A stretch of DNA of 37,850 nt from IMG/VR virus record IMGVR_UViG_3300045115_000082, positions 1-37,850 of that record; one strand, given 5' to 3'. The position numbers and the translations under genes are program-made. Each line of letters opens with the position of its first letter. Position 1 is the stretch's first letter. The notes beneath the pieces are model-generated. The model saw only the letters and a list, made by a program, of their open reading frames with translations, made no database searches and was not told the origin of the DNA. This document shows positions 1-37,850 of the stretch, piece after piece. The stretch is from a virus.

Positions 1-3
1 GAA

Positions 4-34
4 GAAGGCCCCGACCGTGGTGGTCGAGGCCTTC
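4..34 (-). terminator. Hairpin terminator downstream of the tRNA-Lys 3' end
   Basis: Read on the minus strand this is a stem of GAAGGCC + CGACC against GGTCG + GGCCTTC with one mismatch and a 5-nt loop, followed by TTC at the window edge. It lies 15 bp beyond the CCA end of the tRNA fragment, where an intrinsic terminator for that tRNA would be. It is probably host sequence flanking the prophage. The U-tract is only partly visible because the window begins here. Confidence 0.6.
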
Positions 35-49
35 TGTCTGCTTGCTGTC

Positions 50-100
50 TGGTACACCCCCACGGACTCGAACCGTGAACCCGCTGATTAAGAGTCAGCA
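50..100 (-). other. attL: Prophage attachment site (attL): 3' fragment of tRNA-Lys(CTT)
   Basis: On the minus strand the segment reads as an anticodon arm (GCTGA, loop CTCTTAA with anticodon CTT, TCAGC), a 5-nt variable region, a T-arm (CACGG, TTCGAGT, CCGTG), the acceptor 3' strand GGGGTGT, discriminator A and encoded CCA. No D-arm and no matching acceptor 5' strand (ACACCCC) occur on the other side, positions 101-160, so the gene is only a 3' part. This is the usual junction left when a tyrosine integrase recombines into the 3' end of a tRNA gene. The phage begins to the right of it, with its integrase about 150 bp away. The exact core overlap cannot be set without attR. Confidence 0.8.
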
Positions 101-183
101 GTTTCAGATAGGCTCGCAGTGTGCCGTGCAAAGCAATCACCCTCGATTATCGCTGGAATGACAGCGATCGACATCCTGTGAAA

Positions 184-239
184 GTATGCAGGTGCAAAAC
201 CCCCGTATGCATGCGCATGTGGGAACCTATGTGTGAACC
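184..239. repeat. Short direct repeats between att and integrase, candidate arm-type sites
   Basis: Two pairs of short repeats lie just upstream of the integrase gene: GTATGCA at 184-190 and 205-211 (21 bp apart), and ATGTGGGAACC / ATGTGTGAACC at 217-227 and 229-239 (12 bp apart, one mismatch). Their position between the tRNA attachment core and int, and spacing near one or two helical turns, fit arm-type integrase or excisionase binding sites. No direct evidence shows what binds them; they could also belong to the int promoter. Confidence 0.35.
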
Positions 240-257
240 CGACGCGGGGAGTCGATG

Positions 258-1595
258 ATGCCCAAGAAGCGTGCCCACGGCGACGGCGGCCTGTACTACC
301 TCGAGAGCCGCAAGCTCTGGCGAGGCGTCATCGACCTGCCTCCCACCGACGACGGCCGGCGACGACAGGCCCAGGTGCACGCCCGGACCCAGCGGGCGTG
401 CAAGGAGAAGCTCGACAGCCTCCGAGCCGAGCTCAAGGCCAACGGCGGCCAGCCCCTCAAGAGGGGCCGCCGGCTAGACGACTGGGCAATCGAGTGGTTC
501 CGCGACTACGCACAGCCGAACCTCGACCCCAACACCTTCCGCAGCTACCGCGGTCTCTTCGACAACTGGGTCAAGCCCGCGATCGGCCGCAAGCCGGTCG
601 ACACGATCGAGCCTCGCGACGTCACCCGGGTGCTCCGCGACATCCGCACCGCCGGCCGCGCGTTGTCCACCTCGAAGTCGGCCTACATCGTCCTCGACAA
701 GATGCTCGAGGAGGCGCGCGTCCAGAAGCTCTGCGCCACCAACCCCGTCCGCGACGTCGCCCGACCTGGAGCAGGACGAAAGGCCAAAGGCAAGCAGCTG
801 CAGGTCGCACGTCAGCGCGACGCGTTCGATGCCGAGGTCGGCATGGCACTGCTCGCCGCGGCAGCGCAGCGCCGCAACGGCAGCATGTACTGGTTCAAGC
901 TCCTCACCGGTCCCCGGCAGGGCGAGATGCTCGGCGCGGTGCTCGAGGATCTCCACATCGACGAAACGACCGGCACCGGCGTGTACGAAGTGAATTGGAA
1001 ACTGGAAGAGCTCGCCTCCGACCACGGGTGCGGCCAGGTCGACGCCGACGGCACCTGGCCGTGCGGGAAGAAGCGCGGTGGCTCCTGCACACACCGCGTC
1101 TTCCGGGTGCCCGACGACTTCGAGATGCGTCAGCTCGACGGCCGCCTCCACCTCACCGAGCCGAAGTCCCAGACCGGCAAGCGCGTCCCGCTCATCGCCC
1201 CGCTCGTCGACATCATCCGGCGGGACCTCGCCGCCACCGCGCACCTGCCGAACCCGCACGGCCTCCTCTGGCGGCACGCCGACGGGTCGCCGATCCTGCC
1301 GCGCGAGGAGCAAGACGGATGGCGGTCACTGCTGGTGGAGGTCGGGTTCATCGAGCCCGAGCAGGCCATCCCAGGCGGCACCGAGTGGACGGGACACACG
1401 GCCCGGCACTCCGTCATCACCCTCCTGTACACCCTCGGCGTCGACGAGCAGCTCATCGGCGAGATCGTCGGCCAGTCGACCACCGAGGTGACCCGCAGCT
1501 ACCGCCACGCTCGCGACGAGGAGCGTCTCGCGGCCATGCAGAAGCTGGGGGAGCGGCTGCTCACCGAACTGCCCGAGCTGCCGGCCGCCGTCTAG
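258..1595 (+). CDS. int: Tyrosine-family site-specific integrase
   Basis: Phage integrase that would catalyse attP x attB recombination at the adjacent tRNA-Lys site and, with the excisionase, the reverse reaction. The N-terminal part holds an AP2-like arm-binding segment (about 5-60) and a SAM-like core-binding domain (about 70-170). The catalytic domain shows Arg in TGPRQGE (about 220), Lys in EPKSQTGKR (about 303), HTARHS (about 380-385) and the nucleophilic Tyr in RSYRHA (about 415). The usual LGH box reads VGQ, so the third His is Gln. A Cys/His-rich insert (HGCG, WPCG, SCTH; about 255-280) sits between the catalytic Arg and Lys, as in many actinophage integrases. ATG 258 lies 6 nt after GGGGAG; ATG 255 is possible but closer to it. 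The length of 445 aa is normal. Confidence 0.95.
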   Translation: MPKKRAHGDGGLYYLESRKLWRGVIDLPPTDDGRRRQAQVHARTQRACKEKLDSLRAELKANGGQPLKRGRRLDDWAIEWFRDYAQPNLDPNTFRSYRGLFDNWVKPAIGRKPVDTIEPRDVTRVLRDIRTAGRALSTSKSAYIVLDKMLEEARVQKLCATNPVRDVARPGAGRKAKGKQLQVARQRDAFDAEVGMALLAAAAQRRNGSMYWFKLLTGPRQGEMLGAVLEDLHIDETTGTGVYEVNWKLEELASDHGCGQVDADGTWPCGKKRGGSCTHRVFRVPDDFEMRQLDGRLHLTEPKSQTGKRVPLIAPLVDIIRRDLAATAHLPNPHGLLWRHADGSPILPREEQDGWRSLLVEVGFIEPEQAIPGGTEWTGHTARHSVITLLYTLGVDEQLIGEIVGQSTTEVTRSYRHARDEERLAAMQKLGERLLTELPELPAAV

Positions 1596-1604
1596 GGGCC
1601 AGGC

Positions 1605-1634
1605 GAGGGGCGTCCACCGGCGTGGACGCCCCTC
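1605..1634. terminator. Bidirectional hairpin terminator between convergent int and ImmA-like genes
   Basis: A perfect 13-bp stem (GAGGGGCGTCCAC and its complement) closes a 4-nt loop (CGGC). It sits in the 48-bp gap between the integrase stop codon and the stop codon of the convergent metallopeptidase gene, the expected place for a shared terminator. There is no clear U-tract on either side, which is common for actinobacterial hairpin terminators. Confidence 0.8.
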
Positions 1635-1643
1635 AAGGACTCG

Positions 1644-2093
1644 TCAGGGGAGGTGCTCGTTGTCGACGAGCCGGTCAATGAGCGCGCGCTCGGCGGGGTG
1701 CATGAATCGCCAGTCGAGCCTGGCCTGCATGGTTGGGACGTCGAGCCAGAGGTGGTCAGCCGCGTCGTGAACGTCGCCACCCGCGCCAATGAGCGCCTCC
1801 GCGACGTGCCGCGGGTTCGGGCACAGCCACTGGGCAGCGCGGAACCGCACGCGGTCCTCCTGGGTGCCGCTCACGCAGCCCGTGTGCCCAGCCAGGATGT
1901 GCTCCTGCTCGTGACGGCTTGAGCAGCGTCGCTCGACCTGCCGCGCCCGGACGTCGAACCAGACGTTGCGCACGCCGTCGGTGAGCGCCTGCGTCGTGCC
2001 GGGCAGCTCGCGCCACCACAGGCTGATGTCGGGCATGTCGCGCCACTCGCGCCACGGATGGGGTCCGCCGGCCCAGGGGTGCGCTGTCGTCAT
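1644..2093 (-). CDS. ImmA/IrrE-like zinc metallopeptidase
   Basis: A 149-aa protein with a gluzincin signature HEQEH (residues 61-65: two His ligands and the catalytic Glu) followed by a helix with Glu79 in TQEDRVRFRAAQ, the usual position of the third zinc ligand in ImmA/IrrE-type peptidases. In ICEBs1 and related phages ImmA cleaves the neighbouring repressor to trigger induction. The gene lies 37 bp downstream of the XRE repressor on the same strand, so the same role is inferred here. ATG 2093 is chosen because the longer frame would overlap the repressor. GTG 2105 is an alternative, and no strong ribosome site is seen, so it may be translated by coupling. The short N-terminus (WAGGPHPWREWRDMPD) is like other actinophage versions. 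Confidence 0.8.
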   Translation of the reverse strand: MTTAHPWAGGPHPWREWRDMPDISLWWRELPGTTQALTDGVRNVWFDVRARQVERRCSSRHEQEHILAGHTGCVSGTQEDRVRFRAAQWLCPNPRHVAEALIGAGGDVHDAADHLWLDVPTMQARLDWRFMHPAERALIDRLVDNEHLP

Positions 2094-2130
2094 CGTGCCG
2101 TCCACGGTAGGTGCCGCCACCGACACGAGG

Positions 2131-2880
2131 TCACGACTGGTCGTCCTCGGGGGGCCAGTAGTCGAGGAACTCGAGCCCTCCACGGCTCTGGTCGATGTCG
2201 TAGGCGTCGTCCTGCTCGCGCGTGACCCGCTCGTACTGCGACGGCTCGCCAGGATCGTTCGCGGCTAGAACGTGCTCTGGCGGGTTAGGTCCCTGGGCAT
2301 CGATGGACGAATCGCCCACTCGCCTATCGACCATCCGACGCATCGCCTGTACGAAATCGGCAACGAAGATGCCTTCCGGCCCCTCAAGGCTGTCGGCGAC
2401 GGTCCGCACATCCTCGGGAGTGACGAGGCCGCTCGCGGCGGCACTATCAAGGTCAGGCAGAAACTCGGTCAGCGCGCGCCATGTGGCGCGACGCTCATGA
2501 AGGGGGACGGCGCGGCACCGGCGCATCAACACCTCACTGATGGCCCCTTGAAGCCGGATGTCGTGAAGGTTGTGCAACGCCTCGACCGCAGCCCTGCCGT
2601 AAGCCCTCTCCCGCAGGTCGGAGCGACGGTTGCGTTCTTCGGCGCCGAGTCGGGCCGCGGTCTCGACCCGCTCGATGAAGGTCACGAGGTCAACCCGGAG
2701 CGCCCGAGCGATAGCCCAGGTCTGCGGCACGTCCGGCGTGGTATCACCGCGCTCCCAACGGCCCACCGTGTTCGGCGAAGCGCCAACCATGGCGCCGAGC
2801 TCGTCGCGGCTGAGCCCGCGCCGCCGCCGCCAGTAGACGATCTCGTCCCCCAGCGCACTGGTGATGTCGGGTTGGTCCAT
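2131..2880 (-). CDS. XRE/Cro-CI family repressor, probable immunity repressor
   Basis: A 249-aa protein. Residues about 10-70 form a Cro/CI helix-turn-helix domain, with the turn and recognition helix around LSRDELGAMVG-ASPNTVGRWERG (23-45). The remaining 180 residues are helical, then acidic, without a recognisable LexA-like Ser/Lys autoprotease motif, so repressor release probably depends on another factor such as the adjacent metallopeptidase. It is transcribed leftward, divergent from the Cro-like gene, across a palindromic operator. ATG 2880 is preferred over the upstream ATG 2937: a TACTGT -10 hexamer ends 6 nt before it, giving a leaderless mRNA, and the longer form would read through the operator. 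The specific phage-repressor role is inferred from position. Confidence 0.85.
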   Translation of the reverse strand: MDQPDITSALGDEIVYWRRRRGLSRDELGAMVGASPNTVGRWERGDTTPDVPQTWAIARALRVDLVTFIERVETAARLGAEERNRRSDLRERAYGRAAVEALHNLHDIRLQGAISEVLMRRCRAVPLHERRATWRALTEFLPDLDSAAASGLVTPEDVRTVADSLEGPEGIFVADFVQAMRRMVDRRVGDSSIDAQGPNPPEHVLAANDPGEPSQYERVTREQDDAYDIDQSRGGLEFLDYWPPEDDQS

Positions 2881-2886
2881 GTGGCG

Positions 2887-2892
2887 ACAGTA
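2887..2892 (-). promoter_or_regulatory. -10 box of the leftward repressor promoter (leaderless)
   Basis: On the minus strand TACTGT fits the actinobacterial TANNNT -10 pattern and is followed by 6 nt (CGCCAC) and then the ATG of the repressor, so transcription would start at or next to the start codon. No good -35 element is visible; the region 16-18 nt upstream (GGTGTG) overlaps the right arm of the operator palindrome in the other orientation, consistent with autoregulation. Confidence 0.5.
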
Positions 2893-2908
2893 GCGCCTCT
2901 GGACCGAA

Positions 2909-2928
2909 ACACACCATATCTGGTGTGT
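2909..2928. promoter_or_regulatory. Palindromic operator of the immunity switch
   Basis: A perfect inverted repeat, ACACACCA and TGGTGTGT separated by TATC, lies between the two divergent promoters. An 11-bp element ATCTGGTGTGT (2918-2928) recurs with one mismatch as ATCTGGTGGGT at 2949-2959, exactly 31 bp (three helical turns) away and overlapping the rightward promoter. This is the architecture of a repressor or Cro binding region. Which protein binds each site is not shown by the sequence. Confidence 0.75.
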
Positions 2929-2936
2929 CACACCCA

Positions 2937-2964
2937 TTGCACGAACGAATCTGGTGGGTAAGGT
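2937..2964 (+). promoter_or_regulatory. Rightward early promoter (leaderless)
   Basis: TTGCAC (2937-2942) and TAAGGT (2959-2964) with a 16-nt spacer make a plausible sigma-A type promoter. The -10 ends 7 nt before the ATG of the Cro-like gene at 2972, so the transcript should be leaderless. The half-site ATCTGGTGGGT (2949-2959) lies between the two hexamers, where bound repressor would block polymerase. Confidence 0.6.
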
Positions 2965-2971
2965 ACCAACT

Positions 2972-3223
2972 ATGGAACGTATCGACCCACACTCGGTGGC
3001 TATGGGGAACGCCGTTCGCGGCGTTCTGGCTTCTGCTGGCTACAGCATTGCCACCGCCGCCCCCGAGCTAGGCATGGGCGTCAACACGTTGTCGCGCCGC
3101 GTGAATGGCTTGCTGCCCTTCACATGGCCCGAGATCGCCCGCGTCGCCAACCTCACCCGCACGCCGACGGTCGAGATCGTTGCCACTGCCGATCGACTCC
3201 TCCTCACCAAGGAGGCCGTGTGA
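2972..3223 (+). CDS. Small helix-turn-helix protein, Cro-like position
   Basis: An 83-aa protein with a lambda-repressor-like helix-turn-helix fold: residues about 8-60 include ELGMGVNTLSRRVNG, which reads as turn plus recognition helix. It is the first gene to the right of the operator and divergent from the repressor, the place of cro in lambdoid switches. ATG 2972 is chosen because the -10 box TAAGGT ends 7 nt upstream; an in-frame ATG at 2954 lies inside the promoter and is unlikely. The stop overlaps the GTG start of the excisionase, so both are probably translated together. Cro function is inferred from position only. Confidence 0.75.
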   Translation: MERIDPHSVAMGNAVRGVLASAGYSIATAAPELGMGVNTLSRRVNGLLPFTWPEIARVANLTRTPTVEIVATADRLLLTKEAV

Positions 3224-3429
3224 CCCGCCAGGCGCCGCACTACGCGCCCACGGCGTTCGACCGTGAGGGCGCGGCGCACTACCTGTCGATCTCGGTCCGC
3301 AGCCTTGAGGAACTGCAGCGCCAGGGCCACCTCATCCCCAAGAAGCTCGGCGCGAAGCGGCTGTACCTCCGCACCGACCTGGAGGAGTTCGCCGCGCAGC
3401 TCCCCGACTGGCCTGCCAAGACCGCCTGA
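3220..3429 (+). CDS. xis: Excisionase-type helix-turn-helix protein
   Basis: A 69-aa protein with a MerR/excisionase-type winged helix-turn-helix (residues about 15-60: REGAAHYLSISVRSLEELQR, then wing KLGAKRLYL and helix RTDLEEFAAQL). Proteins of this shape bend DNA at att sites to favour excision, and the integrase and att site are 3 kb to the left. The GTG start overlaps the TGA of the preceding gene (GTGA) and follows AAGGAGG at 3209-3215. It could instead be a general DNA-binding regulator; HTH_17 members have both roles. Confidence 0.75.
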   Translation: MTRQAPHYAPTAFDREGAAHYLSISVRSLEELQRQGHLIPKKLGAKRLYLRTDLEEFAAQLPDWPAKTA

Positions 3430-3546
3430 CATAGCTGCTCGCCCCAACCTCCGGGCCAATGGAGAGACCACCCCGACCGGGACCGCCCGGCGCCGAGGCT
3501 CACGACCACGGCGGGGACGCAAAAGCAACACCCCAACAAGAAGAAA

Positions 3547-3579
3547 GCCCCCGCACTCGCTTGCCGGCTCCGCGGGGGC
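3547..3579. terminator. Stem-loop in the intergenic gap after the excisionase gene
   Basis: GCCCCCGC (3547-3554) pairs perfectly with GCGGGGGC (3572-3579) around a 17-nt loop. The plus strand before it is A-rich (AACAAGAAGAAA), so on the minus strand the hairpin is followed by TTTCTTCTTGTT, a good terminator tail. It may stop leftward transcription into the switch region, or act as a weak rightward terminator or attenuator before the early operon. The 172-bp gap 3430-3601 otherwise shows no gene. Confidence 0.5.
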
Positions 3580-3601
3580 CACTCACCGGGAGGTAACCCA
3601 G

Positions 3602-4069
3602 ATGAATACGACCAGCGTAGCGCAGGAGGGCAGCGGGATGCAGAACGTCGACCCCGCCCGCCCGTCCCCGATCGTCGAGGCGTTCGCGACGATGCTGGCG
3701 AACCAGGCGCCCAGCAACGCCGACCTGCAGGCCATGCAGGAGGTGCTCGACCGGCACCCGGTGCACGCGCCCTGGTGCGACCATGACGTCCAGGACGAGA
3801 CCCACGGGCGCGTGTGCTCCACCCGCAACTACGACTTCATCGGCCTCACGGAGTCGGGCTGCCTGGGCGCCGTGGGGCCGCCCTGGCAGCCGACCGTCAC
3901 GATCGACCTGAACTACCGCAGCGGGGAGGACCGGGTCGCGCTCCTGGCGCTCTCTCCCGAGGAGGCCCACACCCTGTACCGCATCCTCCGCGGCGCGTCG
4001 GGCCCCACCGCCGACACGCTCAAGAAGCTGCTCGACGAGCTCGACGCGGACCCGGGGGTCGTGCGATGA
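3602..4069 (+). CDS. Hypothetical protein, DUF6907-like
   Basis: A 155-aa protein. The middle holds HAPWCDHDVQDETHGRVCS, a Cys/His cluster, followed by a beta-rich segment (QPTVTIDLNYRS) and a C-terminal helix (LSPEEAHTLYRILRG). This layout resembles the actinobacterial DUF6907 family (W-C...H...H, then strands, then a helix), whose function is unknown. The ATG at 3602 follows GGGAGGT by 7 nt. The gene opens the early operon, and its TGA overlaps the ATG of the next gene. The N-terminal 40 residues are low complexity. Confidence 0.7.
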   Translation: MNTTSVAQEGSGMQNVDPARPSPIVEAFATMLANQAPSNADLQAMQEVLDRHPVHAPWCDHDVQDETHGRVCSTRNYDFIGLTESGCLGAVGPPWQPTVTIDLNYRSGEDRVALLALSPEEAHTLYRILRGASGPTADTLKKLLDELDADPGVVR

Positions 4070-4527
4070 GCACACCCCAGGCTCCCGTCAGCGTCCGGGC
4101 GGAGATCGAGATTGCTCGCCTCGACATCCGCGTGGACGAGCACCGCGAGATCCTGTGGCGAGGTCACGGCGACGTCTACCCGGTCGAGGGCCAGCAGGAC
4201 AACCCGCGCGTGCTCGTCGAGCTCGACGTCGACGGTGCCCTCGACTACGTCACCGCCGCTCCGCACCACTTCGGTGACCTCGCGACGCTCAGTCGGGTCA
4301 TCGACGTGCTGACCACGGCCCGTGACACGCTCGCCGATGCCTACGGCGACAAGCCTCGCCGCATGGGCAGGTGCTACGCGATGGGCGACTACAGCTTCTG
4401 CGCGTTCGACCACGGCCACACGGGCCCCCACACGTTCGATGTCCCGGAGGACGCCGAGGCCGAGCTCACGCCATCGCAGCTTCAGAAGGCCCGCCACGAG
4501 CTCTACGCAGGGTCGTGGCACCGATGA
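4066..4527 (+). CDS. Hypothetical early protein with C-terminal Cys/His motif
   Basis: A 153-aa protein not recognised as a whole. The N-terminal two thirds is a mixed alpha/beta segment. Near residues 103-122 is CYAMGDYSFCAFDHGHTGPH, a Cys-Cys-His-His pattern common in small actinobacterial and actinophage proteins that probably bind zinc. The start overlaps the preceding stop (ATGA) and its own stop overlaps the next ATG, so it is translationally coupled in the early operon. No enzymatic motif is visible. Confidence 0.7.
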   Translation: MSTPQAPVSVRAEIEIARLDIRVDEHREILWRGHGDVYPVEGQQDNPRVLVELDVDGALDYVTAAPHHFGDLATLSRVIDVLTTARDTLADAYGDKPRRMGRCYAMGDYSFCAFDHGHTGPHTFDVPEDAEAELTPSQLQKARHELYAGSWHR

Positions 4528-5516
4528 CCCCGTACAGGGCGCAGAAGACGCTGCGCGAGAACATCAGAACCGCGCTGGCGGACCGGGGGCTCAAGTACCG
4601 GGCCCTCGCCGAGGTCCTAGACCTGCCTGTGGCGCACGTCGGCAACCGGATGAACGCTCAGTGGTGGCACCGGCACGAGGTCGAGGCTGTCGCGGCGTTC
4701 TTCGACATGGGGCACGACGAGCTGCTCGGGGACTCGCTGTACAAGGGCGACCCCGAGATTCGACGTCGTCGGATGGCCGAGCTGGACGAGGCGCGCCGCG
4801 AGCGGCGTGAGCGGAAGGCCGCACAGGAGGCCGAACGGAAGGCTGCCGCCGAGGCCCGCCGACACAGCGCCCGCGCGCTCTGCTGCGACTGCGGATCGCT
4901 CAACCTCGTCGACACCCGCGACATGACCGACGCCTGGCTCGGCGGCAGTGCGCGGCAGGCGCTCCAGGGCCGCTGGGTCGGCACCCACTCGTGCGGCCAG
5001 TGCGGGAAGGAGACGCGGCACGCCGTGCTCAAGGACGCCGCGACTGCCGACGGCCTCGAGGACGTGCTGCGGAAGAAGACGGCCGAGCAGGAGGCGCGGG
5101 AGAAGGTCACCGCGCTCGTCACCCGGCTCGTCGGGTTCAACATCGACGTGCACTACCGCAGCCTCGGCAAGCGCAAGTACCGGATGAAGAACGGCACGCC
5201 GATCGGCGGCGTCGAGTACGACGAGTCGAAGTCCCAGTGGCGCGTCGAGCTCAACCACGAGGTCCCAGCCATCGCGCAGCTGCCGGTCCTCGAGGAGATG
5301 TGGCGGGTCATCTCGACGGACGACCAGGAGTGGTGGAGCGACATCGAAGGTGGCCGGACGGCCGGCGCATGGGTGTTCGGGGCGCCGGGGCAGGTCGAGG
5401 TGTGGTCCGCAGTCGCCGACGCCCTCGTCGACGAGATCGGGCGCGCCCTCGACGTCGAGCACACCAAGCTCATCCTCGAGACCCGCGACGCGATCGACAC
5501 GGAGGTCGAGCGGTGA
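4524..5516 (+). CDS. HTH / zinc-ribbon protein, probable DNA-binding early protein
   Basis: A 330-aa multidomain protein. Residues about 8-60 look like a degenerate helix-turn-helix (LKYRALAEVLDLPVAHVGNRM). Residues 80-115 are a charged coiled coil (RRERRERKAAQEAERKAAAE). A four-Cys zinc ribbon follows (C120-x2-C123 and C157-x2-C160). The last 150 residues are alpha/beta and unrecognised, with strands KYRMKNGTPIGGVEYDE and SKSQWRVELNHEV. DNA binding is inferred from the HTH and zinc ribbon. It is coupled to both neighbours by 4-bp overlaps. Actinophages often carry such HTH plus zinc proteins in the early region, mostly without assigned function. Confidence 0.7.
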   Translation: MTPYRAQKTLRENIRTALADRGLKYRALAEVLDLPVAHVGNRMNAQWWHRHEVEAVAAFFDMGHDELLGDSLYKGDPEIRRRRMAELDEARRERRERKAAQEAERKAAAEARRHSARALCCDCGSLNLVDTRDMTDAWLGGSARQALQGRWVGTHSCGQCGKETRHAVLKDAATADGLEDVLRKKTAEQEAREKVTALVTRLVGFNIDVHYRSLGKRKYRMKNGTPIGGVEYDESKSQWRVELNHEVPAIAQLPVLEEMWRVISTDDQEWWSDIEGGRTAGAWVFGAPGQVEVWSAVADALVDEIGRALDVEHTKLILETRDAIDTEVER

Positions 5517-5818
5517 ACCGCCCGGACCTGCGAGTCGTCACTGAGGACTGCACCGACGGTCGCACCGCCCTGATGACCGCCCGCATCACCATCGGCGAGG
5601 ACGGCAACGGCCGCGACATCGAGGTGTACGTCACCGACGCCTACGACAACGACGAGCCCGCCGAGATCGTCATCGCCATCAACGGCGGCGACCCCACCGA
5701 CGACGGCCACTGGGGCGTCCTCGCCATCACCGACCCAGCCGTCGCCCGACGACTCGCCGACGCCCTGCCCGCCGCAGCGCTCGTCCTCGAGCAGCTGCAG
5801 AACGGAGACCTCCCGTGA
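5513..5818 (+). CDS. Hypothetical early protein
   Basis: A 101-aa protein starting at GTG 5513 within the previous stop codon (GTGA). It is acidic and probably alpha/beta: strands around ALMTARITIGED and EIVIAINGGDP, then a C-terminal helix (DPAVARRLADALPAAALVLEQL). This strands-then-helix plan resembles the C-terminal part of its downstream neighbour, so the two may be related. No zinc ligands and no known motif. Confidence 0.65.
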   Translation: MNRPDLRVVTEDCTDGRTALMTARITIGEDGNGRDIEVYVTDAYDNDEPAEIVIAINGGDPTDDGHWGVLAITDPAVARRLADALPAAALVLEQLQNGDLP

Positions 5819-6132
5819 GCACCACCACCGCCATCATGCCCGACATCACCTGCCCGTCCTGGTGCACGACGGGGCACCGCCACCTCAACGAGTTCACCAT
5901 GACCGGCGACGTCTGGCACGAGACCACCGTCAGCGGTGCCGAGGCGAACGTCAGGGTGGTCGTCGACCAGTTCGTGATCAACGAGGGCGAGCCCAAGGTC
6001 GAGGCGCCCAAGGTCGGCATCGTCAGCGGCTCCCAGTCCATGACCGTCGACGATGCGATCCGCCTGGCAGCTGATCTCGTCCGAGCCGCCGCCATCATCC
6101 AGGAGGCCAGCGACGGCGAGGTCCCGGCGTGA
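5815..6132 (+). CDS. DUF6907-like protein
   Basis: A 105-aa protein with the DUF6907 pattern: CPSWCTTGH near residues 12-20 and His at WHET, then beta strands (NVRVVVDQFVINEG) and a C-terminal helix (TVDDAIRLAADLVRAAAII). The Cys and His residues probably bind zinc. The family is frequent in actinobacteria and actinophages and has no known function. GTG start inside the preceding TGA; coupled to the next gene the same way. Confidence 0.75.
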   Translation: MSTTTAIMPDITCPSWCTTGHRHLNEFTMTGDVWHETTVSGAEANVRVVVDQFVINEGEPKVEAPKVGIVSGSQSMTVDDAIRLAADLVRAAAIIQEASDGEVPA

Positions 6133-6533
6133 CCGCGCGCGGGTACGAGCGCGCGGCGCTCGAGGTCGACCTGCCAGCCGCTCCCACGCCCGGCGTGCTG
6201 GAGTGGCTGGCAGGCCCCAACAGCGCCACGCCGAGCCAACCCGTCGCCGCCCTCGGCATCTGGCACAAGGCCGTCCCCGTGAGCGGCCAGCCCGGAGCCG
6301 ATCCCCTCCACCGCGCCACCCAGATGCACGCGCTCAAGAGCGCGCTGCAGGTCCCCATCAACCGTGTCATGTCTTGGACGCCCGTCGCGCTCGTGCCGGC
6401 CGCCGCGCTGGACATGCTCCGCGCGGCCCGACAGGAGGCCGACGAGCGGGTCATCCCCGGGATCCGCACAGCCGAGGTCGACGCGTTCCTCGCCGCCCTC
6501 GACAACGCCACCACCCTCGGGAGGACCGCATGA
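6129..6533 (+). CDS. Hypothetical early protein
   Basis: A 134-aa protein, GTG start overlapping the upstream stop by 4 bp. It is unrecognised. It contains an amphipathic segment (NRVMSWTPVALVPAAALDMLRAARQEADERV) and several Trp and Pro residues but no zinc ligands or catalytic motif. It belongs to the coupled early operon by spacing alone. Confidence 0.6.
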   Translation: MTARGYERAALEVDLPAAPTPGVLEWLAGPNSATPSQPVAALGIWHKAVPVSGQPGADPLHRATQMHALKSALQVPINRVMSWTPVALVPAAALDMLRAARQEADERVIPGIRTAEVDAFLAALDNATTLGRTA

Positions 6534-7108
6534 CCAGGGCCCGCGCTGACCGCGCCGAACAGAGCAGGCGCCACGCCCTCCGCCTCGAAAGGATTGAGCA
6601 GTCACGGCCCCCGACCGTGCCCCTCGACCCATGGCCCGCCGACCACCCGACCCGAGGACGCCCAGACCTGCGGCACGAGATCGAGGGATGGATCTACGAC
6701 CAGGACACCAGCACCCTCGTCGTCTCCGCACCCGCCCACCACCAGGTTGCGGCCACTGTGCACGCCGTCCTGTGGCCCTGGGCGGCCGACGGCCTCGAGA
6801 CGCTCTGCCTGACCCTCAAGCAGCTCGTCGACAGCCTCGAGCACCACGACTCAGGACTCATCGACCTGGCCAGCCGAGTGCCCATGCTCGTGCTCTACGA
6901 CATCGACCCGCGCAACGTGTCCGTCGACGAGCACACCGTCCTAACCAAGGTCTCCCGCAACCGTTGCGACCACTCGTGCCGACAGGTGATCGTCAGCCGC
7001 GCTCCCGACGTCGACCTCGTCGAGGCGTTCGGCGTGGGCGTGAGGTGGTTCCTCCGGTCGTCGACAAGCATCAGCGGCTACGGGATGACGGACGGGGTGC
7101 GACCGTGA
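6530..7108 (+). CDS. Hypothetical early protein
   Basis: A 192-aa protein. The first 30 residues are basic and arginine-rich (RARADRAEQSRRHALRLERIEQSR). The rest looks alpha/beta, with strands around TLVVSAPAHHQ and VPMLVLYDIDP and a segment with two Cys (RNRCDHSCRQVIVS). I do not recognise the family. ATG 6530 overlaps the preceding stop; the TGA overlaps the GTG of the 36-aa gene that follows. Confidence 0.6.
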   Translation: MTRARADRAEQSRRHALRLERIEQSRPPTVPLDPWPADHPTRGRPDLRHEIEGWIYDQDTSTLVVSAPAHHQVAATVHAVLWPWAADGLETLCLTLKQLVDSLEHHDSGLIDLASRVPMLVLYDIDPRNVSVDEHTVLTKVSRNRCDHSCRQVIVSRAPDVDLVEAFGVGVRWFLRSSTSISGYGMTDGVRP

Positions 7109-7215
7109 CCGCCGACCTGTCCTGGCTCACCTGGGACCTCGTCCTGCGCCTGTGGTGGCTGTGGCTCGCCGTCGCCATGGCGCTCGGCCTGCCCGCCCTC
7201 GGGATGCGCCGATGA
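7105..7215 (+). CDS. 36-aa single-span membrane microprotein
   Basis: A very short gene with GTG start (GTGA overlap with the preceding stop) and a TGA that overlaps the WhiB ATG. After the N-terminal LSWLTWD the product has a Trp/Leu-rich hydrophobic run, LVLRLWWLWLAVAMALGLPAL, long enough for one membrane span, and ends with MRR. Overlap on both sides is the main support for it being translated. Its role is unknown; it could be a small toxin-like or regulatory membrane peptide, or exist mainly to couple translation into whiB. Confidence 0.6.
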   Translation: MTADLSWLTWDLVLRLWWLWLAVAMALGLPALGMRR

Positions 7216-7451
7216 AGACGTTCCTCGAGCCCGACGACACCTTCCGCAACGCCGCCTGCGTCGGCCTCCCGGTCGACGAGTTCTACCCCAAGCCCTCCCA
7301 GTCGACCGACGGTCCCAAGCGCACCTGCACAAGCTGCCCCGTGCGCGACGCCTGCCTCCAGCACGCGCTCGAGCACAACGAGCGCTACGGCATCTGGGGC
7401 GGCACCACACCCGAAGAACGACGAGACCTCACGAAGGGAACCACCACATGA
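7212..7451 (+). CDS. whiB: WhiB-family Fe-S transcriptional regulator
   Basis: A 79-aa WhiB-like protein. The four cluster-ligating cysteines are C16 (AACVG), C39, C42 (CTSC) and C48 (DACLQ), followed by the diagnostic turn GIWGG (60-64) and the basic end TPEERRDL. WhiB proteins bind a [4Fe-4S] cluster and contact the primary sigma factor region 4. Phage WhiB (for example in mycobacteriophage TM4) can act as a dominant regulator of host WhiB genes and of superinfection. The family is confined to Actinobacteria and their phages, which fixes the host phylum. ATG and TGA overlap the neighbours, so it is part of the early operon. The basic C-terminal tail is short. Confidence 0.95.
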   Translation: MKTFLEPDDTFRNAACVGLPVDEFYPKPSQSTDGPKRTCTSCPVRDACLQHALEHNERYGIWGGTTPEERRDLTKGTTT

Positions 7452-7714
7452 GCAAGCGCAGCGAGAACGCACGCCGAGAAGACGTCGCACTTCGGATGGC
7501 CCTCGCGAGCGAGCCCGATCAAGCAGGCGCCCCGATCGACGTCCTCGACGAGAACACCCTGCGCATCTACGTCCTGAGCTGCCTCATCTGCAACGAGGCT
7601 GGCGTCCTGCGGCAGGACGCACTGCTCCGGGCCATGAGCAAGCGCAGCCTGCGACGGCGTGTCGATCGCGTCATCCGTCGAGCACGCGAGGACCGCGCGG
7701 AGGTGCGCAACTGA
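7448..7714 (+). CDS. Hypothetical basic protein
   Basis: An 88-aa, arginine-rich, mainly helical protein; the segment NTLRIYVLSCLICNEAGVLRQDALLRAMSKRS... is suggestive of a small winged-helix or HTH (residues about 38-85). A family cannot be named. It is coupled to whiB by ATGA overlap, and its stop overlaps the first base of the replication initiator gene, which hints at a replication or regulatory role (inference from position). Confidence 0.6.
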   Translation: MSKRSENARREDVALRMALASEPDQAGAPIDVLDENTLRIYVLSCLICNEAGVLRQDALLRAMSKRSLRRRVDRVIRRAREDRAEVRN

Positions 7715-8589
7715 TGGCACGCATCCGCTCGATCAAGCCCTCGTTCTGGGACTCCGAGGACGTCGGCAAGTGCTCGCTGCGCGGGCGGCTGCTGTACATC
7801 GCGATGTGGAACCTCGCGGACGACTACGGCATCGGTGACGCGACCCCAATTCGCATGCTCAGCTTCGCCTTCCCCAACGATGATCTCGCAGTGTCGGAGA
7901 TTCCGACGCTCTGCGAGGAAATCGCCGAACGGTTCAATGTCGTGTTCTACACGCACGCCGGCCGTCGCTACTACTACATCCCGTCATGGGATGAGCACCA
8001 GCGGACCGAGAAGAAGGCTAAGCAGCGCGTCCCGTACCCCAAAACCCCTGGAACGACGCCCGCCGCTCCGGAAACGTCGGAAGCTCCGACATCGAGTGGC
8101 GGAAGTTCCGACGTGGGAAGTAGGAAGAAGGAAGTAGGAAATACTTCTTCGCGCGACGCTGACGCGCAGCGCGGCACGGAGATGTTCGAAATCTTCTGGG
8201 ACACCTACGACAAAAAGCGGGGCAAGAAGGCCGCCGAGCAGAAGTACAGGACGGCGCTCAAGAAGCCAGGCGTCACGCACGAGCTGCTGGTCGAGGCCGC
8301 CCGCCAGTACGTCACCTGGCAGAAGTCCGAGGGTAAGCACCCCGAGTTCACCAAGGACCCGGCGACCTGGCTCAACGGCGAGCACTGGAACGACGAGCGC
8401 GCATCCCGTGCGGCAGCCAGTGATTCAGACGCATCGACCTCGTCCGCACTCAGCCCCGAAGAAGTGGCCCGTCGCCTAGACGAAATTCTCGAGGAACCGC
8501 CGGACACCGATGACATGGAAGTGCTGCGCGCCTGGCGCGATGAGCGCAACGCGCGCATCAAGGCCCGCCGGGCAGGGGGTGCTCAATGA
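7714..8589 (+). CDS. Phage replication initiator / helicase-loader-like protein
   Basis: A 291-aa protein. The N-terminus (MARIRSIKPSFWDSEDVGKC, then RLLYIAMWNLADDYG) is the typical start of phage replication proteins with an N-terminal winged helix. The C-terminal half carries FWDTYDKKRGKKAAEQKYR and DPATWLNGEHWNDE, the motif pair found at the end of many phage O-like or replisome-organiser proteins. The middle (about 110-150) is a low-complexity linker. The gene directly precedes the DnaB-type helicase with a 4-bp overlap, so it probably binds the phage origin and loads that helicase. No ATPase motif is present, so it is an organiser rather than a DnaC-type loader. Confidence 0.8.
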   Translation: MARIRSIKPSFWDSEDVGKCSLRGRLLYIAMWNLADDYGIGDATPIRMLSFAFPNDDLAVSEIPTLCEEIAERFNVVFYTHAGRRYYYIPSWDEHQRTEKKAKQRVPYPKTPGTTPAAPETSEAPTSSGGSSDVGSRKKEVGNTSSRDADAQRGTEMFEIFWDTYDKKRGKKAAEQKYRTALKKPGVTHELLVEAARQYVTWQKSEGKHPEFTKDPATWLNGEHWNDERASRAAASDSDASTSSALSPEEVARRLDEILEEPPDTDDMEVLRAWRDERNARIKARRAGGAQ

Positions 8590-9878
8590 ACGAGGAGAAT
8601 CCCGAGCGCCTCCTGCTCGGCGCCGTGCTCGCCGGATGGCGACACGTGACCACGCTGACCAGCACGGTCGACCCGGTCGACTTCGACGAGCCGAAGCACG
8701 AGCTGATCTGGCGCGCCATCGTCGACGTGGTCGAGGCTGGCGAGTCGCCCGAACCGCTGCGGGTTTCGACGAGGCTCGGTCGTGACGTCCGAAAGCTCCC
8801 GGATGGGGCCCTGTTCCTGACGACCCTCGCATCCGAGGCCCGCAAGCCTGAGTCGGCCGAGTTCTACGCCCAGGAGGTCACCAAGGCAGCCCGCCGCAGG
8901 CGGCTCAACCACCTCGCCACCCGCATTCACCAGATGGCGAACGACCCGGCCTACGACGACGTCGACGTGCTGACTGCGGACGTGCGAACCGCACTGGAGG
9001 AGGCGACCACCGGCCGCACCATGGGACGCCTTCGCACGATCGGCGACGCGATGCCCGGCCTCATCGACATCGCCCAGAACGGCCACCCCAACGGGCTCTC
9101 GACCCCGTGGTACAGCATCGACCGGCTCACCCGCGGACTGCAGGCCGGACGCCTGCTCGTGGTCGGGGCACGGCCCGGTGTCGGCAAGTCCGTCATGGGC
9201 GCGAACCTCGCCCACCATGTCGCCCTCAAGCATCAGGCGCCGGTGTTCTTCGCGTCCATGGAGATGTCGTTCGTCGAGCTCAGCCAGCGCATCGTGGCGC
9301 ACCACGCCAGCATCAGCCTCGGCAAGCTCGATGACGGTCGCCTCAATGAGGGGGACTGGGAACGGCTGCGCGCTCACCATGACGCTGTCAGCGGTCTGCC
9401 GATTCATTTCGACGATCGCGGGTCGCAGAACCTCGCCTCGATCCGCACCCACGTGCGGAACATGGAGAAGACCGGCGGCATCGGCCTGGTCGTCGTGGAC
9501 TACCTCCAGCAGCTCAACGCCCGCGACTCGAGCCGCAACCGATCGGAGCAGGTCCAGGAGTTCTCGCGCGGCCTCAAGATCCTCGCCCGAGACTTCAACG
9601 TCCCGGTCGTTGCGATGGCCCAGCTCAACCGTGGCTCCACGCAGCGCCAGAACGGCAAGCCGACCATGTCCGACCTGCGCGAGTCAGGCGGCATCGAAGC
9701 GGACGCCGACGTCGTGCTGCTCCTACACCGCGACGCCGATGAGGAAGCCGACGACGGTCGCATCCAGGTGCTCATCGAGAAGAATCGATCCGGCCCGCGC
9801 GGCGCCACGACCCTCGATTTCTGGGGGAACTATGCCCGCCTCGCGGAGTATGCGCCGCACACTCCCCGCCCGTCCTGA
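8586..9878 (+). CDS. dnaB: DnaB-type replicative helicase
   Basis: A 430-aa hexameric replicative helicase of the DnaB/RecA-fold family. Residues 1-110 are the DnaB N-terminal helical domain (ERLLLGAVLAGW...). The C-terminal domain has Walker A GARPGVGKS (194-202), Walker B LVVVDY (301-306), the SEQV-then-LKILARDFNVPVV segment (about 320-342), AQLNRG (345-350) and the DLRESGGIEADADVVLLLHRD arginine-finger region. Slightly shorter than bacterial DnaB. It would unwind phage DNA and recruit host primase. No phage primase or polymerase is present, so host DnaG and Pol III are presumably used. It overlaps the putative loader gene by 4 bp. Confidence 0.95.
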   Translation: MNEENPERLLLGAVLAGWRHVTTLTSTVDPVDFDEPKHELIWRAIVDVVEAGESPEPLRVSTRLGRDVRKLPDGALFLTTLASEARKPESAEFYAQEVTKAARRRRLNHLATRIHQMANDPAYDDVDVLTADVRTALEEATTGRTMGRLRTIGDAMPGLIDIAQNGHPNGLSTPWYSIDRLTRGLQAGRLLVVGARPGVGKSVMGANLAHHVALKHQAPVFFASMEMSFVELSQRIVAHHASISLGKLDDGRLNEGDWERLRAHHDAVSGLPIHFDDRGSQNLASIRTHVRNMEKTGGIGLVVVDYLQQLNARDSSRNRSEQVQEFSRGLKILARDFNVPVVAMAQLNRGSTQRQNGKPTMSDLRESGGIEADADVVLLLHRDADEEADDGRIQVLIEKNRSGPRGATTLDFWGNYARLAEYAPHTPRPS

Positions 9879-9903
9879 ATCCAACCCAGTGAGGAACCTA
9901 GCC

Positions 9904-10518
9904 ATGACCAAGAAAGCCGACACCCCCATGACCGTCGCCGAGCTGCTGAGCCAGGTCGACGACAGCGCACCACAGGACGACCACGAGGTCATCAAGTCCG
10001 CGCTCGCGAAGGCCGACAAGGCGCCCCAAGGCCCGCTCGCGAACGTCCTGCACTCGCTGTTCTTCCACACCAGCGCCCGCATCGACCCGGAAGTCGACGA
10101 CGGGTCCGCGTACCGCGAGATGCCGCTCAACCAGATCGTCGCCCTTGCCGACTGGTACCTCGCGCAGGCTGACGAAGACCTCGCAGCGTTCGCACCCCGC
10201 CTCGCCCCCGACGGCGTCGACAAGGTGGCGCTCGCCCACTTCGTCGAGTACCGAATCACGCGAGACCTGCTCAGTGACGTGTTCGAGCAGGCACGCGTGA
10301 GCCTCGGCTTCGGGCTCAAGCTCGCTTGCGAGATGCGACCCGATGAGCAGGCGCTGCTGACCAAGACGATCCGTCTTCTCATCGCCGAAGAGCCGGACGG
10401 CGCCAAGCTGCTCGCGATCATGGCCGCCGATGAGATCGCCAATGCCGTGATTGCGGCAGCGGACGAACGTGAGGCTGCCGACAGTGCCAACGTCACCCGC
10501 CTAGACGACCGCCGATGA
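9904..10518 (+). CDS. Hypothetical protein, helical
   Basis: A 204-aa, acidic, largely helical protein after the helicase (25-bp gap; GAGGAA at 9892-9897 could serve as ribosome site for ATG 9904). It has no recognised motif; segments such as MPLNQIVALADWYLAQADEDLAAF and KLLAIMAADEIANAVIAAADE are long amphipathic helices. Unusually for this operon it is separated by a short gap rather than an overlap from its upstream neighbour. Its stop overlaps the next ATG. Confidence 0.65.
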   Translation: MTKKADTPMTVAELLSQVDDSAPQDDHEVIKSALAKADKAPQGPLANVLHSLFFHTSARIDPEVDDGSAYREMPLNQIVALADWYLAQADEDLAAFAPRLAPDGVDKVALAHFVEYRITRDLLSDVFEQARVSLGFGLKLACEMRPDEQALLTKTIRLLIAEEPDGAKLLAIMAADEIANAVIAAADEREAADSANVTRLDDRR

Positions 10519-10976
10519 ACTCCAACGAGGCGTATGGGGAGCCGAATGATACGACGCAACACGCCCCCCGCCCCGAGCCCGTCACGGCCCCGCTGCCGAG
10601 CGAGGCGGTGGAGGCGCTGCGGCAGATCATCATCGACGCCCGCGACCAGCACTCGTACCCGGTCGACGGCGACGACGGCTGGGAGGAACGCTGCCGCTGC
10701 GGCCTGTGGCCTCCCGCTGGCGTTGCCCTGTCCGCCGACGGCGCAGCGCTGTGGCTCTGGCAGCACCAGGACACCGAGGTGGCCCGCGCCGTGCTCGCCG
10801 CTGGCTACACGCTCCCCGCCGCCGACCAGCGTGCACGGGACGAGGGGACGGTGCGGGAGTCGCTGCGGGATCTCGCCCAGAGCTGGATCGACGAAGACGA
10901 CGTGACGCAGTGGGGCGATCACACGCGCAACCACTGTGGCCGCGCTGTCCTAGAGATCCTGGACGGCTCCCGATGA
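10515..10976 (+). CDS. Hypothetical early protein
   Basis: A 153-aa protein with ATGA overlap at both ends. The first 30 residues are Pro- and polar-rich. The rest contains ERCRCGLWPPAGV, two Cys that may join a His (DQHSYPV) as a metal site, and many Trp residues (LWLWQHQD). The pattern of 'WEERCRCG' near a DARDQH segment recurs in actinophage hypotheticals, but I can assign no function. Confidence 0.6.
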   Translation: MNSNEAYGEPNDTTQHAPRPEPVTAPLPSEAVEALRQIIIDARDQHSYPVDGDDGWEERCRCGLWPPAGVALSADGAALWLWQHQDTEVARAVLAAGYTLPAADQRARDEGTVRESLRDLAQSWIDEDDVTQWGDHTRNHCGRAVLEILDGSR

Positions 10977-11212
10977 CCGGGCAAGGCGGATCCCATGCCC
11001 TCACGGTGCGACTCGACGCCGACCTGCACGAGCGGCTCCGCGCGGCCTCCTTCAAGCAGCGGGTGCCGATGTCAGACCTGATCCGCGATGCGCTCGACAA
11101 GGCGCTGCCGCACGTGGAGGTGGGCTGCGACGTCTGCGGTGCGCGACCCTTCAAGGTCTGGATGCCGGGCGGGTTCCGGTTCTGCGACGAGCACCAGGGC
11201 GGCACCCGATGA
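10973..11212 (+). CDS. Ribbon-helix-helix protein with C-terminal zinc knuckle
   Basis: A 79-aa protein. Residues 8-46 match the ribbon-helix-helix (CopG/Arc) fold: strand HALTVRLDADLHERLRAAS, then helix VPMSDLIRDALDKAL. This is followed by a compact C-x2-C...C-x2-H site (C52, C55, C71, H74). RHH dimers bind operator DNA through the paired N-terminal strands; the added zinc site may support a further contact. Probably a phage transcription regulator. It is coupled to neighbours by ATGA overlaps. No toxin partner is evident, so an antitoxin role is not supported. Confidence 0.75.
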   Translation: MTGQGGSHALTVRLDADLHERLRAASFKQRVPMSDLIRDALDKALPHVEVGCDVCGARPFKVWMPGGFRFCDEHQGGTR

Positions 11213-11592
11213 CCGGCCGCGAGGAGGGCAAGCCGAAGCCCATCCGCCACACGCTGGGCACGGTCACGTCGGCCGAGGGCACACGGCTGTCGTCATCGAA
11301 CCGGCCCGACCAGGCTGCGAAGTACGGCCGCGAGGAGGGCGTGCAGACCGAGGCGCGCACACCGGGCAGCCTCCACTTGGAGGACGGCACCACATGGCCG
11401 TGCCCGGAGCCAGCCGACGGCGATCCCGGACCGGAGTGGCGCGCGAGGTACGCCCCTGGGTCCCTCACGCGGGAAGACCTGCTGTGGCTCGCGTCGGTGT
11501 CACATGCCTACCGCTACATCGTGCACGAACCGTCAGCCGGCAAGCGACTACCGATGGTCCGCCGCGCACTGTCCGAGAGGAGCCCGTCATGA
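11209..11592 (+). CDS. Hypothetical early protein
   Basis: A 127-aa polar protein, probably disordered in its first half (KPKPIRHTLGTVTSAEGTRL). The C-terminal half is helical and contains LTREDLLWLASVSHAYRYIVHEP. It has the coupled ATGA overlaps at both ends. No known domain was recognised. Confidence 0.6.
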   Translation: MTGREEGKPKPIRHTLGTVTSAEGTRLSSSNRPDQAAKYGREEGVQTEARTPGSLHLEDGTTWPCPEPADGDPGPEWRARYAPGSLTREDLLWLASVSHAYRYIVHEPSAGKRLPMVRRALSERSPS

Positions 11593-11819
11593 GCAGCGAG
11601 CAGGTGCAGGTCGAGGCGCGGACGCTGTCGGGGGTGCATCGCGGGAGGGGTGTCGAGATTTCCGCTCTAGACAGATGGGGTGCGTTGACGTTGCGCGAGA
11701 TCACGCACAACTACGACGGACGGGTCGACGTGAATCTTCGGACCGAGAGCGGTCAGACGATCAGCTGGAACCTCGCGCCCACCGACCTCGTCACCCTGAC
11801 TGGCGGGGGTGCGGGATGA
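11589..11819 (+). CDS. Small beta-rich hypothetical protein
   Basis: A 76-aa protein starting at ATG 11589 inside the preceding stop. Predicted by eye as almost all beta strand (QVQVEARTLSG, RGVEISALDR, LTLREITHNYD, RVDVNLRTESG, TISWNLAPTD), the composition of a small barrel of the Sm/SH3/OB type. Function unknown; nucleic-acid binding would be only a guess. It sits immediately before the methyltransferase gene with a 4-bp overlap. Confidence 0.6.
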   Translation: MSSEQVQVEARTLSGVHRGRGVEISALDRWGALTLREITHNYDGRVDVNLRTESGQTISWNLAPTDLVTLTGGGAG

Positions 11820-12295
11820 GCGCGCCGATCCTGGACCCTGCCAGCGGGTCAAGGATGTTCTACTTCGACAAGGCAGACGAGCGCGTCGAGTTCGGTGACA
11901 TTCGAGACGAGCAGCACGTCCTCTGCGACGGTCGCACACTGACCGTCTCGCCAGACCACCTGATGGACTTCCGCGACCTGCCGCACAACGATGACACCTT
12001 CCACCTGGTCATCTTCGATCCGCCGCACCTCGTGCGTGTCGGGGAGAACGCCTGGATGGGCAAGAAGTACGGCCGTCTCGACCCGGTCACGTGGCCCGAA
12101 GATCTACGTGCCGGATTCGCCGAATGCTTCCGAGTCCTCAAGCCCAACGGAGTCCTCATCTTCAAGTGGAACGAGACCCAGGTGCCGGTGTCGAAGGTGC
12201 TGCAGCTCACCGAGCAGCGACCCGTGATCGGACACCGATCCGGCAAGACGGCGCGCACGCACTGGATCACGTTCATGAAGGAGGCTGACCGATGA
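11816..12295 (+). CDS. Orphan SAM-dependent (DNA) methyltransferase, DPPH type
   Basis: A 159-aa class I methyltransferase. Motif I lies in LDPASGSRMFYFDK (6-19). The catalytic motif IV is FDPPH (67-71), a variant of the DPPY of N6-adenine enzymes, and FRVLKPNGVLIFKWNE is motif V. Closely similar short enzymes, with SRMMWFNK-like and DPPH motifs, occur in many siphoviruses of Firmicutes and Actinobacteria. There is no obvious target-recognition domain and no restriction enzyme nearby, so it would act as an orphan methylase protecting phage DNA or marking its origin. Substrate is inferred; a non-DNA substrate cannot be excluded. ATGA overlaps at both ends. Confidence 0.8.
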   Translation: MSAPILDPASGSRMFYFDKADERVEFGDIRDEQHVLCDGRTLTVSPDHLMDFRDLPHNDDTFHLVIFDPPHLVRVGENAWMGKKYGRLDPVTWPEDLRAGFAECFRVLKPNGVLIFKWNETQVPVSKVLQLTEQRPVIGHRSGKTARTHWITFMKEADR

Positions 12296-12471
12296 GTTGC
12301 GCGAAGAACATCTGGCACACCCTGACCTGCTCGCCCCGTCGACGCTGGCTCCGACGCCGCATCCACGCTCCGTTCTGGGCCGACGATCCGACGGCGCAGA
12401 TGCTCGGCGTCGCGCAGTACGGGTGCCGTCGATGCGGGCGCGGGATGACCGGCGGGGGTGCGTCGTCGTGA
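12292..12471 (+). CDS. Small basic Cys-rich protein
   Basis: A 59-aa gene with ATG in the methyltransferase stop and a TGA overlapping the next GTG. The product is strongly basic (SPRRRWLRRRIHAPFW) and has four cysteines, C3, C13 and a C45-x2-C48 knuckle (YGCRRCGRG), which could bind one zinc ion. It is the first of three consecutive Cys-rich microproteins. Function unknown; nucleic-acid binding is suggested only by charge and knuckle. Confidence 0.6.
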   Translation: MSCAKNIWHTLTCSPRRRWLRRRIHAPFWADDPTAQMLGVAQYGCRRCGRGMTGGGASS

Positions 12472-12668
12472 GCGCGAGCACCCTCGTGACGATCTTCTGC
12501 GACGCGGAGTCGTGCGGACAGTGGGACGACGCGGGGATAGCTGACACTGCCGCCGAGGCCCGCGTCGCCCTGCGTGGATCGGGATGGGCGCTGGCCGTCA
12601 GCGATCCCGAGGGCGGACGTCGAGCGCTGGACTTCTGCCCGAAGCACGCGAAGGAGGCCGACCGGTGA
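12468..12668 (+). CDS. Zinc-binding microprotein (C-x4-C ... C-x2-H)
   Basis: A 66-aa protein with GTG start. Ligand pattern C11-x4-C16 and C57-x2-H60 brackets a helix (TAAEARVALRGSGW). The arrangement, a short N-terminal strand with CDAESCG, a helix beginning with TAAEAR, and FCPKH at the C-terminus, is often seen in small actinobacterial proteins that fold around one zinc. Coupled by GTGA overlaps on both sides. Confidence 0.65.
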   Translation: MSASTLVTIFCDAESCGQWDDAGIADTAAEARVALRGSGWALAVSDPEGGRRALDFCPKHAKEADR

Positions 12669-12886
12669 GCGAGCGGACGTGTGAGACCTGTGGGACGGTC
12701 GAGAACTTCCCGGCCCAGCCCAAGACCGAGCTGCGACCATACGGCCCGGGCGGAGGGCTCATTTGCTTCTCGTGCGCCTTCGCGACACCAGAAGCCGAGC
12801 AGCGGACCCAGAATGCCTACGTCGCGATCAGCGATGCCCACGACGCGGCTGGGGTGCCTAACGTCATCGGGAAGGCCGACCGGTGA
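12665..12886 (+). CDS. Zinc-ribbon microprotein
   Basis: A 73-aa protein with two CxxC knuckles, C6-x2-C9 (CETC) and C34-x2-C37 (CFSC), 25 residues apart, forming a classic zinc ribbon, followed by a helix ending in HDAAGV. GTG start overlapping the upstream stop. No partner is obvious. It may modulate transcription or bind nucleic acid, like other short zinc ribbons, but this is inference. Confidence 0.65.
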   Translation: MSERTCETCGTVENFPAQPKTELRPYGPGGGLICFSCAFATPEAEQRTQNAYVAISDAHDAAGVPNVIGKADR

Positions 12887-13215
12887 GCGCCGCGGACGAC
12901 ACGCGCGTGAAAACGACGATCACGGACACGCGGCTCCGGATCACGGTCACGGGTACAACGTCGGGCTTCCCGGTCGTGTTCGCCGGCGACCGGGTGCAGG
13001 TGTACGAGATGACGCGCGAGTACGGCGACAACCGCGACGGCTCGCTCGGCTGCTACTCGGTCGAGGGCAAGGGCATGCAGTACCTCTCCGGCGGCTTCGA
13101 GGTCGGCCGACGACCACGCAACGTCTACGGGTTCGGCGACTCGATCCCGCCCGAGGTCCGGGACGCGTTCGACCAGGCGGCGATCGACATCGCCGAGAAG
13201 GTGAGGCAGGGATGA
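12883..13215 (+). CDS. Hypothetical beta-rich protein
   Basis: A 110-aa protein, GTG start. Strands dominate the first 70 residues (VKTTITDTRLRITVTGTTS, FPVVFAGDRVQVYEMTREYG), followed by IPPEVRDAFDQAAIDIAEKV as a terminal helix. Not recognised. It is linked to both neighbours by 4-bp overlaps and so belongs to the early operon. Confidence 0.6.
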   Translation: MSAADDTRVKTTITDTRLRITVTGTTSGFPVVFAGDRVQVYEMTREYGDNRDGSLGCYSVEGKGMQYLSGGFEVGRRPRNVYGFGDSIPPEVRDAFDQAAIDIAEKVRQG

Positions 13216-13568
13216 GCGCGGACGAGCAGGCGCGGGAGGTCGAGGTGCGTCTCGTCGGCGAGGCGATCGAGGACGCGGCCATGCGACTCAAGGGCCGGGA
13301 CCTAGGCACCGTGCACCGCGACCAGATCGCACGCGAGGCACTGGCCGCCCTCGATCCCGTCCGCGCGGCCGAGCGGCAGGAGGCAGCCCGGGTGGCGCTC
13401 CTGGAAGCGGCGGCTGACTCCAACTGGGCGCCAGAGCGCGGCGACTGGGACGGCGAGTCGGTTGCAGCCTGGTTGCGCGCGCACGCCGAGGTGATGACCT
13501 CGCAGGACCGCGGCGTTGCGTGGGCTGGCGAGGTGCGCCAGGACCCAGGCCCCAGTGCAGCGCCCTGA
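13212..13568 (+). CDS. Hypothetical protein, last gene of the first early operon
   Basis: A 118-aa, mostly helical protein (EQAREVEVRLVGEAIEDAAMRL, RAAERQEAARVALLEAAADS) with a Trp-containing C-terminal part. No motif was recognised. Its stop is followed after 13 bp by a strong hairpin, so the coupled gene chain that starts at 3602 ends here. Confidence 0.6.
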   Translation: MSADEQAREVEVRLVGEAIEDAAMRLKGRDLGTVHRDQIAREALAALDPVRAAERQEAARVALLEAAADSNWAPERGDWDGESVAAWLRAHAEVMTSQDRGVAWAGEVRQDPGPSAAP

Positions 13569-13581
13569 GCGCTGCCAATGA

Positions 13582-13616
13582 GGGCCTCTGGCAGCCCTCG
13601 GTGCCGCCAGAGGCCC
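13582..13616 (+). terminator. Hairpin terminator ending the main early operon
   Basis: GGGCCTCTGGC (13582-13592) pairs perfectly over 11 bp with GCCAGAGGCCC (13606-13616), with a 13-nt loop. It begins 13 bp after a stop codon and ends the run of overlapping genes. No T-tract follows, as in many high-GC terminators. Confidence 0.7.
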
Positions 13617-13654
13617 GCTCTGGCAGTGATCGGTCGTTCTGAAGCACCATCAGT

Positions 13655-13681
13655 GCGCGCCGAAGGGCCCTTCCCGCGCGC
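13655..13681. promoter_or_regulatory. Imperfect palindrome in the gap before the second early gene group
   Basis: GCGCGC, a 1-nt spacer, GAAGGG directly abutting CCCTTC, a 2-nt spacer, then GCGCGC. The 27-bp element is nearly two-fold symmetric about 13667/13668. It lies between the hairpin terminator and a TTGACA hexamer at 13710-13715 that precedes the gene at 13765, so it may be an operator. It could also form a second hairpin. No convincing -10 was found for the TTGACA. Confidence 0.35.
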
Positions 13682-13764
13682 TCATGGGTCACACTCGCCG
13701 CCGCATTTGTTGACACCGGACGAGACACTTGACGTGGCGAGAACGGCAACGGAGGGACGCGCGA

Positions 13765-14037
13765 GTGGGAGTGCACGGGGTCGAGGAAGTGGTCGTCGTT
13801 CGTGATGCAGAGGCGTGGCGCGACGGGGGCTCAGTCCTCGTCTTCGACAGCGTCGAGGCCGCAGAGAAGCATTTCCGTTTCGCCACCGAGGGCAAGGCTC
13901 CGGTCAACGTCTTCCACTACCCCGAGGACGAGGACAGCCTCGGGCACCACGTGATCGAGGTTCGCCACTCGCCGGGTGTCGTCGCCGAGTACGTGGCAAC
14001 CTCCCACCCCGTCGTGCGTCGCGAGCACCGCCGATGA
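13765..14037 (+). CDS. Hypothetical small protein
   Basis: A 90-aa protein. GTG 13765 is chosen because GGAGGG lies 7 nt upstream; the open frame extends back to a TTG at 13729 that has no ribosome site. Strands VEEVVVVRDAEAW and SVLVFDSVEAAEKHF alternate with helices, giving an alpha/beta look with several His residues. No family recognised. First gene after the 13.6-kb terminator; ATGA overlap with the next gene. Confidence 0.6.
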   Translation: MGVHGVEEVVVVRDAEAWRDGGSVLVFDSVEAAEKHFRFATEGKAPVNVFHYPEDEDSLGHHVIEVRHSPGVVAEYVATSHPVVRREHRR

Positions 14038-14987
14038 CCCGCGGCTCGGAGTGCTGCCACTGCGCGTCACCCGTCTCGCCGGGCGTCACCATCTGCTCCG
14101 GCTGCAGGACGACCCTGGCCGCAGCGCTGACGCACATCGCCACCTACCACGGCGAGCTCCTGAGCCTCGGCGCCCCGAGCGAACGCGAACGCAGTCGCCG
14201 CCGCGGCAAGGCCGACCCCACTGGCAACCAGGCTGTCCGTGACGACGTGATCGAGAAGGACGCGGCCGACAACGCAGCGTGGGAGACCCGCAACCAGCTC
14301 GTCGCATGGACGCGCGCACTGATCGACGACCACGCCGCCGCATTCGCCTGGCCCGCCGACACCGTCGTCTCCATGAGCGAGTTCCTCCGCCACAACATCG
14401 CCAGCATCGCCACGATGGCATGGGTCAAGGAGTTCGTCGCCGAGACGCTGCAGCTCGAGCAGCGCCTACGCCGCATCGTCGAGCGCGGCAAGGGCCAGTG
14501 GTACGCCGGCAAGTGCGGCCACGTCCTCCACCCAGCCATGCCGCACGACCAGACCACGTGCGCGTGCGCGTGCCATCGGACGGGCAGGTGCGACATCGTC
14601 GGCGGCTGTGGACTCGACGTCGAGGAGATCCCCGCCGAGCTGTGCGACCGTGAGTTGTTCGTCCCGCAGGGCACCAGCTACGTCCGCTGCCCTGCGTGCG
14701 GAACGAACTACTCGGTGGAGCAGCGACGACGCAAGCTACTGCAGGATTCGCGCAGCAAGAGCATGCCGCTCAAGGATGTCGCCAACCTCTGCGCCGCGCT
14801 GCGCGACGACGAACCCAGCGCCACTCGTCTGTACAACCGGCTCAAGAAGTGGACCGAGCGAGGCGACCTCGTGTGGGCCGACCACGAAGGACCGAGCCGG
14901 CTCTATCGCGTGGGCGATGTCCTCGACATGCTGACCGCCCGCGCCGATCGTCGGAAGCGCAAGACAGAAGTCGCGACCGTGGGGTAG
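14034..14987 (+). CDS. Multi-zinc protein with C-terminal winged-helix-like domain
   Basis: A 317-aa protein. It opens with a zinc ribbon (C7, C10 and C21, C24), continues with a helical domain (about 60-150), then a second Cys/His-rich block: KCGH, CACACH, CDIVGGCG, AELCDRE and a CPACG knuckle. The end, MPLKDVANLCAAL then RLYNRLKKWTERGDLVW and SRLYRVGDVLDML, resembles a winged helix. Proteins with this plan are common next to the HNH/terminase genes of actinophages and are usually called HTH DNA-binding proteins. A regulatory role for late genes would fit the position but is inferred. It is followed immediately by a possible promoter and a terminator. Confidence 0.7.
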   Translation: MTRGSECCHCASPVSPGVTICSGCRTTLAAALTHIATYHGELLSLGAPSERERSRRRGKADPTGNQAVRDDVIEKDAADNAAWETRNQLVAWTRALIDDHAAAFAWPADTVVSMSEFLRHNIASIATMAWVKEFVAETLQLEQRLRRIVERGKGQWYAGKCGHVLHPAMPHDQTTCACACHRTGRCDIVGGCGLDVEEIPAELCDRELFVPQGTSYVRCPACGTNYSVEQRRRKLLQDSRSKSMPLKDVANLCAALRDDEPSATRLYNRLKKWTERGDLVWADHEGPSRLYRVGDVLDMLTARADRRKRKTEVATVG

Positions 14988-14990
14988 AGT
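14961..14990 (+). promoter_or_regulatory. Candidate promoter at the end of the multi-zinc gene
   Basis: AAGACA (14961-14966) and TAGAGT (14985-14990), 18 nt apart, overlap the stop codon of the preceding gene. TAGAGT is a good TANNNT -10 box; the -35 matches TTGACA at four of six positions. Transcription would start near 14997 and meet the hairpin at 15006-15043 straight away, so the product would be a short RNA of about 45-50 nt unless read through. Confidence 0.4.
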
Positions 14991-15005
14991 TCACTTTGTC
15001 GCCTG

Positions 15006-15043
15006 AAACCCCGCGCCGCTGCATGTCCAGCGAGCGGGGTTTT
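15006..15043 (+). terminator. Rho-independent terminator
   Basis: AAACCCCGC (15006-15014) pairs with GCGGGGTTT (15034-15042). Inside, CGCTG (15017-15021) pairs with CAGCG (15028-15032) around CATGTC. The stem runs into TTTTGTCGTT, a real U-tract. This is the best intrinsic terminator in the window. It separates the early region from the packaging genes. Confidence 0.85.
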
Positions 15044-15202
15044 GTCGTTCCCGGGGCGTCGATCTGGCGAGTCAACGCAGGCCCCAGCGCTCCGCTCATG
15101 AGCCGCTGACGCAGGCCGCGAAGGACGCCCACCCCCAGCGCTGCTGCCTCCTTCAGCGCGGCGTACCTGCTCGCCCGACCGGCGCGACCCGAGGAGGCAA
15201 TC

Positions 15203-15580
15203 GTGGCTCGAGCATGGTCCGTCTGCCCCCGGTGCCCAGAGCTCGTGCCCAAGGCTGGCCTGTGCCCCGACTGCCGTGCCAAGTCAGACCAGCGCCGCCG
15301 CCCTGCTGGCAACCCCTACTCCTCGCGTGCCCACCGCGTCGACTTCCGAGAGGCAGTGCTCGCCCGTCAGCCACGCTGCGTGTGCACCGGGGACTGCGGC
15401 CGGCACGACCACCTCTGCGCCGCACCATCCACCGTCGCCGACCACTACCCGATCGAGCGACGAGACCTCGTGAGTCAGGGCCTCGACCCCGACGACCCGG
15501 CTCGAGGTCGTGGGCTCTGCTCCTCGTGTCACAACGGGCACACCGCCCGCACCTCACCCGGTGGCTGGGCGGCTCACTGA
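15203..15580 (+). CDS. HNH endonuclease of the packaging module
   Basis: A 125-aa HNH nuclease. An N-terminal zinc ribbon (C8, C11, C21, C24) precedes the HNH fold: ADHYPIERRD (79-88) carries the first metal/catalytic His, and CSSCHNGHTAR (106-116) the structural CxxC and final Asn/His. HNH proteins encoded beside terminase genes, such as HK97 gp74, stimulate terminase cleavage at cos. That role fits here since the small terminase follows after 190 bp of hairpin-rich non-coding DNA. GTG 15203 is preceded by GAGGAGG. The 215 bp before it hold the terminator described above and no other gene. Confidence 0.9.
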   Translation: MARAWSVCPRCPELVPKAGLCPDCRAKSDQRRRPAGNPYSSRAHRVDFREAVLARQPRCVCTGDCGRHDHLCAAPSTVADHYPIERRDLVSQGLDPDDPARGRGLCSSCHNGHTARTSPGGWAAH

Positions 15581-15582
15581 CC

Positions 15583-15632
15583 TTTTCCACAGGTTCGAGA
15601 CCCTGTGGAAAACCCAGGGGGGGTGCCCCCCT
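15583..15632. other. cos: Candidate cos / packaging-initiation region with stacked inverted repeats
   Basis: The gap between the HNH gene and small terminase (15581-15771) contains TTTTCCACAGG (15583-15593) and its exact inverse CCTGTGGAAAA (15602-15612) around 8 nt, then a run of seven G facing six C (15617-15631). A third perfect inverted repeat follows at 15655-15672. GC-rich symmetric DNA between an HNH nuclease and terS is where cos lies in many actinophages of the 3'-overhang type. TTTTCCACA also fits a DnaA-box consensus, so an origin function is an alternative. The cut sites cannot be read from sequence. Confidence 0.4.
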
Positions 15633-15654
15633 CGGGACCGAAAGCGTGGAACCG

Positions 15655-15672
15655 CCGGAGAGGGCTCTCCGG
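15655..15672. repeat. Perfect inverted repeat in the HNH-terS gap
   Basis: CCGGAGAG and CTCTCCGG flank a 2-nt GG centre. It lies between the candidate cos symmetry elements and the start of terS, and may be a terminase or regulator binding site or a small hairpin in the late transcript. Confidence 0.4.
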
Positions 15673-15742
15673 GGTCCGCCAGGTTCAAAAGGGTCGCCAC
15701 GACCCCCCTCGCGAACGGCGCAAGGCCATTCGCACGACGATG

Positions 15743-15756
15743 CCGCGCAAGGCGGC
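15743..15756 (+). repeat. 14-bp repeat CCGCGCAAGGCGGC, copy 1
   Basis: Exact copy of a 14-mer that recurs in the same orientation at 20602-20615 and 21270-21283. Here it lies 15 bp upstream of the terS start codon. With the preceding G it forms GCCGC-GCAAG-GCGGC, a small stem-loop. Confidence 0.5.
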
Positions 15757-15771
15757 CGGGAGTTGATGACG

Positions 15772-16254
15772 ATGCCTAGTGGAGGAGCACGGTCGCGGTC
15801 GGGACCGACCCAGGACCCCAACGCGCTGCGCCGCGGACGCCCTGGAGACGCGCAGTGGACGACCCTTCCGTCGGAAGGCCGCACCGCCCCGGCGCCTGAG
15901 TGGCCGCTGACCGAGGCGACCGAGCGCGAGGCGATGATCTGGGAACGCTGGTGGCGCAAGCCCGAAGCGATCATCTGGGAGCGCAACGACTCGACTGACT
16001 ACGTCGCCCTCACGGTCCGAATGTTCGCCGAGGCTGAGGTCAAGGCGGCTTCGGCCGAGAACCGCAAGACGGTTCGGCTGATGATGGCCGATCTCTACCT
16101 GACCCAGGACGCGAAGGATCGGGCGAAGATCCGGGTTGCCGAGGATGAGGTCGAGGCGAAGCGGGAGGACAGGGCGACAGCGGACGCCGCGCCGGCCCCG
16201 TCCCGTGCGAGCGCGCGAGATCGGATGACGGTCGTCGATGGCGGCCGTAGCTGA
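15772..16254 (+). CDS. terS: Terminase small subunit (probable)
   Basis: A 160-aa protein directly upstream of, and overlapping by 17 bp, the large terminase. The N-terminus MPSGGARSRSGPTQDPNALRRGRPGD is typical of actinophage small terminases. The middle is helical with Trp-rich EREAMIWERWWRKPEAIIWE, and the C-terminal part is charged helix (DRAKIRVAEDEVEAKREDRA), a layout suited to oligomerisation and DNA recognition at cos. ATG 15772 is 9 nt after GGGAG; ATG 15766 is in frame but too close to the ribosome site. Assignment rests on position and N-terminal pattern more than on a strong motif. Confidence 0.75.
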   Translation: MPSGGARSRSGPTQDPNALRRGRPGDAQWTTLPSEGRTAPAPEWPLTEATEREAMIWERWWRKPEAIIWERNDSTDYVALTVRMFAEAEVKAASAENRKTVRLMMADLYLTQDAKDRAKIRVAEDEVEAKREDRATADAAPAPSRASARDRMTVVDGGRS

Positions 16255-17926
16255 CGAGCATGTCGTCGACTTCCCGACGCTCTGGGTAGCGATCGACTGG
16301 ACTGAAGCTCACTGCGTCATTCCGGACCGGGAGGCGAAGGGTCAGCCCTTCGAGCACTACGAGTGGCAGTTGTGGATCTCGGTCAACTGGTACCGGATCA
16401 AGCCGGAAGCTACTCGCAAGACGGGGACGGCGTCCGCGTTCTTCTACCGCCGCATGCAGTTGGTCGGTCCGCAGAAGTACGGCAAGGGCCCTGGTGCTGC
16501 CGCGCTGGTCATCGCGCAGGCACTCGGCCCCGTGCTCTTCGACGGATGGGCCGAGGGCGGCGAGGTCTACTCGTGCGACGACCACGGCTGCGGCTGCGGC
16601 TGGGAGTACGAGTACCGAGCCGGCGAGCCTATGGGCAAGCCGTGGGCAACACCCTTGATCCAGCTCACGGGCACCTCGGACGCCGCGATCGACAAGAACG
16701 TCTACGGCTACGTCAAGTCGATGCTGCGGTACGGGCCACTGGCGCCGCTGGTGACGGTCGGCGAGGAGTTCACGCGCCTGCCGAACGACGGCATGATCGA
16801 GACGGTCACGTCCTCGGCGATGTCCCGCCTGGGCAACCCGATCATCTTCGCCCTACAGGACGAGACCGGCCTGTACACGACGGAGAACAAGCTCCGCAAG
16901 GTCGCCGAGACTCAGCGTCGCGGCGCGGCCGGCATGGGTGGACGTTCGATCGAGACGACCAACGCGCCAGACCCCAGCGAGGACTCGGTCGCCCAGCGGA
17001 CGATCGAGTCCAAGCGCCCCGACATCTTCCGCTTCTGGCGCAACCCCGACAACGAGCCGTCACTGCGCCACAGCGACGGGACGCGCTACAAGTTCACCGT
17101 CGCCCGCGAGCGCCGCAAGATCCTCAAGTGGGTCTACTGGGGAGCCGAGCATATTGACCTGGACGCAGTCGAGGCCGAAGCGCTCGAGCTCATGGAGCGC
17201 GACCCCGGGCAAGCGGAGCGCTTCTACGGCAACCGCATGCTCGCCGGCCTCGGCACATGGTGCCCGGTCGAGACCTGGCTACTGACCGAAGACCTGCACC
17301 GACCACTGCCGCCCAAGGGCACGCAGGTGGTCGCAGCCTTCGACGGTTCAGATGTCGATGACTGGACCGGCTTCCGCTGCGAGACCCGCGACGGCTTCCA
17401 GTTCACGCCCGAGTTCCCCGACGGCACGTTGATGATCTGGAACCCCGCCGACTACGAGGACGGGCAGATCCCGCGCCTCGAGGTCAGCGCCGCCATGGAC
17501 CACATCATGGCGTTCTACAAGGTCGCTCGCGTGTACGCGGACCCTCCCTACTGGGAGTCCGACATAGACGCGTGGGCCGAGAAGCACGGCGAGAAGGTCG
17601 TCATCCGGTGGTACACCCGCCGCGTGGTGCAGATGCACGCCGCAGCCGAGCGTCTGCTCACGGATCTGCGCAAGAAGGACTCAGGCTTCACTCACGACGG
17701 CTGCGAAGTCACCGAGCGTCACGTCACCTCAGCGAAGAAGTCGCCGCGCGGAACGGTCGCGGTCGGCGAGTCCACGGCGCTCCTGAAGTACGTCCTGACC
17801 AAGCCCGGCGACGGTCGAAAGATCGACCTGGCGATCCCGTCAGTACTCGTACACCAGGCCCACGGCGACGTCACCGCGACCGGCTGGCCCGACCCGAACC
17901 CCACCAACTTCGTCTACCTGACCTGA
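16238..17926 (+). CDS. terL: Terminase large subunit
   Basis: A 562-aa packaging motor. Walker A-like GPQKYGKG (77-84) and Walker B PIIFALQDE (201-209, ending in Asp-Glu) mark the ATPase, with a coupling motif at ETTNAPDP (239-246). The nuclease domain begins with VVAAFDGSD (first metal Asp 369), followed by VYADPPYWESDID (Asp 435) and TSAKKSPRG near 497-505. A Cys-rich insert (CDDHGCGCGW, 113-122) sits between Walker A and B. It would cut concatemers at cos and pump DNA through the portal. Full length for the family. No strong ribosome site, so probably translated by coupling to terS. Confidence 0.95.
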   Translation: MAAVADEHVVDFPTLWVAIDWTEAHCVIPDREAKGQPFEHYEWQLWISVNWYRIKPEATRKTGTASAFFYRRMQLVGPQKYGKGPGAAALVIAQALGPVLFDGWAEGGEVYSCDDHGCGCGWEYEYRAGEPMGKPWATPLIQLTGTSDAAIDKNVYGYVKSMLRYGPLAPLVTVGEEFTRLPNDGMIETVTSSAMSRLGNPIIFALQDETGLYTTENKLRKVAETQRRGAAGMGGRSIETTNAPDPSEDSVAQRTIESKRPDIFRFWRNPDNEPSLRHSDGTRYKFTVARERRKILKWVYWGAEHIDLDAVEAEALELMERDPGQAERFYGNRMLAGLGTWCPVETWLLTEDLHRPLPPKGTQVVAAFDGSDVDDWTGFRCETRDGFQFTPEFPDGTLMIWNPADYEDGQIPRLEVSAAMDHIMAFYKVARVYADPPYWESDIDAWAEKHGEKVVIRWYTRRVVQMHAAAERLLTDLRKKDSGFTHDGCEVTERHVTSAKKSPRGTVAVGESTALLKYVLTKPGDGRKIDLAIPSVLVHQAHGDVTATGWPDPNPTNFVYLT

Positions 17927-17945
17927 ACGCCTAGGAGGTCCCGCC

Positions 17946-19433
17946 GTGACGCTGACCTTCGAGCAGGCGATCAAGCACACCGACCGGCTGTACGACCGCC
18001 TCGACAAGCGTCGCCCGGAGATCGAGAAGAACCTGCGTTACTTCCGCGGCGATCACTCCCTGACGTTCGCGTCGAAGGAGTGGCGCAAGCAGCACGAGGC
18101 GAAGTACCGGAACTTCTCCGACAACTGGTGTGGCGTCGTCGGCTCCGCGCCGGCTGAGCGCACGGAGATCAAGGGGTTTCGCCTCGACGACAACCGCGGC
18201 CCGGCCAGCGAGGACGAGAAGCGGCTGTGGCGCGACTGGGAGGTCAACGAGGGCCCCGCTCAGTCCTCGCAGGGCTTCCTGACCTCGACCATCGCGAAGC
18301 GGTCCATGGCGCTGGTGTGGGGCGACGAGGACGGCGAGCCGGTCATGACGTGGGAGGACCCCGCGCAGGCGATCGTCGACTACGACGTCGCCAACCCTCG
18401 CATCCGCCGGTACGCGCTCAAGGCGTGGCTCGAGGGGGACGACGAGTACGCCACCCTCTACGACGGTCACGCGCTCTACAAGCTCAAGCGACCCCGGGTT
18501 GCGACGAACGTGGTCAACGGGCGCACCGAGTCTGGCCTGTACGTCCCCTCCGCGACGTTCTCCGGATCGAGCTCGTGGGTGGCTCGCGAGCCGGAGGAGA
18601 CCGGCGACGAGTCCTGGCCGCTGCCGAATCCGCTTGGCGTCGTGCCGATGGTCGAGTTCCCGAACCGGCCCATGCTCGGCGGCGAGCCGCTGTCGGACAT
18701 CGCCGGGACCATGTCGATGCAGGACGCGATCAACCTGCTGTGGGCCTACCTGTTCACCCAGGCCGACTTCGCCGGCATGCCCGCCCGTGTGGTCACCGGC
18801 GCCGACCGGCCGATGATCCCCATCCTGGACGACAACGGCCAGCGGATCGGTGAGAAGCCGCTCGACATCGAGGAGCTTGGCCGCACACGGTTCGCGTGGC
18901 TGCCGAAGGACGCGAAGGTCGACCAGTGGGAGGCGGCGAAGTTCGACGCCTTCACCGAGGTCATCAACATCGCCGTCCGGCACGTCTCCGCGCAGACTCG
19001 CACCCCGATCTACCTCGTGCACGGCGAGCTCGGCAACGTCAACGGCGAGACCCTCACCGGCCTGGACGCCCCGCTGGTCTCCAAGGTCGGCGAGTCGCAC
19101 AAGTTCTACCGCTCCCCCGTCCGCGAGGTGTTCCGCCTGTTCGCGCTCGTGCGCGGAGACCTGGGTGTCGCTGAAGCCTGCCGCACCGGCAACGTGCAGT
19201 GGGCCAGTGCCGAGGTCCGTTCCGACGCGCAGGTCTCCGACGCCGCGCTCAAGGACCGCCAGATCGGCTGGCCCATGCGATCGGTCCTGGCGAAGCGCTA
19301 CGGGCTCTCCCCGTCGGAGATCGACGACGTCATGGCCGACGTCAAGGACGAGCGGATGAGCCCGTACCTGATGAAGCTCGACGCGAAGGAGCAGGCCGAT
19401 GCTGACGCAGACGCTGCCGTCGGCGGCGTCTGA
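17946..19433 (+). CDS. Portal protein (SPP1 gp6 family)
   Basis: A 495-aa portal, the dodecameric ring through which DNA enters and leaves the head. The start (FEQAIKHTDRLYDRLDKRRPEIEKNLRYFRGDH) and the NFSDNWCGVVGSAPAERTEIKGFRL segment are characteristic of the SPP1_gp6-like family in actinophages. GTG 17946 follows AGGAGGT (17935-17941) by a short spacer. The C-terminus is acidic and Ala-rich. It overlaps the following MuF-like gene by 35 bp. Confidence 0.92.
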   Translation: MTLTFEQAIKHTDRLYDRLDKRRPEIEKNLRYFRGDHSLTFASKEWRKQHEAKYRNFSDNWCGVVGSAPAERTEIKGFRLDDNRGPASEDEKRLWRDWEVNEGPAQSSQGFLTSTIAKRSMALVWGDEDGEPVMTWEDPAQAIVDYDVANPRIRRYALKAWLEGDDEYATLYDGHALYKLKRPRVATNVVNGRTESGLYVPSATFSGSSSWVAREPEETGDESWPLPNPLGVVPMVEFPNRPMLGGEPLSDIAGTMSMQDAINLLWAYLFTQADFAGMPARVVTGADRPMIPILDDNGQRIGEKPLDIEELGRTRFAWLPKDAKVDQWEAAKFDAFTEVINIAVRHVSAQTRTPIYLVHGELGNVNGETLTGLDAPLVSKVGESHKFYRSPVREVFRLFALVRGDLGVAEACRTGNVQWASAEVRSDAQVSDAALKDRQIGWPMRSVLAKRYGLSPSEIDDVMADVKDERMSPYLMKLDAKEQADADADAAVGGV

Positions 19434-20601
19434 GTACGCCCGCACGCAGCGGTACGAGATCGGCGCCGCGGTTGAGTCGATCGAGTACGAGTGGTCGCAG
19501 ATGGGCCCGGAGTTCGACCTCGGATGGGAGCGCATCGCCGGCAACGTCGAGGCGGCCACTCGACAGGCTCAGACCCGGCTCGTGCAGGGCGCCGTCGACT
19601 ACGTGCCCGCCGTGCTCGAGGAGACCGCGCAGGCTGGCATGGTCGCCACCGACGTCGGCGTCGACGCGCAGCAGCTCGTCGGCCTGACGGGCGCCGGCTA
19701 CCTCACGAGCTACGCAGCCTCGTTCGCGCCGATCAAGGCCAAGCAGGCAGTCGCCGCTGGCGCGAGCGTCGTCGAGGCGCTCGCGACCGCTGGCGAGTGG
19801 CTGAGCGCCGCGACCGGGACCATCCTGTCCGACACGGGCCGCGCCGCAGAGTCGCTCGGCATGTACTCCCGGGACGTTCCCGGCTACGTGCGGATGCTCG
19901 TCCCGCCGTCGTGCTCGCGCTGCGTCATCCTTGCTGGCGTCTTCTACCGGATGGCCGAGGCGTTCGAGCGGCACCCCGACTGCGACTGTCGACACATCCC
20001 CGCCAGCGAGGCTGTCGCCGGGGACCTGACGATCGACCCCCGCGCCTACTTCGACAGCCTCGACGAGGCCGGCCAGGTCACGTTCGCCGGTTCGGTCGCC
20101 AACCGTCAGGCCATCCTCGACGGCGCGGACATCAACCAGCTGGTGAACGCCTACCGCCGCAGCTCCGGCCTGTACACCGCCCAACCGGCCGTGTCGCGGG
20201 TCGACGGCCTCAAGTACACCGTCTCCGGCGCGAGCGACCGCTCCTGGGCGACTCAGCAGCGCATCGGCCTGGGAATGCTGCCCGCGGCCCGCACCAGCGC
20301 GGTGCAGCCGCGCCTCATGCCCGAGAGCATCTACGCCGTCGCACGCGGCCGCGACGAGGCGCTACAGCTCCTGCGCGCCAACGGCTGGATCTTCGACCTG
20401 GACGCGCGCACGGCAGGCCGCCTGGCCCTCGACGAGCAGATACGCAGGCGTACCAAGGACCGCGCCGCGACCCGTCGCCGGATGCGCCGCGAGGCGCGCC
20501 TGGACGCTGTTCAGGCCAATGACGTGCCCGACTTCAACGAGCTGCGCGAGACCGCGCGCCGGATGCGCGATCGCCGCCGCAACACCACCCCATCGTCCTG
20601 A
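19399..20601 (+). CDS. MuF-like minor capsid protein (VG15-type)
   Basis: A 400-aa protein after the portal. A long helical N-terminus is followed by the Cys/His core PPSCSRCVILAGVFYRMAEAFERHPDCDCRHIP (about 170-205), the hallmark of the MuF/VG15 group of head proteins that travel with the portal into the procapsid. It is sometimes labelled capsid maturation protease in actinophages, but no protease triad is evident. The C-terminus is very basic (RRRTKDRAATRRRMRREARL), which suits contact with DNA. It starts inside the portal gene (35-bp overlap) after AAGGAG. Confidence 0.85.
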   Translation: MLTQTLPSAASEYARTQRYEIGAAVESIEYEWSQMGPEFDLGWERIAGNVEAATRQAQTRLVQGAVDYVPAVLEETAQAGMVATDVGVDAQQLVGLTGAGYLTSYAASFAPIKAKQAVAAGASVVEALATAGEWLSAATGTILSDTGRAAESLGMYSRDVPGYVRMLVPPSCSRCVILAGVFYRMAEAFERHPDCDCRHIPASEAVAGDLTIDPRAYFDSLDEAGQVTFAGSVANRQAILDGADINQLVNAYRRSSGLYTAQPAVSRVDGLKYTVSGASDRSWATQQRIGLGMLPAARTSAVQPRLMPESIYAVARGRDEALQLLRANGWIFDLDARTAGRLALDEQIRRRTKDRAATRRRMRREARLDAVQANDVPDFNELRETARRMRDRRRNTTPSS

Positions 20602-20615
20602 CCGCGCAAGGCGGC
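20602..20615 (+). repeat. 14-bp repeat CCGCGCAAGGCGGC, copy 2
   Basis: Exact second copy, starting at the first base after the MuF-like stop codon and 26 bp before the scaffold start codon. Same orientation as the copies near terS and inside the scaffold gene. Confidence 0.5.
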
Positions 20616-20641
20616 AGACCGACCTCTCGCAAGGAGAGACC

Positions 20642-21436
20642 ATGCCCGAGACCCTGCCCGTGTTCCCCCACCCGCACCCCCGGACCGGCGAGCCGATCGT
20701 GCCCCTCGGGTACCGCCGCAACGGCGCCCCGATCTGGCCGTGCATGGGCGCCGCGCCCGACGACGACGAGAACCAGGGCAAGGACGACGACGGCAAGGAC
20801 GACGGCGCGGACGAGGGCAAGGACGGCTCCGACGAGGGCAAGGACGACGGAGACGACGACGAGGGCAAGGACGACCTCGGCGACAAGGGCAAGCAGGCCA
20901 TCGACCGGATGAAGGGCAAGCTCACCACGACCCGCGCCGAGCTGCGCGAGTTCAAGGCGCTGGGCCTCTCACCGGCCGACATCAAGAAGATCGTCGACGC
21001 CAAGAAGGACGACGGCAAGAGCGACGAGCTCGACGCGGACAAGATCCGCGAGGAGGCCCGCCGCGAGGCCCGCGCCGAAGCGGCCAAGGAGCGGGTCGAG
21101 GACAAGATCGAGGCCCGCGCCGCGAAGAAGTTCGCCGACGCCGACGACGCCGTCGCGATCCTGCTCCGCACGCACGACATCAACGACTTCCTCGACGGCG
21201 ACAAGGTCGACGCCGAGGCGATCTCCGAGGCTCTCGACGAGCTCCTGGAGGCCAAGCCCCACCTGGCAGCCGCGCAAGGCGGCACGAAGAAGTTCGGTGG
21301 CGGAGCAGACGGCGGCGCGCGCAAGGCGTCCCGGCCGAAGCAACTCACCCGCGACGACCTGTCGCGGATGAAGCCCGAAGAGATCGTCAAGGCCAAGGCC
21401 GACGGCCGCCTCGACGACGTGCTCAAGGGCAAGTGA
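20642..21436 (+). CDS. Scaffolding protein
   Basis: A 264-aa protein immediately upstream of the major capsid gene. A short N-terminal domain (PIVPLGYRRNGAPIWPCMGAAP) precedes a highly acidic Asp/Gly/Lys low-complexity stretch (about 40-85) and a long charged coiled coil (about 85-175, EEARREARAEAAKERVEDKIE), then a basic C-terminal end that typically binds coat protein. This is the classic composition of a phage scaffold. AAGGAG at 20631-20636 supports ATG 20642. The 14-bp repeat occurs once within the gene. Confidence 0.9.
   Translation: MPETLPVFPHPHPRTGEPIVPLGYRRNGAPIWPCMGAAPDDDENQGKDDDGKDDGADEGKDGSDEGKDDGDDDEGKDDLGDKGKQAIDRMKGKLTTTRAELREFKALGLSPADIKKIVDAKKDDGKSDELDADKIREEARREARAEAAKERVEDKIEARAAKKFADADDAVAILLRTHDINDFLDGDKVDAEAISEALDELLEAKPHLAAAQGGTKKFGGGADGGARKASRPKQLTRDDLSRMKPEEIVKAKADGRLDDVLKGK
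21270..21283 (+). repeat. 14-bp repeat CCGCGCAAGGCGGC, copy 3 (inside scaffold gene)
   Basis: Third exact copy, here coding for part of AAQGGTK in the linker between the coiled coil and the basic C-terminus of the scaffold. Confidence 0.5.
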
Positions 21437-21468
21437 CACACCCCCAACCCTGAAAGGAGGAGCCGACC

Positions 21469-22341
21469 ATGGCTGTCGACTCTTTCATCCCCGAGGTGTG
21501 GTCGGCCGAGCTGCAGACCGCCCTCAACGCCAACCTCGTTCTCTCCGGCCCCGGCGCGATCAACCGGGACTACGAGGGCGAGATCCGCCAGGGCGGCGAC
21601 ACCGTCCACATCGGCGCGCTCAGCGACCCGACCGTCTCCAACTACGTCAAGAACGTCACGGTCATCGACCCGCAGACGCTCTCGACGACCGACCAGGCGC
21701 TGCTCATCGACCAGTCGAAGTACTTCGCCTTCGAGGTCGACGACGTCGACGCTGCGCAGGTCAAGGACGGCGGCAAGCTGCTGACCACGTCGGCCGAGCG
21801 GGCTGGCTACCGACTCCAGAAGGCGGCCGACACCTACGTCGGCACCCTGATGGTCTCCGGTGCCGGGTCCATCCTCGCGCCGCTGGACGTCACCTCTCCG
21901 TCCAGCGCCTACGTCGTGCTCGTGCGCCTGCGCACCGCGCTCGACCGGGCCGAGGTGCCCACCCAGGGCCGCTGGGTCGCGGTCAGCCCGGAGTTCTACT
22001 CCATGCTGCTCCTCGACCCCCGCTTCACCGACGCGTCCGCGTCGGGCAGCGGCCAGGCGCTCACCAACGGCATCGTCGGTCGCGCGGCGGGCTTCGAGAT
22101 CCGCGTGTCGACGAACCTGCCCACCGGCACCGCCGGCACGGCGCCGGAGGTGTCCTCGTTCATCATCGCCGGCCACCCGATGGCCACGACGTTCGCGGAC
22201 CAGATCGTCAAGACCGAGGCGTACCGCCCGCAGAACTCGTTCTCCGACGCGATCAAGGGCCTGCACCTGTACGGCGCCAAGGTCGTGCGGCCCGAGGCCC
22301 TGTCGGTCATCGACGTCGACGTCACCGTCCCGAACAGCTGA
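21469..22341 (+). CDS. Major capsid protein
   Basis: A 290-aa protein with a strong ribosome site (AAGGAGG at 21454-21460), just after the scaffold. The start AVDSFIPEVWSAELQTALNANLVLSGP and the later ADTYVGTLM and VAVSPEFYSMLLLDPRF segments are typical of HK97-fold coat proteins of the P22 coat-like group seen in actinophages. GRAAGFEIRVSTNLP precedes a beta-rich P-domain-like end. It forms the icosahedral shell and should be among the most abundant products. No cleaved delta domain is evident, consistent with a separate scaffold. Confidence 0.93.
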   Translation: MAVDSFIPEVWSAELQTALNANLVLSGPGAINRDYEGEIRQGGDTVHIGALSDPTVSNYVKNVTVIDPQTLSTTDQALLIDQSKYFAFEVDDVDAAQVKDGGKLLTTSAERAGYRLQKAADTYVGTLMVSGAGSILAPLDVTSPSSAYVVLVRLRTALDRAEVPTQGRWVAVSPEFYSMLLLDPRFTDASASGSGQALTNGIVGRAAGFEIRVSTNLPTGTAGTAPEVSSFIIAGHPMATTFADQIVKTEAYRPQNSFSDAIKGLHLYGAKVVRPEALSVIDVDVTVPNS

Positions 22342-22355
22342 CCAGGAGGTCCGCC

Positions 22356-22904
22356 ATGAGCACCATCACCGTCAAGAACACCAGCGGCCAGGTCTCGAGC
22401 TTCTCGCTCGACGGCCCCGACGGCCTCGCCCGCAAGCAGATCCTCGAGCAGCGCATCGCGCGCGGCGAGCTGACCCGGGTGCCCAAGGGCACCAAGTCGG
22501 TCCGCCCCGGCGAGTTCGCCGTCGTGGACTCCGACACGGGCCTGACCGACGAGGCGGGCAACCTCCTCAAGTCCGTGCACGGCGGCGGGATCGACCCCGA
22601 CGCCGAGGGCGACGTGCTGGGGCTGCCGACCGGTTCCCAGCCCGTCGAGGGGGCCGTCGAGGTGCCCGCCGACACGGTCTCGGCCGCAGCGGTCGCCCAG
22701 GCGTCCGCGCAGCCGCAGTCCGAGGCTGCGGCGAAGGCCGCCGAGGCGAAGGCGGCGGCCAACGCCACCGACGACTCGACGGACACGTCGAGTACGGCCC
22801 CGGCCAAGAAGACGGCGGCCAACGCCACCGACGACTCGACGGACACGTCGAGTACGGCCCCGGCCAAGAAGACGGCGGCCAAGAAGCCGACCGCCACCAG
22901 CTGA
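22356..22904 (+). CDS. Hypothetical head-region protein with Ala/Lys/Thr-rich repeat tail
   Basis: A 182-aa protein right after the capsid gene (AGGAGGT 7 nt before ATG). Residues 1-70 form a small folded domain (ITVKNTSGQVSSFSLDGPDG...RPGEFAVVDSD). Then come a linker and an Ala-rich tail that contains a 20-residue unit twice in tandem, each with ATDDSTDTSSTAPAKK, ending AAKKPTATS. The position suggests a head decoration or head-associated protein; the low-complexity tail may be surface-exposed or flexible. The repeat is perfect at DNA level, so it arose recently. Confidence 0.65.
   Translation: MSTITVKNTSGQVSSFSLDGPDGLARKQILEQRIARGELTRVPKGTKSVRPGEFAVVDSDTGLTDEAGNLLKSVHGGGIDPDAEGDVLGLPTGSQPVEGAVEVPADTVSAAAVAQASAQPQSEAAAKAAEAKAAANATDDSTDTSSTAPAKKTAANATDDSTDTSSTAPAKKTAAKKPTATS
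22753..22880 (+). repeat. 60-bp perfect tandem repeat (two copies plus 8 bp)
   Basis: Positions 22753-22812 and 22813-22872 are identical, and the next 8 bp repeat the start of the unit again. The unit is in frame (20 codons), so copy-number changes would lengthen or shorten the protein tail without frameshift. Confidence 0.9.
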
Positions 22905-22942
22905 CGCTGGCCGGCCCGTCCCCACGATCGAGAGGAAGCACC

Positions 22943-23527
22943 ATGGCACTGCTGCCCCTGGCGAGCACCAGCGACCTCACCGATCGCAAGGTGGCGGTCC
23001 CGGCAGGCATCGACGCGAACAAGGCGCTGCTCGCAGCGTCCGCCGCGATCCGCGATGCCGCCGGGACCGCCATCACCCGCACCACGACCACCCTGCGTCT
23101 GCTGCCCACCGGCGGCCCCTGGCTCGACCTGTACGTCAGCCCCGTGCGCGAGGTGACCCGCGTCGTCCACAACGGCGTCGAGGTTCACGACTGGGAGCTG
23201 CACGACGGGCGACTCTGGCGGCCTGGCGGCTGGCATCGCTCAGGCTGGAGCATCAGCCAGTTCATCGTCGACGTCGACTTCGGCTACGACCAGGCCCCCG
23301 ACGACATCATCGACCTGTGCTGCTCCCTCGCCGCCGCATCGTTCGCCGCCATGGAAGACGGCTACGACCCCGGCCGCGGCCTCAGTGCCATCTCGATCGA
23401 CGACTACCGCGAGTCCTTCGCGCGCGGTGACGACGAGGTGGTCAACCCGCTCGAGATCCCCGAGCGCACCCGGAACGCACTGCGCCGGCGCTTCGGACGG
23501 TCCGTCTACGGAACCGGGTCGCGATGA
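22943..23527 (+). CDS. Head-tail connector protein (gp6-like)
   Basis: A 194-aa protein. The opening (LLPLASTSDLTDRKVAVPAGIDANKALLAASAAIRDAAG) and LYVSPVREVTRVVHNGVEVHDWELHDGRLW are typical of the adaptor ring that docks under the portal in siphoviruses (HK97 gp6 / SPP1 gp15 type). GAGAGGAAG upstream of ATG 22943. It begins a set of head-tail joining genes chained by ATGA overlaps. Confidence 0.8.
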   Translation: MALLPLASTSDLTDRKVAVPAGIDANKALLAASAAIRDAAGTAITRTTTTLRLLPTGGPWLDLYVSPVREVTRVVHNGVEVHDWELHDGRLWRPGGWHRSGWSISQFIVDVDFGYDQAPDDIIDLCCSLAAASFAAMEDGYDPGRGLSAISIDDYRESFARGDDEVVNPLEIPERTRNALRRRFGRSVYGTGSR

Positions 23528-23934
23528 CGCGCCGCGCTGGCGTACTGGCGCGCGCACGCCGCGCCGCCGCGGACGGCTTCGACTCCACCTGCCGCATCAC
23601 CCGCCCCACGGGCGAGCGTGGACCGATCGACCCCGAGACCCTCAAGTACCCCGAGCGGCCCCGCAAGACGATCTACGAGGGCCCCTGCCGCGTGCAGGAC
23701 CGTCGCGACCTCGCGCAGACCGCCACCGCCGGCGAGCGAGAAGTGTCCATCGCGGGACTCGAGCTGCAGCTGCCCATCGACGGCACCGAGGGCGTCGCGC
23801 TGCGTGACGACGTCCAGATGCTCACCAACCCGTCCGATCCGGCCGTCGTCGGACGTCACTACTCGATCGCGGGACGACACGAGAAGACCCACGCGTCCGC
23901 CCGTCGACTCCCTGTCGTGGAGGTGATCGGATGA
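23524..23934 (+). CDS. DUF6093-type head-tail joining protein
   Basis: A 136-aa protein matching the DUF6093 pattern of actinophages: MTRRAGVLARARRAAADGFDSTCRITRPTGE at the start, then GPCRVQDRRDL, LELQLPIDG and HYSIAGRHEKTHA. The position between connector and HK97 gp10-like protein corresponds to the head-closure (stopper) protein, SPP1 gp16 type. That role is inferred from gene order. Confidence 0.75.
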   Translation: MTRRAGVLARARRAAADGFDSTCRITRPTGERGPIDPETLKYPERPRKTIYEGPCRVQDRRDLAQTATAGEREVSIAGLELQLPIDGTEGVALRDDVQMLTNPSDPAVVGRHYSIAGRHEKTHASARRLPVVEVIG

Positions 23935-24314
23935 ACGGCCAGTGGGACACCTCCGAGCTCGATCGACTGGGCGCGGACTTCTCCGCCGCCCCTCAGCGCA
24001 TCCAGCGCTCCGCCCCCAAGGTCTTCGAGGTCGCCGCGAACAAGATCAAGCACGGCATGGCCGACGATGCTTCCGGACACCGCCACCTGCCCTCCCTGCC
24101 CCGGTACGTCTCCTACGACCGGCTCGGCCCCCTGCGTTACGAGATCGGGTTCGAGAAGGACAGCACCGGCCACCTGGCGAACATCGCCGCCTTCGGCACC
24201 AGCAACAACGCGCCCGTCATGGACCACCGCGCCGCGCTGCGGCGCGAGCTGCCGTTCATGATGCGCCGCCTCGGCGACGCCGGAGAGAACGCAGCGGTCG
24301 GGACGCGGCGATGA
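23931..24314 (+). CDS. HK97 gp10-like tail-joining protein
   Basis: A 127-aa protein with the gp10-like plan: N-terminal LDRLGADFSAAPQRIQRSAPKVFEVAANKIKHGM helix pair, then YEIGFEKDSTGHLANIAAFGTSNN and a C-terminal helix. Members act at the head-tail interface or in tail completion. Coupled on both sides by overlaps. Confidence 0.75.
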   Translation: MNGQWDTSELDRLGADFSAAPQRIQRSAPKVFEVAANKIKHGMADDASGHRHLPSLPRYVSYDRLGPLRYEIGFEKDSTGHLANIAAFGTSNNAPVMDHRAALRRELPFMMRRLGDAGENAAVGTRR

Positions 24315-24706
24315 GCGACGCCGCGGTGCTCGAGGTGCTGCGAGCTGTGCCCCACCTGACGGTCTACGACGGCTATCCCACGGCGGACGAGGAGAACAAG
24401 GTCATCCTCGTCGACCTGCCCTACATCGTGTTCGTCCCGACGACTCCTCGTGACCGCGACGTGCGCTTCAACGCCCAGGCCGGCGGTCGGGTCGAGGAGT
24501 TCCGACTGACCGGCGTCGGCGAGACCACCGAGCAGGCCAAGGCCGTCTTGGAGAGGGCTCGGGCGGTCCTCAACCGTCGGTGGATCGCAGGCGGCCTCTG
24601 CCGCCGCGACGTCGACTCCCTGCCCGTCGATCGCGATTTCACCTACAACCGCCCCGACGGTGGCCCCATCTTCTACGGCGTCGACCCGTACACCCTCCCC
24701 ATCTGA
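24311..24706 (+). CDS. Tail terminator / tail completion protein (probable)
   Basis: A 131-aa protein. The order (connector, stopper, gp10-like, this gene, tail tube) and the features VLEVLRAVPHLTVYDGYPTADEENKV, LPYIVFVPTTP and YRLPI-like ending YGVDPYTLPI match the tail terminator (lambda gpU-type) of actinophages. It caps the tail tube at its final length. Identification rests on gene order and general shape. Confidence 0.7.
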   Translation: MSDAAVLEVLRAVPHLTVYDGYPTADEENKVILVDLPYIVFVPTTPRDRDVRFNAQAGGRVEEFRLTGVGETTEQAKAVLERARAVLNRRWIAGGLCRRDVDSLPVDRDFTYNRPDGGPIFYGVDPYTLPI

Positions 24707-24718
24707 CCAGGAGCGATC

Positions 24719-25048
24719 ATGCACGACTTCTACCGCGTCCAGCACCCGATCTTCGGCACCTACAGCACCCGCGTGCCTGGCCCGGACGACGTCGTCCTGG
24801 AGGGCGTGCCAGCGACCGACGACTACGGCTTCCCCCTGCCGGCCGACCCGCACGATCTGCCCAAGGCGGTCCAGGCGGCCCACGAGCTCACCGGCGACGC
24901 CCTCAAGCAGGCCCTCGTCGACCGGGGCCTGCCCAACACGGGCACGGCCGACGAGAAACGAGCCGCAGTCGCGGCCCACGACGCCGGTCTCGGCGTCGAT
25001 CCCAACCCCGAGGGCGGCCAGCCCGACGAGCAGACCCAGGAGGTCTGA
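24719..25048 (+). CDS. Small hypothetical protein with SAP-like motif
   Basis: A 109-aa protein between the tail terminator and the tail tube. The N-terminal half is YRVQHPIFGTYSTRVPGPDDVV, then a segment ALKQALVDRGLPNTGTADEKRAAVAAHD that resembles a SAP-type helix-extended-loop-helix, followed by an acidic tail. SAP-like motifs occur in many small phage structural proteins. Function unknown; AGGAG precedes ATG 24719. Confidence 0.65.
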   Translation: MHDFYRVQHPIFGTYSTRVPGPDDVVLEGVPATDDYGFPLPADPHDLPKAVQAAHELTGDALKQALVDRGLPNTGTADEKRAAVAAHDAGLGVDPNPEGGQPDEQTQEV

Positions 25049-25051
25049 ACC

Positions 25052-25567
25052 ATGACCATGTCCATCCCGGAGTCCGTGTTCGCCGAGGGCCGCGTCAGCG
25101 CCATCTTCGTGCCCACCCTCGGTAGCGACAGCGCCGCGATCTGGAACGCCGGTGTCCAGATCGGCCCCTTCCTCATGCCCGACTGGGACGGCGCCACGCC
25201 CACCCAGAACACCGGCGAGCAGCGCCGCTTCTCCACGCGGCAGGCGTTCACGCGCCTCGGCCGCACGTCGTGGGCCATCGCGCCGCTGATGTATACCTAC
25301 CTCCCGCAGAAGCTCGGCACCGCCGGCAACGCGGGCAACAAGCTCTACGAGGCACTCAAGGAGGGCAACAAGGGCTTCGTCGGCATGTTCTACGACGTTG
25401 TGCCCGGCACGACGCTCCAGGCCAACGACCTCGGCGACGTCCTCCCGGTCGAGTGCGGCGTGCAGGGCAAGAACGCCCGCGGCACCGACGAGTTCTCGCC
25501 CCTGACCGTCACGCAGACGCTCGCCGTCACCGGCATCGTCCGCCAGGACGTCAAGCTCGTCGCCTGA
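25052..25567 (+). CDS. Major tail protein (tail tube)
   Basis: A 171-aa protein directly before the tail assembly chaperones, the standard place of the tube subunit. It has the beta-rich composition of tube proteins (VSAIFVPTLGSDSAAIWNAGVQIGPFLMPDWDG, FYDVVPGTTLQANDLGDVLPVECGVQG, LTVTQTLAVTGIVRQDVKLVA). AGGAGGT upstream of ATG 25052; ATG 25058 is an alternative. A strong hairpin follows the gene, common after this highly expressed cistron. Confidence 0.88.
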   Translation: MTMSIPESVFAEGRVSAIFVPTLGSDSAAIWNAGVQIGPFLMPDWDGATPTQNTGEQRRFSTRQAFTRLGRTSWAIAPLMYTYLPQKLGTAGNAGNKLYEALKEGNKGFVGMFYDVVPGTTLQANDLGDVLPVECGVQGKNARGTDEFSPLTVTQTLAVTGIVRQDVKLVA

Positions 25568-25576
25568 CACCAGACG

Positions 25577-25610
25577 CGGGGTGGGCGGACTGCTCGGGCC
25601 GCCCACCCCG
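25577..25610 (+). terminator. Hairpin after the tail tube gene, likely partial terminator
   Basis: CGGGGTGGGCGG (25577-25588) pairs perfectly with CCGCCCACCCCG (25599-25610), 12 bp with a 10-nt loop and no U-tract. It lies 10 bp after the tail tube stop. Such hairpins can lower expression of the downstream chaperones relative to the structural tube protein or protect the upstream mRNA end. Confidence 0.65.
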
Positions 25611-25635
25611 TGACCGAGCACCGAGCAGGAGCGCC

Positions 25636-26190
25636 ATGTCCACGCACCGCCGCACCATCACCATCGACCTCTACCCCGGCGAGTACGAACAGCAGCTCGC
25701 CGAGGCCCTCGAGGCCGCGAACGACGCCGTCCGGCGCGAGGCCACCTCGCCCCGCCGCTTCGGTCAGGCATCCCCAGCGCTCGCCGCCGCGAAGGCGTTC
25801 GACGAGCTCCGCGACCACCCGCCCGAGCCCGTCGCCCGCGTCACCCTGTGGCAGATCGGCTACCTCGACTGGGACGACCTCGTCGCCCTGCCCGAGCACG
25901 AGCCGCGAGCCGACAACCCCAGCGACGCCCTCCACGGCGTCAACATGTCCACCTTCCCCCGGGCCGTCCTGCACGCCTCGCTCATCGACCCCGACGACGC
26001 GCGCAGCATCACCGCCCGGGTCAGCGCCGGCGAGCAGCGCCTGCGCGACCTCAGCCCCTCCCGCGTGCACTACACCAAGCTCGAGGCCGAAGCGTGGGCC
26101 GTGAACAGCGAGGAGCTGAACCTCCCAAAAGACTCGCTCGCCTCGCTGCTGACCCGGGCGCGCGGCGACGACTCCGAGCAGCGGAACTAG
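25636..26190 (+). CDS. Tail assembly chaperone G
   Basis: A 184-aa protein upstream of the tape measure. It contains W-x-GYLDWDDLVALPEHEPRADNPSDALHGVNMSTFPRAV, typical of actinophage tail assembly chaperones. The last 19 codons follow a slippery heptamer CCCAAAA (26124-26130); a -1 slip there yields the longer G-T protein. The chaperones coat the tape measure during tail polymerisation and are absent from virions. AGGAG lies before ATG 25636. Confidence 0.88.
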   Translation: MSTHRRTITIDLYPGEYEQQLAEALEAANDAVRREATSPRRFGQASPALAAAKAFDELRDHPPEPVARVTLWQIGYLDWDDLVALPEHEPRADNPSDALHGVNMSTFPRAVLHASLIDPDDARSITARVSAGEQRLRDLSPSRVHYTKLEAEAWAVNSEELNLPKDSLASLLTRARGDDSEQRN

Positions 26191-26606
26191 CCGGCGTCTC
26201 CCTCCGCGTCTTCGACGGCTGGGCGCCCACCCAAACCCACCAGCACTACGACGCCGACGGCGTCCTGACGGGCACCACGGTCGTCACGACCGAGCCGGAG
26301 TTCAACGACCGCCTCCGCGCCGAGTACCTCACCGCCGCTGCCCTCAAGGCCAACACCTGCCCACGATGCGGCAACTTCGACACCCTCATCGAGGTGCCAG
26401 CCGGTCGCCGCACGCTGACCTTCACCGACGGCGGCCAGGAGCGCGAGGTCGACGTCCGCCAGTACCGGTGCATCACCTGCGCCGCGAGCCAGCACGTCGA
26501 ACGCGTCTTCACCGACGCACACCGCAAGGACGAACGCAGCCTCGCGAAGGTGTCACCCGCCGATGGTCAGCAGTTCATCGCCGCGCCGATGTCAGGCGAT
26601 GGGTGA
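25636..26606 (+). CDS. Tail assembly chaperone G-T fusion produced by -1 frameshift
   Basis: Read as 25636-26130 joined to 26130-26606, giving about 323 aa. The first 165 residues equal protein G. The T part (158 aa) has no start codon with a ribosome site of its own and is open only from within G, so it is expressed only by frameshifting. T contains a four-Cys zinc ribbon, CPRC (242, 245 in the fusion) and CITC (279, 282), with strands between. In lambda, gpGT brings the tape measure to tail-tube subunits; the same is inferred here. It overlaps the convergent lipoprotein gene by 15 bp. Confidence 0.82.
26124..26130 (+). promoter_or_regulatory. -1 programmed ribosomal frameshift site CCCAAAA
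   Basis: The heptamer has the ideal X-XXY-YYZ form, read in the zero frame as C-CCA-AAA (Pro-Lys). After a -1 slip the ribosome reads CCC-AAA and continues with AGA-CTC-GCT in the frame that stays open to 26606. It lies 20 codons before the zero-frame stop, and the gene order (tube, G/T, tape measure) is where this frameshift is conserved in long-tailed phages. Confidence 0.88.
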
Positions 26607-27002
26607 CCCGGCGGCCTTGCAAGCGTCGCCCACTTCCTTGAGCCGCAGGTAGTAGGTCGACTGGCTGTCCGCCATCTCGATTCCCGTCGAAGCCGGGTCG
26701 CTATCGACTTCCAACATGCGCGCCACGGAGCGCATGTACCCCCTCAGCGCCTCTCCGTCCTCGCTCGGCAGGTCGCGCGTGGCGGCATCCAGGTTGCGGA
26801 CCACCGCGCGCATCCCGTCAAGTTCCTCGGCTGGCGTGGTTCGAGAGCCGTGACTCGACTCGTAATCGGCGACAAATTCGCACGCCGTCGGCACATCGGC
26901 ACTCGGCGAAGCGACCTCAGTGCCGCTTGAGCGCTCCTCCTCGCTAGAGCACGCGCTGAGCGCCGCGAGGCATGCCGCCAGGGCAACGGTCCGTTTCATC
27001 AT
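26592..27002 (-). CDS. Lipoprotein moron, candidate superinfection-exclusion or fitness factor
   Basis: A 136-aa gene on the strand opposite to all late genes, between the chaperones and the tape measure. The product has a lipoprotein signal: basic MMKR, a hydrophobic core, and lipobox LSAC with lipidated Cys18. A polar linker and a small helical domain with two further Cys (C41, C128) that could form a disulfide follow. It should be anchored outside the membrane. The -10-like TAGGCT (27009-27014 on minus) ends 6 nt before the first ATG, indicating its own leaderless promoter and expression in the lysogen. Lipoproteins of temperate phages often block superinfection (for example TP-J34 Ltp). 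No homologous family was recognised, so function is inferred. Confidence 0.8.
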   Translation of the reverse strand: MMKRTVALAACLAALSACSSEEERSSGTEVASPSADVPTACEFVADYESSHGSRTTPAEELDGMRAVVRNLDAATRDLPSEDGEALRGYMRSVARMLEVDSDPASTGIEMADSQSTYYLRLKEVGDACKAAGSPIA

Positions 27003-27008
27003 CCTCGC

Positions 27009-27014
27009 AGCCTA
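27009..27014 (-). promoter_or_regulatory. -10 box of the lipoprotein moron promoter
   Basis: TAGGCT on the minus strand fits TANNNT and is followed by GCGAGG and ATGATG, the same leaderless geometry (6 nt from -10 to start) as the repressor gene. GCGAGG could also serve as a weak ribosome site. No clear -35 was found. It lies in the 5' region upstream of the tape measure ribosome site on the other strand. Confidence 0.4.
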
Positions 27015-27044
27015 CGGCCGCGCGCGTCTCCCCGGGAGGTCTTC

Positions 27045-29762
27045 GTGCCTGACAAGACAGTTCGCGTAGTCCTCGACGGGGACGTCTCGAAGTTCAACCG
27101 TGCCATGCTCGGCGCAGCGGCCACGACGAAGGCGTTCTCGAACGAGCTCGACACGAGCACCGATCGGGCGGCGAACCTGACGCAGACGGCACTCGCCATC
27201 GCGCCCGCGCTCGTGCCGATCGCCACGGCCGCCGTGCCCGCGCTCGCGGGCCTGTCGAGCCAGCTCGCGATCACCGCAGCGGCTGGCGGCGTCGCACTCC
27301 TGACGTTCAACGGCATCGGCGAGGCCCTCAAGGCTGTCAACGACTTCCAGATCGAGCCGACCGCAGCGAACCTCGAGAAGCTGCAGAAGACCATGGCCGA
27401 ACTCGGCCCCGACGGACGCAACTTCGTCGGCTTCCTCCAGTCCATCCGCCCCGAGCTGCAGGGCCTCCAGGACGCCGGACAAGCGGGCATGCTCCCGGGC
27501 TTCGAGCTCGGCATCACCGAGCTGCTCGACCGCGGCCCCCAGGCTGAGCGGATCATCGGGAAGATCGCCGAGGCCGTCGGCATGCTCACCGCCGAGGCTG
27601 GCACAGAACTCGCCGGCCCGGAGTGGGACGAGTTCTTCACCTTCCTCGAGACCGACGCCAAGCCCACCCTCCTCGACACGGGCCGCGCCGTCGGCAACCT
27701 GACTGAGGGATTCGCTCAGCTCTGGATGGCCTTCGCCCCCACGAGCGCCAACTTCTCGAACTCCTTCCTCAACATGTCCCGCGACTTCTCCGAGTGGGCA
27801 TCAACGGTCGACGACACCGAGGGCTTCCAGGAGTTCCTCGCCTACATCGACGAGACCGGTCCGGAGGTGTGGGACACCCTCGGGGCACTCGCGAACGCAC
27901 TCCTGCAGATCGCCGAGGCCGCTGCTCCTGTCGGCGCCGCTGCGCTCCCGGTGATCGAGAGCGTCGCGGACACCATCGCGGTCATCGCCGACTCAGACGC
28001 CGGTCCCGTGCTCATCGGCACGGCCGCGGGCATCTCGGCCATTTCGCGGGCGGTGGCGCTCTACAACGTGGCGAACGGGTCCGCGCTCGCCACGCTGCTG
28101 AGCGGCACGCGCGCGGGCAGCTCGGTGCGCCAGGCGAAGGATCTCGGCTCGGCGTACCGCGAGTGGGGCAACGCGGTGGACTACGCCGCGATCCGCGCGC
28201 AGGGCGGGGCCGACCCCATCCAGCGCATGTTCACGGCGTTCGGCGGGGCGGGCAAGGTCGCTCTCGGAGTCGGAGCGCTCGCGTTCGCAGCATCCGACCT
28301 CGACGACAGCCTCGGCCTTTCGAACACCACCACCCTCGCCCTCGCAGGGTCGCTCGCGGGCCCATGGGGCGCCGCAGCGGGCGCGGCAGTCGGCATCACG
28401 AAGGATCTCGCGGCCACCACCGCCGGACTGACCGACGCGATCGACGCCGCGAACCGTGCAGCCGACGGCGGCAGCCTCCAGGAGCGCGAGGCGGCCATGG
28501 CCGCCCTGCGCGAGGAAGTCGAGAAGGCCGCCGCCGGCGAGGCTGGGTTCGGTCAGCGGATCGCGGACTGGGCCGACAGCGCCCGTGCCGCCGACCCGGC
28601 GACCGCTGGTCTCGCCACGCTCCTCGACCGCTTCACGACTTCCTCCGGCGAGGCGGGATCGCAGCTCGCCGAGCTCGAGCAGAAGCACAACCAGGCGCAG
28701 CGAGCAGCGCAGGACCAGGCGTTCGAAGAGGCCGGACTTGAGCTCGCAATGTTCAACGCCTCCGACGCCGCGCGCGAGCAGACCGAGGCCCTGCTGAGGA
28801 ACGCGGACGCGAAGAACGCGGCCCGAGACGCCGCGCTCGAAGCGCGAGCGTCCGAGCGCGACTACGAGCAGGCTATTGACGACGCGCGCAAGGCCGCACA
28901 GGAGAACGGCCGCACGCTCGACATCGACTTCGAGGCGGGTCGAAAGAATGAAGAAGCGCTCACTCGGATCGCAACGACGTGGGCGCGGGTCGACGACGCG
29001 ACGAAGAACATTCCGGGCACCTATGAGCGGGCCCGTGCAGCGTTCATCAGCACCGCCGAGAGCATGGGTCAGACTCGCCGCCAGGCGGAGGAGCTGGCCG
29101 ACAAGTACCTCCACTTGCCGCCCGTGGTCGAGACCAAGGTCCGCACGCCGGGGGCGACGAAGGCACTCGAGGTCATCAAGCTGCTGCAGGACGGGCTGAA
29201 CAACCTGAGCCCCTTCAAGGACGTCACTATCCGCACCACGCGGGAGAACGTCACGAAGAACATCAAGGTCCAGGGCGGCACGCAGACGGTCAACGCGGAC
29301 GGCGGCCTGCACATCAACGGCGTCCGCGCGTTCGCCGACGGCGGCCTCGACGAGTACGGCCGCCTGGTCGCCCGCGTCCCGCAGATGCGCTCCGGCTCCG
29401 AGGGTGTCGTCCAGTGGGGCGAGAAGGAGACGGGCTGGGAGGCGTACATCTCCGGCAAGCCCGGCCAGGAGCCCCGCAACCGAGCCGTGCTCATGGAGGC
29501 GGCCGGTCGTCTCGGGATGCTCGATCGTCTCGTGACGCGCCGGTTCGCGGAGGGCGCGTTCGTCTCGACCCCGCGACCCGCGGCCGAGGTCGCCGCGGCG
29601 CGTGCCGGATCTCAGGGGTCACGAGTGGTCGCTGCCGACCTCGTCGGCGGGCGGATCGAGATCGGCGCGGACGGGCTGGGGCGGCTCATCGACGGGCGGA
29701 TCGAGCTGGCGTTCGCCGCCGACGAGGACTTCGAAGACGCCAACCGAAGGGCAGGTCGCTGA
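27045..29762 (+). CDS. Tape measure protein
   Basis: A 905-aa protein, one of the two largest in the window, setting tail length; at the rule of thumb of about 0.15 nm per residue the tail would be roughly 130-140 nm. It opens with KTVRVVLDGDVSKFNRAMLGAAATTKAFSNELD, standard for actinophage tape measures. It has hydrophobic segments near 50-90 (LAIAPALVPIATAAVPALAG, LAITAAAGGVALLTF) and 330-460, and long helical stretches rich in Ala, Gln, Glu (about 480-650). The C-terminal part (GGLHINGVRAFADGGLDEYGRL and QWGEKETGWEAYI) is the conserved end of these proteins. GTG 27045 follows GGGAGGT. Confidence 0.93.
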   Translation: MPDKTVRVVLDGDVSKFNRAMLGAAATTKAFSNELDTSTDRAANLTQTALAIAPALVPIATAAVPALAGLSSQLAITAAAGGVALLTFNGIGEALKAVNDFQIEPTAANLEKLQKTMAELGPDGRNFVGFLQSIRPELQGLQDAGQAGMLPGFELGITELLDRGPQAERIIGKIAEAVGMLTAEAGTELAGPEWDEFFTFLETDAKPTLLDTGRAVGNLTEGFAQLWMAFAPTSANFSNSFLNMSRDFSEWASTVDDTEGFQEFLAYIDETGPEVWDTLGALANALLQIAEAAAPVGAAALPVIESVADTIAVIADSDAGPVLIGTAAGISAISRAVALYNVANGSALATLLSGTRAGSSVRQAKDLGSAYREWGNAVDYAAIRAQGGADPIQRMFTAFGGAGKVALGVGALAFAASDLDDSLGLSNTTTLALAGSLAGPWGAAAGAAVGITKDLAATTAGLTDAIDAANRAADGGSLQEREAAMAALREEVEKAAAGEAGFGQRIADWADSARAADPATAGLATLLDRFTTSSGEAGSQLAELEQKHNQAQRAAQDQAFEEAGLELAMFNASDAAREQTEALLRNADAKNAARDAALEARASERDYEQAIDDARKAAQENGRTLDIDFEAGRKNEEALTRIATTWARVDDATKNIPGTYERARAAFISTAESMGQTRRQAEELADKYLHLPPVVETKVRTPGATKALEVIKLLQDGLNNLSPFKDVTIRTTRENVTKNIKVQGGTQTVNADGGLHINGVRAFADGGLDEYGRLVARVPQMRSGSEGVVQWGEKETGWEAYISGKPGQEPRNRAVLMEAAGRLGMLDRLVTRRFAEGAFVSTPRPAAEVAAARAGSQGSRVVAADLVGGRIEIGADGLGRLIDGRIELAFAADEDFEDANRRAGR

Positions 29763-31567
29763 TGACGACGAACGTTCTCACCGTCGTCACCGACGCTCAC
29801 GTCTTCTCGGGCAACCCGGACCAGCCCTACGGCGGCCTCGCGCGTCTCGCGATCTCCGACGCGACCCGCTCGGGGTTCGTCTACTTCAACCGGCCGTTCC
29901 CGCTCGACGTGACGATCATCAGCGCCACGCTGCGGCTCTACCAGTACGGGCCCGCGACCGGCGGGAACCGCACCGTCACCGTGCAGCGCGCGAACGGGCC
30001 GTGGAGCGAGGCGAGCCTGACGTTCGAGAGCCGGCCCGGCGCGACCGGGCCCACCGCGTCGCGCACGCAGGGCGACAGCACGGAGGACGGTCGGCCGTGG
30101 ATCTTCAACGTGCAGCCGGCGATGCAGCAGGTCGCCGACGGCGCGGACTGGTGGGGCTTCCGGATCATCGCGAGCCTGGCCGCGCCGATCTTCTTCTACT
30201 CCAAGAACGCGAACGTCGGCGGCTACATGGCGACGCTCGAGGTCGAGTGGTCCGACGCGCCCGACGCGCCCACCGAGTGCAGCCCGACCGGCAACCAGGC
30301 GGTCGGCATCGCCCGTCCGACGTTCCGCATGGACTACACCGACCCCTCCGGCGAGGACGGCGTCCAGGGCGTGCAGGTGCAGGTCTACGAGTACAACCTG
30401 CTCTCTCAGCAGAACACCCTCGTCGTCGACTCCGGCGAGGTTCCGACCGACCTTCCCGAGTGGACGTCGACGCAGGACATCGCCGCGACGACCCGCGTCC
30501 TCTCCTGGCGCGGGCGGGTGCAGGACACCGCCGGGAACTGGTCGCCGTACTCCGCCCTGCAGTACTTCCTGCGCATCGACAAGGCGACGCTCACCCTGAC
30601 CAACCCGGGCGAGACGGTCTACACGCCCACCCCGTCGTGGTCGTGGACGTGGGACCCGGCCGTCGAGACGGACACGCAGCGGGCGTTCCAGATCCTCGTG
30701 GTCGACCCTGACGACCCGACCGAGGTCGTTTGGACGTCCGGGAAGCAGATGACCAGCGCCACCGCGTTCGCGATGCCGGCCGCCGACCGGCTCCTGCTCA
30801 CGCCCGGGACCCCGTACCTGACGATCCTGCGCGCCTGGGGCACGATCCTGCGGGGCGCCACGCCGGGCGACCCGACCTACGTCGAGGTCTCCCGTCAGTT
30901 CACCGTCGCCACCACGGGGACCTCACCCATCGCCGGCCTGACGGTCGAGCCCGGGCAGCCGTTCCCGCTCGTGCAGTGGCAGACCCCGTCGAACGCGACC
31001 CCGGATGAGTTCGTGATCTTCCGTGACGGCCGCACCGTTGCGATCGAGGACGCCGCGGACCTGCGGGTCAGTGGCACCACCTACCGGTACGAGGACCGCA
31101 CCGCAGCGCCGGGCACCATGCACACGTGGGGCGTGGCCGCTCGCAACGGCAACTCGATGGCGAACCCGGTCGCCGTCACCGGCTCGGCCCTCGTCGAGGG
31201 CGTCTGGCTGTACAGCCTGAAGTACGACGACGTCGCGTTCCAGCTCTCCGGCGGGTCCGCCGACCCCGAGCCGATGAGCTTCGAGGCCGACGAGGACGTC
31301 GCCATCATCACCGGCTACGGCGCCCCCACGCCGGTCATGATCGCCACGGCCGGCGGGGTGCGCAAGCCCCGCCGGCGCCTCCGTGCCATGCTGAAGGCGT
31401 CCGACCTCAAGGCGTGGGAGGCGTTCACCGCACCGCGCGCGCGGACGGTCGGGCTCATGCTCATCACGACCGTGCTCAAGGTGCAGATCTACAACGTGGT
31501 CACCGAGGACCGCGAGGATCTCGGCGACACGATCCCGGTCAGCTTCGACATGATCGTGGTCGGCTAG
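29762..31567 (+). CDS. Minor tail protein: DNRLRE-like domain, Ig/Fn3-like repeats and Dit-like end
   Basis: A 601-aa protein just after the tape measure, the place of the distal tail protein. Residues 1-165 look like a DNRLRE-type jelly roll (DAHVFSGNPDQPYGGLARLAIS, VYFNRPFPLDVTIISATLRLYQYG, RPWIFNVQPAMQQVADGADWWGFRI), known in secreted carbohydrate-binding proteins. It is followed by two or three Ig/fibronectin-like beta modules (about 165-480; APTECSPTGNQAVGIARPTF and PIAGLTVEPGQPFPLVQWQTPS). The last 100 residues (SADPEPMSFEADEDVAIITGYG...) resemble a Dit C-terminal or N-terminal ring part. It probably forms the tail-tip hub with a sugar-binding domain attached. The start overlaps the tape measure stop by 1 bp. 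Confidence 0.75.
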   Translation: MTTNVLTVVTDAHVFSGNPDQPYGGLARLAISDATRSGFVYFNRPFPLDVTIISATLRLYQYGPATGGNRTVTVQRANGPWSEASLTFESRPGATGPTASRTQGDSTEDGRPWIFNVQPAMQQVADGADWWGFRIIASLAAPIFFYSKNANVGGYMATLEVEWSDAPDAPTECSPTGNQAVGIARPTFRMDYTDPSGEDGVQGVQVQVYEYNLLSQQNTLVVDSGEVPTDLPEWTSTQDIAATTRVLSWRGRVQDTAGNWSPYSALQYFLRIDKATLTLTNPGETVYTPTPSWSWTWDPAVETDTQRAFQILVVDPDDPTEVVWTSGKQMTSATAFAMPAADRLLLTPGTPYLTILRAWGTILRGATPGDPTYVEVSRQFTVATTGTSPIAGLTVEPGQPFPLVQWQTPSNATPDEFVIFRDGRTVAIEDAADLRVSGTTYRYEDRTAAPGTMHTWGVAARNGNSMANPVAVTGSALVEGVWLYSLKYDDVAFQLSGGSADPEPMSFEADEDVAIITGYGAPTPVMIATAGGVRKPRRRLRAMLKASDLKAWEAFTAPRARTVGLMLITTVLKVQIYNVVTEDREDLGDTIPVSFDMIVVG

Positions 31568-32776
31568 ATGCTCTCGCTGGGCCTCAACCGGACGCAGTAC
31601 GCCGAGTACCGGCGCACCATCACCCGCTCGCACACGATGAAGGTGACTTGCCACCTCCTGACCCCCGAGCACCGCCTGCTGCGGACCATCCGCCACTCGC
31701 TCTCGGCAGGGCAGGTCGACGTCACCACACCCCGCCTCGACGGCGACTCGGTCGAGATCTCCCGCACCGCGTCCCTGCGGTTCTTCGACCCGGCGCAGAG
31801 CCTGTCCCTGGACGACTCGACGCCCGTGGACAACGCGTTCTACCTCAACCGCATGGTGCGCGTCATCTACAGCGTCCGCTGCAGCTTCGGGTGGGTCGAC
31901 GTGCCCGTGTTCACCGGCCCGATCGTCAGCGTCGACCGGGACGGTGACGAGGTCGCCGTGGAGTGCCAGGGCAAGGAGGTCTGGGCGCTCGGCAGCGCGG
32001 TCCGCACCGCGGTGCTCAAGGGCGACCGGGACGACGTCACCAAGCGCATCCTCTTCCGTGCTGGCGAGTCCAGCCGATACATGCGGATCCCGCGCGGCGG
32101 CGGGAAGGCCCAGGCGACCATCGGCCCGCAGACGAAGCTGTGGCTCAAGGCGTGGAAGGCGCAGGCCGCGGCCGGACGGGTCCTGTTCTACGACGGCCGC
32201 GGGATCGCGACCGCGAAGCGCAAGCCGACCAAGACGGCCCTCGTGCTCCGTGGGGGCGAGGGTGGCCTGCTGTGGAGCAAGCCGCGGATCTCCTACCGGG
32301 TCGACTCCTCGATCATCAACTACTGCAAGGTCGTCGGGCGCAAGCCGAGCAAGGGCAAGAAGACCCGCCCCTCGGCCGAGGTCGTCGCCCCGCGCGGGCA
32401 CACGCTCTCTCCCTGGCGCCTCGGCCGCAACGGCGAGCCGCTCTACCTGACCGGCGACGGCCGCGCGTTCATCGAGAACCCCGACCTCAAGACCAACGCC
32501 GCCTGCCGGCGCCTCGCGGAGCGCACCATCCAGGACTCGCTGCTGCAGCACGTCGAGGTGACGTGCGAGACGTTCCCGATCCCCGACCTCGAGCCGTGGG
32601 ACATCCTGCAGGTCGCCACCCGGGGCGTCTCGGTCCGGTTCCGCGTCGACGAGTTCACGCTGCCGCTGGTGCAGCGCGGCGACGGGGAGTCCATGTCGAT
32701 CGGCGCGCGCAAGCCCACGAAGCGGTTCACCTACGCGTCCGAGCGACGCAGGCGCAAGCCCCGGCGGAGGAGGTGA
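31568..32776 (+). CDS. Minor tail protein (tail-tip / Tal-like)
   Basis: A 402-aa protein starting immediately after the previous stop. It has a beta-rich N-terminal half (MKVTCHLLTPEHRLLRTIRHSLSAGQVDVTTP, VEISRTASLRFFDPAQ, VPVFTGPIVSVDRDGDEVAVECQGKEVWAL) like the hub domains of tail-associated proteins of siphoviruses (gp27/Tal fold), and a C-terminal half with LEPWDILQVATRGVSVRFRVDEFTLPL. The end is highly basic (RRRRKPRRRR). No peptidase domain is visible, so it is structural rather than lytic. Confidence 0.75.
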   Translation: MLSLGLNRTQYAEYRRTITRSHTMKVTCHLLTPEHRLLRTIRHSLSAGQVDVTTPRLDGDSVEISRTASLRFFDPAQSLSLDDSTPVDNAFYLNRMVRVIYSVRCSFGWVDVPVFTGPIVSVDRDGDEVAVECQGKEVWALGSAVRTAVLKGDRDDVTKRILFRAGESSRYMRIPRGGGKAQATIGPQTKLWLKAWKAQAAAGRVLFYDGRGIATAKRKPTKTALVLRGGEGGLLWSKPRISYRVDSSIINYCKVVGRKPSKGKKTRPSAEVVAPRGHTLSPWRLGRNGEPLYLTGDGRAFIENPDLKTNAACRRLAERTIQDSLLQHVEVTCETFPIPDLEPWDILQVATRGVSVRFRVDEFTLPLVQRGDGESMSIGARKPTKRFTYASERRRRKPRRRR

Positions 32777-32778
32777 CC

Positions 32779-35370
32779 ATGGAGGTCGTCGGCAAGATCG
32801 TCAACGTCACCACGCTGCGCGTCGGCACCGCGCTGGTCGCCGACCACACCGTTGGCGCGACCGCCCTCACCGTGTTCGACGGGTACGAGTTCGACGAGGA
32901 CGGCGGCCTGCTCGAGCTCGGCGACGAGATGCTCGCCTACCTCGGCTTCACGACCGACGAGGAGGAGTCCGGCCAGCCCGACACGATCCAGCTCGCGAGC
33001 CCCCTGACGGCCGACTACGAAGCTGGCACCCGGGCCCTGGTGTGGCCGGCCTCCAAGGAGACGATCGCAGCCGTCGTGATCGACGAGCTGGGCGAGGCGC
33101 TGCAGGTCACGGTCCCGCAGCAGCTCGTGCCGACCCTGAGGGACGGCATCCGCGACGACAACGGCGAGACCGTCACCGTCACCGACGAGGGCGGCACCTG
33201 GCAGATCGTGTCCGTGGAGAAGGACGAGGTGCTCCTCGACCCCGGCGCCCTCGACCCGGAGGGCACCATCCCGGCCGAGGCGCTGACCGACGGCCTGGCG
33301 CCGAGCGAGTCGCCCACCCCGGTCGTCGTCCCGTTCATCGGCGTCCTCGTCGTGCGGTGGCTGCCGGTCGCGAACCACGACATGGTCACCTACGACGTGC
33401 ACGTGTCGACGGTCGAGACGTTCACCCCAGATGAGACGACGCTCGCGGCCTCCACGAACGGCACCCAGGTGTTCGTCCGCTCCACCGCGGCCGGGCCCCT
33501 CGCCTACGACACGGACTACTACGTGCGGGTCGTGGCGCGCGACCCCGACGGGTCGGCTGCCCCCTCGGAGCCGGTCCTCGGGCAGGCGACGCAGGTGGGC
33601 CTCGAGGACATCCTGGCCGGGTCGATCACCGCCGAGCACCTCGAGGCCGTCCTGGTGCTCGCCTCGACGATCAAGGCCGGCCCGTACATCGACATCTCCG
33701 CTGCCGGCGTCGACGCCGACGGCAACCCGGTCGGCGGGATCGTCGTGCACGACCCGGCCAACCCCACCGGCACGCCCCTGGTGCAGCTGCACCCGAACGG
33801 CTGCAAGTTCCGCGGCGAGCTGGTCACCGACCTCCTGACCGTCCTGGACCAGGCGACCATCGTCTCCACGCTGCAGCTCGGGTCCGGGTCGACGACGATC
33901 CTGCAGAACGGCGTCCCCGACCCCGACCAGGCCCCGTCGCTCTCCTACTCCCCGGAGGCGGCCTCGGACTGGCCCGCGCCGCCCGACGGGTGGGTGCAGC
34001 GCGGGATCACGTGGGACACCGTCGACTCCGTCTGGCTGCGGCTGCTGTGGAACGCCACCCAGAAGCGCATCGCGGTGCAGAAGGTGTCGTTCGGTGGCGC
34101 GACGTCGTTCTTCAACACCGACGACGGCCTCGACTTCGTCACCGAGGTCTCCTCCGTCGCACGCATCGGCTCCTCGCTCTACCTGCTCGTGCTTGAGACG
34201 TTCGCCGACGGCGGCCGGTGGTGGCGGGTCTCTCGGTACGCCATCACCGCGGAGGCCCTGCGCCTCAACGTCCAGACGATCTACGCCTCGAGCGACGTCG
34301 ACGGTGCGCCGGCCCTCGGGCTCGATGAGGCGACGGGCGACCTGATCGTTGCCGCACCCCGAACGAACGTCACCGGCCGTGTCGCGTTCCTGCGGTTCGA
34401 CAGCTTCGGCAACTACATGGGCCAGGGCATGCTCATGGACCGCGTGTCCTACACGGGCCGCCTGAACCTGCGCGCGGTCGGTCTGCGGTCGTTCGACTTC
34501 GGTGGGCCGCGTATCTGGATCGCGGGCGCGCAGGTGAACATGTTCGCGACGTCGCCGGGCTGGGCCAGCACCGCCAACGCCGTCCCGGTCGTCACCGAGG
34601 ACACGTCCCTGCGGTTCGACATCGACGCGTCCACGATCAACAACGGCGGCGCGGCCTGGAAGTCCAGCGGCTCGAACGCGAACCGGTTCTACTCCACCAG
34701 CGCCGACCAGACGCTCACCCGCTGGTCCTCGTACAAGCCCGCCGGCGACACCTACTGGACCGCCCGCTACGCCGACACGTCCAACACCGGGACCACCGCC
34801 GGCTCGCCCTCGAAGACGATGGTGGTCCCCGCCCGCCGGATGGTCACCGTCTCGCTCCCGCCCGCACCGACCGGCGTGACGGGCGCGAACGTGTGGGTCG
34901 GATACGCGGCGAGCGGCGCAGCGTCGACGCTCTACCAGCGCTCGGAGACGCTGACGGCTGCGCGGTCGATGGTGCTGACGGGCAAGTCGACGACTGGCTC
35001 GACGACGGTCCCGGACACGAACACGATGGGCGGGGACCCGGCGGTCTTCCGGTCGGAGCTGTACGGCCAGAAGTACGACGAGGGGTTCGGGCTGTGGGGC
35101 AACGGCGCGCAGAAGGGTCTCGCTCCTCTGGGAGGCACGGTCAGCGGCTCAGTGCCAGGCGACGGCTTCGCGGACTTCCCGATCGTGTTCTCGACACCCT
35201 TCTCCGTCCCGCCCGTCGTCACGACCTCGATCGGCAACGTCGGCAACCCCAAGCTCGTGAGCACCTGCTGGCGCGACCTCACCGCGGAAGGCTTCACCCT
35301 GCGCATTCAGCGCGACGTCTCCGGCGCTGCGACCCACACAGCCTCGTGGTCAGCGACAGCCGCACGATGA
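32779..35370 (+). CDS. Tail fibre / receptor-binding protein with Fn3 and C-terminal H-type-lectin-like domain
   Basis: An 863-aa protein, ATG after GGAGGAGG. Order of parts: N-terminal beta domain (1-170, with EVVGKIVNVTTLRVGTALVADHT); a fibronectin-III-like module (about 175-275, VVRWLPVANHDMVTYDVHVST, YYVRVVARDPDGS); a linker with GSITAEHLEAVLVLASTIKAGPYIDISAAGV, seen in many tail proteins; a long repetitive beta region (about 390-650) that could be propeller-like (SSLYLLVLETFADGGRWWRVSRYAI); and a final 75 residues (FPIVFSTPFSVPPVVTTSIGNVG...GFTLRIQRDVSG...ASWSATA) with the signature of an H-type lectin, which binds GalNAc-like sugars. It probably recognises host wall polysaccharide. Confidence 0.8.
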   Translation: MEVVGKIVNVTTLRVGTALVADHTVGATALTVFDGYEFDEDGGLLELGDEMLAYLGFTTDEEESGQPDTIQLASPLTADYEAGTRALVWPASKETIAAVVIDELGEALQVTVPQQLVPTLRDGIRDDNGETVTVTDEGGTWQIVSVEKDEVLLDPGALDPEGTIPAEALTDGLAPSESPTPVVVPFIGVLVVRWLPVANHDMVTYDVHVSTVETFTPDETTLAASTNGTQVFVRSTAAGPLAYDTDYYVRVVARDPDGSAAPSEPVLGQATQVGLEDILAGSITAEHLEAVLVLASTIKAGPYIDISAAGVDADGNPVGGIVVHDPANPTGTPLVQLHPNGCKFRGELVTDLLTVLDQATIVSTLQLGSGSTTILQNGVPDPDQAPSLSYSPEAASDWPAPPDGWVQRGITWDTVDSVWLRLLWNATQKRIAVQKVSFGGATSFFNTDDGLDFVTEVSSVARIGSSLYLLVLETFADGGRWWRVSRYAITAEALRLNVQTIYASSDVDGAPALGLDEATGDLIVAAPRTNVTGRVAFLRFDSFGNYMGQGMLMDRVSYTGRLNLRAVGLRSFDFGGPRIWIAGAQVNMFATSPGWASTANAVPVVTEDTSLRFDIDASTINNGGAAWKSSGSNANRFYSTSADQTLTRWSSYKPAGDTYWTARYADTSNTGTTAGSPSKTMVVPARRMVTVSLPPAPTGVTGANVWVGYAASGAASTLYQRSETLTAARSMVLTGKSTTGSTTVPDTNTMGGDPAVFRSELYGQKYDEGFGLWGNGAQKGLAPLGGTVSGSVPGDGFADFPIVFSTPFSVPPVVTTSIGNVGNPKLVSTCWRDLTAEGFTLRIQRDVSGAATHTASWSATAAR

Positions 35371-35392
35371 CCACAAATCAGGAGGGCCACCC

Positions 35393-35788
35393 GTGACCGA
35401 CCATCGACGGTTCCAGCGCCTGACCCGGCTCAATCGCGGCGCGCGCGACGCGTGGCTGCTCGGCTGCGCCCTCTTCCTGCTGTTCGGACCTGTTCCGGAG
35501 TCCCTCGAGCAGCTCGGCATCACGGGCGGCGCAGCGGACCTCTGGGTCGCCGGCCTGGCCGTCGGCGCGCTGACATCGCTCACGGGCGTCGTGCGCACGG
35601 CGCCGAGGCTCGAGATCTACGGATGCATGTTCGCCGGCTTCGCGATGCTCGTCTGGGCTCTCGGCGCCGTGCTGCAGCCTCACGCCACCGCGATCTCCTA
35701 CGCGCTCGGCTGCTACTTCATGGCCGGCGTGCACGGGCAGATCTACCGCGCGCTCTACATCGCAGAGCAAGGCGGGGCCATCCGGTGA
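35393..35788 (+). CDS. Multi-span membrane protein of the lysis region
   Basis: A 131-aa protein, GTG 35393 after AGGAGGG. Four hydrophobic spans can be seen: WLLGCALFLLFGPV, LWVAGLAVGALTSLTGVV, IYGCMFAGFAMLVWALGAVL and ISYALGCYFMAGVHGQIY, separated by short loops. It could be a holin-like or antiholin protein or a moron affecting the membrane. It is coupled to the next membrane gene by a 4-bp overlap and lies between the fibre and endolysin genes. Confidence 0.7.
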   Translation: MTDHRRFQRLTRLNRGARDAWLLGCALFLLFGPVPESLEQLGITGGAADLWVAGLAVGALTSLTGVVRTAPRLEIYGCMFAGFAMLVWALGAVLQPHATAISYALGCYFMAGVHGQIYRALYIAEQGGAIR

Positions 35789-36081
35789 ACACCTGGCTCG
35801 CTTTCGGCGGAATCGTCGTCGGCCTCGTCGGCGCCGGCGGCATCGCCTCGATCATCACCAAGCACATGGAGATCCGGGCGAAGGAGCGTGAGGTGGCAGC
35901 CTCCGGCGGCAAGGAGAACCAGTTCATCGACCAGCTGCAAGAACAGAACGACCGACTGCAGACCCGCGTCGACCACCTCGAGTCCAACCAGCGGGCACTC
36001 GTGGCCTACGTCTTCGAGCTCTACGCGCACATCTCGGAGAAAAAGGACCCTCCGCCGCCGCCGATGCCGAAGCTGCTCTGA
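35785..36081 (+). CDS. Membrane-anchored coiled-coil protein (spanin/holin-like)
   Basis: A 98-aa protein, GTG start in the preceding stop. One N-terminal span (WLAFGGIVVGLVGAGGIASIIT) is followed by a coiled coil (MEIRAKEREVAASGGKENQFIDQLQEQNDRLQTRVDHLESNQ) and a proline-rich end (PPPPPMPKLL). Similar proteins occur beside endolysins of actinophages and may organise the lysis machinery. The assignment is by architecture only. Confidence 0.7.
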   Translation: MNTWLAFGGIVVGLVGAGGIASIITKHMEIRAKEREVAASGGKENQFIDQLQEQNDRLQTRVDHLESNQRALVAYVFELYAHISEKKDPPPPPMPKLL

Positions 36082-36133
36082 CCACTCACCCTCACCCGCC
36101 CCGGCGGGCACTTCGACCCGCCCAGGAGGCACC

Positions 36134-36829
36134 GTGAAGATCGCAAGCCTGCCGCTGCCAGCAGTGCCCCAGCGAGCATCCCAGCGCACCGAGTCGATCC
36201 AGTTCACCGTCTCGCACCACATGACGATCATCGGCCGCGGCGACGGGCTCGCCCTCCAGGCGTGCCGGGCCACCTGGCGCACCCGCGAAGCGTCGGCGCA
36301 CTACGGCGTCGACGGCAAGCGCGTCGCGCAGTTCCTGCCCGACTACCTGGCCGCGTGGGCGACCGCGAACCGGCACGGCAACCACGCCGGCATCAGCATC
36401 GAGCACGCCAACGCCACCGGCGCGCCCGACTGGAAGCTCTCGACCGACACGCTCCTGACCGGGGCGCAGCTCGTCGCAGAACTGCACGTCCGGCACAAGC
36501 TCGGACGCCCGGTCAAGAACGTCACCATGCGCCGGCACAGCGACTTCTTCGCCACCGCCTGCCCGGGCCCGTTCTTCGAAGACGGCTGGGGCAGCTACGT
36601 CCGGCATGCCCAGCAGCACTACGACCGCATCACCAACCCCACCCCCGAGAGGACGTGGTTCGACATGGCTACCAAGGCCGAGCTCAAGCAGGCACTACGC
36701 GAGGTGCTCGACGAGGACCCGAAGCTCGGGGAGGTGTGGGGCGCGGTCCGCAAGGGCAAGCCGGGTCGCTGGCGCGACGGCTGGATGCGCACCCTCCTGC
36801 TCGGCCTGCAGAAGGCGGGCGAGCGATGA
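36134..36829 (+). CDS. Endolysin: N-acetylmuramoyl-L-alanine amidase (Amidase_2)
   Basis: A 231-aa lysin. Residues 1-160 form an Amidase_2/PGRP-type zinc amidase: zinc ligands His28 or His29 (SHHM), His135 (RRHSDFFA) and Cys143 (TACPG). The spacing of the last two (8 residues) equals that of T7 lysozyme; Thr141 takes the place of Lys128. IEHANATGAPDW (89-100) lines the active site. The C-terminal 60 residues (TKAELKQALREVLDEDPKLGEVWG...) are helical and probably bind the wall. It cleaves the peptide stem from muramic acid at lysis. No signal peptide, so a holin is needed; a holin-like gene follows. GTG 36134 after AGGAGG. Confidence 0.93.
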   Translation: MKIASLPLPAVPQRASQRTESIQFTVSHHMTIIGRGDGLALQACRATWRTREASAHYGVDGKRVAQFLPDYLAAWATANRHGNHAGISIEHANATGAPDWKLSTDTLLTGAQLVAELHVRHKLGRPVKNVTMRRHSDFFATACPGPFFEDGWGSYVRHAQQHYDRITNPTPERTWFDMATKAELKQALREVLDEDPKLGEVWGAVRKGKPGRWRDGWMRTLLLGLQKAGER

Positions 36830-37125
36830 GCGCCCCGAAGCTCACCAACAGCGAGCCGGCGCGCGTCGTCGGTGGCGCTGGTGCTGTCGTCGCGGCCGTC
36901 CTGGGCCTGCTCGTCGCGTTCGGCGTGCCGATCACCGAGGAGCAGAAGAACGCGATCCTGACCGTCGCGCTCCTGCTCGCGCCCGTCATCACCGCCGAGC
37001 TGGTGCGCCGCCGCGTCTGGTCGCCCGCAAGCCTCGCGCGGGTGCTGCCCGAGCACGATGGCGCCGGTCCTGCGCCGGGCGACGTCGACGAGAAGCCCGG
37101 CCAGCACAAGCGCGAGGAGTCCTGA
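36826..37125 (+). CDS. Holin (two-span, probable)
   Basis: A 99-aa protein with ATG overlapping the endolysin stop. It has two hydrophobic segments, VVGGAGAVVAAVLGLLVAFGV (about 14-34) and ILTVALLLAPVITAELV (about 45-61), separated by a short polar turn (PITEEQKNA), then a charged C-terminus (DEKPGQHKREES). This is the common layout of actinophage holins downstream of the lysin. Its stop shares one base with the next start codon. Confidence 0.85.
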   Translation: MSAPKLTNSEPARVVGGAGAVVAAVLGLLVAFGVPITEEQKNAILTVALLLAPVITAELVRRRVWSPASLARVLPEHDGAGPAPGDVDEKPGQHKREES

Positions 37126-37850
37126 TGCCCTTCCCCTCCTACGTCCCGACCCGGCAGGTCACCCTCGGTGGCGCGCAGACGCTCGAGACGTCCGACCCGC
37201 TGGTCATCAAGGCGACCATCAAGGCGTCCCGGTCGCTCGTGTGGGACGCCACTGGCTACCGCTTCGAGTCTGCCCGCGTCGACGTCACCTCGACCGAGGC
37301 CGGTACCGAGCTGACGATGCTCGTGCCGCGCACCGACGTGGCCGGCTGGCGCGACTCGCGCCTGAACGCGCTCATCGACATCTCGGCACCCGGGGCGTAC
37401 ACCCACGCCTACACGCTCGACGTGCAGTTCTACCTCGCTGGCGCCCTGGTCTCCTCGGACGTCATCGGACCGTTCACCGTCCCGGCTGGCGACGGCGCTC
37501 TCGACCTCGACAAGGTCATCCCGGCAGGCTCCACGTCCGGGCAGGCCGTCTCCATCCCCGACTCGTGGTCCGCGGCCGTCAGCGCTGCGCAGCAGGCCGC
37601 GAACGCCGCGGCTCAGTCCGCGGCGACGGCCGTGTCCGCGGTCGCCGGGAAGCAGGACGCGGCAACCCTCGACGAGGACATGGCGGAGGGGTTCGACGCT
37701 CCCGACTCGGCGCTGCGGGGTCGAGTTTCTGCCCAGACTCTCGACCTCGTCGAGGACCCGGGCGCCGTCCGGGACGCCATCGACCAGCGCATCATCAAGC
37801 GCGCAGTGGTTCTGAGCGAGCCAGTCAATGTGATCGCCGAAGGTTGCGTC
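37125..37850 (+). CDS. Tail-fibre-like protein, truncated by the window end
   Basis: An open reading frame of at least 242 codons that runs off the window. ATG 37125 overlaps the holin stop by 1 bp. The first 110 residues form a beta sandwich (PSYVPTRQVTLGGAQTLETSDPLVIKATIKASRSLVWDATGYRF, RLNALIDISAPGAYTHAYTLDVQFYLAG), the type of baseplate-binding adaptor seen at the start of phage fibres. It is followed by an Ala-rich helical stretch (WSAAVSAAQQAANAAAQSAATAVSAVAGKQDAATLDEDMAEG), typical of trimeric fibre stalks. The last visible 45 bases look less GC-rich, which may mark a differently derived C-terminal domain. A receptor-binding or depolymerase domain is expected beyond the edge, but unseen. 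Confidence 0.75.
   Translation, partial: MPFPSYVPTRQVTLGGAQTLETSDPLVIKATIKASRSLVWDATGYRFESARVDVTSTEAGTELTMLVPRTDVAGWRDSRLNALIDISAPGAYTHAYTLDVQFYLAGALVSSDVIGPFTVPAGDGALDLDKVIPAGSTSGQAVSIPDSWSAAVSAAQQAANAAAQSAATAVSAVAGKQDAATLDEDMAEGFDAPDSALRGRVSAQTLDLVEDPGAVRDAIDQRIIKRAVVLSEPVNVIAEGCV

Follow-up and report, generated by a model that had tools for sequence, protein, structure and literature searches.

The interval between the tail assembly chaperones and the tape measure protein (TMP) recurs as an insertion slot in many actinobacterial phages, where unrelated membrane-anchored occupants share a common promoter geometry. In the virus sequence analyzed here (record IMGVR_UViG_3300045115_000082; its 37,850 nucleotides are referred to as the window), the slot holds a lipoprotein gene on the minus strand. 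Judged by its sequence, the product belongs, as a divergent representative, to a three-cysteine family of actinobacterial lipoproteins. We interpret the gene as a leaderless moron that would be expressed in the lysogen, and its lipid-anchored product as most likely excluding superinfecting phages at DNA entry, a reading of expression and function in which we place about even confidence.

Lipoprotein gene and its genomic context

The phage is considered temperate because it carries an integrase and a repressor (Table 1). Most relatives of its terminase and capsid are actinobacterial, and an actinobacterial host is therefore likely. The palindrome ACACACCATATCTGGTGTGT, at positions 2910-2929 between the repressor and a divergent ORF at 2972, is a likely operator. 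In the tail region, the first chaperone frame divides the heptamer into C CCA AAA, which would suit a -1 frameshift. The extension provided by the second chaperone frame contains two CxxC pairs and is zinc-ribbon-like.

Table 1. Positions of the main features in the window
Feature	Coordinates	Strand	Remarks
Integrase	255..1595	+	PHROG phrog_1, E 3e-39
Repressor	2131..2880	-	249 aa from ATG 2880; TANNNT-N6-ATG
First tail assembly chaperone frame	25636..26190	+	Position and frame overlap
CCCAAAA heptamer	26124..26130	+	In frame for -1 shift into second chaperone frame ending at 26606
Second tail chaperone frame	26131..26606	+	CxxC..CxxC; flanks the slot
Lipoprotein gene	26592..27002	-	136 aa; signal peptide 1-17, lipid Cys18, Ser/Glu-rich spacer, helical domain
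-10-like hexamer TAGGCT	27009..27014	-	6 nt before lipoprotein ATG (leaderless geometry); relatives alike
TMP gene	27045..29762	+	PHROG phrog_6090, tail length tape measure protein, E 7.6e-9; flanks the slot

The lipoprotein gene starts with the ATG at 27002 and lies on the strand opposite to that of every late gene. The 438-bp gap that it fills extends from the stop of the chaperone frame at 26606 to the TMP start at 27045, and the gene overlaps the second chaperone frame by 15 bp. No plus-strand ORF of more than 49 aa is contained entirely in this gap. The G+C content of the three codon positions (0.64/0.55/0.80) matches the coding pattern of the phage. The lipobox is L-S-A-C with Cys18, and two more conserved cysteines are found in the helical domain, near residues 41 and 128. 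An AlphaFold2 model of the protein shows four helices with a mean pLDDT of 60, corresponding to modest or low confidence.

These data agree with a sequence-only reading of the window, which had proposed a minus-strand gene for a lipoprotein with an LSAC lipobox in an otherwise empty 438-bp gap: the 136-aa ORF, Cys18 and the gap were all recovered, and the phage-like codon-position G+C and the lack of a long plus-strand ORF inside the gap are in line with it. The small helical domain that it had also suggested is backed by the AlphaFold2 model at modest confidence, and better by a homologue from another phage (L113, pLDDT 82).

Promoter geometry in the window

TANNNT motifs are rare in the window, with 23 sites on both strands together. 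TANNNT followed by ATG after a 6-nt spacer (TANNNT-N6-ATG) occurs three times against 0.76 expected. Only three ORFs of at least 50 aa have TANNNT at a spacing of 6 or 7 nt. The spacing is 6 nt for the lipoprotein gene and for the repressor as read from ATG 2880, and 7 nt for the divergent ORF at 2972. The claim that TAGGCT precedes the lipoprotein ATG with the geometry of the repressor was thus exact, and no other ORF of 50 aa or more in the window has the N6 geometry. Neither a -35 hexamer for the lipoprotein gene nor, in a consensus scan blind to factor-dependent termination, an intrinsic terminator was found. The spacing supports assigning the gene its own putative leaderless-type promoter, as expected of a moron. 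TANNNT sites also show a strong strand bias over the whole window, with 4 on the plus and 19 on the minus strand.

The chaperone-TMP slot in related phages

Relatives were gathered by capsid and by TMP, since the window protein alone had no database homologue. In 100 nonredundant high-GC TMP loci, 250-bp bins from -4 kb to +5 kb around the TMP gene were scanned, with no protein filter, for minus-strand frames of 30 aa or more with TANNNT-N6-ATG. The 250 bp upstream of TMP contain 16 such ORFs, compared to 0-3 in each other bin, and each of the 16 products has a membrane span or a lipobox. Spacer lengths in the slot are concentrated at 6 nt (16 cases), followed by 7 (5), 8 (2), 10 (1) and 12 nt (1), while the distribution elsewhere is flat. 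We relied on this unfiltered count because start choice in a separate occupancy calling favored spacers of 6-8 nt. No shared -35 element was detected among the slot promoters.

The occupants are diverse. For instance, in the closest relative of the window phage (L003, 75% capsid identity) the slot is taken by a membrane ORF of 44 aa on the minus strand, also with TANNNT-N6-ATG, whose product is unrelated to the window lipoprotein. Many slot proteins are membrane proteins of 35-86 aa with little exposed sequence, and annotated reverse genes occur in the slot of the isolated Arthrobacter phages TripleJ (gp17) and Hestia (gp18). In relatives that have no slot gene, only 4-26 bp separate the chaperone from TMP; the window gene is thus inserted between genes that in relatives are adjacent or flank a different gene. 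Even phages with 85% identical TMPs may differ in occupancy, as in L107, with a gap of 21 bp, versus L117. On the 100-tip TMP tree we counted at least 24 occupancy changes, an approximate number as some relatives scored empty may hold undetected genes; about ten occupied calls that represent doubtful antisense frames were also scored empty in this tree. Overall, the slot behaves as a moron site with rapid turnover, and the comparison of related phages, with its empty slots, alternative genes and 24 occupancy changes, bears out the earlier proposal of a moron-like insertion.

A strict link between slot genes and a temperate lifestyle was considered and proved non-discriminating: an integrase is present in 12 of the 13 occupied records longer than 35 kb that were scored and also in most gene-less ones. 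The three reverse slot genes of the Gordonia phage Periwinkle (gp17-19; L259:1-1207) have no obvious membrane anchor, and gp18-19 may be misannotated. A related phage record (L027:1434-1793) encodes a 119-aa lipoprotein on the plus strand upstream of the capsid gene.

The three-cysteine lipoprotein family

Homology searches with the window protein retrieved nothing from phages, plasmids, viral contigs or genome contigs and gave weak matches in sampled genomes, while sequence searches of Pfam, PADLOC, NCBIfam and PDB returned no family. Lipoproteins of 130-137 aa are found among the slot occupants (L113, L116, L153 and L180). The first three, which are the clear family members in the same slot of other phages, form a family with genomic relatives, characterized by the lipobox cysteine and two conserved mature cysteines in invariant columns.

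Similarity in MAFFT and hhalign comparisons that included the signal peptide was not taken as proof of membership, which was assessed by a mature-domain HMM with controls. The mature domain of the window protein scored 22.4 bits against the seven-member HMM (E 5.7e-9 for one sequence), above the leave-one-out score of the accepted member L239 (18.1). The remaining lipobox controls reached at most 4.4 bits (L180 being the best), except for L240, which looks like a further family member. None of 4938 cysteine-fixed shuffles attained the score of the window protein with a six-member HMM. Profile comparison agrees with membership, part of its signal being due to the signal peptide, as the control with the phage lipoprotein Ltp indicates. 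Two other slot lipoproteins were not accepted as clear members. L180 is a possible member only, at 7.2 bits with the six-member HMM, a score that some shuffles reach, and 4.4 bits with the seven-member HMM. The Cellulomonas denverensis prophage L212 encodes a different lipoprotein of 166 aa, located in the slot on the minus strand and starting 36 bp upstream of TMP.

L113 is predicted with good confidence to form a helical bundle, and the four helices predicted at low confidence for the window protein follow the same order. Fold searches yielded generic four-helix bundles only, none of them convincing. The statement of the sequence-only reading that the family was not recognized stands after homology search and structure prediction.

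The other family members are host chromosomal and occur in Micrococcales and other actinobacterial genomes. Another member, from a genome of the Microbacterium murale family sample (L257:7698-8126), follows tail and lysis-like genes close to an apparent prophage end and is located outside any tail slot. Because members are chromosomal and one is found at such a location, phages probably captured a host lipoprotein. The leaderless geometry extends beyond phages, as TANNNT-N6-ATG is also present at the genomic members L256 (8092) and L258 (7825).

Proposed function and alternatives

According to the preferred interpretation, a host-type -10 promoter would yield a leaderless mRNA of the lipoprotein gene. 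As the gene would have its own host-type promoter, it is expected to be active during lysogeny, when the late operon would be silent. After export, the product would be lipid-anchored at Cys18 and presumably exposed on the outside of the membrane, where it would form a small bundle of helices in which a disulfide probably links the two conserved cysteines. There it would most likely keep the TMP of an incoming phage from crossing the membrane, possibly as a substitute for a factor of the host envelope.

Exclusion at DNA entry is judged the likeliest function on three grounds: the unrelated slot proteins have nothing in common but their membrane anchoring and a promoter of the lysogeny type, a proven exclusion protein (gp15 of HK97) resides in the same slot, and Ltp is a phage lipoprotein that acts on TMP. 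Specificity for a particular TMP is not evident, since the same lipoprotein family occurs with unrelated TMPs and in host chromosomes. As a tentative extension, the slot could represent a dedicated exchange site of temperate actinobacterial phages for leaderless, membrane-anchored exclusion proteins that come from many unrelated families and are expressed by the prophage, and the window lipoprotein could be a captured host lipoprotein that serves as a decoy for the host factor with which TMPs open the membrane.

The best-surviving alternative is lysogenic conversion, in which a captured host envelope protein benefits the lysogen apart from exclusion and the slot is a merely tolerated site. The chromosomal occurrence of the family in Micrococcales and other Actinobacteria, as well as the member near a prophage end outside any tail slot, fit this explanation. 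However, the strong preference for the position next to TMP and the anchoring of unrelated proteins suggest a shared job linked to entry, and we regard lysogenic conversion as possible but doubtful. Insertions at the slot may also just be tolerated without any functional relation to TMP, and the same picture would result.

Receptor masking is a further candidate. The lipoprotein Llp of phage T5 blocks adsorption by covering a surface receptor, and a surface lipoprotein of a temperate phage with its lipid anchor on the outer face could act likewise. However, the short domain would sit near the membrane beneath the thick actinobacterial wall, and many slot proteins are membrane proteins of 35-86 aa that expose little sequence; masking is thus improbable. 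Still less probable is an accessory gene for lysis or tail assembly expressed in the lytic cycle. It would account for the location within the late operon and for weak PHROG matches to Rz-like spanins, but these matches fall mainly on the signal-peptide end, the strand is opposite to that of all late genes, and many relatives lack a slot gene. Finally, the frame might be open by chance, since GC-rich DNA (here 69% GC) commonly contains long antisense frames, but this is very hard to reconcile with the codon-position G+C, the family membership of the mature domain, the promoter geometry and the recurrence of the slot.

If exclusion at DNA entry is correct, a fixed and easily recognized position in actinobacterial phages would provide a catalogue of candidate anti-phage proteins, most of them shorter than 90 aa. 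Phages of E. coli and of Actinobacteria would independently use the spot adjacent to TMP for the same purpose, and the membrane crossing of siphophages would become testable through many natural inhibitors.

Comparison with known systems

HK97 gp15 is a proven superinfection exclusion protein (PMC10883804). Its gene occupies exactly the same slot, with the tail chaperones (gp13/14) on one side and the tape measure gene on the other, and it likewise encodes a small membrane-associated protein. In contrast to the window gene, it is on the same strand as the late genes and is followed by an annotated terminator; the 62-aa product has a membrane span and no lipobox. No homology to the window protein was detected (hhalign probability 0.1%).

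Ltp of the Streptococcus phage TP-J34 is a lipoprotein that excludes superinfection and targets the tape measure protein (PMC3952083, PMC10883804). Both are phage lipoproteins of similar size, with a lipid anchor and a Ser-rich spacer, represented in the window protein by LSAC and a Ser/Glu-rich stretch. However, the ltp gene belongs to the lysogeny module beside the integrase, a two-fold repeat is visible in Ltp and was not seen in the window protein, and their alignment covers the signal peptide only.

In Actinobacteria, Gordonia phages of cluster DN have reverse genes between the tail chaperones and TMP, with no function given (PMC9476921), and TripleJ gp17, in the same slot and orientation, is annotated as a membrane protein. 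The slot genes of the DN phages, TripleJ and Hestia belong to protein families other than that of the window lipoprotein and have no function given. The suggestion of an undescribed actinobacterial exclusion protein accordingly holds in part: it is plausible and the family was unrecognized, whereas the slot itself was partly known from HK97 gp15 and the Gordonia DN phages (PMC9476921). As far as the literature searched shows, the new elements are the wide occurrence of the slot in actinobacterial phages, a leaderless promoter geometry common to its genes, products that are consistently anchored in the membrane, and the lipoprotein family.
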